Assembly (NCBI GenBank): GCA_025449115.1
Contig: JAHLKC010000063.1
Coordinates: 150,182 to 214,181 of the forward strand
Length of the DNA stretch: 64,000 nt
Source of the DNA: Chytridium lagenaria
Taxonomy: Eukaryota > Chytridiomycota > Chytridiomycetes > Chytridiales > Chytridiaceae
Direction of reading: 5' to 3'
The position numbers and the translations under genes are program-made. Every line of letters starts with the position of its first letter. Positions within the stretch are counted from its first letter, which is position 1. Below, one piece after another: positions 1-64,000 of the stretch. The notes below the pieces were generated by a model. The model was not told the origin of the DNA, made no database searches, and saw only the letters and a program-made list of their open reading frames with translations.

Positions 1-274
1 AAACCTCGCACCTCTTCCATGGTAGAATATGAAGCCAAAGTTGGGGAGTGGGCGACAAGAGAAGAGCAGGAACGGTCTAAGGGGTATGAACGAGAGATTG
101 ATGAAGGGCTGGATCAAGTTAGCTCTGCCTTGGATAGTATTAAGTTTGCAGGCTAGCGATTGGGCAGGAGACGCAGAGACAGAATGAGCAGTTGCGGGAG
201 ATGACGAGCAAAGTGGAAGCAAACCAGGATATGGTCATAAGGTCAATAAGAAGGTGAAAAAAGTGCTTAAATGA
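1..274 (+). CDS. SEC9: Sec9/SNAP-25-type t-SNARE, C-terminal part (5' end outside window)
   Basis: This is the end of a Qbc-type plasma-membrane t-SNARE that would act in exocytic vesicle fusion with a syntaxin and a synaptobrevin. The visible part is the last SNARE coiled coil: EREIDEGLDQVSSALDSIKF, then IGQETQRQNEQLREMTSKVE, then a lysine-rich tail VNKKVKKVLK and a stop at 272-274. The heptad pattern and the glutamine in IGQETQRQNEQL (likely the ionic zero layer) fit the C-terminal SNARE motif of Sec9/SNAP-25. The three blocks lie in different frames, with one break near 152 and another near 225. This is either a pseudogene or two single-base sequence errors in a gene expected to be essential. 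Family assignment is by pattern; paralogue identity is uncertain. Confidence 0.7.
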
Positions 275-2144
275 AATGTGACGGATAGAACGAGTGGCGT
301 GCGTTCTTTTCTCTTTGATTATCTGTTAACCAGTTTCGATTATTTGTTCAATATCTTTAAATTCACATCTTCTATTTTGAGCACCTTCCCAAGTCTTTTA
401 AGTTGACAATAACTCGTTAGCGCGATAGCGTCTTTAATCGAGTATATCCAAAGAGCATATATGTCTTATCGCGTCAAAACATTTGCCGTGTAAACTATGT
501 TTTCTCCCCGAAGTCTATAGAGACCGCTTTCCTTTAATTGCATTATACCTCCAAATGATAGACGACATAAGACAAAAGGTTTCGCTGCCGCAGAGCAGAG
601 TTAGAAGATGAGCTTGTGGCGGATATGGCTTGATCATTAAACAACTATTCAACAATTATGTGACATGTATAATCGGTTTTAGCGGATAATGTAAACATCA
701 GACGGCAATATTTCAAAAGATACAACTGATCTGTTAATTATCTTTTTTTTTAAAAAAAAAAAAACATATAAGAATCGGTGCCTGGGGTTTAAGAGGGAGA
801 GAGTGTCGACAGGGGGAGGGTTTTACGAACTCAATAGTTACCAAACTGCAATAAGCCCCAAACTTGCCGAGCAGCTTTGTGCAAATAAGAATGAGAAGAA
901 AAAGAAGCAGGGGAGAAAATTAGTAAATGATTTCATATTGTATCCTTAACGATGCCGACAGCGCAGCGTATAATGCATCGCCGTATTACGTGCAGATGGA
1001 AATTTATGCTCTGTTGAAATATTAATTTAATTGAACATGGAAATAAAACTTTAATAAGGAGACAAAAGGATTCTTCACGTAGTGTCTCTGCCACCCAAAG
1101 AGTATATATCTAAGTACAATCTATTTATATTGCCGACGAATTAGCATGCAAGCAAAAAGCTCACTAGCAATAACGTTTTTATGTCCATTTAAGAGAGCGC
1201 TAAAGAATGTAATCCCGCTCCCATTAGCCATTATGAGAGGAAAGTCTTTGCTTGCCTTTACTTTGGGGTCACTCTCGACTATAATCGCGATGAACTTTCC
1301 GCCCATCGCACGCTTCAGCAAATTAGTCAAACCTTGTTGAAGGACAGCATATGGTCCAAGTAATGTGCTTCATAATGAAAAAATATACGAGTATACATTA
1401 GACTAAAAGGTCCAACAGACAATAAAATATGCAAAAAACCACTAAAATTAGCATTATCTTTAACATGGTTTGTAGCCCATTTAAGAGGCCACGCGGATCC
1501 GTCGTCGACTTTGGGCTAATATTTAAATCCTTTATCCTCCAAGCGCCAGCGCTACGAAATAAGGTTTCCCTGCAGCAACAACAGGTGATGCAATCGCTTC
1601 AGAAGTTTTGAACGGATCTTGATTATGCTCTTGATGGCAGTAGCCATTGCGGTTTTAATTTTTCCTAAAATAATTCAGAGAGCAAGAGGTCAAACATCAA
1701 TATTCCGCCGCTTCAACGGCTGAAGTCAAACGTAATTATGATGACGATTATCAGAGGCATCCCGAAACACAGCGCCTCTGTTACGTGCCTCAGTTGGGTT
1801 TTCAAGTATCCCGCATTCTGTTCTCGTCTGATCCTCACAGCTTTTCAGTAATATTTTATCGCCCAGTTCCGACTGTAATTGCAGGTGGCTAAGTATAGTG
1901 AGTTGTTTAACCTAACCTTGGCCAACGCCCCTGTCGTTCCTTGGTTTCAAAAAAAGAAGTTCCGAATTGTCCAAGTCTCTTTCTTTCTATTGAGCCCCAT
2001 CAACTGAAGAACGAGGATAAAAGTCCAGCATCTCTCTTCCCGCACCGTTCCAATCCTCATCAGACATTGACACTGGTCTCCAAGCAGCCAGCTCTCCGAC
2101 TAAGTCAGACCCGTTTGAAAAAAGAAAGAGGAAGGACTCACAAG
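275..2144. other. Intergenic region, no gene supported
   Basis: AT-rich spacer with homopolymer runs (for example about 745-765). Short open frames near 1121-1611 overlap on both strands and show no recognisable domain or coding structure. The last few hundred bases should hold the promoter of the GH26-like gene; I see no clear TATA box. Confidence 0.5.
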
Positions 2145-3860
2145 ATGCGCTCATGGGCTACCTTTGCCGTGTTGGCATCGCTTCTGCTTCAACAACATCA
2201 AATATCTGCTTTCGTTCCAGAAGATGGGAAGATTTGGCTGTGAGTATCGTTTTGTATCTCTTTGGGGAAAGTATGAGGGCACAGAGTAATGTATGCTAAC
2301 GTATTTCGTACAGTGGAGCATGGTACCAACGACCCCAGGGAGACAAACCCACTCTCCTCAATAGCCGTCTATCAAGGAACCTGTCATTCTTCCAGACTGA
2401 TTTTAACATCAACATGGAGATTGGGCTGGATGACCCTACATCAGAAATCACTCCGCAAGCATTGGATCAGATTGATGAGACTGGAACTAATGCAATTGTT
2501 TATTGGACTATGTAGGCCCTTTCTTAATGCGCTCTTTTTTCCCTAATCCCGTTGATTTCGTCTACATACGGGCTCTTGAGCATCCGTTAACTCTTTTTCT
2601 TCCATCTTGTTGAAAAGCTACCCCAAGGGAGGTCTTGATGAAGTCACAGACGCTCAGATCAACGACGTCGCCGACCGCATTAAGCAGGCTGTCGACCGGG
2701 GCCACCGTGTCCTGATCCGATACGCCCCAGAGATGAACGGTACCGTTCTTTCCTTTCTGTTTCGATTTGGTGTCACACCCTGGTCTTGTGTCTAAAACCT
2801 TAAAATCTTGTTTCGCAAAAAAAAAAGGCAACTGGTTCGCGTACGGCCAGCGACCCGAGAGCTTGTAAGCCACTGGCGTCGTGTTTATCCAATGATAAAG
2901 GCGAGGGTCGGTACTGCCGGTGCGGAAATATCAACTTCATTTGGGCTCCCAACTCAGGCAACGGGTAAGAAAGAAGGCATAAGTATTCGGTTACTTATAT
3001 GATGATATATTAGACCCATTCCGTGGAGGGTAATACGAGAAACTTGACCTTGACGGCCATCTAGACCAATTCAGTGATCCTTACACCATTTACTACCGTA
3101 AGAAAATGATAATTTGATTTTCTATACCGCTTGCGTGATGCTAACCACTTCTCCGTTTTGATAGCTGTGACGATTATGTTTGACTGGGTTGGACTTTCTA
3201 TCTATCGTTCGTATTAGTTTTCTGCTTTTTAACCACGAAGTATAAACCAGTTACTTAATTAATCATTCTCTAGACTACGGCGGTGGTGGCCTGGAGGCAG
3301 AACGTTCCCCCTGGACCTGGACAATTCTTTGCCCAGATGTCAGGAAACGCCCTTCCACCTCAGGAATGGCGGGATCAAGTACCAACTGGGGTTTCTATGA
3401 TTTCTTATGGCATGTTCTCTGGAGATGGCATTGGAGCAGCTGGTCTCAGAAGAAACTGGACTATTCCCAATGTTTCTAAGGGTGGCAAGCCCTTTATCTG
3501 GCTGAGACTGGAGCCACTTTCCATTATGTAAATTTATTTTTGAAATCACTTTTGCTGACTTTATACAATTAAGGTTGGAACCCTACTGGGCTAAACTTCC
3601 CTGCCTCCGAGACACTCCTATCCCCAGTTCACATTCCTGCTACTCGTCTTGAAGTGAAGCGCGGATGGTGGAATGAATTTTTGACTACGCTCTGGAGCAC
3701 CCCTAACTTTAAAGCTGTCTGCTCGTTCGAATTCTCTAAGTCTGAAGAGGACACCCTTCGTGCATTTGGTATGATGGGTCAGCCACCTTCCGGCGGGACC
3801 CCGAGGATGATGCGTTGCCAGAGCTTTGGTTGAGGATCTCGCTACAGAGGCAACATTGAG
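2145..3860 (+). CDS. Secreted GH26-like glycoside hydrolase (mannanase-type), multi-exon
   Basis: Likely an extracellular beta-glycanase of clan GH-A, closest in pattern to family GH26. The ATG at 2145 opens a signal peptide (MRSWATFAVLASLLL, then QQHQISAF). Exons can be followed at 2145-2239, 2314-2511, 2619-2739 and from 2828, joined by GT-AG introns that restore frame. The acid/base glutamate is in RYAPEMNGNW (about 2715-2835). WAPNSGNG is near 2940 and DWVGLSIYRS near 3180. The nucleophile glutamate is in LAETGATFHY (about 3500-3530). The C-terminal part contains KRGWWNEFLTTLWSTPNFKA (about 3655). Several blocks lie one base out of frame, including an extra T near 3180 and a C run near 3490, so it is either decayed or affected by indel errors. 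The 3' end is uncertain (stops at 3831 or 3857 in different frames). Confidence 0.72.
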
Positions 3861-4079
3861 TGGGCGAGTCCTTGATAAGAGCGCGATTACGTCCACGTCG
3901 GCCGCTACAACTGCAAGGCACTACGCCCTCTACTCTGCACATCTACTCCTACGGCGGTTACGAGTACACAAAAAAATGCTTCGGAGCTTCCCAGGTCAAT
4001 CTGCACTCGGAGTTTTGGAGATGGCATTGTTTTTACCTTGATGGCCGCTGTTTGGCTCTTTCCAGTGAACTGGCCCCTA

Positions 4080-4240
4080 AAATCTTTCCTCATTATTGTT
4101 TAGACTTTGTATCTGAGCTCGTTCTCTTTTTTCTTCTTCGTTTTTTGTCTCACTGCCCCTAAATTTTCCTCATATTGTTTAGACTTTGTCTCTGATCGCG
4201 TTCTTCTTTTCTCTTCTTCGTTTTTTTGTCTTTCTCTACT
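4080..4240. repeat. Two-copy direct repeat of about 80 bp
   Basis: Copies at about 4080-4160 and 4161-4238 share TTGTTTAGACTTTGT, a GTTCT-rich middle and a TTCTTCGTTTTTT block. Pyrimidine-rich and probably untranslated; it lies downstream of the GH26-like gene. Confidence 0.6.
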
Positions 4241-4679
4241 AATGTATTTTGCTTATATGATACAAATGGTATGCGCTGGTATAAGTTCTTTTTATTTGCA
4301 TTTGTGACTTGACTATTTTCCTTACTTAACGTGCATGTCTTCTTTCTAATTTTCTACTTAATATCTCTACATTATTTTTCTCCGCGGATGCTTTTGTTGC
4401 TATCACAAAGACATGATTATAAACGTTGACACACTTTGCTTTAACTAGAAGCTTGTCCGTATTCTGCAGGACTGCCATTCGCTGGCTGGCATTGGAAGGG
4501 CGAAGGGGTTGCTTCAAGCACAAATTGTTTTATATGCTGGGTAGCCAGTATCTTTCAATTGTTGCTGGCTCTTTAGAAGAGTTACAGGGAGCCAGTGGCC
4601 TTTGCGACTTGCCACTAGTCTTCCGGTACCGTCATGTCGCTTTGATTAATCACAGATCAGTTAGGTGACTAGAGGCATA

Positions 4680-7600
4680 GATGGTAAGCTGCCAGTTTCC
4701 TTGGGAGAAGATGGACATGTAACCTTAAATGAAAACCTGTTATTATGAACCCTTTTTTTCCCCAACAACGCCACTCATTCAGTTTGGTTTTACTTTGAAG
4801 GACAATCGATTTAATTTCCCTACGGTTTTGCTCGATACGTTGAGCGAATTCGGGGTAGGATGTATTCATCCATTTAAACACATCTCTCGCTATATGCAAA
4901 TTCCACACAAGTCTTCGTCCGCGCTGAAGCTGTGCGTCTACCACCTTTTTTTTTAATTCTCAACATATTTGCGTAAGTAAATTGATTCCAATACCTTGAT
5001 ACAGAGCCACTTCGCCAAAACTCGAGCCATCCGAAAGTACAGTAATCAAGCCTCCTTCTGCATTCAGAATTTCCACGTCGCCTTTCCGTATGATATACAT
5101 CTCAGCACCTATATCTCCTTTTCGAAATATGAAAAACCCTTCCGGCACCACAAGGTTCTGGTTCAAATTAGCAAATAAGACTCTTTCTATGAAGGATATA
5201 CCTTAATTCTTAAAGTCAGTATGCTGTAGAACGAATCATCCAAGCCATTGAAAAGTGGTACTTTTTTCAAGAGATCAAGGTATAGAAAGTTTTTGGCTTG
5301 GCGAAGAAGATCCGTAGGGAGCCCATCGAATATATCCGCTTCATCCATGTTTTTCTTTTTCTGCCATTGAAACGTTCTTGCCATCAAAAACATCTGATTT
5401 TATGGTAGAGGGTAATAAGTATTTCGAGACGCTTTCATTCATACATGGAGAGGCATAAACGAAGGAAAATTGAACAATCCAACTTGCCTTTTGCAGATCC
5501 GGAGAGACTAGACGTGTTTTAAAGTATTCACGTATCCTTTCTGTTTGATATTGAAATTCTTTTTCTGAAATACGGGAAGGACGTATGTTAGCGTCGTGAA
5601 AAACTCAAAAAGATACTTTTCTAATACCAGCAGTGAAACACCAACAATAAAAAAAAAATAAAATCAATAAAATACCAATACTGATATAATGGAAGAAAAA
5701 ACCAAAAGCGTAACCATCTCACTTACTCCTCTCCATCAATTCCGAATTCGAATCCAACCTCTCCACCAAACTTTCCACAACCCCCGCCACGGTCCCCGCC
5801 ACCAAAATCCCTAACGCAAGTTCCCCAATACTCCACGCCGTCTCCATATTTAACTCCGCCGAAACCTCCCTCACCCTCATTTGAATTGTACACAGTGATT
5901 CCCTTAAACACTCCAGATACTGCGTCACAAACGATACATAGTGCGTCCCCTTTTTGTCTTTGATTAGGTGATGAACGTCAACCCAACGTAGAGGGGAATC
6001 CACCGTCAGGTCTAACGCGAAAAAGAGACATGCATCAACGTGGGCTAGAGTGAGGTAGAAAAAGTTGGCCTTCAGAAGTCGGCTAACGGGCTGTTTTTGA
6101 AAAAAAGGTCAGGTTATTTTTGATTTTTTTCATCCTTTTGATTTTTGTGAGAAGGAATTACCAGAGGAAGTCCGGGCATCTTTGTAATAATGATTTTGTA
6201 TAGCGGGAATCGAAGAAATAGTTTGGCCATAGATATACCTGCCCAAAGCTTATACCTAGCAAACCTACCCTAAACGTTAACCCCAAATAATAATAATAAA
6301 AACAAAATAAAAATTCATCAAAACTCACTGTACAGACGGTGGGATCCCTATCCCAAAAACCTGGAAAAACTCCCCACTCACTGGCACCACAAACGCCATC
6401 ATCTGTATAGGAATAGAAGCCATAACTTTGATCGCTCCCCCACTCTCCCAAAACCTCCTCGCCCAAGCCTCCATCTTTGTCTCCCCGTTTTCTCGATCAT
6501 AAGCATCTTTGACGCGTCGTTTGGCATGCGCCCCACCGCCTTTCACGCTATCCAGATTCATCTCCTCCATTTTGGTCGTCGTCTCGCTGCGATCGCGGGT
6601 TCGACCATCATGAGGAAATCGAGGAACACGTGGAACCACAGAATGGTATCAGTAGGAGGGAAGATGTGCGTCCATCCAAGATGAAGGGGGACTGTGATGA
6701 GGAGGTATACGTGACATAAAAACATAAACACTCTCCATACGATCCCCCATTTCCTTATTTTCAACCCCAACACAAATAGAAACGCGAGCATCGAAATCAT
6801 TCTTCGTCCAGTCACGATTCTCTTCACTATCATCCATCCAGCACCCCACATCTCTTTCACTTTCCGCATCACCTCATTCCCCCATTGAAAATCCCCTTCA
6901 TCGTCCTCACCGCCCCCTCATCCTGCAACGACACCACCCCAGTCTTCACCGTCCCCTCCCCATTTACCGCAAACGACACCCGACTCTTGGACCTCGACGT
7001 TGAATCCAACTTCTCCTCAATCCCACGTCCCCCGCTCGCAAGCCGACTCCTCCAAGGCAACGTCACCGCGGCCGCCTTGACAAGCGGTAGAATCTTCTCC
7101 TTAACCTCAACCGACTGTGCCTCAACCTCCCCTAACCGTCTCGGCTTTCCAGGGAGCACCGAATCCGCCACCGCCAAGGCTACAACATTCCCGGGAGCCA
7201 CAACACTTCTACCTGCTCTCCCAAACTCTGCACTGCCAATGGGGAACCCGCCACTCCCATGCGCCCATGAGGCTCGACGCGGTCGATCGACATGTTGAGA
7301 GGCTTGGAGAGCGGCGAAGGCGGCGAGGGAGGAGACGCCGGAACCGCGGCGTTGACGGACGAGACTTTCGGAGGGAGATGTAGTTCCTACACGAAACTCT
7401 TCGGTGCTTGAATAAGATGTGCGGCGACTGTGGGGCCATTTGGAGGAGGTAGACGAGCGGGAAGAGCGAGGGGATGGTGTGCGGATGGTTGTGGGACGTT
7501 TAAGACGGGAGAGGAAACTCCATTGGGAGGGGTTGACGCTCATTGAACCAAAGTTGGAGGGGGGTGGGTGGATGGAGTGAGGGGAGGAGGGAGATTGCGG

Positions 7601-8470
7601 GGAGGTTTGGGTTGAGGGGAGGTTTGGCGTTGCGGGGAGACGGGCCGATCTGGTTGATGATGGAGGGGGAGTGGCTGTTGGACTTCAGGTTGGGGAAAGG
7701 ATGAGGCGGCGTGGACGTCTGCGCAACTCAAGTCTGGAAGAGAGAAGCCGTGACGACCTTGACCTAATGAAGGCCGGTCTGACATAGAGGTGAGGTCAAT
7801 GCTTGAAGTATCTGAGAATGCTTTGGAAGCGCGAAAAGCGGATTTCGCTGTGGATGAACGTGATGGTGGAGGATGGCTGTCGTGGGAAGGTGAGTGGTGG
7901 GTGCGGTTGGATGCTGTTGCAGTTGAGACGCGAGTTGGAATGAGAGACTCATGGATGGTGGATTTAGGAGGCTTTATGTTGACGTTTGGTTGTGTGGTCT
8001 TTGAAGGTTGTGAAGTCACATCGTGGGATGTGGAGGTGACGCGATGTTGTGCCGCCAACGGTGACGCATCCGGTGAAGCCTTCGAGGTGGTTCGAGACGG
8101 ACGTGACTTGACCGTCTCATCATCCGCACGAATTCGCCTTTCCTGGCTTTCCAACCACGCCGACGCCATGGTCGGTTGTGTTGACGGGGTTGGGGTTATG
8201 GGAATGCAGGCGGGGAGTCTTTCCTGAATGCGTGTGGTACGTCTTAATGGGGAGACTGAGGAACAAGGGTCTGGTGGATCCGGGAAAGCGCCGGATGGGG
8301 ACCATTCTAACGAAGGGGAGGCGGTGGGAGAATAAGTCAATGGCTGATCTTGAAGCTGGAAACGGGTTGGAGATGATGGGATGTCGTCAATGTGAAGATT
8401 GACCTCTAACGATGAGGTTGTTGACCTGTTATGGGTGAACGGTGGGAGATGAGCTGTCGTTGAGTTCCAT
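4680..8470 (-). CDS. Cyclic-nucleotide-binding-domain channel-like membrane protein
   Basis: A long multi-exon gene with the layout of HCN/CNG/EAG channels. It has a Ser/Pro-rich N-terminus (about 8470-6890) and membrane segments at 6870-6600 (LFVLGLKIRKWGIVW; VFMFLCHVYLLITVPLHL; FHVFLDFLMM). An S3/S4-like stretch follows at 6460-6180 (MASIPIQMMAF; MAKLFLRFPLYKIIITKM), then a pore-side region at 6005-5725, a C-linker (REYFKTRLVSPDL, about 5550) and a CNBD at 5166-4700. The CNBD holds the phosphate-binding-cassette blocks FGEVAL and RRTASA and ends in SYPEFAQRIEQNRREI. The best start is an ATG at 8470 in good context (CACCATGG), which needs one frame correction in a C run; an in-frame ATG at 8169 is the fallback. 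No GYG or GET selectivity-filter motif is visible where expected. Several frame breaks occur. The fold is confident; the ion selectivity is unknown. Confidence 0.72.
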
Positions 8471-8933
8471 GGTGGACTTGGAGGTCTAAACGAAGGCTGC
8501 TAAATAAAATAAAGTCTATATCAATTTCTTTATCCTAGACGTATAAAAGGTGGGGGGGGAGGTGGTGAGGGGTGGGTTTGTCATGACACTAATTATCGCT
8601 CACCGGAGCTTTCTTTTCCATGATCCCTCGGTGTGAGGCTGCAACGGATGAAGGAATCTCGCAGAGATATGATAAACTTCAAGACCATCCGGGTCCTGTT
8701 GCACCCTTCGAAACTCTGCATTCCTTAGGTCACGGATCCACGTCACTGAAGATCACCAGAGGAAATAGAGGCAAAGATCAAAAAATAAAGAAAAGGGAGA
8801 TTTTCTCAAAACCCATAACTCAAAGTGACAAAAAAAAGGGCATGCGGATATATTTATATTAAAAGCAATAAAGGGCAATTTGCAAATCAAAGGCCAAAGC
8901 AAAAATGAAACGAGTTATGTTGATAAATGTCGT

Positions 8934-10147
8934 TCATGATGGAAGAGAGTCAACCCCTTTGGGCATGTTCAAGTCCTTGGCAATCTCCTCCCTCACATTG
9001 TACATAATCTTATACGAATTTTTCAACGTCGCCTCCGTACATCCAGCAACCTTCGCAACCTCGGCGGCAGGTTTCGAAGACTCGGACAAACAAGCTGCAA
9101 AATACAAGCTCGCCGCAACCACCGAGATAGTTGACTTTCCCGCCAATATCCCCATCTCTGAGACCTTATCTGCCACTTGTAACCCAGCCTTCTGAACCTC
9201 CTTGTTCAGATCCAGCGCGTCTGAGAAGCGATAGATGTATGAGCTGAGCACACTTGAGCAGGTTTATCAAAGAGATGCTGGAGAGACTTGTAACATCTCC
9301 CGATCTCCTTCTTGCTCACGTTGGTGACGTTACAGATTTCCTTAAACGTTCTCGTCACAGAGTGGTGACGACACGCCACGTAGATACAGGCAGCCATGAT
9401 CGCATCATGTGTCTTCCCTCTCAGCAACTTCTCGTCCTCAACCCTTTTGAAAAGCTGTTTCGCCGAATCCACCACCACTTTCCCAAGACCCATACGTTCA
9501 CACATTGTTTGAATGGTACGGAAGTGAGAGAGAAGGGATTTCTCGCCCTTGACATTGGTGACTTTGCCGTGCACTCGGGACAACTCTTTCGCAGCTCCAC
9601 TACCACCGTCTTTGTAGGAGATAGTGGTGGCTTCAAGGTAGTTCTGACCACCGAGGAGGGCGTCACCTGCTGCTCCAACACGAGAGGGGTCGTCGCCACC
9701 TTCGTCGTTGGAAAAAGTTCGCCATTCTGACCGGGTATCTATAATGCGGTCGCCGAGAACTAGACCTGATGCACCAATACCATAGATGTTAGTTTAGTTT
9801 TCTTTTAAGATTCTATTTATTTGAATAGAGGTGGGTATGGGTTCATCTTCCACTGGAACAAGGTGGGCTTTTTTCCTCTATTCTACAGGGGAGGGCTTAT
9901 TCTCACCACAAGTCCCGCACACCAAATCCCCGTCCTTAAAGTTCTCAATAATGTTCGGGTGGGGATCCCTGCAATTCGAGCACATCACTCTGCAGCTCAA
10001 GTCTGCAGTAGGCCTCTGAGGGCCATGCTCCAACTTTGATGCAAAGGTCATCATTTTTGGAATTTGTTGAGAAAGAATTTCTGAAGAACTTTTGGAAGAT
10101 TTGTGGTGGTTTATCTTCATTTTGTCTTTGTGATTGGCGCAGTCCAT
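8934..10147 (-). CDS. SUA7: Transcription initiation factor TFIIB
   Basis: General RNA polymerase II factor that bridges TBP-promoter DNA and the polymerase in the nucleus. The ATG at 10147 opens an N-terminal segment with the zinc ribbon (CSNC and CGTC pairs, about 9985-9905). After an intron comes the B-reader/linker signature RIIDTRSEWRTFSNDEGGDD (about 9755-9690). The first cyclin repeat follows at about 9500-9290 (GLGKVVVDSAKQLFKRVEDE, THDAIMAACIYVACR, FKEICNVTNVSKKEIGRCYK) and the second at about 9240-8960 (MGILAGKSTISVVAASLYFA, SKPAAEVAKVAGCTEATLKN). Length and order match TFIIB. Frames change near 9700, 9580 and 9250; some changes may be introns, others single-base breaks. Identification is secure. 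Confidence 0.93.
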
Positions 10148-10374
10148 GCCTAATTTACCTAATAAATGTATTAAGCTTCAAAACTTTGGCACCTTTACGA
10201 ATTCCTCCTGCGTAGGTTTTTTTCTTTTCTTTCTCATATAGACATACAAATACATAAAGTGACTGTGCCTAAAACCCTTCATCTTATCATCAACAATACC
10301 AAAGCAAGCCATTATATCTACAAAAACATGGGATATCGCCAATTAAGGAGGGACAGAGGTTAACAGCGTCCACA

Positions 10375-13300
10375 TCATGAGGGTTTCAAAATGTTCAATA
10401 ACGTTTCCCGCACGGAGTCCGTGGCGTTCACTTGGATACACCTAAGCGTAAAATGTCTGATTAGATTATGCTGGATGGAACAAGCGGCCGCACCTGAACT
10501 CTGTGAGGCTTCGATGACCTCACTAATTCAGCTACTAGTGACTCAGTATTTTTAAAGTGTACGTTCTCATCGATCGCGCCATGAACGATTAGAAGACGGC
10601 AATCACTTTAAGTCAACCAAAAAGTAAGTTTAAAAAGCAGAACAGATGAAGAAGGACAAATGCACAGAGATGATATGTTGCTTACGTTTCAGGAAACCTG
10701 TCTATATAATTTAAAACACTTCCAAGGCGATATCCCTCTGGATTTTCCTCAGGGAGACCCATGTATTTCTCAGTGTACGCCGCATCATACAATTCCCAAC
10801 TAGTAACAGGAGCTCCACTAATGGCGACCTTGAAAATATCTGGGTACTGCGCCAAGGCCATAAGAGAAAGGTATCCGCCTATTACTCAAACAAAAAACGA
10901 CAATATGTAAATATAAAAATATAGAGAATTTGAGATAAATACCGTAACTCCATCCCGTTATAGCAATCCTCATCGGATCCACAAAACCTGTTCCAAACCC
11001 ATTCTTAGAAGCTTCCACTATCCGTCCCAAGCTTCACGAATATCCCAATGGCGCATATCCTGAAAAAAGGGACTCTCGATAACGGAATCTGACGACATAC
11101 TGTGCCGTGTTGCAAGAAACAACAACCCCTCAATCTGATCTTTTAACTCACCGTTCCCATCCGGTTTTGAATGTGGCCTTCGAATGCAAGACCTCTATCA
11201 AAAGATCCGCGGGAGTCAATTAAGACCACAACATATCTACCAAGAATATACATTAAATTTGCTTATGTATGGACGAACGATTTACCCGAATTGAAGCGCA
11301 AGAAACACTCGCATGAATTTAGGATACTTGTAATCGTTTGTAACAACTTGGACATTGGGACCACCGTACACTCTCACGATAACAGGATACTTGACCCCCT
11401 CTTTATAATTCTTCGGTTTATAAATCATCCCAAAAAGCTCAACACCTAATAAATTTAAAATATACTTTCACAAATAGATTACCATCGCTATTAATGAACG
11501 AGAAAAACTCGGGGTTCCAATATGGCGGCATGATTTCTTCTGAAGGCAAACGAGAAGGAAGAAGCGAAGAAACCTTTTGCGCAGTTATTGTAAGAATGTC
11601 AGCACCATCCGGTGCATCTTCAGGTGAAGAATTACGTCGTTTCTGGCTGCCCACAGATGTAGGTTCAGTAGCGGGGATATCAGAGGCATATGTGTGATCT
11701 GTAGAAGAATCCGGGGAGATGGAGGCGTCAGGAGAAAGATGAAATTTTTTGTAAACGTGATGAGATGAAGGGGGTTTCCGTGATGTGTGCGTGCGGTGGA
11801 TGGAGTGGAGTTCTTGAAAAGGGAAATGATAGACGGATGAGGTTGTGGAGATGTAGAGGGTACATGATTCGTTCATGATCATATCGTGTGATTGACCTAA
11901 CGGAGTCAAACGCTTGTAATTTTAGGCTCCATTGGCGATTCCTCCTGAGAAAAAGTACTCCACGAATTCAGGCCGATTTCCTGGGTATCTTTTAGTGCAA
12001 AGACGATACGTAGATTTGTAATTCTATAGGTGTGTCGGCTTTACCAACAAAATACACCAACTTGGAGGCCTCATCCACCGATATCCGACCATCTACCACC
12101 TGCCAAGGCCCTGAAGTGATTTTTCTTATTCTAGCGGGTAATTTTTTAACAGCTGAGGAGGAATCGGTGTCAATGGAACATGATATGTGGTAGAGATGTC
12201 GATATCCGGTCCGTTCGGATGCCCAGATAAATTCTCGAGTTAACGGGAGCGAGGTTTTATAAAATGGAGGATGTCCGTGACGTTTATCCAATACGGGGAT
12301 TCGTCTTGGCAGAGAATGAGGATAGAGGCGGGGAGTCGGTTGAAAGTGTAGCTTGGTATTCGTGAGAGTCATGAAAACTTATGGGAATTTCTATCAAAGC
12401 TATCCTTTTCTGGGGACGATCGAGGAGTTGCGCCCAAATACTGAAAGTATAGAACGATTAATTTCAATGTAAGGAACAAATAATGTAATAACGAAAAAAT
12501 ACAAAGATTTACCCTGACCGTCCGGAAGCCATCCGACTCGAGGTATGTACTCAAGCCAGGAAAATAACCTTTTCAGGTTAAATCGACCATGAGACCACGA
12601 ACTGCCGGGGTCTGTGGTGTGTTTGACTTCAGCAAAGCAGGATCAAACGACACTATCTTGATTTCCACAGATGCGTTGCTCTTCCAACACGAGGATATTA
12701 AACTGGTCTACAGTACCATCCAGACCAGGTCGTGCAATACTGATCAAATCCACTGGCCCTCATCGACTTCCAGGTAGAGTATGCTCTCCAGTTTATCCTC
12801 GCGCTCCTCTGGTCTCAGCGTGTCCTTAGAGTCCAAAGGTGCCCACCAGTAACCAGTAAATCTATGGAACTCTTCTTGCATGATATACTCTGCTACTCCG
12901 TTCATAATACTGGGATGTCTCCGATCCGTCAACTGAAGATCGATCCATCCAAGTTGAAACCCAGATGTCGCGATTGTGAATGTATGAAATGAGGTCGCCG
13001 AATCGACCTCCAACTTTAGGATCAAGACGTGGAACAGTTTTTTTAAAGGGTATAGTTTGGGAGAGAATGCTGCGATATCCTATTTAGCCAATTAAACTTT
13101 AAGAATTCTTAACAAAAATAAAAATCCAGCATCACAAGAACGCTTTCTTTTATTTACCTTTGTCACTGTTCCATGAAAATCTCGTGCCCAAGAGTAAACA
13201 TCAGAGTGTTAAAATGGTTCCCTTCCAAAGCTGAAAAAAGAAACTCCAAGTCGGACTAGAGACAGTCGCTTCCGTTCTTAACCATCATTTCTTCGGGGGT

Positions 13301-13714
13301 TGTTTTGTCGGACCTTGAGGAATTTTCCCTAAGCCAGGATTCTGATAGTAACGGCTTCAAGTTATGCTTCGATGTTTCCATGTATACAAGGTTCATAAAT
13401 CGAGTCGACACATGATCTCCCCAGCTACATGACCTTTGGCGTTGGCGAGGAGTAGATTCGATCATGTAGGTCATCAAAAACAAAGTCCTTGCAGACGGGC
13501 ATGGTAAGTGAGTGATGGGAAGTATGGAATTCCCGCACTCTCTTTCTAACTCCATCCCACGAAAGATGTCTATCTGAAGTCCGATCGGTTGCTGGGGAGA
13601 CGTCACCGGGACCTGCGCCTGGCACCATCCGAGAGACTGATGGAGCCTCTGTTGATATGCAAAAATTTTACCGGTAAGTTTGATAATTTTTATCTTGAAT
13701 TTTCGGCCTAACAA
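10375..13714 (-). CDS. S9 serine dipeptidyl peptidase, DPP8/9-like
   Basis: Prolyl-oligopeptidase-family peptidase expected to remove N-terminal X-Pro dipeptides. The C-terminal alpha/beta hydrolase domain shows YGGPNVQVVTNDYKYPKFMR (about 11360), DSRGSFDRGLAFEGH (about 11200), the nucleophile motif GWSYGGYLSL (about 10955-10870), EKYMGLPEENPEGY (about 10750), the Asp motif HGAIDENVHF (about 10590) and a stop at 10375. Upstream beta-propeller parts include the substrate-binding motif GVAEYIMQEEFHRFTGYWWA (about 12900-12840) and RIPVLDKRHGHPPFY (about 12300). The EEFHRFTGYWWAP block is typical of DPP8/9/DPPIV. No signal peptide is visible, although the 5' end (13.3-13.7 kb) is poorly resolved and runs through several frames. 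Many short introns and some frame breaks are present. Confidence 0.85.
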
Positions 13715-13729
13715 CCCTAGCCCCCGGAC

Positions 13730-14590
13730 CCCTTCTTTTTACGATATGTGTAACAAGATGTGCAGAGCGGACTATGTGCAGCAGGTTTATTTGTATTCGT
13801 CATGTTTGTAGATACTTTGATTTGAGTAGAGTATTCGCAGAGCGAGAGGAGATATCGTAAGTATGGATGGGAGGAGGTTATTTTACATTAATCTGTGGTG
13901 AATATAGGAAAGTTTAAGAATGGAGGAGAGAGAATAAGAAAAAACCATGACAGCAGTTAACATTGATATTTAAAAATTCCAGGAACTAATTGCGATGAAT
14001 TATTCACTGTCAGCCACTTTCTACATCGTCAACATTGATGCATCCAAGTGGCAAAGAACGCCAAACAGTGAAATGCTCGGCGGATTCAATTTGAATGCTT
14101 CTGGTAAACTAGTATGAGGGCGAGAGCATATGGCAGAGGCTTGAGGAACCAGGCAGAAGGCTATGAGTATTATCGACACGTAAATACTACTCGTGCAGTT
14201 GCAGGACGAGGAAACGAGATGAGGCCGGTCCGGGCATTTTTGTGATTTCTTTATTGGCGTGCACATGACGTGGGCATTTATTGACGTTTCGCGCTAAATC
14301 TGTTGAGAAAAATGGTTGAAACCGTTTATATCTTGTAGCACCTTTATTCGCGTCATCTATTTAATCTATTGCATGTATCCCTTATTATTTATTTGAATGT
14401 TCTTTCCCTTGTTACATGTTTGTTTACACACGTGAGCTTGTTCCTTCCCCTTTCTTCCTCACCTTAAGTTTGTATATATGTGTGCGATTGAAGCACTTGC
14501 GGTAGTTAGAGATTTATTGGCAATTAATAGTTTGTTCACCCATTTCTCATTTACAACAAATTAAGAGTCCGAATCGCTCCTCCACGTAAT
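13730..14590. other. Intergenic region, no gene supported
   Basis: No protein-like frame, RNA gene or repeat that I can recognise. Likely contains the promoter of the peptidase gene, which reads away on the minus strand. Confidence 0.5.
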
Positions 14591-14596
14591 TTGAAA

Positions 14597-15330
14597 ATGA
14601 AATCCGTCACTCTTAGTTATATTACCCCACTTGCATATGATGGTGACTTACTCACCTGGCAAGATGTGCACATCTCCGAAGCTCTTGCACGGAACAAACT
14701 CCTTCAAACGATATCAGAAGATTGCACTGAAGAAACAGTTAATCCTGGACACATGAGAGAAGAGGCAGAAGTATTTGGGACACCCCAAGGCTTAAAGATT
14801 TTGTTGCTGTAGCGAATCGGTATTACTGTTACGCGGGATTCAGTACAGACACTACACCAGCCTTTCCAAGAACGATTGAGGATAAACTCAGTGCAATTTC
14901 AGTGATAAAGCAACACATGGAACCAAAACGTACGGCTCTTCTTGCTGACAGGAGACATCCAAAAATTCGCGGCGGTTGTCTTGCGGATCCTTCAACAGCA
15001 ATTTGGCGTCACAAATCTTGAACAACGCCAGACTATTGTTGATGAATTTTGAAACATTAAGATGAAGGATAGGGAAACGTTGGAATTTACATCAAAGTGG
15101 TTCCTCTTCAGGCTGCAGTCAAAGGTAAGGCCGAAAATGAAGATTACCTGGAGGACTGTGACAACAGGGAGGAGCAGGAGGAGCAGGAGGAGTAGGAGGA
15201 GCTCAGGAGGAGCATGAAGAGGAGGAGACTGGGGGAGTTAGAGATTGACAGGAGAGACATAGCTGAGGTAGCAGTGAAGATGCGGATGAAGCCCCAATAT
15301 GACGTCAAATGGGGGGTGCGTATTTTTAGC
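14597..15330 (+). CDS. Uncharacterised gene fragment with Glu-rich tail
   Basis: I do not recognise this gene. Readable blocks are MKSVTLSYITPLAYDGDLLT (from the ATG at 14597 or 14603), VANRYYCYAGFSTDTTPAFP (about 14810-14870) and KQHMEPKRTALLADRRHPKI (about 14910-14970). After a noisy stretch comes an acidic tail (EDYLEDCDNREEQEEQEE) encoded by an imperfect GGAGGAGCA repeat at about 15165-15232, then IDRRDIAEVAVKMRMKPQYD. Frame changes at about 14800 and a stop inside the repeat suggest a broken gene. A retroelement scrap follows directly, so it may be mobile-element debris. Confidence 0.3.
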
Positions 15331-15654
15331 GAAATCTGATATGCCGCCTCTTTCTCCTATTTTGTATGCTAGATTTGTCATGTTGGGCGTGTTTATCTTA
15401 TATTAGCATGGTTTGAATTATGTTAATAGAAATATGTTTTTTAATCATTATCAATTTAATAATGTATCTGTGTCCGTCTGCACAATATGTGTCTGTCTGC
15501 ACAAATGTGTTCCATACTGGTGAAAAAAACGACGGGAAATAATCCATTCTCATCACAGATGTGTGAAAAATAGGTCCCAAACCCCAAATATTTTTTTTTT
15601 GGTTATGGAACGGCTGAGCGCATTTCGCATACTGGCCAAAGGACGGCCAAAGTT

Positions 15655-15925
15655 TCTTTTGGTAGATGATGTCTTGAGGTTTTCAACAGAGCTCGCTGAG
15701 GAGGATGGTTGCAAGTGTAGGAGGCCAGAGGACAATTACAAGGCACACTGCAAGGTTGCTTGTGCAAGCCTGTCAGTACCTCATGTCAAGGTTGGTCTTG
15801 GTCCAGATGCAGTGTACCCAGAGAATGTAATGCTGGATGGGGGCTCACAAGTCATAACTGTCTGGCTGTCCATCTAGAAGCGTGTGGCAGCAAGGGCATT
15901 GAGGATGGGACCTCTATCAGCATGT
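15655..15925 (+). pseudogene. Fragment of an Element 2-type retrotransposon protease region
   Basis: Translation gives VDDVLRFSTELAEEDG, PHVKVGLGPDAVY and LDGGSQVITV in order. These closely match VDDVLSFSTELAEEDG, PHVKVGLGPDAVY and LDGGSQVITV in the protease ORF of Element 2 (60157-61191, minus). The match covers about 90 codons, begins abruptly at about 15655 and fades at about 15925, and lies in the opposite orientation to Element 2. It is a scrap of a relative, not a gene. Confidence 0.85.
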
Positions 15926-17743
15926 TTTTTTATATTTACTTTTTCTTTGCAGATTTTCTTATGGCTCTTCAGGAGTTTTTGTTATTTTTGGTTGATTTTT
16001 GTGATTTATTTTTTGCCAATTTAAATTTTTGGTAGAGGAACTGAAATTCAAATACAGTATCCTTGAGGGCCATATGGGGCATACCATGGGAGGGGTACAC
16101 TAATGTCTGTGAACTTTTGCAATTATAAAGCTCCCTATTTAAAGGTGCATCGGATAGAGCATCCAAAATACTATTAGATAAACATTGGGGCTGCCCCTGG
16201 GTTACGGGTTTTGAGGAAGCTAACAATAGCGTTAAAGGACAGTGTTTAAATGAGATAGATTATGAACCCGAGAATCTGCAGGATATCCAACCCAAACATG
16301 AAAAATTTACAGAGATTGGGTTTAGACCACCCAAACTTTAGCATCTGCAGAGTATCAATCCCAAACCTGAAGATCCGCAGGGAATGGGATTACACCGCCC
16401 AAACCTGAGAATCCACAAGCTAAAAGATTAGACCACCCAAGTCTGAAATTGTAATGCATGAAAAGGTCCAAGATAGTCCATCCAAAAGCTCTCGTCCTCT
16501 TTTTTACCTGGATGCGTAAGGAGGTTTGAGCTTGGTAACAACAACAACTTGTCCGCTATCTCTGGGTTTAATAGAAATATTGGGTCTGGTCCTATCCTGC
16601 ATTGATTGATCACTAACCAATTTCAGCATTACAATAATTACGGATGCAATTGCATCTACTAGAATACGTTAAACTTTCCAGAAGCCATCCCACTAAGTGA
16701 GGGGCAACGTACTTGCTTGTGTATTATTGATAGTTTGCTCTCTGTCTTTCAGGCGTCTGCTGAAATGTGTGGACGCCTGTCATAAATTATTGTTTAGTAG
16801 ATCACAAATTAAAATACAGCAAAATAACTTACAGAGCCTCAATACATCTGCAATGAGTGTTGTTAGTGTGATCCAAGTCTATAGTATCCTTAGAACTATT
16901 CTCTATAATGTCACGTCCCACTGTTTGAATAGCCTTTAGTAATGCCTCATCCGGCACTTGAAACCTCCCAAAGCGTTTCCGAGCCTGTTATGGAGCTATA
17001 TAGCTTCTGGTAATCTTCATCCAAAATGTAATTGGCATAGGCCGGGGTTTCACTTTCTTCAATAATATGCCTTTATGTTTGGTTCTGAAAAACAAGGTAA
17101 AAGGAAATCAGGAATTGAAACTTACTGGCAACAATAGCATCAAAGAGTGTTTCTTCCCAAACTTGGTCGTCAAATAACAACTCAACCATAACTTTTTGAA
17201 TTACTTTTGAACAATTGATATCTACTACAAAAACCTAGTCCAAAAACTTATACAAGTATTATGGTTGAAGGGTTATGCCATTTGTTTATAGAGCAGCAAT
17301 TTTAACATAAATTATATCATCTTCATCCATTAAACTATCTTTCTCTATAAATGCTTTTATTGCGGTTGCTAACATCATGTCAACAGTTTATTTCATAGAG
17401 GTGTAATGCCGCAAAGGGGGTTATAAGGGCCTGTGGGTTAGAAGGTTAGGTATTTCATATGTAAACCGCAATAAAATGGACGAGCGTATAAAGAACAAAA
17501 GAAAATAAACATGAAAAGTTGAAACGCACGTAAGAACAGACAAACGACCCTAACAACTACACGACTGATTAAGAAACAATTAAGGCAAAAGATATGAAAG
17601 AGTCTGCAAATGTATTTACAAAATAAATCGTCAAGGAAAGAATAGATATCTATCTTATATAAAAGTGAACGCATTTTTATTTTAACATTACTATACATAC
17701 AATTAATATATAAACAAAATGATGATTAAGTAAATAAAAAAAT
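15926..17743. other. AT-rich repeat-laden intergenic region
   Basis: No supported gene. At 16260-16445 there are several degenerate copies of a unit like CCCAAACCTGA-(A/G)-ATC-CGCAGG (for example 16265, 16345, 16363 and 16410), spaced 30-60 bases. The remainder (16.5-17.7 kb) is AT-rich with short open frames on both strands and no recognisable domains. Confidence 0.4.
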
Positions 17744-17837
17744 GTGAAGGCACGCGGACATCAAACTCACGCGCGCCTTCACGCGCGCACATCGCGCGCC
17801 TTAACGCCCGCGCATTGCGCTAAACGCGTGCCTTCAC
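17744..17837. repeat. CG-rich island bounded by a 13-bp inverted repeat
   Basis: GTGAAGGCACGCG at 17744-17756 is the exact reverse complement of CGCGTGCCTTCAC at 17825-17837. The interior is made of GCGCGC and CTTCACGCGC blocks. This sits inside DNA that is otherwise extremely AT-rich (TAAATAAATA runs at 17850-18005). Confidence 0.7.
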
Positions 17838-17839
17838 GC

Positions 17840-18008
17840 GCTTCAGTTATTAAAATAAATAAATGTATAATAAATGAATAAATAAATATGTAAATTAATG
17901 ATAATTAAATACATAAATATTAAGTAAATAAATATAAAAAATAAATATATTAATAAGTAAATAAAAGAATTAATTAAAAAATATATAAATAAATAAATAA
18001 ATAAAGAA
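17840..18008. repeat. AT-rich low-complexity tract
   Basis: Imperfect TAAA/TAAATA microsatellite-like sequence almost devoid of G and C. Confidence 0.7.
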
Positions 18009-18033
18009 AACGTAACACAATGAGTAACGTAAT

Positions 18034-18095
18034 ACAAAGGAGGGGCTCGAACCCCTCCAATATAGGTAGTTAATGACACGTCGCTCTAAAAAACA
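18034..18095 (-). other. tRNA-like remnant (perfect pol III B-box)
   Basis: On the minus strand GGTTCGAGCCC matches the pol III B-box consensus GGTTCGANNCC exactly. It sits in a strong GGAGGGG/CCCCTCC hairpin, and AGAGCGACG upstream resembles the end of a D arm. The anticodon and acceptor stems do not close properly, so I do not call a functional tRNA. It could be a decayed tRNA or the head of a tRNA-derived SINE. Confidence 0.3.
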
Positions 18096-18109
18096 ATTAT
18101 AAAAACAGC

Positions 18110-18135
18110 GATTCTGAGACCGTGGTCTCAGAATC
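18110..18135. repeat. 26-nt palindrome (12-bp arms, 2-nt centre)
   Basis: GATTCTGAGACC at 18110-18121 and its exact reverse complement GGTCTCAGAATC at 18124-18135 are separated by GT. It lies 15 bases from the tRNA-like remnant and about 90 bases before the exon at 18226. Confidence 0.85.
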
Positions 18136-18225
18136 AAGCAATTTACTGAGCTTAAGACTGCTATTACTGCATTGATTAAGGTTGGAGCTTGAAGTTTTGG
18201 TATTTTATAAGTTCCTCTATTGTAG

Positions 18226-18630
18226 ATCCCGTTTCCTGTTGACCGCATTGAGCAGATTGTCAGTGAACAGCTTGAATGCGAACGGCTTGAACGTGAACAG
18301 TGTGAACAGCATGAACGGTGTGAACAGCATGCACAGTTTGAACAGCTGGAACAGTTGCGCCCCAAAAAGAGGAGTCATGAGAAAGAAGACGAACAAAGCC
18401 TAAAAAAACAGAAAATTGCTAGCTTTGTAGTAGAGGGTAGGGATGTTGCAGTCTATGCCTTTTTAATATGCTTATTTGTAAAAGATGAATCAGAAGGTGT
18501 TGACATCAATCCAGAAGTTCTTGATGCAGGAGGCGCTTTTTTTTTTTGGGGAGACGGAACTTCTTTCTTCAACACCTGATTGGGTAAAGACGGCAGTCAA
18601 GTTAGGTAAAGCTGAGAATAGGGAAAAGTA
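18226..18630 (+). CDS. Hypothetical protein exon: Glu/Gln/Cys/His-rich repeat plus basic NLS-like segment
   Basis: I do not recognise the family. An acceptor-like TATTGTAG precedes 18226. The frame then reads VDRIEQIVSEQLECERLE, a run of short repeats (REQCEQHERCEQHAQFEQLE, about 18290-18355) encoded by imperfect GTGAACAGCATGAAC units, and a bipartite basic segment (PKKRSHEKEDEQSLKKQK). After that comes a hydrophobic stretch (VAVYAFLICLFVKD) and ELLSSTPDWVKTAVKLGKAE before a GTAAG donor near 18627. A poly-T run at 18538-18547 shifts the frame. A nuclear coiled-coil protein is possible; the repeat may be a recent expansion. Confidence 0.4.
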
Positions 18631-18989
18631 AGATTGAGATATTCTATTCTTTAATTATATCTAGGTCATCTCAAACAACAACGTGGAAAAAAATTATTGA
18701 TGTTGACGACAATCGGTTTTCTGATAAAAGAGAAACAAGATACACATAGATTTTCAAAGATCATTTGTTGATCTTAAACCAAGCGAACCAAGCGAACCAA
18801 GCGAATATGCATTAGGTATTTTGAATATTTTGAAAGATGTAATTTGAGTGTGAACAGAAAATGAGAATATTAATTCAACTATAGATAAAGCCAGAAGTGA
18901 TAGCATTATGTGCTAAATCGATAGAGAATGATGGGAACCGTGGTTTTTCTTCGGGAGCTGGAGAAAGCTACTAAAAAACCTGGAAACTT

Positions 18990-20140
18990 TAAGGGACTTA
19001 ATCTTGCCAAAAGCAAATCTTGAATGGAGATGAGAGACGGTTGGAGACCCTACCTTTTGATTTCTCCAACATGGATGATATATTGGAAGATGTTGATGTC
19101 AAGGTTTTGATGACAATACTGCGAAGGTTGTATATCATCATCATTGAATGGAAAGTTGTGGGCCAGCCAATGTCAGAACGTACTGGAGACACAACATTCT
19201 ACACCACACTGATTGAGTGCTTGCGGCCTGATATTTGCACAAACTAGTTAGTGTTATATTTTATTGGTCCTATTTGCTCATATCCTATCTACTAATTCTA
19301 CATCTATTGTAGTGGGGAAGTAGAATGCAAAGCGTCTCGAGAGGTACGGCAAAGTTATCTAGAAAGGCAAAAGGGAGTTGCATCCACTTGGAATAAAGTC
19401 CGTGGCCACTATTGCGATTATCTATTAACGGTAGTTTTGCTTTTATTTGTATAAAGTTTTGACATAACATCAATACAGATTCCTGGATTAGCGACTGACA
19501 CAGCGTATGGCCCAGAACTCAGTGTTGGAGCTAATGTAGGCATGAAGAGGGAAAGTGTAGCAAAATTCATCCATGATGAGGCTGGGCTTGTGACATGTAT
19601 GAGAAACATACATGTTAAGCTGGCCAAACACTATGCACCTCTGGATGCCAACTCAGGCCCGAAAATGGAATTCCCTAAGTCAGTTGAACAACTTATATCA
19701 TATTTATCAATCCATGGTGTTATCTTCATAATTGGGTGGTGTCTCATATTAAACTCAAATATTTACGTGAGGGGTTTCATGGCTTTAAGCATCAGCAAAA
19801 GGCTCAAATTCCCCTTGCATTTGATATTGTTTTGGTGGGATGTTTTACAACTTAGTTTCACTTATTATATCCTTTAAGGTATGATTGGACTTAGTTTTGA
19901 CCTTTATTACTAACTGGATTATATTTAAAATCTACAACTACAGAAAGGCGTTCTCTTTGAACGGCAATTTTTGTGGATTCCCTGCAAATGCTGCAAGAAG
20001 GCAGATAAATAACGGAAACTCGTCAGAGGTTCCATTAGGTGATCATCAAGCAAATCTTAAGTTTCAACTTCCAATGCATGCACCAACACCAAAGCGAAAA
20101 GTTAAAACTGAGGTCAAAAATTTGGAACCAGTTGTGTAGA
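18990..20140 (+). CDS. Uncharacterised multi-exon or decayed gene
   Basis: Several protein-like segments occur in order: LETLPFDFSNMDDILEDVDV (about 19040-19100), RRLYIIIIEWKVVGQPMSER (about 19120), LERQKGVASTWNKVRGHYCD (about 19360-19420), a CAG-type acceptor near 19480 followed by IPGLATDTAYGPELSVGANV and FIHDEAGLVTCMRNIHVKLA (about 19560-19620), then KGVLFERQFLWIPCKCCKKA (about 19945-20005). No known domain is evident. It may continue the 18226 exon as one gene; the intervening SEPSEPSE stretch at about 18775-18810 would be a short repeat inside it. Stops between segments mean introns or decay. Confidence 0.35.
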
Positions 20141-20289
20141 GGTAAAATATTTGTTTTTTGGTGCGCTATCGACAATAATCATGTGAATAGCATTAGTTGT
20201 AAAGACAGAAACTCCTGAGTCATTGAGTTTAGTGTTTGCTTTTGAAAAGTATATGAGGCGATTGGATGGAAGTGGAAGCGCTGTTGTCA

Positions 20290-20578
20290 ATTGTTAAGAA
20301 GTCACAGTTAGTGAGAGACGAGTTAAAAGCAGTGTTGCTTACCGCACTGAGAAGATTGAGTCTTTTACCTCCCTCATCGCCGATCGCCGTGAACGACTTT
20401 ATAGTCTGATGTGTGGCGCGAGAGACATGTTAGTTCAATCTACCAAAGAGATTGCTATGCTTACCGGTACTGAGGCTTTTGCCATCCGCCAGCTTGACGT
20501 TCAGTCCGCATACACCGATGCTGCACTCACGCTATCCTTAAGGACCTTACTAGTTCTGCAATGGAGAGTCAGATAAAG
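20290..20578 (+). CDS. Possible divergent MADS-box-like fragment
   Basis: One open frame reads RTEKIESFTSLIADRRERLY, SLMCGARDMLVQST and KEIAMLTGTEAFAI. The last 22 residues align without gaps to the MADS core pattern R-x-G-LLKKAYELS-x-L-TGTE-x-x-x-I (shared: R, a hydrophobic pair, E, L, TGTE, I). The basic residues expected in the DNA-contacting part are mostly missing. A one-base shift near 20540 continues as AMESQIKANNLREQRTSRSP. Short and weakly supported; the resemblance could be chance. Confidence 0.3.
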
Positions 20579-20922
20579 GCGAATAACCTACGTGAACAAC
20601 GTACCTCACGTTCACCGCCGCGTCCGCTCCTCTGCCTCCAGCTCCCGCTCCCACATTCTTGCGGCCTCGCCTTTGACCCCTTCCCTTCGGTTCCACTGAA
20701 GAGAAAGACCTCAGTTACCTTCCTCCAAACCATTTCCTCAACTCTGGGGATAAATACCGGGGTGAAAACCGACGACTAGTAATAAAATTTCGTCGAATTT
20801 CAAATATATACGTCGTATACGTACGTTGATCAATTTCAATACCGTTGCACAGAGAAAATTGACAATTCTTTTTCCGACAACGTTTAACTACCGTATACGT
20901 TGGTACGTTGTGCTTTTTCTAC

Positions 20923-21510
20923 CAACACGTGAATTTACCAAAAATGAGCGTCGCACCAAAAAATAAATCGGTCACCAAAGGTATGTCACCGCATACGTTG
21001 GTATGCGTTGCCGTGATGGCATGCCTTCTTGCCATTTCCGATACCAAGAGCAATGCCATTCACACCACATTTGTACATATGATACATAAACGTAATACCC
21101 TACAGCTCCTATTAATATCGCTGCAATATCGGGGCTTCCCCAAGTCCCTGCAGCACTTGATGGAATCACACCGTAGAGGCCAACACGTGAATTTACCAAA
21201 ATGAGCGTCGCACCAAAAATATATATCGGTCACCAAAGGTATGTCACCGCATACGTTGGTATGCGTTGCCATGATGTCATGCCTTCTTGCCATTTCCGAT
21301 ACCAAGAGCAATGCCATTCACACCACATTTGTACATATGATACATAAACGTATACCCTACAAGCTCCTATTAATATCGCTGCAATATCGGGCTTCCCAAG
21401 TCCCTGCAGCACTTGATGGAATCACACCGTAGAGGCCAACACGTGAATTTACCAAAAATGAGCGTCGCACCAAAAAATAAATCGGTCACCAAAGGTATGT
21501 CACCGCATAC
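20923..21510. repeat. Tandem repeat, 256-258 bp unit, 2.3 copies, cut by Element 1
   Basis: Units start with CAACACGTGAATTTACCAAA at 20923, 21181 and 21437. The third copy is interrupted at 21510, where Element 1 begins. Copies differ at few positions (for example GTGATGGCATG versus ATGATGTCATG). The unit contains a CACGTG palindrome, and open frames run through it on both strands, but nothing protein-like is recognisable. The repeat does not resume after Element 1 (36025). Confidence 0.9.
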
Positions 21511-22478
21511 TGTGAAACTACGGCCTCCTACCACGTATCCGAAGGTATGGTAGGAGTTTCGATAGGACTAGTACCTTCTAATGGTACATAGAACGTCTAC
21601 ACACAAATAAATAAAGTTTAGTGTACTTGACAAAGATAAACAATGTCCAGAGCATGAAAGAATGGAGCTCAATGATGATCAGCGGGAATCAAAGAAGGTA
21701 AAGGGAATAAGGGTGGATACAAGCACGGGACCAGAAATAAAGGATACTTAGCTGCGGTGTTTTCAAGTAAGTCTTCCTACAACCATTTTTTGCCCATTCC
21801 GTCGATCATCGCGGCGGTAAAGGCGTTTCCTTAGCGTTCCCGGTGCTAAGGGCAATCTCTAAACCCGAAACGACGACGACGAGGGGAAGCTGCATTGATA
21901 CTCTATCTCACCGGCCGTGAGCCGAAGGGGGGTTTGCTGATCGGGGCTTTGCAGCAGCCGATCACCCACGCCACGGAACATACGCGGTGTGTCTGAGGAC
22001 CTGACGGAGGCACCTTCTGGTAAGACTACTCGATACTAACCTTGGTGCCAGAGGTAGGCGCGTGTGTATGCGAGAAGACCTGGACCTGGGCCTGGACAGG
22101 ACTGGGGACAGGTTTTGGGATGGGACAACTTCTCTATCTTTATTTGTAAGACCCTCTCGCTCAACATAAACATAAACAAAGAATAAATAAACATATAAAC
22201 AATGGGTATAAATGAGCGAGGGGATAAAGAAGAGATATATACAAAATAAAACAAAGTCCCAAGATACAAAAGGGCGGTAAACAGGGAAAACCCGACGGCG
22301 ACATATATACAATGCCGTGGGAAAACCTGAATACCGTATAAGGTAAGTTAAGACTTACCATGACGAATCCTAAAGACTTCGTTAGTGTACAAGCAGGAGG
22401 GGGTAAAAGGAAAAGCCGTACATATAGCATCTTGGGAAATATGCTTACGGTGAAATATCATTTATTGAATATTTCACA
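21511..22478 (-). repeat. Element 1 3' LTR
   Basis: 968 bp, starting TGTGAAACTACGG and ending ATATTTCACA on the plus strand, with a perfect 7-bp terminal inverted repeat TGTGAAA/TTTCACA. Near-identical to 35055-36024. Differences include CATTGATACTCTATC versus CGTTGATACTCCATC and a T-run length difference near 21788. Confidence 0.95.
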
Positions 22479-22495
22479 TTCTCCCGGTTTTTAAG
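22479..22495 (-). promoter_or_regulatory. Element 1 polypurine tract (plus-strand primer)
   Basis: On the minus strand CTTAAAAACCGGGAGAA lies immediately before the 3' LTR, the expected PPT position. Near-identical sequence recurs at 26704-26722. Confidence 0.8.
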
Positions 22496-22543
22496 TTAAG
22501 CCCTAATGGGGCAGAGGGGACTTAAACCAGAAAACAAGATGAG

Positions 22544-25250
22544 TTAATCAGAAGATAACTCACTATCACTATTAAAGCGGAAACCATTATTTTCTTCTGG
22601 GGTCGTGAACTCAGCGTTCTTAGTGCGAGCACGTGTGCGCATTGTGAAAGGTACGAGGGGAGCCTTGGGGGGACGACCTCGTTTTCGTTGAGGGAATTTG
22701 GCAGACGAACCAGAAGAACCGACGGCAGTCGGCAAGTCAATAGTGGGTCCAACAACTACGGAGGGTTGCGGTACAGTAGGTGGTGGTGGATCGGCGGAGG
22801 ATCCACAATCTTTCGAGGACGGCCGCGTACTTTAGGGGGCCGTGAAGCTTTGGCCTTAAGGAAAGCCATGCGTTGCATATGCATAAAGGGAGACCGAACA
22901 AGGACGTCATTCCAGTAATCCTCAACGAGTAACTTGGGAAGATCTGATTCAAGGTACCATCGATTCTGATGGGAACCTTGTCCTAAATACTTAACAGAAT
23001 ATCGATAAACGCGGTCGTCTTCATCGAAATCATGGTCGGCGAGACGCTCAATATAAAATTCGGGATCATCAGGATGTGCGTCGGCAACAGTAGGGTCGAA
23101 CCGTCGAAATAACTCGCGATTTACACCAGGATGTACTTCAATGTGAGCGGGTTTACGCTGGAGAACTTCTAATTCACGCCATGCTTTAACTTCTGCAGCA
23201 AAGTCATCGTCCTTGGCTTGGGAAGCGGCATCAGAGGCAAGATCTGAAGGAGGTAGATTACGGAAAGGCCGTAAACGAGCCGCATTAGCCCATCGAGGCA
23301 TAATACAACCATTGGGTAAGTACTCAACGAGGTTAAAGTGATTCCGATCAGAAGAAACACTGATAATGCGCATAGGGCCAGCCCACCGAAAAGCAAACTT
23401 AGCTGACACTTCAGTGGGGTGAGGGACAGATAACCACACCTGGTCACCGATGGAGAACTTAAAAGGTTCAACAGCTTGGTTGGCTTTGGATAGAGCATTT
23501 TCACGATGGTACTTAGCTAACACACCTTTAGCAAGGGCTAACCGAGCAGGTAAGCGGGAAGCATAGTCTTTAGCAGCAAGGCGGTGATCATTTAGGGCAC
23601 GATCAAGGAATACCTCGAGGTTTTCGTCCAGAGTGAGGAAGATCGAGGCTTGGTCACGGTAAGTCTGTCGCGAGACAAAACGGCCATGATGGTCGATAAC
23701 AACATTACCATCAGTGGAGGGAGTTGAACCACTCACTGGGTTAGATGAGGGACTTGCAGTGATGGGGAAGATATGCGGTGATGAAGCCGAGTTGGGCCAT
23801 AAAGGGGTGAGGTGCTCGACTGAATCCAAGAGAGAGGGACTTATGAGGATACTATCTTGGTAAGAGAGGATTCCTGTAGGCCGATCAAAAGTGAAAGGAG
23901 AGGTAGGATCAAAAGAATTGATAAGTCCAGAACGAGCATAGACTGCTACGAGATAATCGACATGTCGGTGTTTAAAGCGGACAGACCGGATATTATAATA
24001 AGGTATGGGGTGTCCATCAAAGTCGACACCAAAAACGCGACCAGAAGGATAACTTTGGGCGTTATTTTCATGAGTATTATACCGAAGGTAGAGGATATCT
24101 AACTTAAAATGGGATATTATGGAAGCGAGTCGCTGAGCTACGGTCATGTCAAGGCGGTAACCATGAGTTTGCTTAGACCATAGATTCTTTATTTTATTCC
24201 AGCAGGTAACAGAATGTCCAGCAACGAGGTAAGGAGATGGAGTCTCGACAACAGAGGTTAGGATCTCCGTAGGATCAACGTCCTCAGGCCATCGTTCATC
24301 TTCGAACAGGTCCTTAGTAGAGAACCCAAAACGGAGATCGGCGGGCGTTAAGGCCTCGCGACCAAACATCAAAAGGAAGGGGGTTTCCTGAGTACCAGGG
24401 TGGACAGTCGTCCTATAAGCAAATAGGATGTAGGGTAAAAGCTCATCCCAATCGCCGTGGGTATTCTGATCAATGTAAGCGCGGATCATCTGACATAGGG
24501 TTTTATTAAAACGCTCGACCAAACCATTAGCGCGGGGCCAATATGGGGCAGAAAAGGATTGATGGAAGCCCAAGATTATACTAACCTTCTTCATCAGTTC
24601 ACTCATGAACTGTGAACCTTGATCAGAGTGCATAGTAATGGGGACTCCATACCTACAAAAGCATTCCTCGACGATAACGCGAGCGACGGTGGCTGCTTCA
24701 ATATCGGGGACTGGAAAAGCATCAGCCCATCGGGTGAAGTAGTCGGTAAGGACGACAATGTAGCAATTACCTCGAGTACTGGAGATAAGAGGTCCTAGGA
24801 TATCAACTGCAACTCTATCCCATGGTTTATGACCAAAGGGGACAGGTCGAATGGAACCTGCACGAAGGGGTATATCTTTTATTCGTTGGCATGAGATACA
24901 GGAGGAGACGTGATTACGAAGGTCACGAGAGATGGTAGGCCAATATCGATCAAGCGTGGTAGGTAAGATCTTCTGATCACCTAAGTGTCCAGAAAAGAGG
25001 TCGTCGTGGACCTGAATGCACACAGCCTCGTGAAGAGGGCGAGGTACACAGAGTGAGACCCTACAGGCGAACGTTTTACAAGGTAGTCGTGAACATGAGT
25101 AACACGGTACAGTACCTGATTACGAAGAATCATAGTTCGCGAGTCGCGGAGAACTCGTTTCTGATCATCATCATTCTCAGGTAAAGTTCCAGACTCTAAG
25201 AATTCGATTACCTCCTTATAATCAGGATCTTGCCGTTGAAGTTCACGGAA
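22544..25250 (-). CDS. Element 1 integrase with large internal insertion, chromodomain and AT-hooks
   Basis: Inserts element cDNA into host chromatin. The main open frame is 25023-22756. The zinc-binding region shows HDDLFSGHLG and CISCQ (residues 6-45). Catalytic D, D, E are in VAVDILG (74), HSDQGSQF (134) and GLVERFNK (170). About 200 extra residues (about 262-468, 24240-23620) separate the core from the C-terminal domain (VGDQVW-like GDQVWLSVPHP, RWAGPMRI, 527-555). Residues 655-704 (23061-22914) resemble a chromodomain: EFYIERLADHDFDEDDRVYR, then YSVKYLG, NRWYLESDLP and LVEDYW. AT-hook cores GRPRK (about 22820) and, after a one-base shift, KRGRPPK (about 22675) follow, with the stop near 22544. 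The upstream zinc-finger linker lies in the neighbouring frame to about 25250. Chromodomain and AT-hooks suggest chromatin-targeted integration. Confidence 0.88.
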
Positions 25251-25389
25251 ATGTTCAGGAGTCTCACGGAAGAGATTGAACTCACTAGTAAGTTGTGGGA
25301 GTTCTTGTCGACGTTGGTATCCATCATTAGCCATTATTTCTATCAGAGAAGGTAGGGAAATGTCATCATACCTGGGGTCAGAGTTGGTC

Positions 25390-26218
25390 TTCATAGTAAA
25401 ATGAAGGGCGGCATGGTCGGTGAGTCCATTAGGGTGACTGTGATCAACGCGCCATGATGAGGGTAAGTCAGCATCAATAAGGATGTAATCTATCCGCCAA
25501 ACGGGCTTGAACCGTTGTTGGGGATTATACCAAGTGAAGCCAGGTGATGAGGGTGACGTCTCTCTAAAACCATCTTTGAAACCAAGGCTCAAGAGCTTTG
25601 TAAGCCATTGACGTTCTTCAGGTAAGAAGCCAGAGATGTGTTTATAGATATGAGGGGCACTAACATCTTTGTAAGTATGGGCGATGTTGAGATCGCCGGC
25701 GATAATGACGTAACCCATATTACGTAACTTTTTATTGAAGTCATAAAAGCAGATAGGAATTGCATCTTATATTCCTGTCGATGAACAAGTCGGGTGCCGT
25801 TGGGGACATAAACGTTAACAACACTCAGATAGGGAAGTTGAACAGTAAGGCATCTACCTTCTTCTCCATAGGAGCCGATCTCAGGAGTTTCATCAGGATT
25901 ATAAGACTTACTAAGGTCTAAACCTTGGATTACCTTTAGGATGGGGATATCATCCCTGATCATGGTCATTACTCCATTTCGTCCAGGTTGGTTGGGTTCA
26001 TTGAATAATACATGCCAACCAGGTGTGTGCTTAAGTGCGTTGCGCATCTTATGGTCTCCAAGCATTGTTTCTTGGAGACACACAATAGAGAAGTTCTCGT
26101 TGTCAAGGTATTGTGTGAAGAACTCGATTTCATCAAGCTCCATGCTTTCCTTCTTATGATAATAATACTTCTTTAAGAATGCACGGAAGGAATTAACATT
26201 CCAACTTAGGATTCTGAA
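25390..26218 (-). CDS. Element 1 APE1/ExoIII-type endonuclease domain between RNase H and integrase
   Basis: Endonuclease/exonuclease/phosphatase-fold domain with every core motif of AP endonucleases in order: ILSWNVNSFR (about 26206), VCLQETML (Glu metal ligand, about 26080), GRNGVMTMIRDD (about 25980), VVNVYVPNG (about 25815), then after one frame break at a T run near 25745 IIAGDLNIAH (Asp/Asn, 25700), GFLPEERQWL (about 25629), VWRIDYILID (about 25495) and GLTDHAALHF (Asp-His, about 25415). GDLN-AH and the GF-x-x-EER block resemble APE1 and exonuclease III more than LINE-type endonucleases. It would cut DNA at abasic or target sites. It sits between RNase H and the integrase zinc domain, so it appears part of Pol, not a separate insertion. 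Confidence 0.88.
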
Positions 26219-26328
26219 ATCCTGATCAATGTAGAGTGAGGTGGCTACCTCAGGTAGAGGCCATAGTATCTCTAAGTTACGAGCCTCATTCAAACAAAGT
26301 TCAATGGGAAGTTCTGGTCTTGAATGAA

Positions 26329-26683
26329 AACCAGATGTGATGCCGTAAGTTTGGCGTAAAGTCTGTTCGTTGATAAACGACTTAATTCGCTGTATCTGGA
26401 GGATTGGGAAGGCATAACACTTGCTAAATCTTTCAGATAGAGTCCCATAAACATCATATGGTTCTGGGAGTTGGCCTGGTGAAATTGAAGGTCCTACAGA
26501 GAGTACATGGCTAAGGTAGCCATCCTCGTGAGAAAAGATCCAGAGGCGTATTGCACCAGGGATATCATGTTTTTGGAACTCATAGCGACGTGATCCACTA
26601 AGGAGCTCATCAAGACGTTGTTTATTTAAACTCAATAGATAATCAGTGGGGATATCACTAGCTTCTTTTTGAATCACATTCAC
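26329..26683 (-). CDS. Element 1 PUA-like/ASCH-like domain joined to the endonuclease
   Basis: N-terminal 120 residues of the 364-codon frame 26683-25589, which continues into the endonuclease without a stop. DYLLSLNKQRLDELLSGSRR, YEF, then AIRLWIFSHEDG, and GTLSERFSKCYAFPILQIQR, YGITSGF follow the pattern seen in ASCH/PUA-like domains (LLSIKPxxxxxILSGxKRYEFRK; a strand with W-x-F; a C-Y-x-I strand; a YG-I/V-x-G end). ASCH domains bind RNA or modified nucleosides, and some hydrolyse N4-acetylcytidine. The frame begins just after the RNase H stop (26680-26682) and is open upstream through DGQTFVNVIQK. Domain call is by pattern only. Confidence 0.6.
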
Positions 26684-28205
26684 AAAGGTCTGACCGTCAG
26701 GGTCATTCTCCCGGTTTTCAAGAGTGACGTCCGCAACGGACGAATGGGAGGAGTGGAAAAGAGACCACGATTGAGAGAATGGCGACGACCAATGTAGATG
26801 GTGTCGCTATGAAGGACATAGTCGGGGGGGATCTCATCAATAGGGGCATTGGGAGGGAGGGTATCCTTAAAGGCGCGTGAGAGGGCATCAGCAACAGCTT
26901 GACTTTTGCCAGGAGTGTGAACAAGCTCAATATCATGATCATGTAAAGCATACGCAAAACGCGCAAAACGACCCTTAAGGTCGCCGCGTGCAAAGAGTGG
27001 GAGAAGAGCAGAGTGATCAGTCTCGATCCGATAAGAGGTATTCCACGTGTAGTGGGAAAAGGTGTCGGCAGCCCAGACAACAGCAAGGCCTTCACGGTCG
27101 GTGTTGGAATAGTTTTGCTCAGTATCAGATAAGGTGCGGGAAGCAAAAGCAACAGGGTGGTAAATACCATTATCGTTGATGAAAAGGGCGGCGCCCATGC
27201 CATATTTAGAGGCATCACAGGAAATAACAAGCTTATCACCAGCAACAGGAAGACGGCACGTGGTTGTTGTTTAAGAATCTTAATTATAGTATTAAAGGAA
27301 GATTGACAGGAGTCCGTCCATACAAATGGTGTGTTGGTTTTCAAAAGAGAGGTGAGAGGATACGCGATGTCAGAAAAGTTGGGAACAAAGCGACGGAAGT
27401 ATTGGGTGAAGCCAAGGAAGGTAGAGATATCCTTGGCGCACTTAGGAAGAGGATATTCATCTAAAGAACGAAGTTTCTCAGGGTCGGCACTTAAACCATC
27501 TTTGGAGACAACATGACCAAGAAAGGGAAGGACATGAAAGCAAAAGAAACACTTCTTTGGTTTAAGCTTGAGATTATATTCACGAATACGATCAAATACC
27601 ATACGAAGGTTGGTAAAGTGAGTATCGGTGTCATGAGAGAAGATGATAATATCATCAATGTAAACCATGCAAATAGACCATTTGAGTCCAGCAAGAACGA
27701 GGTCCATGCACCGTTGGAAGGTTGGAGGGCTGTTAGTGAGGCCAAAAGGCATGACTTTGTATTGCCATTGACCACCAGACGTGACAAAAGCGGTTTTGTG
27801 TCGGTCACTTTCAGGGATCTTAATCTGCCAAAAGCCAGATAAGAGGTCAAGCGACGTAAATAAGTGCATACCAGCCAGACGATCAAATGTTTCGTCAATG
27901 CGAGGGAGAGGGTATTTGTCTTTGACAGTCACCTCATTGAGCCGACGAAAGTCGGTACAGAACCTGAGGGTGCCATCTTTCTTCTTGGCGAGGCAAACGG
28001 GAGCGGCATAAGAGGAGCGCGCAGGTTCAATGATATCGTCGTTAAGCATCTGTTCAATATGAGACTTGATAATCTTAGCACGTTCAATGCCCTCAGGATA
28101 TGGGGCAGAATTGGGAGGACGAGCATAAGGCTTTGTTTCAATAGTGTGTTCACCAGGAGATTTGGTGAGTAACAACATGGGGATCAAAGATGTCGCGATA
28201 TTCAA
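26680..28205 (-). CDS. Element 1 reverse transcriptase and RNase H
   Basis: Copies element RNA into cDNA. The RT frame (28205-26718) shows YAAPVCLAKKKDGTLRFCTD (about 28010), LFTSLDLLSGFWQI (first catalytic Asp, about 27850), MPFGLTNSPPTFQRCMD, VYIDDIIIF (YIDD at 27662-27651), FLGHVVSKDG and DISTFLGFTQYFRRFVPNFS, all typical of Ty3/Gypsy. The frame shifts once near 27265. RNase H then reads SCDASKYGMGAALF (27225), TLSDTEQNYSNTDREGLAVV, IETDHSALLPLF, HDHDIELVHTPGKSQAVADA and ends at 26680. The last codons SLLKTGRMT are encoded by the second PPT-like sequence. Confidence 0.93.
26704..26722 (-). promoter_or_regulatory. Internal second copy of the Element 1 polypurine tract
   Basis: The minus-strand sequence CTTGAAAACCGGGAGAATG differs at one base from CTTAAAAACCGGGAGAATG at the 3' LTR boundary. 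It lies exactly where RNase H ends and the ASCH/endonuclease module begins. It could be a central PPT, as in Ty1 and lentiviruses, or a footprint of module acquisition. Confidence 0.6.
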
Positions 28206-30480
28206 GAACGAGTTTATTAAGCTGATCAGTTAAAGTAGAATCAGTGATATGAGAAAAGTCAAATTGACGTAAAAACTCGTCATCAGAAGTGACGGGAGGG
28301 TCGCGAAGATAATCCATTTTGTCTTCGTGGGACGTTCCTTAGTTCGCATACGAACTTTGGGATCGGGGGAAGGTATAGCATCCACAGAGATAGGAATGTC
28401 TTCATGGAGATCGTCGACGGTGTCAGAGTCCAGAGTAAAGGAAAACATCTCATCCAGAAGGGGAGATGCGGGTGGACTAGGTAAGTGAGTATGAGGTTCA
28501 CAATTACTGAGAGGGTGAGTAACCAATGGTGGAAGCGAGGCAACAGCAGTAAGGGTAGAAGCCAGAGGGGACTCAGTGACAGGAGTCGGGGAAGGAGAGA
28601 TGTGAACATCCGATGGGAGGAATCGGTAAGGTTGCAATAATGGTTGTAAAATCGTGGACAGAGTTGAGCTCGGGATGAGAAGACAACTCTTGGATGAGGG
28701 ATAACATCATTGGGATGTCATCGGATAACGCTTGAGGTAAGCGGAGGAAGAGAGAAGGAGCTTCGCGAGGTCGTCGACGATGTAACCGAGACGGGTACCC
28801 TGAGCAATGAATAAGTCAGAGTCGGAGATACTGCGAACCATAAGAGGTAGGGTGTAAGAAGCTGATTCAGGGTCAGTGAGGTCTGGAGGGCAGAGCTCGG
28901 CATGAGGGACACGAGTGCGAGGCCACAAGAAGACCACGATCAATATGAGATGCAATAGGATTTATTATATAATGTGATAAAGGAGCGTCGGGAGGACGCG
29001 TCAAGCGACAAGGAATAGGCATCTCAGAGTGGGGAGAGATAGTAATATCAGAAGAGGCAACAACGGCAATGTGAGGATTGGGGTGAACAAAGGTAGGAGT
29101 TGTTGCAACCAATTGAAGGGAGTGATGAAAGGAGTAACAACATCATTACGGCGGCATCAGGGCAAAGGGACCAGAACCGGAGGATCTCTTGACTACCTAG
29201 CAGATCCATCAAGAAATGGTTGATGGTAGGTGTACCAAGGATGATGTCTCGAGGACACTTGCGGACGACCTGGAATTCTAAAATGGCTTTAGCACGATAG
29301 TCAGAGCCAGGGATATAGATAAATAACAACGACAATAAGAGGTTCACGCCACCAACACCTGTAGAGTAGAGTTGACGGGTGTGAGGACGGAAGTGAATAG
29401 GAAAGGTCCTATTGTGGAGTTGCTTAAGGTAAGATAAAGAGATAACATTAGCGTTAGAGCCAGAATCAAGTAAAGCATTTGTAACAAAACGTACCATGGA
29501 TGCGGGCGCAGATTTTGAGCTACGTGTGTTTATCACGAGTCGGTAGGGATTTTGGGACCACGTCCACAATAACGGGATCGGTTTGCGTAGAGGTAGTTTG
29601 ATTATCCTTAATCGTAGACGAAAGTGGTGAGGGAGAGACCATTGCATCCGACAGGGGAGCGTTTGGTTCAGAGGCGGCGGTATCAGACTTGATGACGGAA
29701 GCCACGAGGATATGGAAGGAGAACGTGAGACGCGAGGTAGAGTTGAGAGAAGCGTTAACCACTCAGACCGTTGAGACATACGATCCTCATCACTAATAGG
29801 TGACGAGAGGAAGTCATCGGGAACGGGAGCGACATTACATGCGAGGACGTGAAGGGGAGCTGACGATTGGCGGTGACGGAGTACGTTGCCGAGCCTTGGC
29901 AAGTGCAGGGGAAGTTGCCGGAGAGGACTTCAAAGCTGCAGAGAGTAAGCGAGAAGGCTGTAACGGGTTATCAGTAAGAAGCGTGTATAAACAACGGCAT
30001 ACATGATGGAGACTCGGGATGAGGAATCAAGGCTTGTACAGCGTCAGGGGTGTAGCCAGCGGGAGATAGTAGGATCGAGATGCCAGCAATAGGGATGGTG
30101 TAGAAGTAATGTTATTCCAATCATCAGGATTTAGGAAGATGGGAAGGGGAGCTGAAGCGCTAAGGCGCTGTAAGATTGCCGAAAGGAAATCAGGTAAATC
30201 AGCTGGAAGAATAAGGATTCCAGACCGAGAAGTCTGGAGGAGGCAATGGAGAATGGTGAAGCCTCGGACAAAGAGGCCCAGTATAGCGTAAAAGGCGTCA
30301 ACGACGCATCACTCAAAGGCGACAATAAAGAAAAAGGCAATAAAGCAATATTAGACGTCACAGAGAAGCTTTTATTAATTGACGGAGTCAATACAACAGG
30401 GCTGAGAGAGTGACGTTGAGGGAAGAAGTAAGCCATAATGGTAAAAAGAAAGAGGTCAGGAATGACATTAACTGAACGTT
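28206..30480 (-). CDS. Element 1 protease region and linker to RT
   Basis: Aspartic protease that matures the polyprotein. In the frame 29902-29048 the active-site motif TNALLDSGSNANVISLSYLK (D-S-G) lies at about 29475-29415 and the flap-distal ILGTP motif (RDIILGTPTINHF) at about 29240. This is followed by a Pro/Ser-rich linker in shifting frames (28955-28230) and the pre-RT segment DYLRDPPVTSDDEFLRQFDF (about 28310-28255). Frame breaks at about 29900, 29050 and 28700 are single-base and could be decay, sequencing error or one programmed shift. Confidence 0.72.
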
Positions 30481-31794
30481 CATCTAAGGAAGCGGTTTCG
30501 GCGAAGGGAGTTGTAGGTGACCCTCTAAAATGGGATTAGAAGGATGCACAAATAATGGAGACTTACTATCAAAAAGTTTAGGAAAGTTCCAGCCTCGATA
30601 AGCGGGGACATTGCTCAATAGGGTGAAAGCCACGACACAGGCGGCAAGGACGTCGGTCGTCAACGAGGGCAACAGGACGATCATCAGAGGTAGAAGTCCC
30701 AGCAGGTAAGGGTTCCTGGCGTTCAAAACGAGGAGGAGGACCAGGGCGAGAAAATCCAGACTGACCAGAGCGGCTAGGAAAGGGCGTTGGTCGAGAAGGG
30801 TTGGAGGAATCGAAGGGAGGACGACGATCATCGCGAAATGTAAGACCTTCAGGACGATAATTACCGCGTCGGTAATCATCAGTGTAGCGACGGAAGGTCT
30901 GCTGAACGACATGACCAGGAGGACGTTGTTGCTCGGGGCGTAGAGTTCGAAGGCATAAGACTCAAAGGAGGTGAAACAAACATCACGATCATCAGGATGC
31001 GGGATGGCGAGTTCCTGATCGTTTTCAAGGCAAACATCGACCACATAGTCGAAGAGGTGAGTGTTGATATCAGGCTTGCGGCGAGACATTTGCTGAATGG
31101 CCTTTTGAACTTCGGCGGTGATATGACGCTGAACGTCGGCAGGGGAGAGTCCAAGGGAAGAAGAGGACGAAGCACCAGCAGCATGGTGTTTAAACTGCTC
31201 GGTGATGATGGTGTAGGCGGAAACATCATCATGATCCCAGGAGACCATAGAGGTGCCGCTAGAGGTTGTAGCCGTATAGAGTCCAGTTTTGGCGTTAGTG
31301 CGCCAACGAGTATCAGAGCAGCCAAGGAGGAAACGTTCCTTGAGATCCTTCGCAGAGAGCTGGAGGTGTGAAGGGAGGAGAGAGTTTTCCTGCTCGAGAG
31401 CCATGAAGACTTTATCGGCGTCTTCAGCGATGGTGGGAGTCCAGGGGACGTTCTTGATGTCTTCAAGCCAAGAGACTTCATCGTAATAGCGGCAGGTAAG
31501 TTTCATGGCCTGATTGAAGGCCGTCCAGGTTTGATGGTCCAAGAGGGCGGCACTCATTGAGACGGCGTTGCCGATAAACCAGGAAGGGCTCTTGACGCTG
31601 TTCCAGGCGTCATCCCAGTCGCTAAAAGGTCGTTGGGCATCAGGGTGACCTGAGGTGGAGGCAGCGATAAAAGGGATCATGTGACGACGGAGTGTGGCCA
31701 GGAATCGGTAGGTGGCTCGTGGTGAAGAGTTATCGTACCGTAGGGGGAGAGTGCGGCGTTGAAGCTCCTTGATGCGAGCGGCAGCAGACGTCAT
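30481..31794 (-). CDS. Element 1 Gag with capsid-like region and zinc knuckle
   Basis: The ORF 31794-30484 opens with MTSAAARIKELQRRTLPLRY and a helical capsid-like region (YRFLATLRRHMIPFIAASTS; FNQAMKLTCRYYDEVSW; DADKVFMALEQENS; LKERFLLGCSDTRWRT). After one frame shift near 30900 the nucleocapsid reads FRRYTDDYRRGNYRPEGLTF, an Arg/Pro/Phe-rich stretch, and a zinc knuckle C-R-L-C-R-G-F-H-P-I-E-Q-C at about 30645-30605. Spacing is CX2CX3HX4C, one residue shorter than the usual CX2CX4HX4C. Packages element RNA in virus-like particles. Confidence 0.7.
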
Positions 31795-32062
31795 GACGGG
31801 AGAAGGTGTTGAAGGGGAAGACAGCTTTAGGGGAGGATCAAGTGAAGAAAAACTGGAAAGCTTGTCAGATTTGTCAGGGGATGTCTTAACCGAAGGTGGG
31901 GACTCTACCTTAATTACGGGTGATAGTGACCGTTCAGGAGGGACCCAGAAGGTGCATCGGCATCAAAAGAACCGTGGTAAGTAGAGGCGTACCGGCGTCC
32001 TGCAACAGGGGTGAGTTTAGCAAGGTATTCATAAGCCTTAACCATATCAAAGCTTCCAGACG

Positions 32063-32986
32063 TTACTCCAGATAAATGAAGGAGGGGACTCGAGGTAGGT
32101 GAAGCACTGGGGATGAAGAAGCAACACCGTGTCCAAGGAAAGCGGTCTCGAGGTCCCAGTCAGGAGGAGGGAAGGAACCAAACGGGATAACGGAACAATC
32201 ATGTTCGAGGTAAGCTGAGACTTTATTAAGAAAAGCCAATCCAGGGGAACAGGAGACGAGTGGGGAGTCCAGAAGAGATTGAAGTGGAAGGGGTAAAGAA
32301 TCCAGATCAAAGAAGGTTGAGGAAACATCAAGGTCGTCGGTGACAGCATCTATCCAGTGTGCTCGAACGAGTCGGAGGGTAAAGGTAAGGGCTGTGGGAG
32401 GTGTTAGGTCAAGAGAGACCGTAAACCAACGAGGACCTGAGCTTGAGAACGTAACTGGTAAGTATAGCAAAGCTGGGGGGAGGGAACGAGCGATGCGAAT
32501 AAGGATATGGCGAAACCACAGAAGGGAGTGATGGCTACGTGGGATCGAGGAGCATAGAAGTAAGGTGCCTGAGAAAGAAGAGGGACTCACTAGCTCACAA
32601 TAGAAGGGACTATCGCCTCGAGAAGGACCTGGCAGAACGAGTGGCATGGACAAAGCATCGAAGTCCACGAGGTCTCCAAATCGTTCACGAATGAAGGGGG
32701 TCAAAGACTGAACGAAGTGAGTCCAAGAAGCAAGGGATGTTCGACGTACTGGAGGGTCTAAAGCATCATCAAGGGTGAGAGTAGCATCAACGCGAGGTAA
32801 GGAAAACATAAAGTCGGTAAACGAGTAACTAACCTGACTATGATGTAAACCATCACGAGAAGCCTCCTGCACGAAGAAGATGTTAGCGTGTCGGTCAAGG
32901 AGAGAGACAGCGATGCAATGAGGGAACAAACCTGAGGGGGTTTGCAAGAGCAAACCAAGGTAAAACGTCGAGGGGATGTTTGACAT
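32063..32986 (-). CDS. Element 1 unassigned ORF (307 aa)
   Basis: Intact ORF between the upstream ORF and Gag: MSNIPSTFYLGLLLQTPSGL to SSSPVLHLPRVPSFIYLE. It is rich in Leu, Ser, Pro and Phe, with several hydrophobic stretches (HCIAVSLLDRHANIFFVQ; WFTVSLDLTPPTALTFTLRL) and acidic blocks. I recognise no family. It has its own ATG at 32986 and no frame breaks, unlike its neighbours, which argues that the product matters to the element. Could be an accessory or an N-terminal Gag-associated protein. Confidence 0.55.
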   Translation of the reverse strand: MSNIPSTFYLGLLLQTPSGLFPHCIAVSLLDRHANIFFVQEASRDGLHHSQVSYSFTDFMFSLPRVDATLTLDDALDPPVRRTSLASWTHFVQSLTPFIRERFGDLVDFDALSMPLVLPGPSRGDSPFYCELVSPSSFSGTLLLCSSIPRSHHSLLWFRHILIRIARSLPPALLYLPVTFSSSGPRWFTVSLDLTPPTALTFTLRLVRAHWIDAVTDDLDVSSTFFDLDSLPLPLQSLLDSPLVSCSPGLAFLNKVSAYLEHDCSVIPFGSFPPPDWDLETAFLGHGVASSSPVLHLPRVPSFIYLE

Positions 32987-33103
32987 TGGATCGATAAATT
33001 GAAAGGGGTAAATATAAGTTTCAAATAATTAATGGTAGATCCGTATTTATTACGAGTCAAATTAATTTTGTGTACAAAACAAAAGAAATGTTTTTGACAA
33101 AGT

Positions 33104-34181
33104 TCAAGCGGTCTCGTCCATGCGAGTGGGCACCGAGGAGGGATCAGTGGTGTTGGGAACCTGAGTGTCAACAGGAGCAGGTTGATCTACAGGAACACTG
33201 GGAGTGGGAGCTGGAGGAGTAGAAGCAGCTGCAGAACGAGACTGAGCAAACGAAGCAAAAGCAGAGACCAATGGACCTGAAGGGGTTGGAACCGAGGTAG
33301 GTCGAGAAGAGAGTCGAAAAGCTGGAGATTCCTTCCACTTGCTAAAGAGGACTGGCTGGGAAGAGACGGGATCCCAGAAAGCGGCAAAGTTGGTAACTAA
33401 CTGACCAAGCTCTTGACAGGAGAGGTCGTGGAATCGACGAGGAATATTGTGCTGGTCGAGGAAACCGCGGTCTCGGCGAGGGATCTTGTTGAAGATACGA
33501 CGGAGGCGGTTGATAGCAGAAGCACGAACTTTACGACGATAGAGATAAAGGTCTTCGACAAAACGAGAAACGAAAGCGAGGTCCTGAAAGCGTTCAACTT
33601 CGTTAGCAGGGTAGGCACCGATGGTTTTTGGGACCGTCGAGTCGAGGCAGTGAACGTCGGCGAGAAGAGCAGAGGCACGGGCAATACCTTCGTCGAGGTC
33701 GAGAGGAGCAGGAGGCACCGGAGACTCTGCACGAGCAACAGGACAGGAGTCGGTTCAGGAGGATCAGGAGATGGATCCTCAACGAGAATAACTTCAGAGG
33801 GGACGCTAACGGGGACGAGAGCGGTGGAACGACTGGAGCAGGGTCAGCGGTAGCAAAAACAGGGCCTTGGCCAGGAAGGAGGGCTGGAGCAGCAGTGGCG
33901 GCAGCAGAGTCAGCCTGGATGGTCTTCAAGAGCTCGTAGTACTTATCGACGTTGGCACCAGCAGCACCGGTGGAGATGGCGTGGAAGACACTGGAAAGGC
34001 CAAAAGTCGAGAGCTTGTCGGCAATGGAGGTGTTGGCGTTGACGACGGCAACGGCGTTAATACTACCAGCAACGTGACTGAAGGAGTGGTCGACGGAGGT
34101 CTGCGTACGAGCAGTGATGCCGTGGCCACCGATGTAGGGCGCGAGACGCTTCTTTCTACCACGAGTGCTGGATCGTTGCAC
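33104..34181 (-). CDS. Element 1 first ORF, unassigned (possible matrix/Gag-like protein)
   Basis: Two overlapping frames form one likely product. 34181-33750 contains RGRKKRLAPYIGGHGITART, SINAVAVVNANTSIADKLST and AANVDKYYELLKTIQAD-like sequence. 33720-33104 contains LDLDEGIARASALLADVHCL, RFVEDLYLYRRKVRASAINR, LRRIFNKIPRRDRGFLDQHN and LVTNFAAFWDPVSSQP, then a Pro/Ala/Ser tail ending VPTRMDETA. Basic N-terminus and helical middle are compatible with an RNA-binding or matrix-like protein, but no family is recognised. No ATG fits well at the extreme 5' end, so the start is unresolved. Confidence 0.5.
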
Positions 34182-34188
34182 TATTTGT

Positions 34189-35054
34189 AGGTAGTATAAA
34201 AAAAATAAAGATAATTAGCAATGCGTGATGTAAGAATCTGCACAAAGCTCTAATAAAAAGAGAAATGCTATGTGTGATATAATGATCTGCACAAAGCGTT
34301 GGCTCCACCAGGTGACCAACCTCTTTATTGGGGTAATAAAAAAATACAATCTTTGAAGCACTTTGTAAAAAAAAGAACCTCAACGGCGGCACGCACAGCG
34401 AAGACCACCGTGCTCGACTTCTCAAGGTGAGTCTATAAGAGCAAGAAGGGAGTGCTGTCTAATAGGACGAGCAAGGAGAAAAGGACAAAAGGGGAGGGAG
34501 TCCAGAAATCCAAAGCTCCAGTAGAGATCCGGTGAGTCCAAAGACGGCGGGATCCAGAGGAATCCAAGAGGTTTGACGCAAGGGAGCGTAAAGCAAACAA
34601 CAAGGAAGCAAGAAAGTAAAAACTAAGCCGACCAAAGGTGATCGGTAAAACACTTACTTGGGTTGTTAACTTCGATAGGGAGGTACAGTCGAGAGGGTTA
34701 TGACGAAAAGAACGATGCACGGTAAGTGAAGAAAAAAAAACGAAACTGACAAGTCCAACAGACTGACAAACCCCAAAAGGGGGTAAAAAAAGAGGGAAGG
34801 GGTGATCAAAGATCACCGACGAGAAAGGAGGGGTTGGACAAAACCGACGATATCTGGGCAACCCGGCGGCTGATCACGACGGGGGGGACGGCATTCGAAA
34901 GCGCCGTAGCCACAGCATATGCGTAGTAATTTGTGGTGTCCTAGGTGCAGAGATCCTCGAGAACGAGGTCTCGGAACAATCATTTAATAAAAGTGATAAA
35001 GAAATACCTTTCTTTTGTCCATCATCAAGGTCCCAGTTAAGGTTGGGCCCCCAA
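34189..35054 (-). other. Element 1 5' leader
   Basis: Non-coding stretch between the PBS and the first ORF. It includes a two-copy direct repeat of about 66 bp (units with GATCTGCACAAAGC near 34280 and GAATCTGCACAAAGC near 34232). Likely carries packaging and dimerisation signals; none recognised individually. Confidence 0.4.
35036..35053 (-). promoter_or_regulatory. Element 1 primer-binding site
   Basis: One base inside the 5' LTR the minus strand reads TGGGGGCCCAACC, the position and TGG start expected of a tRNA primer-binding site. I cannot name the tRNA. Confidence 0.5.
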
Positions 35055-36024
35055 TGTGAAACTACGGCCTCCTACCACGTATCCGAAGGTATGGTAGGAG
35101 TTTCGATAGGACTAGTACCTTCTAATGGTACATAGAACGTCTACACATAAATAAATAAAGTTTAGTGTACTTGACAAAGATAAACAATGTCCAGAGCATG
35201 AAAGAATGGAGCTCAATGATGATCAGCGGGAATAAACGAAAGGTAAAGGGAATAGGGTGGATACAAGCACGGGACCAGAAATAAAGGATACTTAGCTGCG
35301 GTGTTTTCAAGTAAGTCTTCCTACAACCATTTTTGCCCATTCCGTCGATCATCGCGGCGGTAAAGGCGTTTCCTTAGCGTTCCCGGTGCTAAGGGCAATC
35401 TCTAAACCCGAAACGACGATGACGAGGGGAAGCTGCGTTGATACTCCATCTCACCGGCCGTGAGCCGAAGGGGGGTTTGCTGATCGGGGCTTTGCAGCAG
35501 CCGATCACCCAACGCCACGGAACATACGCGGTGTGTCCGAGGACCTGACGGAGGCACCTTCTGGTAAGACTACTTAATACTAACCTTGGTGCCAGAGGTA
35601 GGCGCGTGTGTATGCGAGAAGACCTGGACCTGGACCTGGACAGGACTGGGGACAGGTTTTGGGATGGGACAACTTCTCTATCTTTATTTGTAAGACCCTC
35701 TCGCTCAACATAAACATAAACAAAGAATAAATAAACATATAAACAATGGGTATAAATGAGCGAGGGGATAAAGAAGAGATATATATACAAAATAAAACAA
35801 AGTCCCAAGATACAAAAGGGCGGTAAACAGGGAAAACCCGACGGCGACATATATACAATGCCGTGGGAAAACCTGAATACCGTATAAGGTAAGTTAAGAC
35901 TTACCATGACGAATCCTAAAGACTTCATTAGTGTACAAGCAGGAGGGGGTAAAAGGAAAAGCCGTACATATAGCATCTTGGGAAATATGCTTACGGTGAA
36001 ATATCATTTATTGAATATTTCACA
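35055..36024 (-). repeat. Element 1 5' LTR (promoter LTR)
   Basis: 970 bp, TG...CA ends, near-identical to 21511-22478. As the upstream LTR on the minus strand it should hold the element promoter. The sequence after it (AAATCCATTTG) does not continue the tandem repeat found before the other LTR. Confidence 0.95.
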
Positions 36025-37101
36025 AAATCCATTTGTCAAAAAAAAAAAAAGAAAAAAACAAAAGTTGTTTTTCGAGGCAACAAAAGGGCTTGGTTGAGCG
36101 AGCGCCTTTCTTTACAAAAGAACATAGCAAAGAAGGGAGGTTCGCGGGGACCTTGAACCATGGCTCTTTCTTTCAGTCTTTTTTAAAGGGGTCTGTTTAG
36201 TAAATTTGCTCTCTTGACATGAGGATTTAGTCATGGAGGGATGGATAGATTGCCTTGACGGATAGGCTTTTAGCCCCCCTCTGAGGCTTTGAAAGAGGTA
36301 AGGGCAACATTTGTGAATTGTTTTTTTCTGGTTGTAGAGTCGACTGGCATTTTTATATGTACCTGTATATAAATACGTAATACGTGCGAGGATGGTGCGG
36401 TGATGAATGACATGTTCGTATTCAGATGATGGATGGATGGATACCTGTAAGTGGCGATATGATTCTATCTATTACGTCAAGAGGTTTGCAAGTTGTTTAT
36501 TTATTTAAATTAATATCGTTATTATTTATTATTTTCTTATCATCAGACCTTCATTTTATACATTAATGGTAATATTTAATAGTTCTTTGATATGTATCAG
36601 TTTATTCTTTTATTTATTTGTTTATTATTTAATCCACGTAAATAACAAAAAATGTCATCAATTAATTAATATTTTTATTTACTATTATTATTAAGTTATT
36701 ACCCGAGTGTCTGTCTGACATGATACAGTATTAAACGTTTATTATTTGATAATAGATGCCAAGAACATGTAACATACATTTATATCAATAATGCCATGGC
36801 CATGCATGGCATGCACGTAATTTACACACACACCCCTATTCATATTTATTTATTTATTAATATAATTAATATTACAAATATTATTATTTAATTTTTATTA
36901 TGTAAATAAATACCATGTTCAGACCCCCATCTCTAGGCTTCGGGCCGTGCATGACATTACACTATTATTTTTTATTTCTAATTGATAAAGTTCCTTTTCT
37001 TTAATAGAGTTTTGACTCAAACCGTGTTTGACTGGTCTGTTTGATTGTTGTTCCAAGGCTTCCTTTTTGAACTATATATTACGCGCCGTTTCCCTATTAA
37101 G

Positions 37102-37140
<39 letters not shown>

Positions 37141-38031
37141 AGAGAAAAAAGCATGGCCTTTTCTTTATTTGTATTAATTAATTATTTATAATCTAATAGT
37201 AAATAAATATTGATTAATCACAAAAAACACACCTTATCCGTTCTTCAGTAGTATTCTATTCTCCATTCTTCAAACTGGTCAATCATTTGATAATTGAAAA
37301 ATGTAAAACAAATCCTCTCCAAAGACATCACCTGTTGTACTACATTGCACAAGAAGCTTTTTAAAACCAAAAAAAAAAAAGCCTTTTTTTAAAAAATAAA
37401 GTTTATTAATGAATGGAATCCCCATCCCTTTGTCCATGCTTATTGGATTTATAAATGAACATGCAAAATGAAAACAAAGAAAATTGTATAAATAATGGAA
37501 AGGGAAGGGGTTGTGTGTACGAGTAGTACAAATATATTAATTAGTGTAACACTCTTTGGTTCTCTTTTAAAAATAAAATAAAAATACTTGTTTCTTGGCT
37601 TTTTCTTTTTTTTCTTTTATAATCAATCCATCCATACTCCATTAAATACAAATTATTATATTCACTCTCCCACTCAGCCCTAATAAACACTTCTGACGAC
37701 CTTTTCTCTTAATACTTGTTCTTCTTTTTACTTCTCTTCATTTCTCTCTTCAACAAAATAATTAATTAATAAAATAGACTTTGTGTTTTTCTTCTTCTTT
37801 TTTTTCTTCTTCTGATAAATAAATAATAAATAAAATAAATTATTAAAAATAAATAGCATCCTTTTTTATTAAATAATAATATGCAAATATTAAATATTAA
37901 TAGTAAATACCTACGCGCCTTTCCCCCCGCTTCTTCTCCCCCTCTCCAAAATTAAATCTCAGCCTGCAAAAAACACACTTCATCATCCTCAACACAACAC
38001 ACAACAACCTAGGAACACACACTTTTTTTAC
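36025..38031. other. AT-rich intergenic DNA with microsatellites
   Basis: No gene supported. Holds a (GA)n run at 37104-37138, many TTATTTATTT tracts and poly-A/T runs. The final 100 bases (CACACTTCATCATCCTCAAC and similar) look like a pyrimidine/CA-rich 5' leader of the next gene. Confidence 0.5.
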
Positions 38032-39986
38032 ATGCAGGCAGGAACAGGAACAGGACCATCACCACCATCAGCAGCATCATCATCACCATTGTGTACATCA
38101 TCATCATCATCAGCATCAGGAGCAGCAGCAGTGGCAAAAGAAGGAAAACAAGTTTGCACAACATCCGATCAGTACAGTTATAGCAAATCAGACCATCGTC
38201 AACAGCACCCTTCACCTACCCCTTCTTTTGTCTCTGACGACCCGGCACTACCCACACAAGCAACCCACTGCCATCGCTTTCATCCATCATCACCCTCATT
38301 CTCACCAGAACTGTCCCGTCACGTAGACTGCAAGGCAGCAGCAGCAGCAGCACTGCCTCCACCGTCATCATCCACCGTCATCACCATGTCCTCCTCCTCA
38401 ACTAGCCCTAGCCCTTCCTCACACCCACTTTCCACCACAGCAACCACCAACCATTTCAGCCGCTCCTTCCCCGTCCTGCAAACTCTTGGAAATATGCATT
38501 GAGCGTGGACACTCTGGTTGGGGCTAATACTCAGCAGCATGCTTCGTCTTCATATCACCACCACCCTTACCAGCAACACCAAAGGACGGATAGGGCATCT
38601 CCTCAGCGTCTCCCTAGCTTTTCAGTCATCTCGGCCTCGTGGATGCCCATTCTCCCCCCCTCCTCCTCCTCTTGCCCTCCATCAGTCTCCTTACCCATCA
38701 TCAGCACCAATACCAGTACCCGCATCAGCATCAGCATCATCATCATCATCATCATCAGCCTCGGACGCCCTGCGCATGAGCAGCAGCATGAGCAGCAGCA
38801 TCAGCAGCAACACCAGCATGTCCCAGCACGTGTAAGCCCCCCCTTCCCCTTTATGGATGATTTTTCCACAACAAAATTTATTGATTGCAATCATTTTCCC
38901 ACGACTGGACATATTTTCCCACATGAATCTCACATGTTTATTTTACTTTGGTTTTTTTCTTGGCTTTTTTTTCATAGTATCGCTCGGTCATTCGTACATC
39001 CGATATTCCCTACGATTCAGACCGTGACAGCACATCCACGCGGTCCAGGCGTTCTTTCAGCTCCTCTCACGACCAAAAACCTTACGACCGTCCTCCTCCT
39101 CTCTCCACTGACATGGCTTCTCGATACTCTCTCCCTCCAACCTCGGCGTCAATCCCAACGACACCTCACCATCACTCATCACCACCAACCCACTCCACCT
39201 ACCGTCGACACCCCACGCTACGCTTCTCCTTACTACTCTACCCATCCGTCAAGCTATAGCGCCCCCCCTTCCTACCCGCCGCCACACCATCACCACCACC
39301 ACCAACAACAACAACATCAACACCATCACCACCTTCACCACCACCTCAACTCCCAACCACAACCCCCTTACCGTCCCCCATCCCTCGACACAGCTCCGTA
39401 CCCTTCAACAACCCCAACCGTCACCCTTCCCTCCCGTCCCGTCCCCCTCCCTCGCCCATCTCCCAACCCACACCCACACTCACCAACACCAACCCTCCAC
39501 CTCCTTTGCTCCATCTCCAACCCCCTACCCCCCCCCATCCTTTCCCTCCCGCTCCTCCTCCTCAGACCCATACACCAAATACGCGTCATCCTCTTCCCAC
39601 AACCCCTCCCAAGCACCCACCCCCACCATCTACCCACCACAATCCCACCCCCACTCCGCCTCCCCATCAACCCCATACCCACCTACCCACCACCACCCTC
39701 AAACCCCGACACCCACATTGACGATCCCCCAACCCCTCCCCTCACAACACCCCCTTCCCCAACCTTGACCCGTGCACGCGTCGGAGCACGACCTTACAAA
39801 TGTCCTCTGGATGCATGTCAATCCATCTTTTCAAGACGCTACAACATGGTTCAGCATTTTCGTACACATGCGCAGAGGTTGGGGATCCCGGTCGATGCCA
39901 TTGAGAGGGGTGCGAGGGCGCTCAAGACGAGTCCACCGGGGAGCGTACCGGCTGCTGCGACGAATAAAGGGTTGTTGGGGGTATGA
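38032..39986 (+). CDS. C2H2 zinc-finger transcription regulator with His/Gln/Pro-rich N-terminus
   Basis: Probable DNA-binding regulator in the nucleus. The C-terminus carries one clear C2H2 finger, YKCPLDACQSIFSRRYNMVQ then HFRTH (CX4CX12HX3H, about 39795-39870), followed by AQRLGIPVDAIERGARALK and a stop at 39984-39986. Upstream sequence is low complexity: Ser/Pro-rich from the ATG at 38032, His/Gln-rich at 38540-38830 and 39290-39360, Pro-rich at 39370-39770. An intron is likely at about 38831-38977 (GTAAGC...CATAG). Microsatellite-like CAT/CAG/CAC tracts make the exact frame between about 38500 and 39250 uncertain; only the finger end is firm. Confidence 0.7.
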
Positions 39987-41178
39987 TTTACATCAACAAC
40001 AACCAAAAAAAAAAAATTAAGTGAACCTTTTTTATTTCTTTATGCTTTTTTTTTTTTTTTCTCTTTTTTTTCTCTCTTTTGTTTGTTTTTAGTTGCGTAC
40101 GCGAAGAAAAAAAATCCCTCTCTTTCAGGTTTTTCTCTTTATATTTTTTTATAAAATGTGCTGCTGGTTCAGCAACGTTTGTTTTGTCTGTTTTATTTTA
40201 TATATTTCTTTCGTTTTTAAAAAAAACAACTTTCCACCCCCTTTTTTCGGGCAAATGCCTTTCATATATATTTTACGCGTCTGGAACGCGTGTTTTTTGT
40301 CCCCCCCGCCTCTCTTTAATATTTTCAACCCCCTACACTATTGTAACTTTTAAAAAGAAAACGTTTCCGTAAATTATACAAAAAACAAATAGACTCCAAA
40401 AAACAAAGAAAAAGCGTTAAATCCATTACCTTTTCATTCCATGTCATCCTCTCTAAAAAGCAAGCCATGGCCCATCCTTTTGACATGGAAAATAAAGGGG
40501 AAGAAGAAAAGGGCCAAGTATGGTTTTATTGCGCCAAGACCTTTTCCTCTGCCTCATTTTATTGAGCGTCACACAATGGATACACAAACAAGATGAAAAC
40601 CACGTTGTGTTTTTTGACATGACAAACATGCTGAAAACTTTTTTCCTTGCATGCCACCTTGATTGACGGTGAAGATTGCGAGGAAATGAAGGCCGTGGTG
40701 TTGACTGAAATGTGGAGACCGCGGTTCTGTATGGGAAAGTTCAACGTGTCGTCTCTTCCCTACAACAAGAACAAACGTGCACGTGTGCGAAAACAAAGGG
40801 AAGGGGGGAAACACCTTGTTTTTGTATCCAACTTTCATCCCGTTTCCTTTCTTGTACATCTCTCTCCACTTCCGAAAAACAAATACGCGTTCACTTGAAG
40901 ACGATCCTCTGCCTTTTTTTGAAACAGTGGTTAACATGGACTCGGGGAAATGTATGGAATACTCTGTATACACGCACCCCTCTTTTTCAGCGACGCGCCA
41001 AGAATGTGGGACTTTTATTTTATCGACGCTCTCCGAAAAATGAGAACAAAAAAAAAAACATGAAAAAACCCTTTATTATGCTATCCAAACGTCAGAACCG
41101 TCACTTCAAATCCCCACCAAACGTAAAAAAAAATTATGGATGTGAGCAGAGAGTTTTAGAAAGAAAAGAGTTTTGTAT
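39987..41178. other. T-rich untranslated/intergenic region
   Basis: Long T runs (40045-40075) and TTTTC-rich sequence, probably the 3' UTR of the zinc-finger gene and spacer. Overlapping open frames at 40560-41300 on both strands show no recognisable domain. Confidence 0.4.
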
Positions 41179-41403
41179 TTACCAGATTTCCTCGGCAGAC
41201 CAGGGCTTCCAGTCCATGGGCTCCAAAGTGGCAGCAACAAGTGAGGAACATGCTGCGGTGATGAAACCGGGGGAAGAAGACGGGCCATACCAAGAAACCT
41301 TGTGATCCTCGGCAGCCCAAAGCGACCACTCCATGGGCCACGAGAGCATGTTCAAAGCCGCAATGATGCTCGCAGGTCCATCGTCAAGGTGAATCTGCAA
41401 TCG
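41179..41403 (-). CDS. Putative small gene or exon of unknown function
   Basis: One well-behaved frame of 72 codons, LQIHLDDGPASIIAALNMLS to LEPMDWKPWSAEEIW, Trp-rich and protein-like. It follows an acceptor-like TTGCAG (41394-41399) and is followed by a donor-like GTAAATAC (about 41178). A TATA-like box lies about 150 bp upstream on the same strand. No family recognised and no ATG in this exon, so a 5' exon is needed. Confidence 0.35.
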   Translation of the reverse strand, partial: RLQIHLDDGPASIIAALNMLSWPMEWSLWAAEDHKVSWYGPSSSPGFITAACSSLVAATLEPMDWKPWSAEEIW

Positions 41404-41551
41404 CAGTGCAAAGGTATGGAATGATCAAGAGCAAGCAAGCAAGGGGCCAGTGTTGTCTTTGAGCAAGGTGAGATGAGTGTGTCTGTCTGTGCGCTGTCTG
41501 TTGAAAGCAAACCGGTGAGGTGAAGGGGAAAAACGGGGGCTCTGCATGGGG

Positions 41552-41564
41552 GCTTTTATACATT
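41552..41564 (-). promoter_or_regulatory. TATA-like box
   Basis: The minus strand reads TGTATAAAAGCC, a good TATA match, upstream of the putative exon at 41403-41179. Confidence 0.45.
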
Positions 41565-41812
41565 GTCCTATTTAAACGTTTATTTCTGGGGTGCATGCCC
41601 ATTAAGCCGATGGTATTCGCTCACGAGGATCATTGCGTCATTTCATATATGGGTGGATAAGCGTATCCAGTCGAGATTGCCTTCATGAGGATCTTGTCGG
41701 AGTTTTTTTTTTTTTTTCATCTTTTTTATCTCGCATGCCAAAAGTTTTAACTGAGGCAAGGAAAAGAGAGTGTAAGGAGGAAGAGGAAGTGTTACGAATA
41801 ATGGAGTCATCA

Positions 41813-42122
41813 TGTCAAGGAACGGGTACCGTGACAGGTAAGCTTACTCGTCGTGTTGGAACCTCGTGGAGGACGATAGGGATGGCAAGACGGTATCAAA
41901 CTATGTATAGGGACGATGAACGCGTGTAGTGAATAAAGAACGTATTTATTTCAAAACCGCCTTTACAAAGTGTACCCTCTCGAGACGTCCTCCAAACAGG
42001 TAAAATCCCCCTTTACTCCCCCTAGACACATCCAGGAAAACCGTTAAACAAACAAGCACCCCGTTCCTAGCGTCACCAGAAGACAAAAGGTATTTCCAAG
42101 AAAAGACACCCCCTCCTAAGAC
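41813..42122 (-). repeat. Element 2 distal LTR, outer part (split by the Helitron)
   Basis: 310 bp starting TGTCAAGGAACGGGTACCGT and ending CCTCCTAAGAC, near-identical to the start of the other Element 2 LTR at 63627-63935 (they differ mainly by one base near 41843 and a C-run length). The rest of this LTR resumes at 54534. In the other LTR the two parts are contiguous. Confidence 0.92.
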
Positions 42123-42142
42123 TGGTTAGGGCTTCGCCGGAA

Positions 42143-42155
42143 TCTCTTGGGGTAT
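42143..42155. repeat. Helitron asymmetric inverted repeat, 3' side
   Basis: TCTCTTGGGGTAT, the exact inverse of 54521-54533, offset 20 bases from the element end. The outer 20 bases include TTAGGGCTTCGCCGG, which can form a short GGC-GAA-GCC hairpin on the minus strand. Confidence 0.75.
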
Positions 42156-43592
42156 GCCGTACTTAATTTGAAATTCCTAAATAATAATTTATTTTAATTT
42201 GATACTTCGATCTCATTTCCTTTTCCAAAAATTTTTTTGATCAGAATATATACATAAGGGGCAACAAGCTGCCTTCAGAACGACCACCGATCCAACCTGC
42301 CATCCTGCCATCACATACTATGAACAACCTCGACCGCTCCACCCCCATCGTCCCGCCGCCGTTCGACTCGTTTGGTGCTACTACTAGGGGGGATAACATT
42401 GTGCACTGTACACTTGTGCAGTGTGCTTTGTGGATGAAAGGTTTTGTTGGCCTATCATCTGATCCTCGATGCTTCCATCCGTTGAACCCTGAGGTCCAAA
42501 GCGTCTCAGCTTCAGGGCTGATTGATGCAAGGGACACTTATAGGGCCAGCGCATGAGGTTGATCTCCCCCCTTTTCCTTCAAACAAGGCCAACAAGACCG
42601 TGTAACAGTCAGCTTTCTGGAAAGCTGTATGTTGCACAAACTCTTTTAAATATCTATTAACCCACATTGTCTATTTATTTAGTAGCACTTTGCTGTACAC
42701 TCGACGACCTTTATATATAATATGTTATTATGAGCCGTCTACGAACAACAGGGGCCCTAGAGGACGCGATGGAAGGCTTGGTGTAGCAAGGGTGGTGTGA
42801 CCGGGGTGGCCACAACGGGATCCTTGACGACGTGATGGAAGGAGTGGGAGCTCTATATTTCTTGGGGGAGTGGGAGTGGGAACAACAGGGGGCCCTAGAG
42901 GACGTGATCAAAGGCGTGGTATAGCAAGGGGTGGTGACGGGACCAGCCTTGGTAGCAGGCACGGTGGAGACGGGAATTTCATAACTGACAGGGGTGGGAT
43001 AGCAGAAGCAACGACGTTGGCAATGGCGCTGGTGGGGACGCCGGCGATGGTGTACGTCAAGCAGGGGGTGGTTGTTCTAGCGGTGATTTTTATGACAGGG
43101 GCTGCAGATGAAGTGGCAGTACCGTAAGCCTTGTAACGCAAGCAAGGTGTATGAAGAGTTATAACGTGACGGAAGTGGAAAGTGGTCGATAATTTATTTT
43201 AAATATATATAATGATATAGTGCACTTCGAAATATATTTATGATGGTAATAACGTCCCGATTTGGTGGATGGGAAGATAAAGGAAATGGAAATGCAATTA
43301 AGGAAATAAACATGACACTGAGGACAATTTTATTAGTTAGAACGACAGTCACATTTTGAGTGCTCTAAATTAAGGCAACACAGGACAGAATTGGAGTCAA
43401 TGTCTGTTAGAGTAATGACTGTAATAATGTCGTACTCGTCTATTACCATCTACAAGTTATCAGTAAAGTTCAACATGGACCACAACCTCTAGGGAGTAGG
43501 GATCAGTTAAGTGTAAGGGGGGGACGGCACGACATTCAGCAGCGGAGGTGTAGGTCAGAAGGCCTGCTGGACCCAAGAATGATCCTGGAGCT
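42156..43592. other. Helitron 3' region without recognised genes
   Basis: Contains a diverged direct repeat (about 42737-42791 and 42881-42931, both with GGCCCTAGAGGACG and GTATAGCAAGGG-like ends) and GT/GA-rich sequence. Short frames at 42241-42556 and 42870-43127 lack recognisable domains. Confidence 0.4.
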
Positions 43593-44961
43593 TTACGTCA
43601 TCAGAATTAGACAAAGATAAAAATTCATATTAATACCTTTTAATGTTTTGAAGACGGTCGATCCCTTTGGTAGGGGGTCTTTGGCGATATAAACAATCCT
43701 TAAACAAGGTCCACGTCGTGATAAAGCAAAACCGTTGATCCCAATGTAACAATCTCGCCAAGACTGGATGACATCACGCATGGCAGTTTTGTCGAAGTCA
43801 GTCCAGCGAGGCTTGCTCCCGACCACGGGAGGATTAGGTCGTGAGGTAATAGTGTTTATCTGCAAATGTTAGATAATGAATAATGGTGCTTAACTTACGA
43901 CTCCAATGAAATGGTTAGTGACGGTGGTGGTCAAATTGTCAACTTCCGACTCCACCGACGTTGCGAAAACTGAGGAAAGTTGTGACATGAGAATTGGGCA
44001 ATGTGATTGTAGAAAGGTGAGGAATGACGCAAAACTGTCGGTGGATGGAAGTGTGGGAAGCGAGACAGGCGACAAAACAACGCTTTCGGTATCTGAACCA
44101 CCGGAGGAAGAATCTACGACGGTGGTATTGGCAAGGGTTGTCAGAAGAGAATCCAGTATTCGAATATAAAAAAAAGCGGCGTTAGATAGACCGGGGGATG
44201 TAGATATTCTGTAACAAAGGTGAAGGTCAGGCAACGTTTATAATATTAATGAGAAAACCAAACAAGTCATGAAATTGTTTTCACCTCATCTTTTTTACCG
44301 GCTTGCCGTCAGGTTGGGGATTGGACCTTTTACCGTTATCTATTATCGGACTTGTTTTCCATCGATTTAAAATAGAATTCAAAGAAATTCTCTGTGGACC
44401 CCAGGTTTTTACCCAATGATCCCAAACTGCGCTGAAACGACATGTAAGGAGTGTTAGCACAGTCATAAATGTTCGCAATTACTTACGTTACGTTAGTTTG
44501 AAAAGGTACATGAGGTGATAAACACTTTGGCCAGTAGCCGAACTGATCGGGATCGAGGTGGGAACAATGATCGGGGTCAATGATCTTGTTGAGGGCAGTT
44601 TTGATGTTTTTAGAACTAGGCCGCCCGTCCAGCAGAAGGAGTATAGATTTTTGAAAGTCTTCAACGTCGTCGTCACCAGGGTACCAGAGCTTGTGCATTG
44701 CTGCAAGGGACGCCAGTATAAGAACGTTGGTGTTCTGTATAGAGTCGTTGACGAATAGCGCACATTCGTTGAAAAGAGACAGGTTTCGACTATTAGTGGG
44801 GGCCTAAATTATGGTTTATGAGTAGATGATATTTCAGCACAATGTACCTTTACGGGCCGACCATAGACCTTTTCGGCGAAGTCAATGTGCGGTGAAACTG
44901 GAGGCGTCCGAACGAGAGCTGAGGCAGGGAGGGTTTCGTCGTCAGAGTTATGGTCAGGCAT
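43593..44961 (-). CDS. Helitron passenger gene A, spliced, unknown function
   Basis: A five-exon model with clean GT-AG introns: ATG at 44961 (MPDHNSDDETLPASALVRTP) to about 44848; about 44803-44488 (MHKLWYPGDDDVEDFQKSIL, LDPDQFGYWPKCLSPHVPF); about 44440-44283 (AVWDHWVKTWGPQRISLNSI, KSNPQPDGKPVKKMR-like basic end); about 44210-43902 (ISTSPGLSNAAFFYIRILDS, Ser/Thr-rich middle); about 43860-43593 (RPNPPVVGSKPRWTDFDKTA, RRGPCLRIVYIAKDPLP). Frames join without stops, so this gene is intact. No domain recognised. It lies wholly inside the Helitron, tail to tail or head to head with neither Rep exon, and faces passenger gene B. Confidence 0.6.
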
Positions 44962-45269
44962 GGAGACGGTGATGTTTGAGAGTGTATGTGATCCACTACT
45001 ACCAGTTGATGAAATGTTGTTGACAAATGTCAATTCGTCAAAAAAATAAAATGCACACGAAGTGGGGTGAAAGCAGAGAAGTGATTGCGGCTAGGGTAGT
45101 TTGGGGCCGAATCACCTGATTATATACGCTTTTTGTAGGTATTGGGATGTCGAAAGACAGGTGACGGGTTCGAAGGTGAACGAATGGATAGGACGATGGC
45201 ATTAAGACGTGAGAAGATGCCAACGGCGAAGAGTAAACTATGGATAACTTTGTACGGGATAGGTAAGCA

Positions 45270-45700
45270 CGCAGTCCGAAGAGTCGGCTGTTGGAGCGCA
45301 AAGGATGGAGATGAGCAGTGTAGTATAATTAGTCAAGGAGTTGGACCCTGTTTTGCTTGGAAGCAAGTACATATAGAAAAGGGAGTCTAAGGGACAGGTA
45401 CGGACAGAGTCCGAAGAGCCGTGCACGGGAGCGCAAAGGATTGAGGTGAGCAGTGTAGTTTAGTAAGGCAAGGAATTGGACCCTAGTTTGTTGGAGGCAA
45501 GTTCATGACGAAAAGGTAGGTTTTTTTGTATTAGTCATGAACTGTGCTGTAAGGTAGAAGAAAGATAAAAGCGTCCGAGTAAAGGGTTTCGAAAGATATT
45601 GAGGAAGGGTGCTTGTGGTGGTTAGATTGATAAAAGCGTCCGAGTAAGGGTATCGAAAGATATTGAGGAAGGGTGCTTGTGGTGGTTGGATTGGAGCGTA
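45270..45700. repeat. Two local tandem duplications upstream of passenger gene B
   Basis: About 120-bp units at about 45270-45390 and 45390-45515 share GAGCGCAAAGGAT, GAGCAGTGTAGT and TTGGACCCT. About 64-bp units at 45565-45628 and 45629-45692 share AAAAGCGTCCGAGTAA and AGATATTGAGGAAGGGTGCT. Confidence 0.75.
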
Positions 45701-45772
45701 AGGCAAACGAGACTTATATATTGTCAAAAACTATTAATAGTTTTAGTAAAGCGAGTAACAAGGGTGTAGTCA

Positions 45773-47377
45773 ATGAGAAAGCGTCCGAACGAAGAGGGTT
45801 GTGAGATCGAAGGAGAGTATAAAAGTGGAATACGGCAATTGACGAAAGGGATGGATGAAATGAGTAAAACCAGGAACTCGAAAAGAAAGCAAGACGCCGA
45901 GGAAGTTCTTACAGAACTATCGGAACAGCCTTTTGCTCAAGCCTCGAAGAGTCAGAAGATGACATTGCCGACGACAATTCCAAGCGGTTCGACCGAAAAC
46001 AAGATCCCACTGTATGAGAACAAAGATTTCGCAATCGACGATATGATCAAGCAACTTGTCGACCGAATGGAGTGCGATCCCTTCATAGTAGAACGGTGTG
46101 AAAGGATGAAGACATTCAACGACACTTTGAAACAATTTATTGGCGTGGTGGGCAACGGAGTTTCCCCATATGAGATAACGAAGGAAATCGATAGTCTAAC
46201 AGGACACATTTTTAACAACGGTGAGTGGTGTTAGTTTTATTTTTGAATGATGCATGGAGAGTAAGAATCAAAGTACGAAGGAATGAAGGAGGCATAGTCA
46301 CCGTTAATGGATGGATTTGGGGACGAACATACACAGTTAGATAAGGGGAAACCGCAATACTAGGATATATCCGTAATAATAGGAGCAACGATGCTGGCGA
46401 TCAATTACCATAGTACTCGACTATTGTAGTCTCCCGAGGTCGGGAGATATGGATGAGATAATCACGAAGTGAAAATGCCGGAGTACTCGACTGTTGTATT
46501 CTCCCGAGGTCGGGAGGTATTGAAGAACTACTCACGAAGTGAATATGCTGGATAAGAAAATGAGGAACGTTTAACATCATACATAGTGATAGAAGGATCA
46601 TGGTTAACGTTAGTGCATCAAGTTGGGCTTTCTTATTGTGGTCTCCCGATGTCGGGAGGGTGTTATGTTTTGTATCTAATTATTATCATTCATTTGGTTT
46701 AATAGGATCATTCCAAGTTGCGGTGGTTGGTTGTGACCACGACGGTGTTAAGACTCTATCCGCAACCTCGTTCGTTCTACCGGTCAATGTATTGACTAGT
46801 ACTGACTTAGTCGGTGAGAAGATTGTTACGGATAAGGTTAAGGGTCCGCTGTACCGCCTCGGAGTCGGGGTGAAAGTTGGTATGAGTCATGAGGAGATGA
46901 CAGCTCTCATTTCATCAGTATGCCGAGACATACGTTGGAAGAAAGCTTACATGGACGACTTCGACTTTAGGAAACCGTTCAATACCGACAGTTATATGAT
47001 AATGCGCCGTACATATTGTAAGTATCATGTTTTGTTCATAATTGCGCCTCACCGTATCTTACATTAACGTATATGTAGTCCCAGGTCAAGGAAGGGTCGC
47101 CGACGAAGGTTTACCAATATTTCGAAAAGGAGACGTACCATACGTACCTATATTCGACAACACGCGACGCACCTTTGATCTTCTAGACTTAGCGAACAAC
47201 GATATGATGGCCCGCGTCGAACCTGGCGATCTAGGGTTCATCGGGGTTACAATAGGACTCGGTAAAGAGGGCATACGTTTCTTGCCGAACTGGATATCCG
47301 TTTTTAAACGGGGACAGGGACCGTCACCGTCGCCCAAGAAGGTAGTGAGATCCATAACCACTGAGTGGCCTCTCTAA
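45773..47377 (+). CDS. Helitron passenger gene B, three exons, unknown function
   Basis: Exons 45773-46220, 46706-47017 and 47079-47377 join in frame through GTGAGT...TTAATAG and GTAAGT...ATGTAG introns, giving about 350 residues from the ATG at 45773 to the stop at 47375. Exon 1 is basic and helical (SKTRNSKRKQDAEEVL, DMIKQLVDRMECDPFIVERC). Exons 2-3 are beta-rich (VAVVGCDHDGVKTLSATSFV, YRLGVGVKVGMSHEEMTALI, LGFIGVTIGLGKEGIRFLPN, WISVF). An OB-fold or ssDNA-binding role would suit a Helitron passenger, but that is a guess from strand pattern. The intact splicing and frame contrast with the broken host genes. Three copies of the 16-bp palindrome lie in its first intron. Confidence 0.65.
46413..46552. 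repeat. 70-bp tandem duplication carrying the palindrome
   Basis: Units 46413-46482 and 46482-46552 each contain GTACTCGACT, CTCCCGAGGTCGGGAG and TCACGAAGTGAA-TATGC. Lies in intron 1 of passenger gene B. Confidence 0.75.
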
Positions 47378-50300
47378 TGTTTGAATATTTTAATAAATGT
47401 TGTTGATATATTTATTTGACATGAAACTTTATTGCCGTACGGTTACGTTAATTGTAGCATATCTAACTGACAACGTTTCCACTGCAAAAACCTTTCAATT
47501 TCGTCCTGAGGCGTGTACGAAGGAAATGAAACTTTAAGCAGAAGAGAGGCGATCATGCGCCGGACATGAGCATCCGGGGTGTAGTATTTTATATCCTGAC
47601 GTGTTATTGGCGACAGTAATATGAGATCGTCGAGGGAATTTAGTCTAGACAGAGCTACGTATAATGCAGCCTTCTGGGTCCCGCTTCTGACTCGCAAGTT
47701 GGTGAGATATAGTCCTTGACGTAGGGTTTGACCTTGAAGTTTCTCTGGTGTGCAGGCAAAAAACGGTACGAATGGATACTGACACACTGACTTCGTTACA
47801 GCTTTTCTGACTCGTTTTCCTTTCTTGTTGACAATGTATTCCGGTATGTAATTTGGAATGCCGTGTGGGTTTATCTCCAACTCCCGGTCCACGGGCATAT
47901 GGGACATATCCAGTCTGAAACTGTCCGTATTTGCGCGGATGGTCTTGCTTAAGCTTGAGGTAAATGTAGCTTGGTATATGAGAGGGTTTATAATCGAGCG
48001 TCCTTCCACAGAAATGTTTCGCGTTGTTCCAAGTCCGTCGGATGAAGTTGAATCTTAGCAATGTATGCAATGGTGGCCCTTAGGTAGTAATATCTTGTCG
48101 TTGAAATATACGTGCTTTGTTGTAACAACTGGCTCCCCTTCAAACATATACAACGTGAAGGGAATGTTACCAGTCAGATAATCGTCAATGTTGACAAAGC
48201 CGGTTGAAGTTATCTCCAGTATCGCGGGAGGGGCTTGCCAACGCCATCTGTATAGAGGAGTAGAATGTGGACACAGGGCGAATGTTCAACTTGAAGAAAG
48301 AGCGCATCTGTCCCGATTTAGTGAGCAACACGGGACAGAAAAAGCCATCTGATACATGAGATTGGTGGTGATGAGCTTGAAATGCAACGTAAATTAAGAA
48401 GGTTCAGATCATTGTCGGATATTGCACCCATTCGGAGTCCATCAAGTATTTCTCTGCAAAACATCGTCTGAGCGTTGGCTGACATTTTCGCGTAAAAAGA
48501 CCCAAGAGTTTATACTCTCGAACAATTCATATCCAGCCTCGGTGCATGAGGCTGGGAGAGCGGACCATCAGGCTGTATAAAACTACGAATGTGATTAGCC
48601 TAAATATTTTAATGTCTGACAACGTACAAGGAGTTCCAGCGACAGGTATAATTGCAGAGTCACCGAATATCAGACGTGTCGACCAGCCATACGGAAAGGG
48701 ACGCGTCTTCTGAGCCAGCCAATTGACGACAACCTGTCTGAAGTTTAATTAATTTAGGTACGTATGAGATGAGCTTACTTCGAACGCCCCAAAAAGTTTG
48801 ACATCAATCATGGAGGCCTCGTCTATGATGATGAGTTTCACGTTGTTGAGTCACTTATATCAGAAAGTTTAGTTGTTAAAGAAGGCCTTCCAGACTGAAG
48901 CCTTATTCTACGTAGAGAATGCATAGTTTGTCCCTGGATGTTCATAGCCGCGGTTCCCGTAAACGACGTCGTTTCTATTGAAGACCTTCGACCCCACAGT
49001 GTAACGAACTTCAGTAAAGCCATGATAACTTGAGACTTTCCAGATCCAGCAAGGCCACAAGCCAGCATAATGGAGTGATTCGTCGAGTCTGAGGGATTAC
49101 GTGTGAAGTCAACACCTTCGCTGTCTGCAAACGATTGCAGCAAACGTCGTGCAAAGTGTTCAAAGACAACATGCTGCCAGAAGCGCAACGTATAAGCCAT
49201 AGAAACCTGCGATATGGAGGGGTACGGGAGAAGAGCATCTACCGTTTGACAGGCTTCACCAGGATCAATCCAAGGTACAGCGTCAAAGACGGAATCCAAA
49301 ATCTCTAGTGAGGAGAATACTGGCGTATTACCGGAATGAGTATCAATGGAACTTTCGGAGTCGATAGTGTTTGCCGTATCTGCAAGCATTGTTTCCAGTA
49401 ACGACGCCGTCAGCTCAGGCAAGGGCTCCCGAGGTCGGGAGCGCGGTATTCCAAGACCTCTCATTCTTCCGTAAAGAGATGTACTGAGGGAATTGTAATA
49501 AGGGAGGTGTGCACCAATTGTATCCTCAACATATACAGATTTTGCTGCGACAGAGGTAGGGAGTTTCGCAGTTTATCGGGAGGGGGTCTGTTGCATCGGA
49601 CACAACGGATAATACAGACATTGAAGATGTGTCAGAGTAAGAAACGTTAACGGTATGACGTGGATGACCTTCTAAGGGTCGTCGAAGGAGCAATTCCTCT
49701 TCCTCCGACATTCCTGTGTTAGAGGGGTTGACTGGTCTGTAGAAATCGCTGTTTGTTGCTTCCCACAAACATGCATCTTTGACGGCTTCGGAATTGGGAT
49801 TGTGAGCCTTCCACGAGGTATACTCCTGGAACCACGACGTTTGAGCAGCGGGAATTATTTCCGAAAAGGTTCTGTGGGGTCTGAACAGCAGCGAGCAGAT
49901 TTTGTAGTAGAGTTCACGGTCTGTATCAGGCAATGTGTTGTCATTAATATCGGGGAGTCGAATTCCGGTGAGCATTAGCATTTTTCGTTTCATGGATAGA
50001 ACCACACGCTTGGAGGTCCACTTTGGATGTGTCTTTTGCGGTGACGCCGCTGATGTCGAAGTAGATTTATGGTCGACAATCTCGTATTTCTCGCCGTAGG
50101 CTGCCCACCACACGTCGTTCAAGTCTTCAGGTCGGCAATGGTAATCAAGACACATTGTCATAGCTCGTGAAGACCCTCTCGATGCGTTATTGAGAGTATA
50201 TACGACGGAAGGCGAAGTCTCCAGCTCAGCCAAAATGTTGGCGACGTTGAAAGTGAATAGAGACAACCCTTGGGATACTGAGGAATATCCGATATCAAAA

Positions 50301-52662
50301 GAAGCAAGCATTGTAATGGCACATTAACAGAATTCGTTAAACGATACAGGAAAGACCTCTGCAGCTTTGCACGTGCTTGGTCCAAGTTAACGCTCCGGTG
50401 AACTCTCCATTTTCTATAGCAACGTAAAGCGGAGGACAACCGAGTTTGAGGTTATCGTTGAAAGATAGTTGGTCTTAGTAAGTACTTCGTTGTGTAGCCG
50501 ACAATGTCCTTGACGGAGAAGCGATGAGAAGGCGAACGTCACATTTGACCGAAAAATAGACATAATCGTAGGATTGTAGACGTTAACATATTCACAACCG
50601 ACCGGACGGTATGGAATATCATTGACGAATTATACGTGTCGGATAGCAATGAGCATCGCGGGGCATAACATACGACAGACAGATCCGGTAGGAGAACGTG
50701 AAGATACTATATTAAGGGAACGAAAAGAACGGAAAGGTAATGTTATCAAAATGAATCTCAATTATTCATCGAGAGACTCCCGATGTCGGGAGAAGGGCAA
50801 AAACAATTTAAATTTCGTTTTAAAGGCTAATTATATAAACAAGGTTGAACATGCCTTAAACAACTTGACACATGCGTCCATTGTGCACCTGAACATGTAG
50901 AATGGCCACGCAGAAGTAAGGAGTTTCTTGGCGATCTTGATGTGTATTGTTGGATGGCGAGAAGATAGGAAGAAAGGGAACTCATTCTGAATGTCGGCAC
51001 TGTTAACCCAGCATCAAGAACTCCGCAACGCCATCTCTCCCAGAATAAGTCTGAATTAGCGAATTGTGTCTGCAATGGCCGCATTCTGAGAGGGAATGAC
51101 TTCAGACCACCAGGCTTGAAGGTGAAACTTCACCTGGGTACATCAATGTGAGATAAGCCAGAGCACGAAGTATTGGGCAATGAGATGGATGAAAACGTCT
51201 TCGGTAGTGCTTTGCCAATATGGATGGGAACAGGTACCGATTGTGTCTTGAAGTTTACACAAGCGCGTTCTGAAGGTATCCGTGTGAGCAGATATGTATC
51301 CCGAATGTGTTCGTGGCATTCCAACTAACCATATTACAAGTGTGCATGCAGGTCACCACTTTTAGTAGTCTCATGGAACATAAGTAATTATCCACGTGTC
51401 CTAGACCCACCTTGGACCTTCGGTCTGCCGTAGGTTCTGTCAATCCGATAATGACGTCAATAACAACGTTAAGACAAGCAACGAAGTATGATGCCGCCGC
51501 AAACGCATTTCCTCTCACGGCCTTTTTAAAATATCCCGATGGAGAACAGAGTTAAGAGCCGAAGATTCGTGGGATCAATAAGGCCAGAGGTGATACCGAC
51601 GGAGTAACTCCCAACGGTATTTGGTGTAAGGGTCAAGAAAACGTGAGCCTGGCCAAGTCTTCTAATCGCAGCAAAGCCTTCACGGCGTCCACGAGATGAA
51701 GAGGCATTTGATCCGGGGAACGTCTGCTCACCAGCTTGGACCCCCTTCTCAATGACTCGATCGAAGCGACGGTGTCGGCTGCCTCGGTGGTAAGTCCCTT
51801 AAGTCCGTGTCGTGATCTAACGGCATAAGATTCAATTTCACGCAAAGCCTTATCGATGACGGAGGAAGTTATTTGAGAGTCAGTGGCAGCGTGCCGTTGC
51901 ACCTTCATAGAGCAACTAAGGCTACGGTAAGCATGCTGGGTAGCTACTTTATCGAATGCGAAGGCGGCGAAGGCGTAGTGCGTAGCAAATTGACGACCCC
52001 ACACTCTCAAGCATCGACGTATCCATTGCAGCAAGGTAAGTTTTCGTTCTCGATTCTCACCGGGACCACCGCAACCGTAAGGAAAAAGGGTAGGGAACAT
52101 TCTGACTACCTCGTGCCATTCCCAAGAAGACTCGTTGAGGTTTGAGTTACGTACCAAGAGCAGAGGATCTTTTTTGCACGGTGATTGCGTTAACACAAAA
52201 GATGACAGCATAGGGTCACCGAAAGTAGGATCCCCTGACAAAGGATTGCCCGGTCAGACGGTACATGATGAGTGGCTAGTTCGACGTCGATGTCGATGCT
52301 ACTATCACATTCCGTAGCGTCGGTGTAGGAGAATATGTCTAAAGCAACGAAGGCGGTTAGACACTATATACATGAGTACACTACAAGAATGGGTAAATAT
52401 CAAGAGATCGGAAGGAGAGGAAGATAATTAATAAAAATACAGGATGGATTAAATAAATCGGTTCATATGAATGCCATAAAATATCGAGATCAAGAGGAGA
52501 GGACGGGAGTAAATAATAATGCAATGAGGTATTAAATAATATGATTCATACGAAGAACATAACCTCCCGAGGTCGGGAGATGAGGAGGGAAGTTAATAAA
52601 ATTTAAATGAGTTATTAAATAAATTGGTTCATACGGATGACATCACCTCCCGAGGTCGGGAG
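46431..52662. repeat. Dispersed 16-bp palindrome family (at least seven copies)
   Basis: CTCCCGAGGTCGGGAG at 46431-46446, 46501-46516, 49426-49441, 52564-52579 and 52647-52662; CTCCCGATGTCGGGAG at 46643-46658 and 50777-50792. Each can fold into a 7-bp stem with a 2-nt loop. All lie inside the Helitron and I found none elsewhere in the window. Six are in introns or non-coding gaps; the copy at 49426 is in the helicase frame, read as SRPRE. Confidence 0.9.
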
Positions 52663-54048
52663 ACGAGAAGGTAAGTTGTAAAATGAATGTACGGGATAGA
52701 AAACTTACCTGGTGAAGTATCCGGTATGACGGGACAAGTATCGGCATATAAAATGTTGTACTTCCGCAAAAAAGCCCTAACATATCACGACACTTATCAA
52801 GCTGCACATCGTAACGCTGCTTTGTGAGAGCTACCTGTCGTGATGTAAAAGTTCCAACAAACGTTACGCGACAGAGATTGGTAATGTCTCTTGGCACTAG
52901 CGCCGTCAAGGGGCCAGCAGTATTCCGGACCAAGTAAGTGTGGCTTCTAATCTCTCCGTTCTTCGTCGGCTTAACAGTCGTTATATTGCATACAGGCGTC
53001 GAAAGTGCCAGGAGGAGCTCATCCGTCCTCGTAAGTGAGCGAAAAATGTCAGGGAGGTGACCTATGTAATTCCCATTTCGTATGCTGTTGACGGGTAATT
53101 TTGACGGCCGTGAGTCGACAAGGTCGGCTTTGCATTCAGAGCACAGGCGCAGTAGAGTGATATCGTTGATGATAGATACGCCTTTAGAATGTAAGAAAAG
53201 CGTTGATATAAAAAACCAACCATGACGCTGTAACATAATGTCGGCGACGGCGGGGCGATGTCCTTCACACAGTAGTCTTTGATGACAGCGTCCGGTAAAT
53301 GTGGAGGAGGCTTTAAAATAGAAGTCCATTCCTTCATAAAGTAAGTGAATGTAGTTAACAATCATATGAAATACCTCGTAAAAGGGGTGGGATCTATCAG
53401 AGACGAAACCGTAGGAGAGTGGTACAATTCGCATACGGCGCATATAAGATAAGCGAGGGTGTCTTTTGACATCAACATTACAGCCTGTTCAGATATCTTG
53501 TCCAAGTTGTCTTCATTAGGAATGGTAAATACGCCATGTTCTTGCATAGCAGAGGCAACGGAGTCGGGAAGCAGATGCTGGTGAGCAGATACCCGCTTAG
53601 CATTATAGGCTTCGGTGTTGAACAGTCGCTGACGTTTACTCGCTGGGGAAGTTTGGCAACCGGTAGACATTGCAGCAGGTACGGCATCGACAGCAGATGG
53701 TGACGACGTCGAATCCCGACGGATACTGAGAATGTTGTGGATGCAAAAGCATAAACCGGGAATCGCAAAACAGCGACCGCACACATCTGATAGTGTGGGG
53801 AGGATGACCGTTCGGTAATTGCGATAAGAACTCTCAATGCGACAATGTGCCGTAGGAATTATATCAACACAGCGAGCACACTGCGATACCTGCAGATGAC
53901 AAGCTGCGCAGCAGTCAGGATTACGCCCAACACAAGTGTGCAATGGAGCTTTGCAGAGGGTCATTAGTGTGCTTGTGAATGTAATAGCAAATTTGTTACC
54001 ATAATATTTATTATTCATAAAGACAGGCACGAATATATACAATTTCAT
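47443..54048 (-). CDS. Helitron Rep/helicase (multi-exon, frame-broken)
   Basis: Rolling-circle replication initiator fused to a Pif1-family helicase. 54048-52643 is a Cys-rich N-terminal region plus a segment like that preceding Helitron Reps (LRLCSECKADL, NGNYIGHLPDIFRSLTRTDE). After an intron (52709-52344), 52240-51630 holds EVVRMFPTLFPYGCGGPGEN and RFATHYAFAAFAF. The HUH motif GDLHAHLIWL has His-Ala-His at 51340-51348, and the two-Tyr motif DIVGYTTKYLLRP has YTTKY at 50482-50496. Helicase motifs are Walker A GLAGSGKSQ (49056-49033), IIIDEASM (about 48820) and the C-terminal GQTLRQGLYLTNLR and YVALSRLNSLDDLILL (about 47680-47590). Some breaks are clean introns; others (around 51340 and 48100-48800) are frame shifts, so function is uncertain. 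Confidence 0.82.
52440..52690. repeat. Three degenerate copies of an 83-bp unit in a Rep intron
   Basis: Units share ATTAAATAA(A/T)-GGTTCATA-CGAATGAC/CATAAC. The second and third carry the 16-bp palindrome at 52564 and 52647; the first lacks it, showing the palindrome at about the same position as a presence/absence difference. Confidence 0.65.
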
Positions 54049-54090
54049 AACACCATCATGTACATACAGATTATAGAGATTAGACCTCCC

Positions 54091-54214
54091 GACCTCCGGA
54101 GGTCACGTGACATGCAAATTTTCATGGTTCCTGTTACACACTCTCTTTTGTTTGGAGGTCACGTGACATGCAAATTTTCCTGGTTCCTGTTACACATACT
54201 CTTGTGTTTAAGTA
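54091..54214. repeat. Tandem 56-bp duplication with GTCACGTGAC palindrome upstream of Rep
   Basis: Units at 54098-54153 and 54154-54209 share GGAGGTCACGTGACATGCAA, TGGTTCCTGTTACACA. The first overlaps the 14-bp palindrome GACCTCCGGAGGTC (54091-54104). They lie 40-160 bp upstream of the Rep start, so they may be promoter elements (CACGTG is a bHLH site) or Rep-binding sites. Confidence 0.7.
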
Positions 54215-54510
54215 TTACAGAGTAACACATTAGTTTGTGCTCATGTAACACTAAGTTTAATTATTTGTAGTGTTGAAATGTCCAATGAATACCTTTGCCT
54301 TCGTTCTCTACAGTCTTTGACGAATCATCGCCCTCAATTGGGTCAGATTTCGTGCGACGCAAAACGGCACCCTTGTTATAAGTCGGAAGTCTCTGCTATC
54401 GGACTGACTTTTCACCTCTTTTATTGGCGGCCATTGTCCAACAGTGACTGTTTCTATCCTCGGATTGGTGTATTTCGGCCACTACCGATAATTTTTAAGA
54501 GGTCGGTCTA

Positions 54511-54533
54511 CTCTTGGGGTATACCCCAAGAGA
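54511..54533 (-). repeat. Helitron 5' terminal inverted repeat and hairpin
   Basis: Positions 54511-54532 form a 22-bp perfect palindrome (arms CTCTTGGGG and CCCCAAGAG around TATA). Its outer half plus the terminal base is the 13-bp repeat ATACCCCAAGAGA (54521-54533), inverted at 42143-42155. Confidence 0.8.
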
Positions 54534-54887
54534 ACACTCTCCAAGTGCAGACACGAAAATACCAACTTTTTGTCCACTATAGGTCCTCTCGTTACGCGTC
54601 ACGCTACAATGCACGCATTACAGACGCGTCACCGCGTGAAGACTCGTTACGAAAACCCCCCAAAACGCGCCTAACACCCTATAGACACGCCCATCCCTTC
54701 ACATCTGATGAACCCCTCTCAGGTCCAATGCCCTCATTGGATTACCCAGTCCATCAGTGGCGTTCTTGTGACCACACCCCACCGGCCTCCCGATTAGTAG
54801 GGACGCTAAACTTCTTAGCCACCAGCCGCGACAAAACTCGGTGGAACCCCTCCATCACTCAGGGCGAGCGCTGCTGTCTAAGGTGCA
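54534..54887 (-). repeat. Element 2 distal LTR, inner part
   Basis: Begins ACACTCTCCAAGTGCAGACA and is identical to 63934-64000 over the overlap. Ends GCTGTCTAAGGTGCA at 54887, giving TG...CA ends with the outer part at 41813. Reconstructed LTR length is about 660 bp. Confidence 0.88.
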
Positions 54888-54906
54888 GTAACCTCTTTCC
54901 CTCCTC
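54888..54906 (-). promoter_or_regulatory. Element 2 polypurine tract
   Basis: The minus strand reads GAGGAGGGAAAGAGGTTAC immediately before the 3' LTR start TGCACC, the expected PPT position. Confidence 0.65.
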
Positions 54907-54909
54907 ACT

Positions 54910-56200
54910 CTATCTACACGCATCCCAAAACTCCACCCCTACGTCCTCACTGGAGCTGCCTTCTTCGTCTTCCTCCTCGTCAAGTAGGTGAACCGGGAAG
55001 TCATCCGGGCCTTCGTCCCGTTTCCGGTAAAGGCGGACCCGTGCCCCTTGAATTGGCTTCTGATATGGGGACCCGTCCATCTCCGCCAGTAGGTATGTAT
55101 TCGGTCCTCTACCGCGAACCCAAAATGGGCCGAAGTACCTCCATCTAAGCTTCACTCCTTTCATATTGTCCAGCTTGGAGTCCCTACGACAACGAGGTCC
55201 CCCTCCTCAATCGCCTCTGATGCAGGCGAATCAAGTGTCCTTTGTTGAATGCCTCCGCCCTCACAACCCTAGCTCGTTCAATACGTCGCTTTGCCTCCTC
55301 GATGTCGTAGTCCCTGCGCTGAAGCATGCGAATCCTTGCCGCCAGGAGCTCAACCGTCGTCATACGTGTCCATTGGATGACGGCATAAGTGTCAATGGCG
55401 AACTCAATGGGTAGAACTGGTTCCTGTCCAAACAGGAGCTCGAAAGGGCTAAACTGCGTTGTGGAACGGACCGTTATCCTCGATGCCCACAACGCGGCTG
55501 GCAGGTAACGCTCATATTGATATGCGCGGCCTTCACAGGCTTTGGCTAGCGCGCTGACAATAGGAACGTTTGCACGCTCAACCAAACCGTTAGCTTGCTG
55601 GCCGTATGCCATTGTAACCCTCACGTCAAACCCCATCCTCGACGCCAGTTTCTGAATCTCGTGTCCATCAAGCTCCCCGCCATCGATGACCACCTCCATT
55701 GGGACCCCGTATCGCGAAAACACCTCTCTCTCCATGACTTTCAGTATCGGCAAGGCCGTCTTAGCAGTCATGGTAACACCCTCCACCCACCCTGTAATCT
55801 CTTCCACGAATAGCGCTAAGTACTTCCTTGTACCCTCCATCGTGACGAGATCGACATGCCACCTCCTGAACGCTGTTGGCATCAGGCGACCCTCTTGAAT
55901 CTCCAGCTTCTCGTAGAATTGCTTGGGGTTTTGCCGCTGGCACCCATCACAGGTCTTGATGAAGGCTTTCACGTCATCCCAGAGACCTGGCCAGAAGTAA
56001 CGACGTTGTACCTTCTCGCCGTCCCCATGACACTCCGGTGCCCCCCACCAAAACCCTCGTGGGCTTCCTTGACAATACTCTCCCGCCATTCTACAGAGCC
56101 GACGACTCTCTGGGGTGTAGTGCGCTTGCCTTGCGGGTGGGGAAGAGACGACCGTTTGCAATGAAGTACAGCGTGGCCTGCCTCCTCAGGCTAGCCGCTG
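54910..56200 (-). CDS. Element 2 integrase
   Basis: The frame 56161-55184 carries a zinc-binding region (CHGDGEKVQRRYFWPGLWDD, CDGCQRQ) and the core catalytic residues in FRRWHVDLVTMEG (Asp), VVIDGGELDG (Asp) and GQQANGLVERAN (Glu), then SPFELLFGQEPVLP. After a frame change near 55190, 55164-54910 holds the C-terminal domain (LRWRYFGPFWVRGRGPNTYL, PIQGARVRLYRKRDEGPDD) and an acidic end (EEEDEEGSSSEDVG). No chromodomain is visible. The second catalytic block is VIDGGELDG where SDNGGEF-like is usual, a notable but spacing-compatible variant. Confidence 0.86.
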
Positions 56201-56349
56201 CCGACCTGCTGACCCATCTGGTGGTGAACCCCTCCAAAGAAACCAATAAACCTGTCCCAAACGCGTAGAAATGTCCAACCCCTCCAGCGCCATTGCTACG
56301 TGTAAGTCTTCCAACGTCCAGTCGGCTTTCTCAATCCCCACAATGACGG

Positions 56350-57156
56350 TATCTATACGCAAAATCACCTCCGCCGTGACAGGGATGTGATCGGATCCCC
56401 TGACCCCAACAAGATGATCAGCCTTCACGATGTCTGCACCCTTCGAAACCAGAATGGCGTCAAAGCGGAAACCAACATTATGACGGCGATCCTGACGCCA
56501 CCACGTTGTATAAGACACCCTATGCGGGTGCTTGGTGCGGTAAGTGTCGATAAACCTAGAGCACAGGTCGGACAGCCATTCGCGCTCTTCATCCCGAAAC
56601 CCCGAGTTGATAAGACCGAGGGCTGACGGGTGAATGTCCAGAGGTGTCTGCGACACGTTCCAGTCACCACCGATCAGTAGCAAGTTCCCTCGGTCCTCCA
56701 GCGCAGAGAAACGTGTCGCCGCGTGGAGAAAGCCATCTTGTAGGGAATGCGAAAGTCCCTGTTCCGGATCGCCGCTGGGCAGTAAACCGAGATTAGAACC
56801 ATCCTCCCAAATCGCAGCTCTATGTATCTTCCTTCCATCTCCCTTGCTGACCACCCGTCAAAGCACAACCTCCGCTCATCTGGTGTGTCATCCCCGAAGA
56901 GGCCTTTCCTCACCAGTATAGCCACACCATTCCTTCCCCAGCCTACTCCATCCACAACCGGAAAGTCGACAAAGAAAGCCTTATGCGACCCTTCAAATTC
57001 AAAACCAGGCACGCGGTCGAAGCGGCATTTTCCTTGGCGTGTCTCCTGAAGGAAAATAACGTCATAAGCCAGCACGGTAGACCCGAACGCGCTACCCATC
57101 CGTTTAACCGCGTTACGTGTCGAATTAACATTCCAGGAAAGGATCTTGACCGCGAG
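56350..57156 (-). CDS. Element 2 APE1/ExoIII-type endonuclease domain fused to RNase H
   Basis: The same ORF that encodes RT and RNase H (58545-56674) continues without a stop into KILSWNVNSTRNAV (about 57150), VIFLQETRQG (about 57055), GRNGVAILVRKG (about 56930) and VLISVYCP (about 56790). After one frame break it continues in 56854-56186 as LLIGGDWNVSQ (56668), SGFRDEEREWLSDL (about 56600), VGFRFDAILVSKG (56470) and GSDHIPVTAEV (56398). The metal-ligand and catalytic positions of the family (Asn, Glu, Tyr, Asp-x-Asn, Asp, Asp-His) are all present. It lies directly before the integrase zinc domain, as in Element 1, but without the ASCH-like part; a low-complexity His/Gln linker replaces it. 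Confidence 0.88.
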
Positions 57157-57299
57157 ATGATGATCTGCCCGAGTACCGCGCCTCGGCTGATGAACCGCTT
57201 GGAGACCCTGCCCTGCCTGATGAACCGCTGGCATACCCAGGATGTCGTCAACATGACTCTCCAAGTCTTCGCCATCATCGCTTGACGCGTTATCAAGAT

Positions 57300-59309
57300 T
57301 ATGTCTGCTCAACGTGTCTGCAACCGTGTTGACCTTCCCGCTCACGTGACGTACCGTTGGATGGTAAGCTCGTATAGCCAGCAACCATCGCTGTTGCGTT
57401 GCGTCCAACGTCTCAATCCGGCCCAATGAACCAATCAATGACTTGGCGTCCGTCTCCAGCGTGAAGTCGGCTCCCCAAACGTACTGCTGGGCAGCTTTCA
57501 AACCCCTCAAGGCTGCTAAAACCTCCCTCTTTGTCTGGTCGTATATCTGCTCCGTGCCGTTAAAACGACCCGAAAAGAACGACACCGCACTCCTCCCTCC
57601 TGCCCCATCCTCCTGACCAACCCAAGCGCCCCACCCCTTTGGCGACGCGTCTACCGAGAGGTAAAGTCGCCCAGCATCTTCCCCGTACACTATTGGTCGC
57701 AGTACCGGCTGTGCACCCAACGCCGACCCTAAGTCCTGCCTGGCTCGTTGCACATCCACCCAACACTCGCTCGTAAACCTCGCATTCTTCCTGAGCATTC
57801 GATAAAGAGGGTCAGCCCTCATTGCAAAATGAGGTATGTATCTCCTAAAGAATGTAGCAAGTCCCAAGAAAGCGCGAACCTCTTGCACCGTGCTGATGTT
57901 TCCCCACAACGCGAGCTTCGATGCCTTTATCGGCCCCGGTTGCCTCCCTTCCCTGCTAACCCAATGGCCCAACACTTCACATGCCAATGCAAAGAAACGT
58001 GACTTTGTACCCGAGAGTGTGGCGCCGCACCCGCGAATCCGCCGCAAGATGGCTCGTAGCGTATTGAGGTGATCTTGAATAAACCGCCGCACCCCCGGTC
58101 TAATCTCCCGTTGGTCTGTCTCCACTGCTTTTGGGCCCTTTACTACGTAGTCGTCCAGATAAGGCTCTACCTCCTTCGGGATGAACGGTTGTAATATCTT
58201 GACCGATGCCCGTTGCGCAATCGGGACTGAGTTTGTCCACCCCATAGGAAGGGTCACCATGCGCATCAGGCCTAACGGTGTCGCTATCGCTGTCAAGTCC
58301 CTACTCTCAACGTCCAGACTAAACTGGTCGTAAAAGGAGTGACAGTCTAGCGGCGAGACCATAAAAAGGCCCGAGTATGCGTTGACGATCTCCTCTACAC
58401 GAGGCGGCACCCCCGCGTCCCTTATCGTTACCCCGTTCAGCGGCTGTAGGTCTTGAATCATCCGTACCCCTCCATCCTTCTTTGGGACGACAAAGAAATT
58501 GGCGGCATAAGGGCCAAAGCATGGCTCCATTATCCCTGCGTCCAACTTCTCCCGTAAGAAGGCAACCAGCTTGTCTAACTGCGCATAGGGGATCTTGCGT
58601 GGTCTGAACTTCCATGCCGTGTGAGGGATAGTGTGGATCTTGACGGGCTCGCAGATGGCTGGTCAACTTTCCCACGGTCGGCCAAGGTGAAAGAGAAAGA
58701 CTCCGCTTCCTCCTTCAACATCGACTTGAGGGCCCCAATCTCCTCTGCTTGAAGCCACGATGCTTCACTACAGAGCGTTTCGATACGTTCCGCCGTCATA
58801 GCCTCACGCCGCCTCCTCATCAACTCGTCATCGGTTGGTTCTGCCCATGGCTGAGGGGCAACACCACCTTCTAGAGGACTTGCCGACGGGCGAACCTTCC
58901 TCCATGCCGGCTTGTACATAGTCATGCTGTCCACCATCCCCCCTTTTTCTTCCTCAAAAAGGACCTCTCCAAAGCCCATACGCCCTAGCCCAGCAACCTC
59001 ACCGCACCAATCCAACAGCTCACAGTCCAGTGGCCTACTCGCAACGCCTTCCTCTCGAAGGAGACTCGCCACCTTGAGGAGGGTTCGCGTGTCCATGGAG
59101 TGGACCGCTGTTACCACGGCACTGACAGAGTCTTCTTTACCCAAAACACCCTTCTTCTTGAGGATACGACCTAGCTTCCCCTGAACCCCCACCATTGCCG
59201 TTGCAACGTCCCATCCATCCTCAGCTAGACCCCTTAACACCCCTTTGAAGGTGGACCCGTCAGCTTCTAGGTGAGCCGCTCCGTCCAGTTTCACGGTGAA
59301 CGAGTCCAC
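57300..59309 (-). CDS. Element 2 reverse transcriptase and RNase H
   Basis: RT-upstream region at 59309-58660 (FTVKLDGAAHLEADGSTFKG, LQAEEIGALKSMLKEEAESF) leads after a frame break near 58660 into VKIHTIPHTAWKFRPRKIPY. The RT (58545 onward) shows ANFFVVPKKDGGVRMIQDLQ, SPLDCHSFYDQF (first catalytic Asp), VTLPMGWTNSVPIAQRAS and PYLDDYVVKG (YLDD at 58161-58150), then VQEVRAFLGLATFFRRYIPH. RNase H follows in frame (LYLSVDASPKGWGAWV, TKREVLAALRGLKAAQQYVW, LETDAKSLIG, VSGKVNTVADTLSRH; 57663-57303). Divergent from Element 1 but the same order. This long intact frame is fused to the endonuclease domain. Confidence 0.9.
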
Positions 59310-59439
59310 CCCTGCTGTCCAGTCAGACTCTCCCCACTCGCTAACCGTCCCAGTCTCTCCCTAAACGACGCCCGACCCTCTTGAGCGTTGATGCCGCGCT
59401 TGTTCGTCATCCCCTTCGCTTCGTTAAGGCTCGGCTGAT

Positions 59440-59963
59440 TGTGTCCCGGCCTCGGATGCCTTGATGCTGTTTACCAGAGCGAGAATGAGAAGGGATGGTT
59501 TGAGACTCCCCAGGTATGTTTATTTCGGATCTAACTTTTCCTCCTTCTTCTCCCCTAAATCCAAGCAGCTTGCTAACCTCCCGAGACAAGGGTACAGGAT
59601 AGACACAAAGTGAAAACAAGACAAGAAAGACACAAAAGACACACCCACCAGAGAAGAACAAATCAGGGGTCCAGAAAACATTAAGTGCGAAAAAGACTGA
59701 TGTGCTCCTTTGCGCGTTAACAACGCAAGAAGGCACATGCCAAACACCTCCCAATGAAAAGAACCATAACAGGTAGAAAGAAGCAAAAGAAGAACAATAC
59801 AGGAAAACGCTTAAAAGAACGAAAATAAAATGCGAACGCTTCCAAACAGAAGGTCCTCCCTACTAGAACGGGACACTAGTCTTTTCACCGTGGCCATGGC
59901 TGCCAACGGGACCCTCGTATCGCCCGGGCCCACCCTCAGGCTTGCGCCGCTGTCTTAAGTGCG
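59440..59963 (-). repeat. LTR-like segment between protease and RT of Element 2
   Basis: Non-coding 524-bp stretch starting TGTGTCCCGGCC and ending GCTGTCTTAAGTGCG. Its end resembles the end of the Element 2 LTR (GCTGTCTAAGGTGCA at 54873-54887), and GGTATGTTTATTTCGGATC and AACCTCCCGAGACAAGGGTA resemble LTR sequence near 63755 and 63790. Probably a diverged solo LTR or a recombination scar; no target duplication visible (CTGAT before, GTAAC after). Confidence 0.45.
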
Positions 59964-60156
59964 GTAACTTTTTGAAAACAATAAACAAAAGTAGGAAAGA
60001 AATATAAAGAGAAAGAAAAAAAGAGTGCAAAAGAAAACGAATGGAGAGAAACGAAAAGAATAAAGGAATCCCAGTAAAAGAACACGTATTTGACGCGAAA
60101 ACGCGCTAACAAGAGCAAGAACGTAAGCGTGCCTGGTTCCAGCCAAGATAGTGCGT

Positions 60157-61191
60157 CTAGGCTTCACGAGAAACAGGCGAAGCCTGTCGTTGTGCATCGG
60201 CTCTTGCTTGACGGAAACTCGACATGTTGTATTGGTTGTCCTTGTCGCGTACATCCACCGTCTTGGCTTTAAGGGCGAGTTTGGGGTCTTGCTGACTTCG
60301 AAAACGCGTCCACTGGTCACCATTCTCCGACCACGAGGTCTCTGCTCGCGCAAGATCCAGGAAGGGTTGGCCCAAGAGAAGGCCAAAAGGAGGCTTCGGG
60401 TCAATGCGGTCGTCGATGATGAAGGCTTGTACAAAGTACGTGAATCCAAAAATGCCCACAGGAAGCCGTGGCACCAGACCAACTAGTTTCCTAGTGTGGC
60501 CATGAGCACCGCGCATGCTGATAGAAGCACCCTCTTCAATCCCCGCTGTTGCTGCTACACGTTCATAAATGGATAGACGAACGGTGATGACTTGTGATCC
60601 CCCATCTAACGTAACTTTTTCCAGATAAACCGCGTCTGGACCGAGACCGACTTTGACGTGGGGCACTGACGGACTCGCACACACAACCTTGCAGCGAGTT
60701 TCGTAATTGTGCTCCGGCCTCCCAAACTCTCCACCGTCCTCCTCGGCTAGTTCTGTGGAAAAACTCAAGACGTCATCGACAGAAACCTTGTAGTTCATCA
60801 CGTTGACGACGTCTAAGGAGTTGGACTCGACCGTGACCCCGTCAGCGCCCTGACCAGCCCGCTCTGCTGTGATTTTCCCACCAGTAACCTTGTCCAGGTC
60901 TATCTCATCCAGAAAGCAGCTAAGAAACCTGTCGTACATGTCCTCCTCAGGCACAGCCTTCGTGTTGAACGCTGCGAGTACAGCCTCGTCCACCGCCATG
61001 CCATCTGGTCCTTCAGGAATAGCGTCAAAGGGGACCTTTCGAGCCTTTATCCTGTCCATCACCATACGAACTGCTCTTGGGGAAAAGGCCAGGAACTGTC
61101 CCCACGTCATCGACGCATCCACCGACTGGTTGAAAAGCTTGTCTATCACGACAAGAAGCTCCCCTTGAGTCAGATGGATGCCCCTGCGCAT
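60157..61191 (-). CDS. Element 2 protease domain ORF
   Basis: ORF of 344 codons overlapping the Gag ORF by 22 nt in another frame, consistent with a programmed frameshift between Gag and Pro. After FLSCFLDEIDLDKVTGGKIT and VDDVLSFSTELAEEDG it carries the active-site-like motif VTLDGGSQVITVRLS (about 60620), D-G-G-S where D-T/S-G is usual, then SISMRGAHGHTRKLVGLVPR and PPFGLLLGQPFLDLARAETS (about 60370), the L-L-G-x-P-F block typical of retroelement proteases. A fragment at 15655-15925 keeps the same DGGS. Confidence 0.8.
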   Translation of the reverse strand: MRRGIHLTQGELLVVIDKLFNQSVDASMTWGQFLAFSPRAVRMVMDRIKARKVPFDAIPEGPDGMAVDEAVLAAFNTKAVPEEDMYDRFLSCFLDEIDLDKVTGGKITAERAGQGADGVTVESNSLDVVNVMNYKVSVDDVLSFSTELAEEDGGEFGRPEHNYETRCKVVCASPSVPHVKVGLGPDAVYLEKVTLDGGSQVITVRLSIYERVAATAGIEEGASISMRGAHGHTRKLVGLVPRLPVGIFGFTYFVQAFIIDDRIDPKPPFGLLLGQPFLDLARAETSWSENGDQWTRFRSQQDPKLALKAKTVDVRDKDNQYNMSSFRQARADAQRQASPVSREA

Positions 61192-63558
61192 AGCGTAGTC
61201 TTGAGGGGGGGAGCGGGTAAGGATATAGAGGGGCCTAGTGGTTTTGACGCTTCGTTAACCGTCTCTGAACCCCCGGGCCCTACTGATCCTCCCCTCTCAA
61301 CACTTCCAGCTTCCAACGTTGTCGCTTTGTCTGCCGACTTTTCCGCTCCCAAACTCTTCTTCTTCTTCCTTCTCCTGCTCCTTTTCCCTTGCGCATCTCC
61401 TTCCTCACCCATCTCCGCATCCTCATCGACGTCTGCCACCACATTATCCGTTGGAGCCCTCGGAAACGACTCTTCCACGCTCAAACCCGGACCCTGTTGC
61501 ACCGTGGGAACTGTGGCCGTCACAGTAGGATTCGTATGGGTCCCCGTCCTTATTCCCGTTGGTAAGGGTATTCTTGGTTGTAAGATTGTCGGTTCTATGG
61601 TGGTCGTCTTTGAGGGTCGGTCCATTCTTCGTGGGTAGACCACCGCTTGACCAGGCTTCGGGGGCCAGTCGATCGCAACACGTGGGGGTTGCTCCCCCTC
61701 ATCCAATGGATCCCTAACCCTCTTAACCTGCACATCCACAACAGCCGTGCCCCTCGCTTTGGCTACTTCCTCACAGATCACCCAAACCGGTACCCCATCA
61801 CCAGGCTTTCCGATACCCTCCATGTTCAGAGACTCCACCACTCGCAGTGCTTCCGCCTCTGAGACGTCTGACGGTGCTATGGACGGCGAAAACGACTGGA
61901 CCTCTACTACTAGGATCTCTTCTGTGGTTTCCCCCGTGACAACCGGCTCTGATGCTCCCGGTGGTGACTTGCAGCGTGGTGTCCCCTCCGTTGCAAGAGC
62001 AGAGCCCAAGCTGAACGCATACCCCTCAATAGTCAGGGAGAAATCCACTTGAGAGAGAGCTGCCTGGTAAGTCGGGTCCTCCCCCACCTCCATCACATGA
62101 TGCCGTGCCCCCTCGCGGTGCCCTTTAACCTCCTCTCCCAACTTCCTTACACCCGTCTCTACGTCCGTCACCACCCAATGGAGCCGTCTGTCGGGTGCTA
62201 TAATCACCTTAGCGCCTGCTAGGATGTCTTTAACAAGGATCTCGCATTGATCCTTATAGTGTCCTGGGAGACCGCAATAGTAACACCTTACACCCTGAGA
62301 CGCCGCCGTTCCCATCACCATGGAGTCCACTTCATGAAAAAGCCCCGTCGCTGTCTTCTCCCCTGGCGGATTCTTAGCCTTGACCGCTTGTGATGGTTTC
62401 AGAATTGCGTTCGTGAGTACGTCTAGTTGTTTGTTGACTTTGTTGACGAAAAGCTTCATGTCTTGGAACTGCAGGGTGAGGTCCTGCAGCGCTTGATCCT
62501 GCTTGGGGTCTGCAAAACGAACCTGTTTGCCGGGCTGGGTACTTGCTTGAGGTTGGGCGGGGTTTTTGGGCGGAGGTGTACTCATGAGCCTCGCAAAGTT
62601 ATCCGCTTTGCTTTGCTCTTCTAACCTCGCTTTCTCCAAATTCTCCCCCCCAACCCCTCCCAAAACGTCAATGCCGTGAACTCCACCCATCGCCTGATGC
62701 CCCATGTTAAAACCACCCATCTGTCCAAAACCCTCGCCCAACTGTCCTCCTCCAAAACCACTTTGCCACCCTGGAAAACCGAAAGCACCCTTCGCCAACA
62801 CCTCCGCTACGGGATCCACAACTCCAGCACCCCTCTCCTCCATGCCAAACACCGTGAACTGTCTCATCACCTTAAGGTAGCTCCTCACAGCGGCTTCAAC
62901 CTCATCCAGCGTGAACGGCCGCTCGACGTCATTGATGTTGATGCTTGGAGCTCCTTCCGTCGGTTGGGTAGCTATACCCGACCCCCCGACACTCTCAACC
63001 AAAACTGAAGCTGCCGTCGAACCCGAAGCCGCTGCCATCGATGCCTTGATTGCCGCCGTCTGTCGAAACCTGTAGATGGTCTCCGCAACACCATTCTTCA
63101 TGGTGTCACTCATAGGGGCCATCACAAAGTCCACCATCTCCGGATCCGTCGGTTTCGTAGCCATCCTGCTTTGCAACCTCTTGAAGTTTGCTACAATCCC
63201 TTCCCACCACGGGTTGGTGATTGGCATGCCTTTGTATCTATGAGAGAGGGCGTAGAGGTGCTGAAGCGTCACTGTTGTGTTTGCATAGCCCCATACGTCT
63301 TTCAAATGATTCAAAAAGTTAACAAAAAGGATGGGCTGCTTTGCCGACTTTGTGACCCGCTGCCATTCCTTTGCAGTGGACCTGACATTCCGCTCCTGGA
63401 AAGCAGTGAGCGATGATGTACTCGATGATGGCATCATCTGTAGCCTTCGAACCCATCAGCTTGATCCTAGAGTAGAGCTTGGCCAGCTCTTCTCGGAAAC
63501 GATACTCGTTGGTACCATCAAAGATCGGGACGTCGGAAGAGGCAAGTGCCGTCATCAT
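61170..63558 (-). CDS. Element 2 Gag with zinc knuckle
   Basis: Likely starts at the ATG at 63558 (MMTALASSDVPIFDGTNEYR, FREELAKLYSRIKLMGSKAT), shifting frame once near 63400 into the ORF 63437-61170. Capsid-like helices (PILFVNFLNHLKDVWGYANT, WWEGIVANFKRLQSRMATKP) and a Gly-rich stretch precede a canonical CCHC knuckle C-Y-Y-C-G-L-P-G-H-Y-K-D-Q-C (about 62287-62246). The long C-terminal tail contains a basic segment (RSRRRKKKKSLG, about 61370) and acidic DEDAEMGEEGD. Forms virus-like particles and binds element RNA. Confidence 0.85.
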
Positions 63559-63608
63559 TGGAAGGTGATCGAGTTCTAACCTTGGGGACTCGATCGGTTT
63601 GTTCAAAA

Positions 63609-63622
63609 CCTGGACGCAACCA
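63609..63622 (-). promoter_or_regulatory. Element 2 primer-binding site
   Basis: The minus strand reads TGGTTGCGTCCAGG four bases inside the 5' LTR, as expected for a tRNA 3'-end complement. tRNA identity not assigned. Confidence 0.55.
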
Positions 63623-63626
63623 CTTC

Positions 63627-64000
63627 TGTCAAGGAACGGGTACCGTGACAGGTAAGCTTGACTCGTCGTGTTGGAACCTCGTGGAGGACGATAGGGATGG
63701 CAAGACGGTATCAAACTATGTATAGGGACGATGAACGCGTGTAGTGAATAAAGAACGTATTTATTTCAAAACCGCCTTTACAAAGTGTACCCTCTCGAGA
63801 CGTCCTCCAAACAGGTAAAATCCCCCTTTACTCCCCCTAGACACATCCAGGAAAACCGTTAAACAAACAAGCACCCCGTTCCTAGCGTCACCAGAAGACA
63901 AAAGGTATTTCCAAGAAAAGACACCCTCCTAAGACACTCTCCAAGTGCAGACACGAAAATACCAACTTTTTGTCCACTATAGGTCCTCTCGTTACGCGTC
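63627..64000 (-). repeat. Element 2 5' LTR, cut by the window end
   Basis: Starts TGTCAAGGAACGGGTACCGT at 63627 and runs to the end. It is contiguous where the other copy is split at 42122/54534, which defines the Helitron insertion point at 63934. Confidence 0.93.

What the first reader, a model, noticed from the sequence alone, without database searches (positions are those of the whole stretch)
56350..57663. Second, divergent LTR element with the same RNase H-endonuclease-integrase order in one ORF
Element 2 is clearly a different family (different Gag, RT and integrase, no chromodomain), yet its 623-codon ORF runs from RT through RNase H into an APE-like domain with no stop, and the domain completes after one frame break. 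In-frame fusion rules out a trivial nested insertion. Two families in one 64-kb window sharing this layout suggests either an old clade of endonuclease-bearing Ty3 elements or repeated recruitment.
Basis: partly seen in the sequence, partly recalled or inferred. Interest (0 to 1): 0.92.

Follow-up and report, generated by a model that had tools for sequence, protein, structure and literature searches.

The report
Retrotransposon carrying its own repair endonuclease
A fungal LTR retrotransposon has a DNA-repair-type endonuclease built into its polyprotein between RNase H and integrase, and many of its relatives in the same genome carry the same extra enzyme, an unusual addition whose job in copying or inserting the element can now be tested.

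Summary
The minus strand carries a Ty3-type LTR element (3' LTR 54534-54703) with RT, RNase H, an endonuclease of the exonuclease III/APE1 family (56378-57150) and integrase. RT, RNase H and the endonuclease's first half share one open frame; the second half is in another, the integrase beyond a further stop. Copies elsewhere show the layout is real: C11 reads RNase H-endonuclease-H2C2 in one 653-codon frame, and an element-1 type copy reads RT to integrase in 2571 codons. In this 42-Mb fungal genome 28 of 60 RNase H-H2C2 pairs have the endonuclease between them; 30 pairs have gaps of only 199-505 nt. In element 2 the domain is about as conserved as integrase; active-site motifs are mostly intact. 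RT and endonuclease trees largely agree within families, but bearers form two separate RT clades, and one capture or two is unresolved. The only outside relative found is a fragment in the chytrid Irineochytrium annulatum. Listings from ten searches of open-licence papers showed no description. Most likely role (inferred): cutting or cleaning the element's cDNA before integration.

The parts
54534..54703 (-). 3' LTR of element 2, 170 nt, TGTGAAGG...GAGTGT
   Evidence: the same 170 nt stands 100% identical at both ends of two other copies (C115, C94)
63934..64000 (-). 5' LTR, 67 nt only, cut by the end of the contig; identical to the 3' LTR over these
61173..63455 (-). Gag-like frame (761 codons) with a weak CCHC zinc knuckle at 62244-62288
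   Evidence: zf-CCHC E 0.032, below the curated cut-off
60160..61254 (-). frame with a DGG motif (60598-60606) that may be the aspartic protease
   Evidence: no Pfam hit; reading by eye from the motif only
57961..58488 (-). reverse transcriptase (RVT_1)
   Evidence: RT-RH closest to solved Ty3 RT/RNase H, E 1.2e-33
57364..57666 (-). RNase H (RT_RNaseH)
56713..57150 (-). exonuclease III/APE1-type endonuclease, first half, in the same frame as RT and RNase H (motifs WNVN, QET, VYCP)
56378..56731 (-). the same endonuclease, second half, in another frame (motifs GDWN, RFDA, SDH)
55607..56017 (-). integrase: part of the H2C2 zinc domain (55925-56017) and core (55607-55870), in a third open stretch
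   Evidence: acidic triad read by eye
54913..55206 (-). C-terminal integrase stretch with a GPF-like motif; no chromodomain hit
   Evidence: motif name recalled
22759..28229 (-). element 1 for comparison: RT, RNase H, extra unknown domain (26231-26734), endonuclease (two pieces in two frames), integrase

Best explanation
Shown from sequence: this is a Ty3-type LTR retrotransposon whose Pol carries an extra, captured endonuclease of the exonuclease III/APE1 family between RNase H and integrase, and it belongs to a family in which that domain is inherited together with RT and kept under purifying selection (what it is: about 0.95). Inferred: the domain is translated as part of Pol, stays fused to or is cut free beside integrase, and works on the element's own cDNA inside the particle or integration complex. 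There it would incise abasic or uracil-bearing sites and clean blocked or overhanging 3' ends, so that RT can fill in and integrase receives clean ends (this role: about 0.5). The idea parallels the dUTPase that some lentiviruses carry at the same place in Pol.
For: Domain order in the window and in unbroken frames elsewhere: L020, 2571 codons with RVT_1, RNase H, Exo_endo_phos 1-225/225, H2C2, rve and a sub-cut-off chromodomain; L011, 1604 codons with RVT_1 to rve; C11, 653 codons with RNase H, endonuclease and H2C2. Recurrence: 28 of 60 RNase H-H2C2 pairs have an Exo_endo_phos hit between them, 30 have gaps of 199-505 nt without one (two of these 30 are second fragments of the same element), and 2 have long gaps without a Pfam hit but with xth hits inside. 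Family: xth above the curated cut-off in the three intact frames tested; genome-wide 28 of 117 xth hits exceed the cut-off, and 24 of those 28 lie beside RNase H and/or H2C2. Active-site motifs, in the 35 fetched loci: present in 35 of 35 (E), 33 of 34 (N), 31 of 32 (D.N), 30 of 32 (D), 32 of 35 (Y) and 30 of 34 (DH) of the loci that cover them (several loci are near-copies). Purifying selection: between the window copy and C11, pN is 0.235 and 0.211 in the two endonuclease halves with pS 0.78 and 0.72; integrase pN 0.23-0.28; flanking linkers pN 0.27 and 0.35; C11 against C95b endonuclease dN/dS 0.046. RT and endonuclease trees share 10 of 12 supported endonuclease splits. Precedent for an enzyme between RNase H and integrase: lentiviral dUTPase (PMC4531489, passages).
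Against: No activity was measured. The window copy has frame breaks, one inside the endonuclease; C115 is broken near the same place, and C94 reads past that place but breaks further along the domain. In the element-1 type the domain is conserved less well than integrase and RT (window element 1 against L011: endonuclease pN 0.20 and 0.28, integrase 0.12, RT 0.13; C198 against C324: endonuclease 0.18, RT 0.11). Half of the 60 RNase H-H2C2 pairs, including near relatives of element 2 (C160, C194), do without the domain. Nothing here tells cDNA repair from target cutting or primer removal. dS is saturated in most comparisons, so dN/dS values are rough or missing.
Confidence: 0.6

Rival explanations
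1. The endonuclease cuts target DNA, as in LINEs, and so aids or steers insertion alongside or instead of integrase.
For: LINEs use an EEP-fold endonuclease for this (recalled; chytrid LINEs with RT plus apurinic endonuclease are in PMC9926174, passages). The domain sits next to integrase. The three closest copies end exactly at the start of the same Helitron-like repeat.
Against: The domain is of the exonuclease III/APE1 type; EEP hits without RNase H or integrase nearby on seven contigs (C318, C40, C62, C293, C24, C278, C170; presumed LINE-like, not verified) do not appear among the 117 xth hits. The integrase core is retained. The Helitron-like junction may be an insertion of that element or an assembly effect.
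Confidence: 0.18
2. The domain removes primers or RNA-DNA leftovers, or trims cDNA ends (an RNase H-like or 3'-exonuclease role), with no link to abasic sites.
For: Exonuclease III family enzymes have 3'-exonuclease and RNase H activities (recalled); the domain follows RNase H directly.
Against: No specific evidence; the element's own RNase H is present. It overlaps with the best explanation and cannot be separated from it by sequence.
Confidence: 0.2
3. Nested insertion or assembly chimera: a LINE or host gene fell into an LTR element.
For: Frame breaks in the window copy; a 2011 survey of fungal LTR elements describes 'complex transposons' with additional domains that result from multiple insertions (PMC3248453, passages).
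Against: Same position in 28 of 60 pairs, intact joint frames, matching trees, purifying selection.
Confidence: 0.02
4. One ancient capture, or one capture passed between element lineages by recombination, followed by losses, rather than two captures.
For: In the endonuclease trees both element groups lie on one side of a branch against cellular enzymes, support 92/81 in 66 rows and 78/76 in 43 rows. Exchange of enzyme ORFs between retroelement types is reported for bdelloid rotifers (PMC5408684, passages with part of the abstract).
Against: Trees that split the two groups are not rejected (p-AU 0.204 and 0.336); long branches meet; the indels of the element-1 type (longer first helix, shorter loop before the RxD motif) are not shared by element 2 (by eye); endonuclease-free lineages lie between them in the RT tree, which itself warns of long branches.
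Confidence: 0.45

Closest known systems
Ty3/Gypsy (Metaviridae) LTR retrotransposons
   Same: LTRs, Gag-like frame, RT and RNase H closest to solved Ty3, H2C2 plus rve integrase after RNase H
   Different: extra exonuclease III/APE1-type domain between RNase H and integrase
Exonuclease III/APE1 AP endonucleases (NCBIfam TIGR00633 xth)
   Same: sequence above the family cut-off in intact copies and active-site motifs; for the chytrid relative P0002 also the predicted fold, best PDB match 5j8n, E 1.5e-17
   Different: part of a retroelement polyprotein, not a free host enzyme
Non-primate lentiviruses with dUTPase between RNase H and integrase
   Same: a DNA-maintenance enzyme at the same place in Pol (PMC4531489, passages)
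   Different: other enzyme, other element family, vertebrate viruses
KnitGypsy-Dnmt3 and dinoflagellate DNMT retrotransposons
   Same: a cellular DNA-modifying enzyme captured into Pol, conserved key residues, recurrent capture, purifying selection in the Gypsy case (PMC5890265, passages)
   Different: methyltransferase, not endonuclease
Bdelloid rotifer LTR elements with a DEDDy exonuclease ORF3
   Same: extra nuclease shared between retroelement types (PMC5408684, passages with part of the abstract)
   Different: separate ORF after pol; unrelated nuclease fold (recalled)
APE-type LINEs
   Same: EEP-fold endonuclease and RT in one element
   Different: there the endonuclease precedes RT and there is no integrase or LTR (recalled)

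Membership tests
Ty3/Gypsy LTR retrotransposon | direct terminal repeats | tested here: met
   170-nt LTR; both ends identical in C115 and C94; the window's 5' copy is cut at 67 nt
Ty3/Gypsy LTR retrotransposon | RT-RNase H before integrase | tested here: met
Ty3/Gypsy LTR retrotransposon | Ty3-like RT | tested here: met
   best solved matches 4ol8 (RT/RNase H, E 1.2e-33; taken to be Ty3, recalled) and Ty3 7q5b (E 5e-33)
Ty3/Gypsy LTR retrotransposon | target-site duplication | tested here: inconclusive
   none seen by eye at C115 or C94; their 3' side abuts a Helitron-like repeat; the window's 5' side is missing; C158 looks tandem
Ty3/Gypsy LTR retrotransposon | tRNA primer site after the 5' LTR | tested here: inconclusive
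   no TGG directly after the LTR; priming mode not resolved
Chromovirus branch of Ty3/Gypsy | chromodomain after integrase | tested here: not met
   no Chromo hit in element 2 at E <= 0.1; element-1 type L020 has one below the cut-off
Exonuclease III/APE1 (xth) | score above the curated family cut-off | tested here: met
   C11 128.0, L011 148.4, L020 127.8 bits, cut-off 99.05; the window copy, split in two frames, gives 48.9 and 70.4 bits, each below it
Exonuclease III/APE1 (xth) | catalytic N, E, Y, D, N, D, DH | tested here: met
   all six motifs in the window copy, over its two frames; counts over 35 loci; roles of the residues recalled
Exonuclease III/APE1 (xth) | AP-endonuclease activity | not testable with these tools
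   needs purified protein
APE-type LINE | endonuclease N-terminal to RT, no LTR, no integrase | tested here: not met

The most novel reading that the evidence does not exclude
A whole branch of Ty3 retrotransposons, in chytrid-like fungi at least, carries its own AP endonuclease, captured twice at the same Pol junction, and uses it to repair or prepare cDNA for integration: a retroelement that brings its own base-excision enzyme.
Probability: 0.3. Interest if true: 0.85.

Novelty: new variant of a known kind. Interest (0 to 1): 0.68.

Why it matters
LTR retroelements are usually described with only protease, RT, RNase H and integrase as enzymes. If many fungal Ty3 elements keep an exonuclease III/APE1-type enzyme under selection beside integrase, then damage to or ends of retroelement cDNA may be a real bottleneck, as the lentiviral dUTPase already hints, and the question can be tested with a purified domain. 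It also widens what 'endonuclease plus RT' means: such pairs may be read as LINEs, so automatic annotation could be hiding these elements (inference).

Tried and rejected
Nested insertion and assembly chimera: rejected. LINE origin of the domain: not supported, although the EEP hits taken as LINE-like were not checked for an RT beside them. Same species as Irineochytrium annulatum: rejected; P0002's top match in the genome is 40% identical and no listed piece exceeds 48%. Protein-database searches for long proteins with this domain: one hit of another kind and none; the database seems poor in fungi, so this is weak evidence of absence. Deciding between one capture and two with endonuclease trees: failed. 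Identifying the extra domain of element 1: no Pfam hit in 7 of 7 members, no credible PDB hit, single-sequence model useless (mean pLDDT 37). Primer site and target duplication: not resolved. One motif count used a pattern that could match a non-catalytic CFDG; it was redone. A predicted-structure search of viral proteins with the P0002 model gave AP-endonuclease-like proteins of giant viruses as best matches and was not followed. Literature: ten searches answered (nine aimed at this question, at dUTPases). I saw listings of 1-20 papers each out of 1 to 804 that held the terms, and passages of five papers. None of these described an EEP/AP endonuclease between RNase H and integrase of an LTR element. 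Subscription papers and Repbase Reports are largely not held, so prior description is possible.

Full report
What is there. The window is the end of contig C63 (C63:150182-214181) of a 41.9-Mb, 356-contig genome. Element 2 lies on the minus strand. Its 3' LTR is 54534-54703 (170 nt) and its 5' LTR is cut by the contig end after 67 identical nucleotides. Between them lie a Gag-like frame with a weak CCHC knuckle, a frame with a DGG motif that may be the protease (by eye), RT, RNase H, an Exo_endo_phos domain in two frames, and integrase beyond a further stop. RT plus RNase H are closest to solved Ty3-type enzymes (E 1.2e-33 and 5e-33).

Is the fusion real? Yes. In the window one frame runs through RT, RNase H and the first half of the endonuclease. 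In C11, whose RT is 78% identical to element 2's (C137 gives the same values), one 653-codon frame holds the C-terminal RNase H, the whole endonuclease (Pfam 1-225/225) and the H2C2 domain. In the element-1 type, L020 has 2571 codons without a stop from upstream of RT to beyond the integrase, and L011 has 1604. Of 105 EEP hits in the genome, 31 have RNase H upstream and H2C2 downstream on the same strand, 16 have H2C2 only, 4 RNase H only and 54 neither (three loci count twice among the 31). Of 60 RNase H-H2C2 pairs, 28 have an EEP hit between them (gaps 1222-2545 nt), 30 have none (gaps 199-505 nt; two of these are second fragments of the same element), and 2 have a long gap with no Pfam hit but with xth hits inside. 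These searches score only the best candidates, so counts are lower bounds.

What the domain is. C11, L011 and L020 exceed the NCBIfam exodeoxyribonuclease III cut-off (128.0, 148.4 and 127.8 against 99.05 bits). The closest solved sequences are exonuclease III and APE1-type enzymes (E 6.8e-28 for C11; 1.1e-28 for L011). The window's second half alone gives E 3.8e-14; the first half alone is weak, E 2.1e-4. Of 117 xth hits in the genome 28 pass the cut-off, and 24 of these lie beside RNase H and/or H2C2. EEP hits with no such neighbour on seven named contigs, presumed LINE-like but not verified, are absent from the xth list. In the 35 fetched loci the active-site motifs are present in nearly all that cover them, 30 of 34 at worst. 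P0002, a 349-aa protein of the chytrid Irineochytrium annulatum, matches the element-1 type endonuclease (40% over 288 residues) and goes on into the stretch before integrase. Its predicted structure (mean pLDDT 71.8) matches exonuclease III and APE1 structures (best 5j8n, E 1.5e-17). No model was made of element 2's own domain, because its two halves are in different frames.

Selection and inheritance. Between the window copy and C11, pN/pS is 0.235/0.783 and 0.211/0.719 for the two endonuclease halves, 0.134/0.805 for RT, 0.133/0.733 for RNase H, 0.279/0.893 and 0.234/0.778 for two integrase pieces, and 0.274/0.638 and 0.349/0.599 for the linkers on either side. So in element 2 the domain is kept about as strictly as integrase and less strictly than RT. 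In the element-1 type it is kept less strictly than integrase: window element 1 against L011, endonuclease pN 0.202 and 0.281, integrase 0.122, RT 0.130. pS is at or near saturation, so ratios are rough. On 25 shared rows, 10 of 12 endonuclease splits with support of at least 80 recur in the RT tree; one conflicts, among near-copies.

One capture or two? The RT tree has 37 rows (28 with, 9 without the domain). Of the loci fetched for it, L036-L038, L047 and L049 are not in it, because no single-frame RT piece reached 150 profile positions. It puts element 2's clade next to the domain-free C160 and C194 (100/100) and apart from the element-1 clade; at least two changes of state are needed; the program warns that long branches meet and that C160 has an odd make-up. 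The endonuclease tree with cellular enzymes puts both element groups on one side of a branch (92/81 in 66 rows; 78/76 in 43 rows), but alternatives are not rejected (p-AU 0.204 and 0.336) and long branches meet. By eye, element-1 type domains share a longer first helix and a shorter loop before the RxD motif, which element 2's lacks. I leave this open.

Frame breaks. The window copy differs from C115 and C94 over about 5.1-5.3 kb by 2 substitutions each but by 13 and 8 length differences, 18 of the 21 of one base. C115 is broken near the same place in the endonuclease as the window copy; C94 reads past it and breaks further along. That pattern looks more like residual sequencing or assembly error than decay (inference). 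It shows neither that the copy is dead nor that it is intact; the LTR pairs of C115 and C94 are identical, so these insertions look young.

Mechanism. The domain's family points to cutting at abasic sites and processing 3' ends (recalled). Its place beside integrase and its conservation suggest work on cDNA before integration; the lentiviral dUTPase sits at the same place (PMC4531489, passages). None of this is measured here. Captured enzymes in Pol are known (PMC5890265, passages), as are extra nuclease ORFs in LTR elements (PMC5408684, passages with part of the abstract), so the kind is known. This enzyme at this place was not seen in the listings of ten paper searches, which cover open-licence papers only and were capped.

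Noticed in passing
window 26231-26734 (element 1), and L011, L018, L026, L020, L012, L013: Element-1 type Pol has a further conserved stretch of about 170-200 aa between RNase H and the endonuclease (alignment A2, 7 members); no Pfam or credible PDB match. By eye it recalls ASCH/PUA-like domains; not shown.
   Followed up: partly
window 54533 downward to about 49300: Element 2's 3' LTR ends exactly where a Helitron-like repeat (label recalled; one frame hits DUF6570) with a perfect 22-nt palindrome begins. The same junction occurs in C115 and C94, whose 5' flanks differ and whose contigs both end at the same base of that repeat.
   Followed up: partly
P0001 (protein database): A 933-aa protein with an exonuclease III-like domain fused to the N-terminus of a group II intron-type RT: another endonuclease-RT fusion.
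   Followed up: no
C158 (L035, L065): The 3' LTR of this element-2 relative is followed by the leader of a further copy, as in a tandem array sharing LTRs.
   Followed up: no
L059 (C26), L062 (C2), L057 (C58): L059 holds a piece resembling AP endonuclease 2 and L062 one resembling CCR4, judged by eye; the stand-alone xth hit at C58 groups with element-1 type domains.
   Followed up: partly
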